Assembly (NCBI GenBank): GCA_002490315.1
Contig: DLKG01000019.1
Coordinates: 1-10,307 of the forward strand
Source of the DNA: Prevotella sp. UBA7594
Lineage (GTDB): Bacteria > Bacteroidota > Bacteroidia > Bacteroidales > Bacteroidaceae
DNA length: 10,307 nucleotides
Reading direction: 5' to 3'
Part shown: in pieces, positions 1 to 10,307 of the stretch
Position numbering within the stretch: position 1 is the first letter of the stretch
Layout: each line of letters begins with the position of its first letter
Translations under genes and position numbers: made by a program
Notes under the pieces: generated by a model
Database searches by the model: none
Told to the model about the DNA's origin: nothing
What the model saw: the letters and a program-made list of their open reading frames with translations, nothing else

Positions 1-24
1 AACTCAAAATTCAAAACTCAAGAT

Positions 25-1374
25 ATGGGCAATCCAAAAGCATTCCTCACAATACATCGCAAGGAGGCGGGCTACCGTCCCATACACGACCGCATCCACG
101 ACTTCGGAGAAGTGGAACAAACACTCAATTCCAACGACCGCCGGCAACAGGCATCGCGCTGCATGGACTGCGGTGTGCCTTTCTGCCATTGGGCATGTCC
201 GCTCGGCAACAAACCGCCAGAGTGGAACGACGCCCTCTACAAGGGCGACTGGGAACTCGCCTATCGACTACTCAACGCCACCAACGACTTCCCGGAGTTT
301 ACCGGCCGCATCTGTCCGGCACTCTGCGAGAAAGCGTGCGTGCTCAACCTCATGGAGCATGAGCCTACGACCAACCGCGAGGACGAGTGTGCCATCACGG
401 AACACGCCTTCGAGGAGAACTATGTGCGCATCGACCATCCCGAGCGCAACGGCAAGCGCGTATGCGTAGTCGGCTCCGGTCCGGCAGGACTCGTCGCCGC
501 CAACCGCCTCAATCACATGGGCTACGCCGTCACCGTCATGGAGAAGAACGAGAGCGCAGGCGGACTCCTACGCTTCGGCATACCCAACTTCAAGCTCAAC
601 AAGGCAGTAATCGACCGCCGCATAAAGCTGCTCGAAGAAGAAGGCATCAGCTTCAAGTATGGCGTGGAAATCGACGTGGAGCATCTCCCCGAGGACTTCG
701 ACGCCTACGTCGTGGCAACCGGCACGCCCACGGCGCGCAATCTCAATATCCCCGGACGCGAGCTCAAGGGCGTCCACTTCGCCCTCGAACTCCTCTCGCA
801 GCAAAACCGCGTGCTTGCCGGGCGCGAGTTTAAAAAGGACGAACTCGTCAACGCAAAGGGCAAGGACGTGCTCGTCATCGGCGGCGGCGACACCGGTTCC
901 GACTGCATCGGCACCGCCCATCGCCAAGGTTGCCGCTCCGTGACGCAGATAGAAATCATGCCGCGCCCCGTAGAAGGACCCGACGACCCCAAGAACCCGT
1001 GGCCCGCATGGCCGCGCACGCTCAAGACGACATCCTCGCATGAAGAGGGATGCACCCGCCGCTGGAACATCAACTCCCTGGAATTCCTTGGCGACAAGAA
1101 CGGCAAGCTCACGGGCGTGCGCGTGCAGGAAATAACGTGGAAGCCAAATCCCGAGGGTGGACGCCCACTCATGGAGCCAGTCGGCAAGCCCGAAGTGATA
1201 AAATGCGAGATGGCATTGCTCGCCATGGGCTTCCTCCGCCCCGAACACCCGCAGTTTGCCCCCAACGTGTTCCTCGCCGGCGACGCCGCCAGCGGAGCCT
1301 CGCTCGTAGTGCGCGCCATGGCAAGCGGCAAGAAAACTGCGGAGACCGTCGACCGCTACTTGTCGGGCAAGTAG
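25..1374 (+). CDS. gltD: Glutamate synthase, NADPH-type small (beta) subunit
   Basis: The small subunit of glutamate synthase passes electrons from NAD(P)H through FAD and iron-sulfur clusters to the large subunit GltB, which makes two glutamates from glutamine and 2-oxoglutarate in the cytoplasm. What is visible in the 449 residues: an N-terminal cysteine-rich region with C46, C49, C54 and C58, then C97, C101 and C105, matching the family's iron-sulfur ligands; an FAD Rossmann motif GSGPAG at 150-155; a second nucleotide motif VIGGGDTGSD at 284-293; the conserved SSHEEG stretch near 337-342; and the C-terminal FAD motif AGDAASG near 418-424. The chain is shorter than the E. coli protein as I recall it (about 472), mainly between MGF (401-403) and AGD (418-420). 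The start follows an A-rich leader without a Shine-Dalgarno sequence. gltB is not in the window and may lie upstream. Related flavoproteins exist, but the full motif set and length favour GltD. Confidence 0.93.
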   Translation: MGNPKAFLTIHRKEAGYRPIHDRIHDFGEVEQTLNSNDRRQQASRCMDCGVPFCHWACPLGNKPPEWNDALYKGDWELAYRLLNATNDFPEFTGRICPALCEKACVLNLMEHEPTTNREDECAITEHAFEENYVRIDHPERNGKRVCVVGSGPAGLVAANRLNHMGYAVTVMEKNESAGGLLRFGIPNFKLNKAVIDRRIKLLEEEGISFKYGVEIDVEHLPEDFDAYVVATGTPTARNLNIPGRELKGVHFALELLSQQNRVLAGREFKKDELVNAKGKDVLVIGGGDTGSDCIGTAHRQGCRSVTQIEIMPRPVEGPDDPKNPWPAWPRTLKTTSSHEEGCTRRWNINSLEFLGDKNGKLTGVRVQEITWKPNPEGGRPLMEPVGKPEVIKCEMALLAMGFLRPEHPQFAPNVFLAGDAASGASLVVRAMASGKKTAETVDRYLSGK

Positions 1375-1377
1375 CCT

Positions 1378-1440
1378 CTGTGTCCTGCCTCCGTCATCTG
1401 GCAAAACAACGTCAGCAACGATGGAAAAAGGCAGGCACAG
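1378..1440 (+). other. Inverted repeat after gltD, possible mRNA 3' structure
   Basis: CTGTG plus CCTGCCT (1378-1390, one bulged T at 1383) can pair with AGGCAGG plus CACAG (1429-1440). An inner CATC (1395-1398) can pair with GATG (1420-1423). It starts three bases after the gltD stop and could end or protect that transcript. The sequence after it is A-rich and has no T-run, so it is not a typical intrinsic terminator. The loop is long, so the pairing may be chance. Confidence 0.3.
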
Positions 1441-1470
1441 AAGAAAAATTGAAAAACTCTACCCCTATAA

Positions 1471-1502
1471 TTTGCAAAACTCCATAAAAAATGGTATCTT
1501 TG
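1471..1502 (+). promoter_or_regulatory. Bacteroidota-type promoter for the DUF3467 gene
   Basis: TTTG at 1471-1474 and TATCTTTG at 1495-1502 are separated by 20 bases. This matches the known Bacteroidota housekeeping promoter (-33 TTTG, -7 TAnnTTTG). Transcription would be expected to begin near 1508-1510, giving an untranslated leader of about 80 bases. It shows that the DUF3467 gene has its own promoter, separate from gltD. Confidence 0.8.
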
Positions 1503-1510
1503 CAATACAC

Positions 1511-1543
1511 AAAGGGGGAAAGTCGCCTCGCGAAGCCCCCTTT
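1511..1543 (+). promoter_or_regulatory. 5'-terminal hairpin in the leader of the DUF3467 mRNA
   Basis: AAAGGGGG (1511-1518) is perfectly complementary to CCCCCTTT (1536-1543) across a 17-base loop. The stem starts within about three bases of the predicted transcription start. It could protect the RNA 5' end or control translation. It is not followed by a long T-run, so it is unlikely to be a terminator. Confidence 0.6.
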
Positions 1544-1587
1544 AGGTAGAGAAAACAATAATTAATAACTTAAACAAAATAACAAAA

Positions 1588-1908
1588 ATGGCAGAAAACA
1601 ACAACCAGCAGCAGCCCCAGGGACTTCAGATTGAGCTGAAGCCGGAAATCGGAGTAGGCGTATACGCTAACCTCGCACTCATCACTCACTCTTCGAGCGA
1701 CTTCATCCTCGACTTCACTTGCATGCTCCCGGGTATGCAGCAGCCGCAGGTTCGCAGCCGCGTCGTAATGGCTCCTGAGCACGCAAAGCGTCTTCTCATG
1801 GCCCTCAACGACAACATCCAGAAGTACGAGCAGACATTCGGCAAGATCAATATCCCCGAGCAGCAGCAGCCTCGCACAGCCACTCCGTTCAACAACCCGG
1901 AGGCTTAA
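1588..1908 (+). CDS. DUF3467 family protein, function unknown
   Basis: A 106-residue protein that matches DUF3467 as I know the family: a central DFILDF strand near 38-43, the RSRVVMAPEHAKRLL stretch at about 56-70, and a following helix with YEQTFGKI near 80-87. Both ends are rich in Gln and Asn and look flexible. There is no signal peptide or membrane segment, so it is probably cytoplasmic. No catalytic motif is visible and the family's function is not established. From memory, Bacteroidota often carry this gene between rpoC and rpsL. Here it lies just before the str cluster but follows gltD. It has its own promoter and terminator, so it appears to be a single-gene transcript. The ATG is preceded by an A-rich leader with no Shine-Dalgarno sequence. 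The family call is fairly sure; the role is not. Confidence 0.85.
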   Translation: MAENNNQQQPQGLQIELKPEIGVGVYANLALITHSSSDFILDFTCMLPGMQQPQVRSRVVMAPEHAKRLLMALNDNIQKYEQTFGKINIPEQQQPRTATPFNNPEA

Positions 1909-1940
1909 TTGAAAAAGGCTAAAGGCAAAAAGAAAAATAT

Positions 1941-1974
1941 AAGGCGGATGGAGCATCGCTCCATCCGCCTTTTT
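1941..1974 (+). terminator. Rho-independent terminator after the DUF3467 gene
   Basis: AAGGCGGATGGAGC (1941-1954) and its exact complement (1958-1971) form a 14-bp stem with an ATC loop and end in a T-run to 1974. It lies 32 bases after the stop codon. The A-rich sequence on the left would give a T-run on the other strand, so it may work in both directions. Confidence 0.93.
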
Positions 1975-2022
1975 GCGCTTAAAACGTCGAAGTCGCACAT
2001 TGCCCCACGCAAACGCCCATTC

Positions 2023-2103
2023 TAAAGCGCCGCTTTAGCCATCTTAAAGCGCCACTTTAGCCACCCTAAAGCGCCGCTTCTGCTAAGCTAAAGCGCCGCT
2101 TTG
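2023..2103. repeat. Four 22-bp tandem units, each built around a palindrome
   Basis: The core TAAAGCGCCGCTTTA, or a variant, starts at 2023, 2045, 2067 and 2089, an exact 22-base period. The core is an inverted repeat: TAAAGCG and CGCTTTA around a single central C. Unit 2 has A in place of G in the right arm (GCCACTTTA). Unit 3 diverges in the right arm (CGCTTCTG). Unit 4 ends in CGCTTTG. Left arms are conserved in all four. The spacing is close to two turns of B-DNA, so equivalent positions would face the same side. It could be a cluster of protein-binding sites, a REP-like intergenic repeat, or a folded RNA. It lies between a terminator and the rpsL promoter and may not be transcribed. Confidence 0.9.
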
Positions 2104-2237
2104 GAAAAACGGACGTTTCCTTCTTGATTTTGAAGAAGAAAACGAGAGAAAAGGCGAAGTTTATATTTAAAAGAAAGTTAAAATAACCTGTAATAATTTA
2201 AATTCTGCCACCTCCAACGTCCTTGTGGTTTTATATA

Positions 2238-2269
2238 TTAGGTAGTTAGAATTATTCTTTGTACCTTTG
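2238..2269 (+). promoter_or_regulatory. Bacteroidota-type promoter for the rpsL-rpsG-fusA cluster
   Basis: TACCTTTG at 2262-2269 is an exact match to the TAnnTTTG -7 element. At the expected distance, 2238-2241 reads TTAG, a weak version of the -33 element. Transcription would start near 2275-2277, leaving a leader of about 75 bases before rpsL. Its place after the upstream terminator makes it the natural start of the str transcript. Confidence 0.7.
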
Positions 2270-2277
2270 CACCTCGA

Positions 2278-2302
2278 AAACGGCTTATATTGGAGCCGCT
2301 TT
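2278..2302 (+). promoter_or_regulatory. 5'-terminal hairpin in the rpsL leader
   Basis: CGGCT (2281-2285) pairs with AGCCG (2294-2298) around an 8-base loop. AAA (2278-2280) can pair with TTT (2300-2302) past a bulged C. It begins a few bases after the predicted transcription start, as does the hairpin before the DUF3467 gene. Confidence 0.5.
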
Positions 2303-2351
2303 ATAAAATCGACAATTGAAAATAAAAATATATAAATTAAAAAATTAAATT

Positions 2352-2735
2352 ATGCCTACAATTTCACAGTTGGTAAGAAAAGGCAGAAAGGTGCTCGTAG
2401 ACAAGAGCAAGTCGCCGGCTTTGGATTCATGTCCTCAGCGTCGTGGCGTATGCGTCCGCGTTTACACAACCACACCTAAGAAGCCTAACTCGGCAATGCG
2501 TAAGGTTGCCCGTGTTCGTTTGACAAACTCTAAGGAGGTTAACTCCTACATCCCGGGCGAAGGCCACAACCTTCAGGAGCACTCAATCGTGCTTGTTCGC
2601 GGTGGACGTGTAAAGGACCTTCCTGGTGTTCGTTACCACATCGTTCGCGGAACACTCGATACAGCAGGTGTTGCCAATCGTACACAGCGTCGTTCAAAGT
2701 ACGGTGCTAAGCGTCCTAAGGCTGGCAAGAAGTAA
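2352..2735 (+). CDS. rpsL: 30S ribosomal protein uS12
   Basis: uS12 sits at the interface side of the 30S subunit near the decoding centre and helps set translation accuracy. The 127 residues carry the family signatures [19 protein letters not shown] (30-48) and [13 protein letters not shown] (84-96), with a lysine-rich C-terminus. K43 and K88, where changes give streptomycin resistance in E. coli, are the wild-type lysines. D89, the residue methylthiolated in some bacteria, is present. The gene is first in the str cluster, with rpsG and fusA downstream. The start follows a promoter and a leader of about 75 bases and has an AT-rich upstream region without a Shine-Dalgarno sequence. The length is normal for the family. 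Confidence 0.98.
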
Positions 2736-2888
2736 GCCAAGACAACAAAAAAAAATTGATTGTCGGACGAAATTATTAAATCGTTTTGCTGGAGAATTGT
2801 TATTAGACAGGTTGAGTAAATGTCCGAGAGAGGACGTTGAAGAACAGTAAGAAACAGCCCCACGCAGACAGAAATTTTTCAAAACAAA
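2736..2888 (+). promoter_or_regulatory. rpsL-rpsG spacer, possible translational control region
   Basis: This 153-base spacer contains no gene. TCGGAC (2763-2768) can pair with GTCCGA (2822-2827). The same GTCC (2822-2825) can instead pair with GGAC (2832-2835) in a local hairpin, so the two pairings exclude each other. In E. coli the rpsL-rpsG spacer is where S7 represses its own synthesis. A similar role here is an inference, and six-base pairings can occur by chance. Confidence 0.3.
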
Positions 2889-3365
2889 ATGAGAAAAGCA
2901 AAACCAAAGAAGCGCGTGATCCTTCCGGATCCGAAATTCAACGACCAGAAGGTCTCAAAGTTCGTAAACCACTTGATGTATGATGGCAAGAAGAACACAT
3001 CATACGAAATCTTCTATAACGCACTCGACACAGTAGCCGAGAAGATGGCGAAAGAAGAGAAGCCCGCTCTCGAAATCTGGAAGCAGGCCCTCGACAACAT
3101 CACTCCGCAGGTGGAGGTGAAGAGCCGTCGTATCGGTGGCGCCACATTCCAGGTGCCTACTGAGATCCGCGCTGAGCGCAAGGAGAGCATCTCCATGAAG
3201 AATCTCATCGCCTTCGCACGCAAGCGCGGCGGCAAGAGCATGTCAGACAAGCTCGCAGCTGAGATCATGGACGCCTACAACAACCAGGGCGGCGCCTACA
3301 AGCGTAAGGAAGACATGCACCGCATGGCAGAGGCTAACCGCGCATTCGCTCACTTCAGATTCTAA
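2889..3365 (+). CDS. rpsG: 30S ribosomal protein uS7
   Basis: uS7 is a primary 16S rRNA-binding protein that starts assembly of the 30S head and lies close to the E-site tRNA. The 158-residue chain shows the family features in order: a basic N-terminus, DPKFND (14-19), the RNA-binding region [16 protein letters not shown] (75-90), RKRGGKSM (111-118), and the C-terminal [15 protein letters not shown] (144-158). The length is near the usual 156. It follows rpsL after a long spacer and precedes fusA by 24 bases, consistent with one transcript. The ATG follows an A-rich leader lacking a Shine-Dalgarno sequence. In E. coli S7 controls its own operon; whether it does so here cannot be seen directly. 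Confidence 0.98.
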
Positions 3366-3389
3366 TATAATAATAAGGTAAAAGGAAAA

Positions 3390-5504
3390 ATGGCAAATCG
3401 CGATTTACATTTGACTCGCAACATCGGCATTATGGCCCACATCGATGCCGGTAAGACCACAACTTCTGAGCGTATCCTCTTCTACACAGGAAAGACTCAT
3501 AAGATTGGTGAGGTTCACGACGGCGCTGCCACAATGGACTGGATGGCACAGGAGCAGGAGCGTGGTATCACTATCACGTCCGCCGCTACAACTTGTAACT
3601 GGAACTATCTTGGCAAGTCATACAAGATTAACTTGATTGACACTCCGGGACACGTTGACTTTACCGCTGAGGTGGAGCGCTCGCTCCGCGTTCTCGACGG
3701 AGCAGTTGCAACTTACTCTGCCGCCGACGGCGTACAGCCACAGTCGGAGACAGTATGGCGTCAGGCCGACAAGTACAACGTTCCGCGTATCGGCTACGTA
3801 AACAAGATGGACCGCTCTGGTGCTGACTTCTTCGAGACAGTGCAGCAGATGAAGGACATCCTCGGCGCTAATCCTTGCCCGGTGCAGATTCCTATCGGTG
3901 CAGAGGAGAACTTCAAGGGTGTGGTTGACCTCATCAAGATGAAGGCTATTCTGTGGCACGACGAGACAATGGGTGCTGAGTATGAGGTAGACGACATTCC
4001 TGCAGAGCTCGTTGACGAGGCCAACGAATGGCGCGAGAAGATGGTTGAGAACGCTGCCAACTTCGACGACGACCTCATGGAGAAGTACCTCGAAGGACAG
4101 GAGATTCCTGAGGAACAGCTCATCGCAGCCATCCGCAAGGGTACAATCGCAATGGAGCTGACTCCTATGACCCTCGGTTCTTCCTACAAGAACAAGGGCG
4201 TTCAGCCGCTCCTCGACTACGTTTGCGCATTCCTTCCTTCACCTCTCGATACTCAGGCTATCGTTGGTACCAACCCTGACACTGAGGAAGAGGAAGACCG
4301 CAAGCCTTCTGAGAACGAGCCTACAGCAGCTCTCGCATTCAAGATCGCTACCGACCCGTTCATGGGACGTCTCGTGTTCTTCCGCGTTTACTCAGGTAAG
4401 GTAGTTGCAGGCTCTTACGTCTACAACCCGCGCTCTCGCAAGAAGGAGCGTATCTCACGTCTGTTCCAGATGAACTCCAACAAGGAGATTCCTATGGAGT
4501 CAATCGACGCTGGTGATATCGGCGCAGGCGTAGGTTTCAAGGATATCCGCACAGGTGATACTCTCTGCGACGAGGCACATCCTATCGTGCTCGAGTCAAT
4601 GACATTCCCTGACACCGTAATCTCCATCGCAGTTGAGCCGAAGAGCCAGGCCGACATCGCCAAGCTCGACAACGGTCTCGCCAAGCTTGCTGAGGAGGAC
4701 CCGACATTCACCGTTCGTACCGACGAGCAGAGTGGTCAGACCATCATCTCTGGTATGGGTGAGCTTCACCTCGACATCATCATCGACCGTCTGAAGCGTG
4801 AGTTCAAGGTAGAATGTAACCAGGGTAAGCCGCAGGTTAACTACAAAGAGGCCATCACAAAGCCCGTAACCCTCCGCGAGGTTTACAAGAAGCAGTCAGG
4901 TGGTCGTGGTAAGTTCGCCGACATCATCGTAACAATCGGCCCGAAGGACGAGGATTACAAGGAAGGCGACCTGCAGTTCATCAACGAGGTTAAGGGTGGT
5001 AACATTCCTAAGGAATTCATCCCCTCGGTACAGAAGGGCTTCGAGAACGCCATGAAGAACGGTGTGCTCGGTGGCTATCCGATGACCGGCCTCAAGGTAG
5101 TCCTCACTGATGGTTCGTTCCACCCGGTTGACTCCGACCAGTTGTCATTCGAGCTTGCTGCCCTCAACGCTTACAAGAACGGCTGTCCGAAGGCAGGTCC
5201 GGTTCTTATGGAGCCTATCATGAAGGTAGAAGTTGTTACTCCCGAGGAGAACATGGGTGACGTAATCGGCGACTTGAACAAGCGCCGTGGTCAGGTAGAA
5301 GGCATGGAAGAGGCACGCTCTGGCGCACGTATCGTGAAAGCTATGGTGCCGCTGTCAGAGATGTTCGGTTATGTAACCGCTCTCCGTACCATCACTTCCG
5401 GTCGTGCAACAAGCTCTATGGAGTATGACCACCATGCACCGCTCTCAAGCGCAATCGCTAAGGCAGTGCTCGAGGAAGTTAAGGGTCGCGCAGACCTCGT
5501 GTAG
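3390..5504 (+). CDS. fusA: Elongation factor G (EF-G)
   Basis: EF-G is the GTPase that moves tRNAs and mRNA through the ribosome after peptide-bond formation and, with RRF, splits ribosomes. The 704 residues show the GTPase motifs: P-loop [10 protein letters not shown] (16-25), switch region RGITI (58-62), DTPGH (84-88) and NKMD (138-141). Domains II to V follow, with family stretches such as [28 protein letters not shown] and [10 protein letters not shown]. The length equals that of E. coli EF-G. One difference is YSAADG near 109-114, where E. coli-type sequences read YCAVGG. The residue aligned with the redox-sensitive E. coli Cys114 is Ser110. The start is 24 bases after rpsG, with a weak purine-rich AAGG upstream. 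No tuf gene follows. Position in the str cluster supports housekeeping fusA rather than a paralogue. Confidence 0.98.
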
Positions 5505-5532
5505 TCAGCACGTTAAATTGAACAAAAGAATT

Positions 5533-5611
5533 CAGTAGTCAAGAATACAGTAGTTAAGCCAAATGTTGGGCGAGCTCAGCTTACGGCTTAACTTCTGACT
5601 CCTCACTTCTG
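5533..5611. repeat. Inverted repeat built from short direct repeats, after fusA
   Basis: CAGTAGTCAAG (5533-5543) and CAGTAGTTAAG (5548-5558) are direct repeats 15 bases apart. ACTTCTG occurs at 5591-5597 and again at 5605-5611, 14 bases apart. The two arms are complementary: AGTTAAGCC (5552-5560) pairs perfectly with GGCTTAACT (5585-5593), and CAG (5548-5550) pairs with CTG (5595-5597) beyond a T-T mismatch. Pairing may continue imperfectly through the outer copies. In RNA it would form a long stem-loop in the fusA 3' region. It resembles dispersed intergenic repeats, but whether copies occur elsewhere cannot be seen. Confidence 0.7.
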
Positions 5612-5630
5612 TCTTCTCCCCAAAATACCT

Positions 5631-5692
5631 AAAGGGACGTGGGGCGTCGCTTAGCGAATGACTCTTAAGTGACGTACCCCACCTCCTTTTTT
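5631..5692 (+). terminator. Strong terminator or attenuator hairpin between fusA and rpsJ
   Basis: GTGGGG (5639-5644) pairs with CCCCAC (5677-5682). Inside that, CGTCGCTTAG (5645-5654) pairs with TTAAGTGACG (5665-5674) with two G-U pairs. Outside, AAAGG (5631-5635) pairs with CCTTT (5685-5689). A six-T run ends at 5692. This has the form of an intrinsic terminator for the str transcript. No clear Bacteroidota promoter follows before rpsJ. The best candidate, TAGAATTG at 5749-5756, has one mismatch and no -33 partner. The hairpin may therefore be an attenuator that S10-operon transcription passes through. Confidence 0.75.
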
Positions 5693-5779
5693 CGGCTGTT
5701 CAGCACTCCAAGTTGAGAACATACATATCACGCTGAATGTGCCACATATAGAATTGCATTATAAACATTAAATACAATT

Positions 5780-6085
5780 ATGAGTCAGAAAATTCGTATC
5801 AAGCTGAAGAGCTACGACCACAAGCTCGTAGACAAGTCAGCAGAGAAGATCGTAAAGGCAGTAAAGGCAACCGGCGCCATCGTTAGTGGCCCAATTCCAT
5901 TGCCTACCCACAAGCGCATCTACACTGTAAACCGCAGTACCTTCGTCAACAAGAAATCTCGTGAGCAGTTCCAGCTCTCCGACTTCAAGCGTCTCATCGA
6001 CATCTACAGCTCAACAGCTAAGACTGTTGACGCGCTCATGAAGCTCGAGTTGCCAAGCGGTGTGGAAGTAGAGATCAAAGTATAA
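5780..6085 (+). CDS. rpsJ: 30S ribosomal protein uS10 (NusE)
   Basis: uS10 is a 30S head protein. As NusE it also binds NusB and NusG in transcription antitermination. The 101-residue sequence has the family signature GPIPLPT (37-43), the extended loop near 44-62 that threads into the 30S head and ends in SREQFQ (60-65), and RLIDI (71-75). The length is typical. It opens the S10 cluster after a 275-base structured gap. It ends with two in-frame stops, TAA then TGA. The next gene is not rplC, as in nearly all bacteria, but an unrelated membrane-protein gene 18 bases on. No Shine-Dalgarno sequence precedes the ATG. Confidence 0.98.
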
Positions 6086-6103
6086 TGATAGTATAGTTAT
6101 GCA

Positions 6104-6292
6104 ATGAATATTGAGGGTTTCTTGAATCCATTTGTTTGGATATTCTTTTGGTTAGTGCTTCTCCCTATTTCTATTTATAGATTATGGAGAGAGTTACGAA
6201 AGTCAAAAGAATGGGATATAAGTGGTATCATTGAGTCTTCTTTTATATTGCTTGTTTCTATAATCTATGTAGTGATTAAAATACTGAAATGA
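6104..6292 (+). CDS. Small membrane protein with two predicted helices, unknown
   Basis: I do not recognise this 62-residue protein. It has two hydrophobic stretches, about residues 8-25 and 41-60, joined by a basic segment RLWRELRKSK (26-35). By the positive-inside rule the linker would be cytoplasmic and both ends periplasmic, making an inner-membrane hairpin. The gene starts 18 bases after rpsJ. Its stop overlaps the start of the next gene in ATGA (6289-6292), which suggests translational coupling and a shared function. Codon use is AT-rich (ATA, AGA and TTA), unlike the surrounding ribosomal genes. A small partner or immunity-like protein for the lipoprotein is possible but unproven. The downstream overlap and the clear membrane pattern argue that it is a real gene. 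Confidence 0.75.
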   Translation: MNIEGFLNPFVWIFFWLVLLPISIYRLWRELRKSKEWDISGIIESSFILLVSIIYVVIKILK

Positions 6293-6876
6293 AATACAAA
6301 TTATTTACATTCTTGATTGTATCTTCTTTAGCATTATTGGCATGCTCGCATGAGATGAATAATGCAGAAGTCGATAACACTGAGCATGCAGAAAAATTCA
6401 ACTCTTGTCTGGGTGAGTTTAAATCAAATTTTTCAAGTGAAACTGAGAAATTGATAAATTTGAAAACTCGTTCAATGGAAATTGACGATAATGGGGAATA
6501 TGATTTGTTTGTTGATTCCATAGGAAATGAAATTATTGCAGACTTATTACCTTCCTCTATTCGGTTAGAACACGAAATAGGTTTGAAGGAAGAGGATTTT
6601 AAAGAAATCGAAAAAGAATATGGATTTCCTTCTGATTTTATGAAGGTATATTTTGCTTTGGGAATTATGGAGGAGATGAATATTTCAAGTACGAGGGCTA
6701 GCGTTGAGGATGTAACGAGTTGTGTAATTACAGGTTATGGCTACAAAGAATTCGTAGGAGGTGGAGCAAAATTAGCATTGCGTAAGTTTGCTACAAAAGC
6801 TGCAAAAAAAATTGTCCCTTATATAGGTTGGGGATGGTGGGTTACGGAAAGTGTGGCTTGTTTAGCAAGATTATAA
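6289..6876 (+). CDS. Predicted lipoprotein with acidic body and cationic tail, unknown
   Basis: A 195-residue protein of unknown function. Residues 1-18 form a signal peptide (basic KYK, then a hydrophobic core) ending in the lipobox L16-L17-A18-C19, so lipidation at Cys19 and export are predicted. Residues 20-144 are acidic, with about 29 Asp/Glu against 11 Lys/Arg. The C-terminus is different: GGG at 157-159, a Lys/Arg-rich helix-like stretch (161-174), then IVPYIGWGWWV (175-185) and a short end. Residues 160-195 carry seven Lys/Arg and one acidic residue. Cysteines at 40, 145 and 191 remain after processing, and C145 and C191 flank the tail. The start is fixed by the ATGA overlap with the upstream membrane-protein gene. 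The stop is 27 bases before rplC. Composition is AT-rich. It may be a surface lipoprotein or a membrane-active effector; neither is proven. Confidence 0.85.
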   Translation: MKYKLFTFLIVSSLALLACSHEMNNAEVDNTEHAEKFNSCLGEFKSNFSSETEKLINLKTRSMEIDDNGEYDLFVDSIGNEIIADLLPSSIRLEHEIGLKEEDFKEIEKEYGFPSDFMKVYFALGIMEEMNISSTRASVEDVTSCVITGYGYKEFVGGGAKLALRKFATKAAKKIVPYIGWGWWVTESVACLARL

Positions 6877-6903
6877 CTTTTTTAATTAAATATGTAAATT
6901 GAA

Positions 6904-7518
6904 ATGCCAGGATTAATTGGAAGAAAAATCGGAATGACATCCGTTTTCAGTGCCGACGGTAAGAACGTACCGTGCACTGTTATCGAAGCTGGTCCATGTG
7001 TTGTAACACAGGTCAAGACCGTTGAAACAGACGGTTACAAGGCAGTTCAGCTGGGCTATGGTGAAGCTAAGGAAAAGAACACTACAAAGCCTATGATGGG
7101 CACCTTCAAGAAGGCAGGTACAACACCGAAGAAGCACTTGGCCGAGTTCAAGTTCGACGAGGAGTACAACCTCGGTGACGTTATCACCGTAGAGCTCTTC
7201 AACGACACAGATTACGTTGACATTGTAGGCACCTCTAAGGGTAAAGGTTTCCAGGGTGTCGTTAAGCGTCATGGATTCGGTGGTGTAGGCCAGAGCACAC
7301 ACGGTCAGGACGACCGCGCTCGCAAGCCGGGTTCTATCGGTGCTTGTTCTTACCCAGCAAAAGTGTTCAAGGGAATGCGCATGGGCGGCCAGATGGGCGG
7401 CGACCGCGTAACAACCCAGAATCTCAAAGTGTTAAAGGTAATTCCGGAGCACAACCTCCTTCTCGTTAAGGGTTCTGTAGCCGGATGCAATGGTTCAACC
7501 GTATTAATCAAGAAATAA
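6904..7518 (+). CDS. rplC: 50S ribosomal protein uL3
   Basis: uL3 is an early 50S assembly protein that binds 23S rRNA, with a loop reaching towards the peptidyl-transferase centre. The 204 residues show the N-terminal [13 protein letters not shown] (3-15), the [16 protein letters not shown] core, and the extended loop [18 protein letters not shown] followed by [18 protein letters not shown]. The position aligned with E. coli Gln150, methylated by PrmB, is serine here (SIGACSYP). The start codon has an AT-rich leader without a Shine-Dalgarno sequence and follows the inserted gene pair by 27 bases. Its stop overlaps the rplD start by one base. The length is normal. Confidence 0.98.
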
Positions 7519-8147
7519 TGGAAGTTAGCGTATTAAATATCAACGGTCAGGAGACCGGCAGAAAGGTTCAGTTGAACGACGCAATCTTCGGAATCGAGCC
7601 TAACGACCACGTACTCTATCTCGACGTTAAGCAGTACCTCGCTAACCAGCGTCAGGGCACAGCAAAGTCGAAGGAGCGCAGCGAGGTCAGCGGTTCTACA
7701 CGCAAGCTCGGTCGCCAGAAGGGCGGCGGCGGCGCTCGCCGCGGTGACATCAACTCACCGGTGCTCGTTGGTGGTGGTCGCGTTTTCGGTCCGAAACCCC
7801 GCAACTACAGCTTCAAGCTCAATAAGAAAGTTAAGGCTCTCGCTCGTAAGTCTGCTCTCTCTTACAAGGCTCAGGAGAACGCCATCGTAGTGCTCGAAGA
7901 CTTCAACATGGAGGCTCCGAAGACTAAAGATTTCGTAAATATTACTAAAAATCTTAAAGTTGACGGCAAGAAACTCCTTCTTCTTTTGCCAGAAGTAAAT
8001 AAAAACGTATATTTGTCATCGCGTAACTTGCAGCGCGCTGAGGTTATGACCGCTACAGCTCTCAACTCTTACAAGGTGTTGAACTCTGACGTGCTCGTAA
8101 TCACAGAGAACTCGCTCAAGGCTATCGACTCAATCTTAACAAAATAA
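7518..8147 (+). CDS. rplD: 50S ribosomal protein uL4
   Basis: uL4 binds 23S rRNA and its long loop lines the narrow part of the nascent-peptide exit tunnel. In E. coli it also represses the S10 operon. The 209 residues begin [11 protein letters not shown]. The extended tunnel loop runs about 45-98, including [18 protein letters not shown] (59-76) and [13 protein letters not shown] (85-97). I chose the ATG at 7518, which overlaps the rplC stop as TAATG, because it gives the normal N-terminus and suggests coupled translation. An in-frame ATG at 7485 would add 11 atypical residues encoded inside rplC. It ends with TAA followed by an in-frame TAG. Whether autoregulation exists here is not visible. 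Confidence 0.97.
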
Positions 8148-8148
8148 T

Positions 8149-8154
8149 AGGAGG
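8149..8154 (+). promoter_or_regulatory. Strong Shine-Dalgarno sequence before rplW
   Basis: AGGAGG lies eight bases before the rplW ATG. It is the only full Shine-Dalgarno sequence I see in front of a gene in this window; most others have A/T-rich leaders, as usual in Bacteroidota, where ribosomes make little use of this signal. It supports the chosen rplW start and may mark gene-specific translational control. Confidence 0.85.
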
Positions 8155-8162
8155 CAACAGAC

Positions 8163-8507
8163 ATGACATTTATCGTAAAACCGTTGGTCACCGAGAAGAT
8201 GACCAAGCTCACAGACAAGTCTTCTGTAGCTAAGACCTACAAGGTTAAGGGTGAGGAGAGAACAAAGAAGGCCGAGACAAAGTACGGCTTCATCGTTCTT
8301 CCCGAGGCAAACAAGCTCGAGATAAAGAAAGAAATCGAGACACGCTACAACGTGACTGTGCTCGACGTGAACACAATGGTATACGCCGGCAAGCGTCAGA
8401 GCCGCTACACACGCAAGGGTCTCGTTCGCGGACAGAAGAACTCGTTCAAGAAAGCTATCGTCACTCTCAAGGAGGGCGATGTAATTGATTTTTACAGCAA
8501 TATCTAA
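8163..8507 (+). CDS. rplW: 50S ribosomal protein uL23
   Basis: uL23 sits at the exit of the peptide tunnel and is the docking site for trigger factor and the signal recognition particle. The 114 residues start with the family signature KPLVTEK (6-12). They contain YGFIVLPEANKLEIKKEIE, then YNVTVLDVNTM, and a basic loop around 76-96 that binds rRNA. It is longer than E. coli L23 (100) because of a Lys/Glu-rich stretch at about 19-38. The start is set by a full AGGAGG at eight bases, 15 bases after the rplD stop. rplB follows eight bases after the stop, consistent with one transcript. Confidence 0.97.
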   Translation: MTFIVKPLVTEKMTKLTDKSSVAKTYKVKGEERTKKAETKYGFIVLPEANKLEIKKEIETRYNVTVLDVNTMVYAGKRQSRYTRKGLVRGQKNSFKKAIVTLKEGDVIDFYSNI

Positions 8508-8515
8508 AATAAAAA

Positions 8516-9340
8516 ATGGCAGTACGTAAATTCAAACCGGTTACTCCGGGACAAAGACACAAGGTTATTGGCACGTTCGAGGAGATTACTGCATCCGTGC
8601 CAGAGAAGTCTCTCGTTTTCGGTAAGCGCTCTACTGGTGGTCGAAACAACACCGGTAAGATGACTGTCCGCTACATGGGCGGCGGCCACAAGCGGAAGTA
8701 TCGTCTCATCGACTTCAAGCGAGAGAAAGATGGTGTTCCAGCTGTAGTAAAGACAATCGAGTACGATCCGAACCGCTCGGCTCGCATCGCTCTTCTGTAC
8801 TATGCAGATGGTGAAAAACGTTACATTATTGCTCCTAACGGACTGGAAGTAGGCGCAACTCTTATGTCAGGCGCAGAGGCTGCACCTGAGGTAGGCAACG
8901 CACTTCCCCTCGCAAACATTCCCGTTGGTACTGTGATTCACAACATTGAGTTGCGTCCAGGACAGGGTGCTCTGCTCGTTCGTTCGGCTGGTAATTTTGC
9001 TCAGTTGACTTCTCGTGAAGGCAGTTACTGTGTTATTAAGCTCCCTTCTGGCGAGACTCGTCAGGTGTTGAGCGCTTGTAAGGCTACCGTAGGTAGTGTA
9101 GGCAACTCTGACCACGCTCTTGAGCAGTCCGGTAAGGCTGGTCGCTCACGCTGGTTGGGACGTCGTCCTCACAACCGTGGTGTTGTTATGAACCCTGTCG
9201 ATCACCCGATGGGTGGTGGCGAAGGCCGTCAGTCTGGTGGACATCCGCGTTCACGCAAGGGCTTGTATGCTAAGGGTCTCAAGACACGTGCACCTAAGAA
9301 GCAGTCTAACAAGTATATCATCGAAAGAGCTAACAAATAA
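8516..9340 (+). CDS. rplB: 50S ribosomal protein uL2
   Basis: uL2 is among the most conserved 50S proteins, needed for joining of the subunits and for peptidyl-transferase activity. The 274 residues include the N-terminal basic region, [24 protein letters not shown] sequence near 40-60, [14 protein letters not shown] near 81-94, and the C-terminal signature [14 protein letters not shown] (224-237). H230 corresponds to the essential E. coli His229. The final part is rich in Lys and Arg. The length is the usual 270-280. The start lies eight bases after rplW, with an A-rich leader and no Shine-Dalgarno sequence. Confidence 0.98.
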
Positions 9341-9354
9341 AACAAGAGTAAATT

Positions 9355-9621
9355 ATGAGTCGTTCATTAAAAAAAGGTCCATATATCAACGTGTCGCTTG
9401 AGAAGAAGATTCTCGCCATGAACGAAAGTGGCAAGAAGACAGTTGTCAAGACTTGGGCCAGAGCATCAATGATCTCACCTGACTTCGTGGGACACACTGT
9501 TGCAGTTCATAACGGAAACAAATTTATCCCTGTTTACATCACAGAGAACATGGTCGGTCACAAGCTCGGTGAATTCTCTCCGACTCGTCGCTTCGGCGGA
9601 CACTCTGGTAACAGAAAGTAA
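9355..9621 (+). CDS. rpsS: 30S ribosomal protein uS19
   Basis: uS19 binds 16S rRNA in the 30S head, pairs with uS13 and contacts the A-site tRNA side. The 88 residues match the family throughout: [10 protein letters not shown] (2-11), [23 protein letters not shown] around 32-54, and the C-terminal [16 protein letters not shown] (68-83). The length is normal (E. coli 92). It starts 14 bases after rplB, with a weak AAGAG-like purine stretch in an AT-rich leader, and precedes rplV by 34 bases. Confidence 0.98.
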
Positions 9622-9655
9622 GCGGGTTTAAACCATTTAAATCAAGAAATATATA

Positions 9656-10060
9656 ATGGGAGCAAGAAAACATATATCGGCTGAAAAAAGAAAAGAAGCC
9701 CGTAAGAACTTGTACTTCGCAAAGCTCAACGGCGTTCCTTCCTCTCCACGCAAGATGCGCTACGTCGTAGACATGGTACGTGGTATGGAGGTTAACCGCG
9801 CACTCGGCGTGCTCCGCTTCTCTAAGAAGCAGGCTGCAGCTGACGTTGAGAAACTGTTGCGTTCGGCTATTGCAAACTGGGAAGCTAAGAATGAGCGCAA
9901 GGCTGAGGACGGCGAACTCTTCATCTCTAAGGTGTTCGTTGACTGCGGCACAACTATGAAGCGCATGCGTCCCGCACCTCAGGGCCGCGGCTATCGCATC
10001 CGCAAGCGTAGCAATCACGTGACTCTGTTTGTTGATACCAAAACTAATGACGAAAAATAA
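9656..10060 (+). CDS. rplV: 50S ribosomal protein uL22
   Basis: uL22 binds all domains of 23S rRNA, and its long beta-hairpin reaches into the exit tunnel beside uL4. The 134 residues include [20 protein letters not shown] (24-43) as the rRNA-binding start of the fold and the hairpin region from about 98 to 121 ([20 protein letters not shown] at 101-120). It is longer than E. coli L22 (110), with an N-terminal basic extension [18 protein letters not shown] that I recall from other Bacteroidota, and a short charged tail. The start follows an AT-rich leader. rpsC begins eight bases after the stop. Confidence 0.98.
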
Positions 10061-10068
10061 TAAGTAGA

Positions 10069-10307
10069 ATGGGACAGAAAGTTAATCCAATAAGCAACCG
10101 TCTCGGTATTATCCGCGGCTGGGATTCAAATTGGTTCGGTGGAAAGAGCTTCGGTGACAACCTCGTTGAGGACAAGAACATCCGTACTTACCTCAACAAG
10201 CGCCTTGAGAAGGCAAGCGTTTCACGCATCGTTATCGAGCGCACACTGAAACTCATCACTATCACAATCTGCACAGCACGTCCAGGTATCGTCATTGGTA
10301 AGGGTGG
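10069..10307 (+). CDS. rpsC: 30S ribosomal protein uS3, 5' part cut by window end
   Basis: Only the first 79 codons are present; the frame is open to the end of the window. uS3 lies at the mRNA entry of the 30S subunit and helps unwind mRNA. The visible part starts [18 protein letters not shown], then has SNWFGGKSF, and reaches the KH-domain motif [11 protein letters not shown] at the very end. This fits the usual N-terminal half of the family, and its place after rplV is the standard S10-operon order. The start is eight bases after the rplV stop, with a short purine-rich leader (AAGTAGA). Confidence 0.97.

What the first reader, a model, noticed from the sequence alone, without database searches (positions are those of the whole stretch)
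6086..6903. Two non-ribosomal genes inserted between rpsJ and rplC in the S10 operon
The rpsJ-rplC junction is conserved across nearly all bacteria. Here a pair of co-oriented, AT-rich genes (about 35% G+C over most of the second) splits it without breaking the operon. No promoter or terminator is visible at the edges, so the pair would be expressed with ribosomal proteins, at high and growth-linked levels. Composition and codon use point to recent acquisition.
Basis: partly seen in the sequence, partly recalled or inferred. Interest (0 to 1): 0.85.

Follow-up and report, generated by a model that had tools for sequence, protein, structure and literature searches.

The report
Bacteriocin-immunity pair inside ribosomal operon
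Between two ribosomal protein genes of a Prevotella relative sit two small genes that look like an antibacterial peptide and its self-protection protein, so the weapon might be made whenever ribosomes are made; this is inferred from sequence comparison and untested at the bench.

Summary
In detail: ORF1 (62 aa, two membrane helices, 6104-6292) and ORF2 (195 aa lipoprotein, 6289-6876) lie between rpsJ and rplC at 30-35% G+C. I read them as a protease-activated lipoprotein bacteriocin (ORF2) with its immunity protein (ORF1). ORF2 ends in a 59-residue cationic module with cysteines 46 apart, behind an acidic prodomain and a Thr-Arg site (R in 21, K in 2 of 23 family sequences, near-duplicates included). 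Relatives in two other genomes keep the layout, lipoprotein plus 63-65 aa two-helix protein; one lies in an apparent class II bacteriocin cluster. Three broken ORF2 allele types leave the small gene intact or nearly so, like an orphan immunity gene. No Pfam model matches ORF2 and the other library hits are weak. The three nearest genomes have empty 20-28 bp junctions. One other contig has ORF1 and an ORF2 remnant at the same junction, synonymously less diverged than its flanks, suggesting horizontal spread. Universal conservation of the junction is overstated: 25 of 125 scored loci (not a random sample) show no rpsJ near rplC. Killing, cleavage, immunity and cotranscription are untested.

The parts
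5780..6085 (+). rpsJ (ribosomal protein S10), left flank
   Evidence: ORF and match to relatives at this place
6086..6103 (+). 18-base spacer between rpsJ stop and ORF1 start; no promoter or terminator seen
6104..6292 (+). ORF1, 62 aa, two hydrophobic helices with a basic loop; proposed immunity protein
   Evidence: 14 homologues; two helices in AF2 model, mean pLDDT 75.5; hydropathy; kept where ORF2 is deleted
6289..6876 (+). ORF2, 195 aa, lipoprotein; proposed bacteriocin precursor
   Evidence: 12 homologues, alignment, no convincing curated family
6289..6345 (+). signal peptide and lipobox of ORF2 with Cys19 (LLAC), recognised by eye
   Evidence: C19 at 90% or more of rows; lipobox-like Cys in 21 of 23 sequences
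6466..6471 (+). Thr60-Arg61, upstream candidate cleavage site
   Evidence: TR in 18 and TK in 3 of 23 sequences at a comparable place
6691..6696 (+). Thr135-Arg136, candidate cleavage site that frees the C-terminal module
   Evidence: invariant in 13 rows; R in 21 and K in 2 of 23 sequences
6697..6873 (+). C-terminal module, 59 aa, net charge +4, Cys145 and Cys191, GWG motif; proposed active peptide
   Evidence: invariant C145, P177, G180, G182, C191 in the 17 rows of A2
6877..6903 (+). 27-base spacer to rplC, no + strand promoter or terminator seen
6904..7518 (+). rplC (ribosomal protein L3), right flank
   Evidence: ORF and relatives

Best explanation
ORF2 is the precursor of a small antibacterial peptide. 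Its lipoprotein signal takes it to the envelope, probably the cell surface. An arginine-specific protease of the clostripain (C11, fragipain-like) kind cuts after Thr-Arg sites and frees, from an acidic prodomain, a 59-residue cationic peptide closed by a Cys145-Cys191 disulfide, which damages the membrane of related bacteria. ORF1, coupled to ORF2 by an ATGA overlap, is a two-helix inner-membrane protein that protects the producer. The pair lies in the rpsJ-rplC junction, so it would be made with ribosomal proteins. Shown here: the genes and their conservation, the TR sites, the charge split and cysteines, the recurring lipoprotein plus two-helix layout, the bacteriocin-like surroundings of one relative, broken ORF2 alleles beside a kept small gene, and the patchy presence. 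Inferred: export to the surface, cleavage by a C11 protease, disulfide, killing, immunity, membrane as target, cotranscription.
For: (1) Layout: in three divergent loci the lipoprotein gene adjoins a gene for a 62-65 aa protein with two hydrophobic stretches and a basic loop (window; L173 from G150; L174 from G873). Local control: six frames of 104,799 bases hold 5 such ORFs of 55-80 aa, 4 of them beside the lipoprotein gene, two of these four being copies of one cassette. (2) The lipoproteins are related by pairwise hhalign, 98.6% and 99.2% probability. (3) Context: in L174 a peptide with a weak Bacteriocin_IIc match (E 7.3e-5, 23.1 bits, below the 27.1-bit cut-off) lies 2.5 kb, and a C39-peptidase ABC transporter 4.3 kb, downstream of the lipoprotein gene. 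(4) Anatomy: in 23 sequences the module is +2 to +7; the prodomain is -3 to -18 in the 21 that have a lipobox; Cys span 46 in 19; TR directly before the module in 20, AR, TK and LK in one each. (5) ORF2 broken, small gene kept: L084; P0025/P0026, judged from protein alone, where ORF1's last residues change too; G136, where likeness to the G150 cassette starts near codon 60 and the small gene is whole. (6) ORF1 window against L084: fewer nonsynonymous than synonymous changes per site, Fisher p about 0.02. (7) C11 peptidase matches in 5 of 6 genomes tried. (8) Precedents: BcpT and Fab1.
Against: No activity is shown. The AlphaFold model of ORF2 is poor (mean pLDDT 60.9; 133-157 and 174-195 under 50) and no PDB fold matches at E 0.001. 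ORF1 has no detectable sequence likeness to the small protein of L083/L173 (E 1.5), and gene order differs (ORF1 is upstream here, downstream in L173 and L174). The G873 relative has Leu-Lys and its genome no C11 match. ORF2 shows no likeness to the Gly-Gly peptide beside the G873 relative. The G589 case lies on a contig of a bin with two rplC copies, so its owner is uncertain. The window's own genome could not be searched for a protease.
Confidence: 0.72

Rival explanations
1. ORF1 is a small membrane toxin and ORF2 its lipoprotein partner or antidote, an addiction-type pair that stabilises the insert.
For: ORF1 is short and strongly hydrophobic; the genes overlap.
Against: ORF2 is broken while ORF1 is kept in L084 and, judged from protein, in P0025/P0026, which should be harmful if ORF1 were the toxin. 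One relative lies among bacteriocin-like genes.
Confidence: 0.08
2. ORF2 is an ordinary surface lipoprotein (adhesion, signalling or envelope stress) whose C-terminal domain is never released, and ORF1 helps its export or stability.
For: Lipobox and helical prediction; ORF1 is more conserved than ORF2 in P0003/P0024.
Against: The acidic-then-basic charge split with a conserved TR site at the border, the bacteriocin-like surroundings of one relative and loss of ORF2 alone fit less well.
Confidence: 0.15
3. The pair is passive cargo, tolerated because it does not disturb the operon.
For: Deleted and truncated copies exist; composition is foreign.
Against: ORF2 is whole in the window and in 11 of 12 homologues, the twelfth (P0007) lacking only the first 22 residues; ORF1 shows fewer nonsynonymous than synonymous changes.
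Confidence: 0.05

Closest known systems
BcpT/BcpI of Phocaeicola vulgatus and P. dorei (PMC9308784, passages read)
   Same: Lipoprotein precursor; two Leu-Thr-Arg sites (R65, R199) that C11 proteases cut; small immunity protein (57 aa) encoded next to it; acts between Bacteroidales.
   Different: BcpT is 499 aa, on a plasmid, with residues 200-499 as likely active part; BcpI is a lipoprotein encoded downstream. ORF2 is 195 aa with a 59-aa module; ORF1 is a two-helix protein encoded upstream, in a ribosomal operon. I had no BcpT sequence to compare.
Fab1/RFab1 of Bacteroides fragilis (PMC8406203; abstract, passages and section 10 read)
   Same: Protoxin activated by fragipain at Arg-Ala; adjacent immunity gene; patchy distribution; immunity gene found without the toxin in two strains.
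   Different: A 50-kDa protein that releases a 28-kDa fragment; immunity gene downstream. I had no Fab1 sequence to compare.
Class II double-glycine-leader bacteriocins (Pfam PF10439 Bacteriocin_IIc)
   Same: Small peptide; a relative of ORF2 lies near a peptide that weakly matches this family.
   Different: ORF2 has a lipoprotein signal and a long acidic prodomain, not a short Gly-Gly leader; hhalign finds no likeness to the Gly-Gly peptide of L174.

Membership tests
Fragipain-activated lipoprotein toxins (BcpT, Fab1 kind) | Signal peptidase II lipoprotein precursor | tested here: met
   Lipobox-like LLAC by sequence, C19 nearly invariant; lipidation itself not tested
Fragipain-activated lipoprotein toxins (BcpT, Fab1 kind) | Activating cleavage after Arg by a C11 protease | tested here: inconclusive
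   TR sites conserved and C11 matches in 5 of 6 genomes; cleavage cannot be tested here
Fragipain-activated lipoprotein toxins (BcpT, Fab1 kind) | Sequence homology to BcpT or Fab1 | not tested
   Their sequences were not in hand; sizes differ widely (papers)
Fragipain-activated lipoprotein toxins (BcpT, Fab1 kind) | Adjacent immunity gene | tested here: inconclusive
   Small two-helix gene adjacent in three divergent loci; protection untested
Class II double-glycine bacteriocins (PF10439) | Short leader ending in Gly-Gly | tested here: not met
   Lipoprotein signal instead; no Pfam match for ORF2 up to E 10
Class II double-glycine bacteriocins (PF10439) | Dedicated C39 exporter nearby | tested here: not met
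   Window neighbours are ribosomal genes, fusA, gltD-like and DUF3467 by reading; an exporter is near only in relative L174
Small membrane toxin-antitoxin pair with ORF1 as toxin | Partner is not lost while the toxin remains | tested here: not met
   ORF2 broken, ORF1 kept

The most novel reading that the evidence does not exclude
The rpsJ-rplC junction serves Prevotella as a docking site where a bacteriocin-immunity cassette is borne on the ribosomal protein transcript, so that weapon output and self-protection follow growth rate, with parts swapped between strains by recombination (the linker and the module of ORF2 have different nearest relatives).
Probability: 0.3. Interest if true: 0.78.

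Novelty: new variant of a known kind. Interest (0 to 1): 0.62.

Why it matters
If right, this is a small, unnamed family of protease-activated lipoprotein bacteriocins in Prevotella and related Bacteroidota, with an assignable immunity gene and a directly testable active peptide. Its place inside the S10 operon would tie antagonism to growth rate without a dedicated regulator, and shows that a textbook gene junction can carry cargo.

Tried and rejected
A recombination tract reaching into rplC: the first 120 bp of rplC are 116 of 120 identical between window and L084, which looked like an imported tract, but the same stretch averages 0.94 (up to 0.98) in 57 other loci of 78-90% overall identity, so it is general constraint and was dropped. 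It also inflates the rplC figure in the codon comparison.

Phage or plasmid origin: ORF2 gave no tblastn match in phages or plasmids, and the ORF2 alignment none in viral contigs or genome contigs (pattern-based scans). Two distant relatives, P0014 and P0018, also gave no plasmid match.

Fold and family searches: the ORF2 model is weak and no PDB match reaches E 0.001; the profile search of PDB sequences gave 0.091 at best. Weak library matches that I set aside: ORF1 to BatA N-terminal E 0.008, CbiM E 0.048 and DUF3262 E 0.26 (Pfam) and CbiM E 0.033 (NCBIfam); ORF2 to a cytochrome c551 model E 0.1, phrog_11062 E 0.092 and ZorB E 0.0022 over residues 6-71 (PADLOC). The G150 and G873 lipoproteins touch a BSAP5b pore-forming toxin model only at their N-terminal 59-68 residues (E 0.004 and 0.008).

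Order-level search: 25 of 295 genomes matched at E 0.01, but only G150 and G873 reach beyond position 125 of 179, so the other 23 were dropped. An ORF1 match in G574 (E 7.8e-4) has no fitting small membrane gene in the listing and was dropped, as was a short N-terminal match in G008 (E 0.098).

Rfam: no match at gathering threshold in the window or seven loci with long junctions.

Script mended: the prodomain start or module start was mis-picked for several rows; one search repeats the count with the right starts and replaces it.

Papers: seven searches showed, in the 8-15 rows listed each, no title or abstract start on this family or on a bacteriocin in the S10 operon. The term 'lipoprotein' does not occur in the main text of PMC13289728 (rumen bacteriocins; passages seen). 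The library lacks most subscription papers.

Full report
What is there. The window carries a gltD-like gene, a DUF3467 gene, rpsL, rpsG, fusA, rpsJ, the two-gene insert, then rplC, rplD, rplW, rplB, rpsS and rplV (names other than DUF3467 are my reading of the translations). ORF1 starts 18 bases after the rpsJ stop; ORF2 overlaps ORF1 by ATGA and ends 27 bases before rplC. The insert is 30-35% G+C with third-position G+C of 0.28-0.31, far from its neighbours. No terminator and no better-than-chance promoter was found at its edges. The window's own genome is not held.

Distribution. ORF2 has 12 homologues down to 47% identity among 232 candidates and ORF1 14 among 14 candidates; the lists include the window's own ORF1 and a 99% copy of ORF2. 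The ORF2 alignment matched 1 of 398 genus-level genomes (G589, a remnant) and 2 of 399 family-level genomes, both distant copies elsewhere. The insert DNA found no carrier among 248 relatives: 78 had matches, which in the listing are short flank matches or two short chance-like ones. ORF1 matched 2 of 235, G589 and one that I dropped. These sets overlap. In the three closest genomes the junction is empty: 28, 27 and 20 bp. Of 128 loci with distinct rplC starts, 70 have a gap of at most 60 bp, 15 of 61-150, 15 of 151-1000 (L084 among them), 25 show no rpsJ in the at least 1.3 kb held upstream of rplC, and 3 could not be scored. These loci were fetched for likeness to the window, so they are not a random sample. 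Several of the longer gaps contain, by eye, a terminator-like hairpin and a TAnnTTTG-type promoter, and in Xylanibacter ruminicola (L024) an unrelated 834-aa ORF precedes rplC. In this group the junction is often broken.

Same junction elsewhere. G589 contig C36 (L084, L176) has rpsJ, a 62-aa ORF1, a remnant of ORF2 and rplC. The remnant keeps the signal peptide and, out of frame, the last codons; about 450 bp are missing relative to the window. Between window and L084, codons for the same amino acid are identical in about 33 of 41 cases in ORF1, against about 50 of 93 in rpsJ, 112 of 178 in rplC, 73 of 117 in rpsL and 302 of 617 in fusA; Fisher p 0.004, 0.043, 0.036 and 0.00008, not corrected for four tests, counts rounded from printed fractions. 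Allowing for codon bias keeps the order (0.64 for ORF1 against 0.07-0.34 for five other genes). The cassette is thus younger than its flanks in this one comparison, as expected if it moved between lineages. G589 has a second rplC on another contig, so C36 may belong to another organism in the bin.

What ORF2 is. It has a lipobox at Cys19. An alignment with the G150 copy and seven more distant proteins found from it (17 rows) leaves seven invariant positions, five of them in the C-terminal module: C145, P177, G180, G182 and C191. In 23 sequences (window, 20 proteins from the two searches, the G150 and G873 copies; P0001, P0007 and P0013 are near-duplicates of others) the residue before the module is R in 21 and K in 2, with TR in 20, AR, TK and LK in one each. 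The module has charge +2 to +7. The prodomain has -3 to -18 in the 21 with a lipobox; P0007 starts late and P0020 has no evident lipobox. The cysteines are 46 apart in 19 of 23 (42, 47, 49 and 50 in the others). A second TR (18) or TK (3) lies some 58-75 residues upstream. The AlphaFold model is all-helical but weak.

Why bacteriocin and immunity. A relative in G873 (L174) lies in a locus with a peptide that weakly matches Bacteriocin_IIc (below cut-off), a second Gly-Gly-type short ORF without a Pfam match, a thioredoxin-like gene and a C39-peptidase ABC transporter. In G873 and G150 the lipoprotein gene is followed after 11-12 bases by a gene for a 65- or 63-aa protein with two hydrophobic stretches and a basic loop, the layout of ORF1. 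Such ORFs are rare in the regions looked at: 5 in 104,799 bases read in six frames, 4 of them beside the lipoprotein gene, two of these being copies of one cassette (the ORF1 copy in L176 was not caught by these criteria). ORF1 shows no sequence likeness to the G150 small protein; fast-evolving immunity proteins could look like that. Broken lipoprotein with kept small gene is seen in L084, in P0025/P0026 (protein only; ORF1 running into what reads as an out-of-frame ORF2 end) and in G136, where likeness to the G150 cassette starts near codon 60. PMC8406203 reports rfab1 without fab1 in two strains. PMC9308784 reports that full BcpT activity needs cleavage at two Leu-Thr-Arg sites, which C11 proteases cut. 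C11 peptidase matches exist in G717, G771, G632, G589 and G150 but not in G873, whose site is Leu-Lys-Ala.

Against the reading. Nothing shows activity. ORF1 hardly changes (95% identical) where the module changes by a quarter (P0003 and P0024 share a longest-contig length), so protection would have to be broad. ORF2 itself looks mosaic: its linker is 90% identical to P0003 but 65% to P0002, its TR-plus-module part 74% and 95%.

Verdict.

Noticed in passing
window 6904-7023: The first 120 bp of rplC are unusually conserved at DNA level (mean 0.94 in 57 loci of 78-90% overall identity, against about 0.82 for the rest of the gene), which hints at an RNA or translation signal inside the start of rplC.
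   Followed up: partly
L003, L011, L012, L022, L098, L104, L105, L111 upstream of rplC: Long rpsJ-rplC gaps carry, by eye, a terminator-like hairpin in several, a TAnnTTTG-type promoter and a recurring 'TTGCGCTG' leader before rplC; seven of these loci, all but L098, had no Rfam match.
   Followed up: partly
window 5639-5682: The fusA-rpsJ spacer holds an imperfect inverted repeat (GTGGGGCGTCGCTTAG against CTTAAGTGACGTACCCCAC), seen by eye.
   Followed up: no
L174 10138-11637: Two short ORFs with MKKLSLEQMEEVEGG-type Gly-Gly leaders, probable class II bacteriocins, near the lipoprotein relative.
   Followed up: partly
L174 7971-8363 and 9557-10093: Two similar ORFs with a helix-turn-helix-like start and a KISGG motif flank the lipoprotein pair in G873, like a duplicated cassette.
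   Followed up: no
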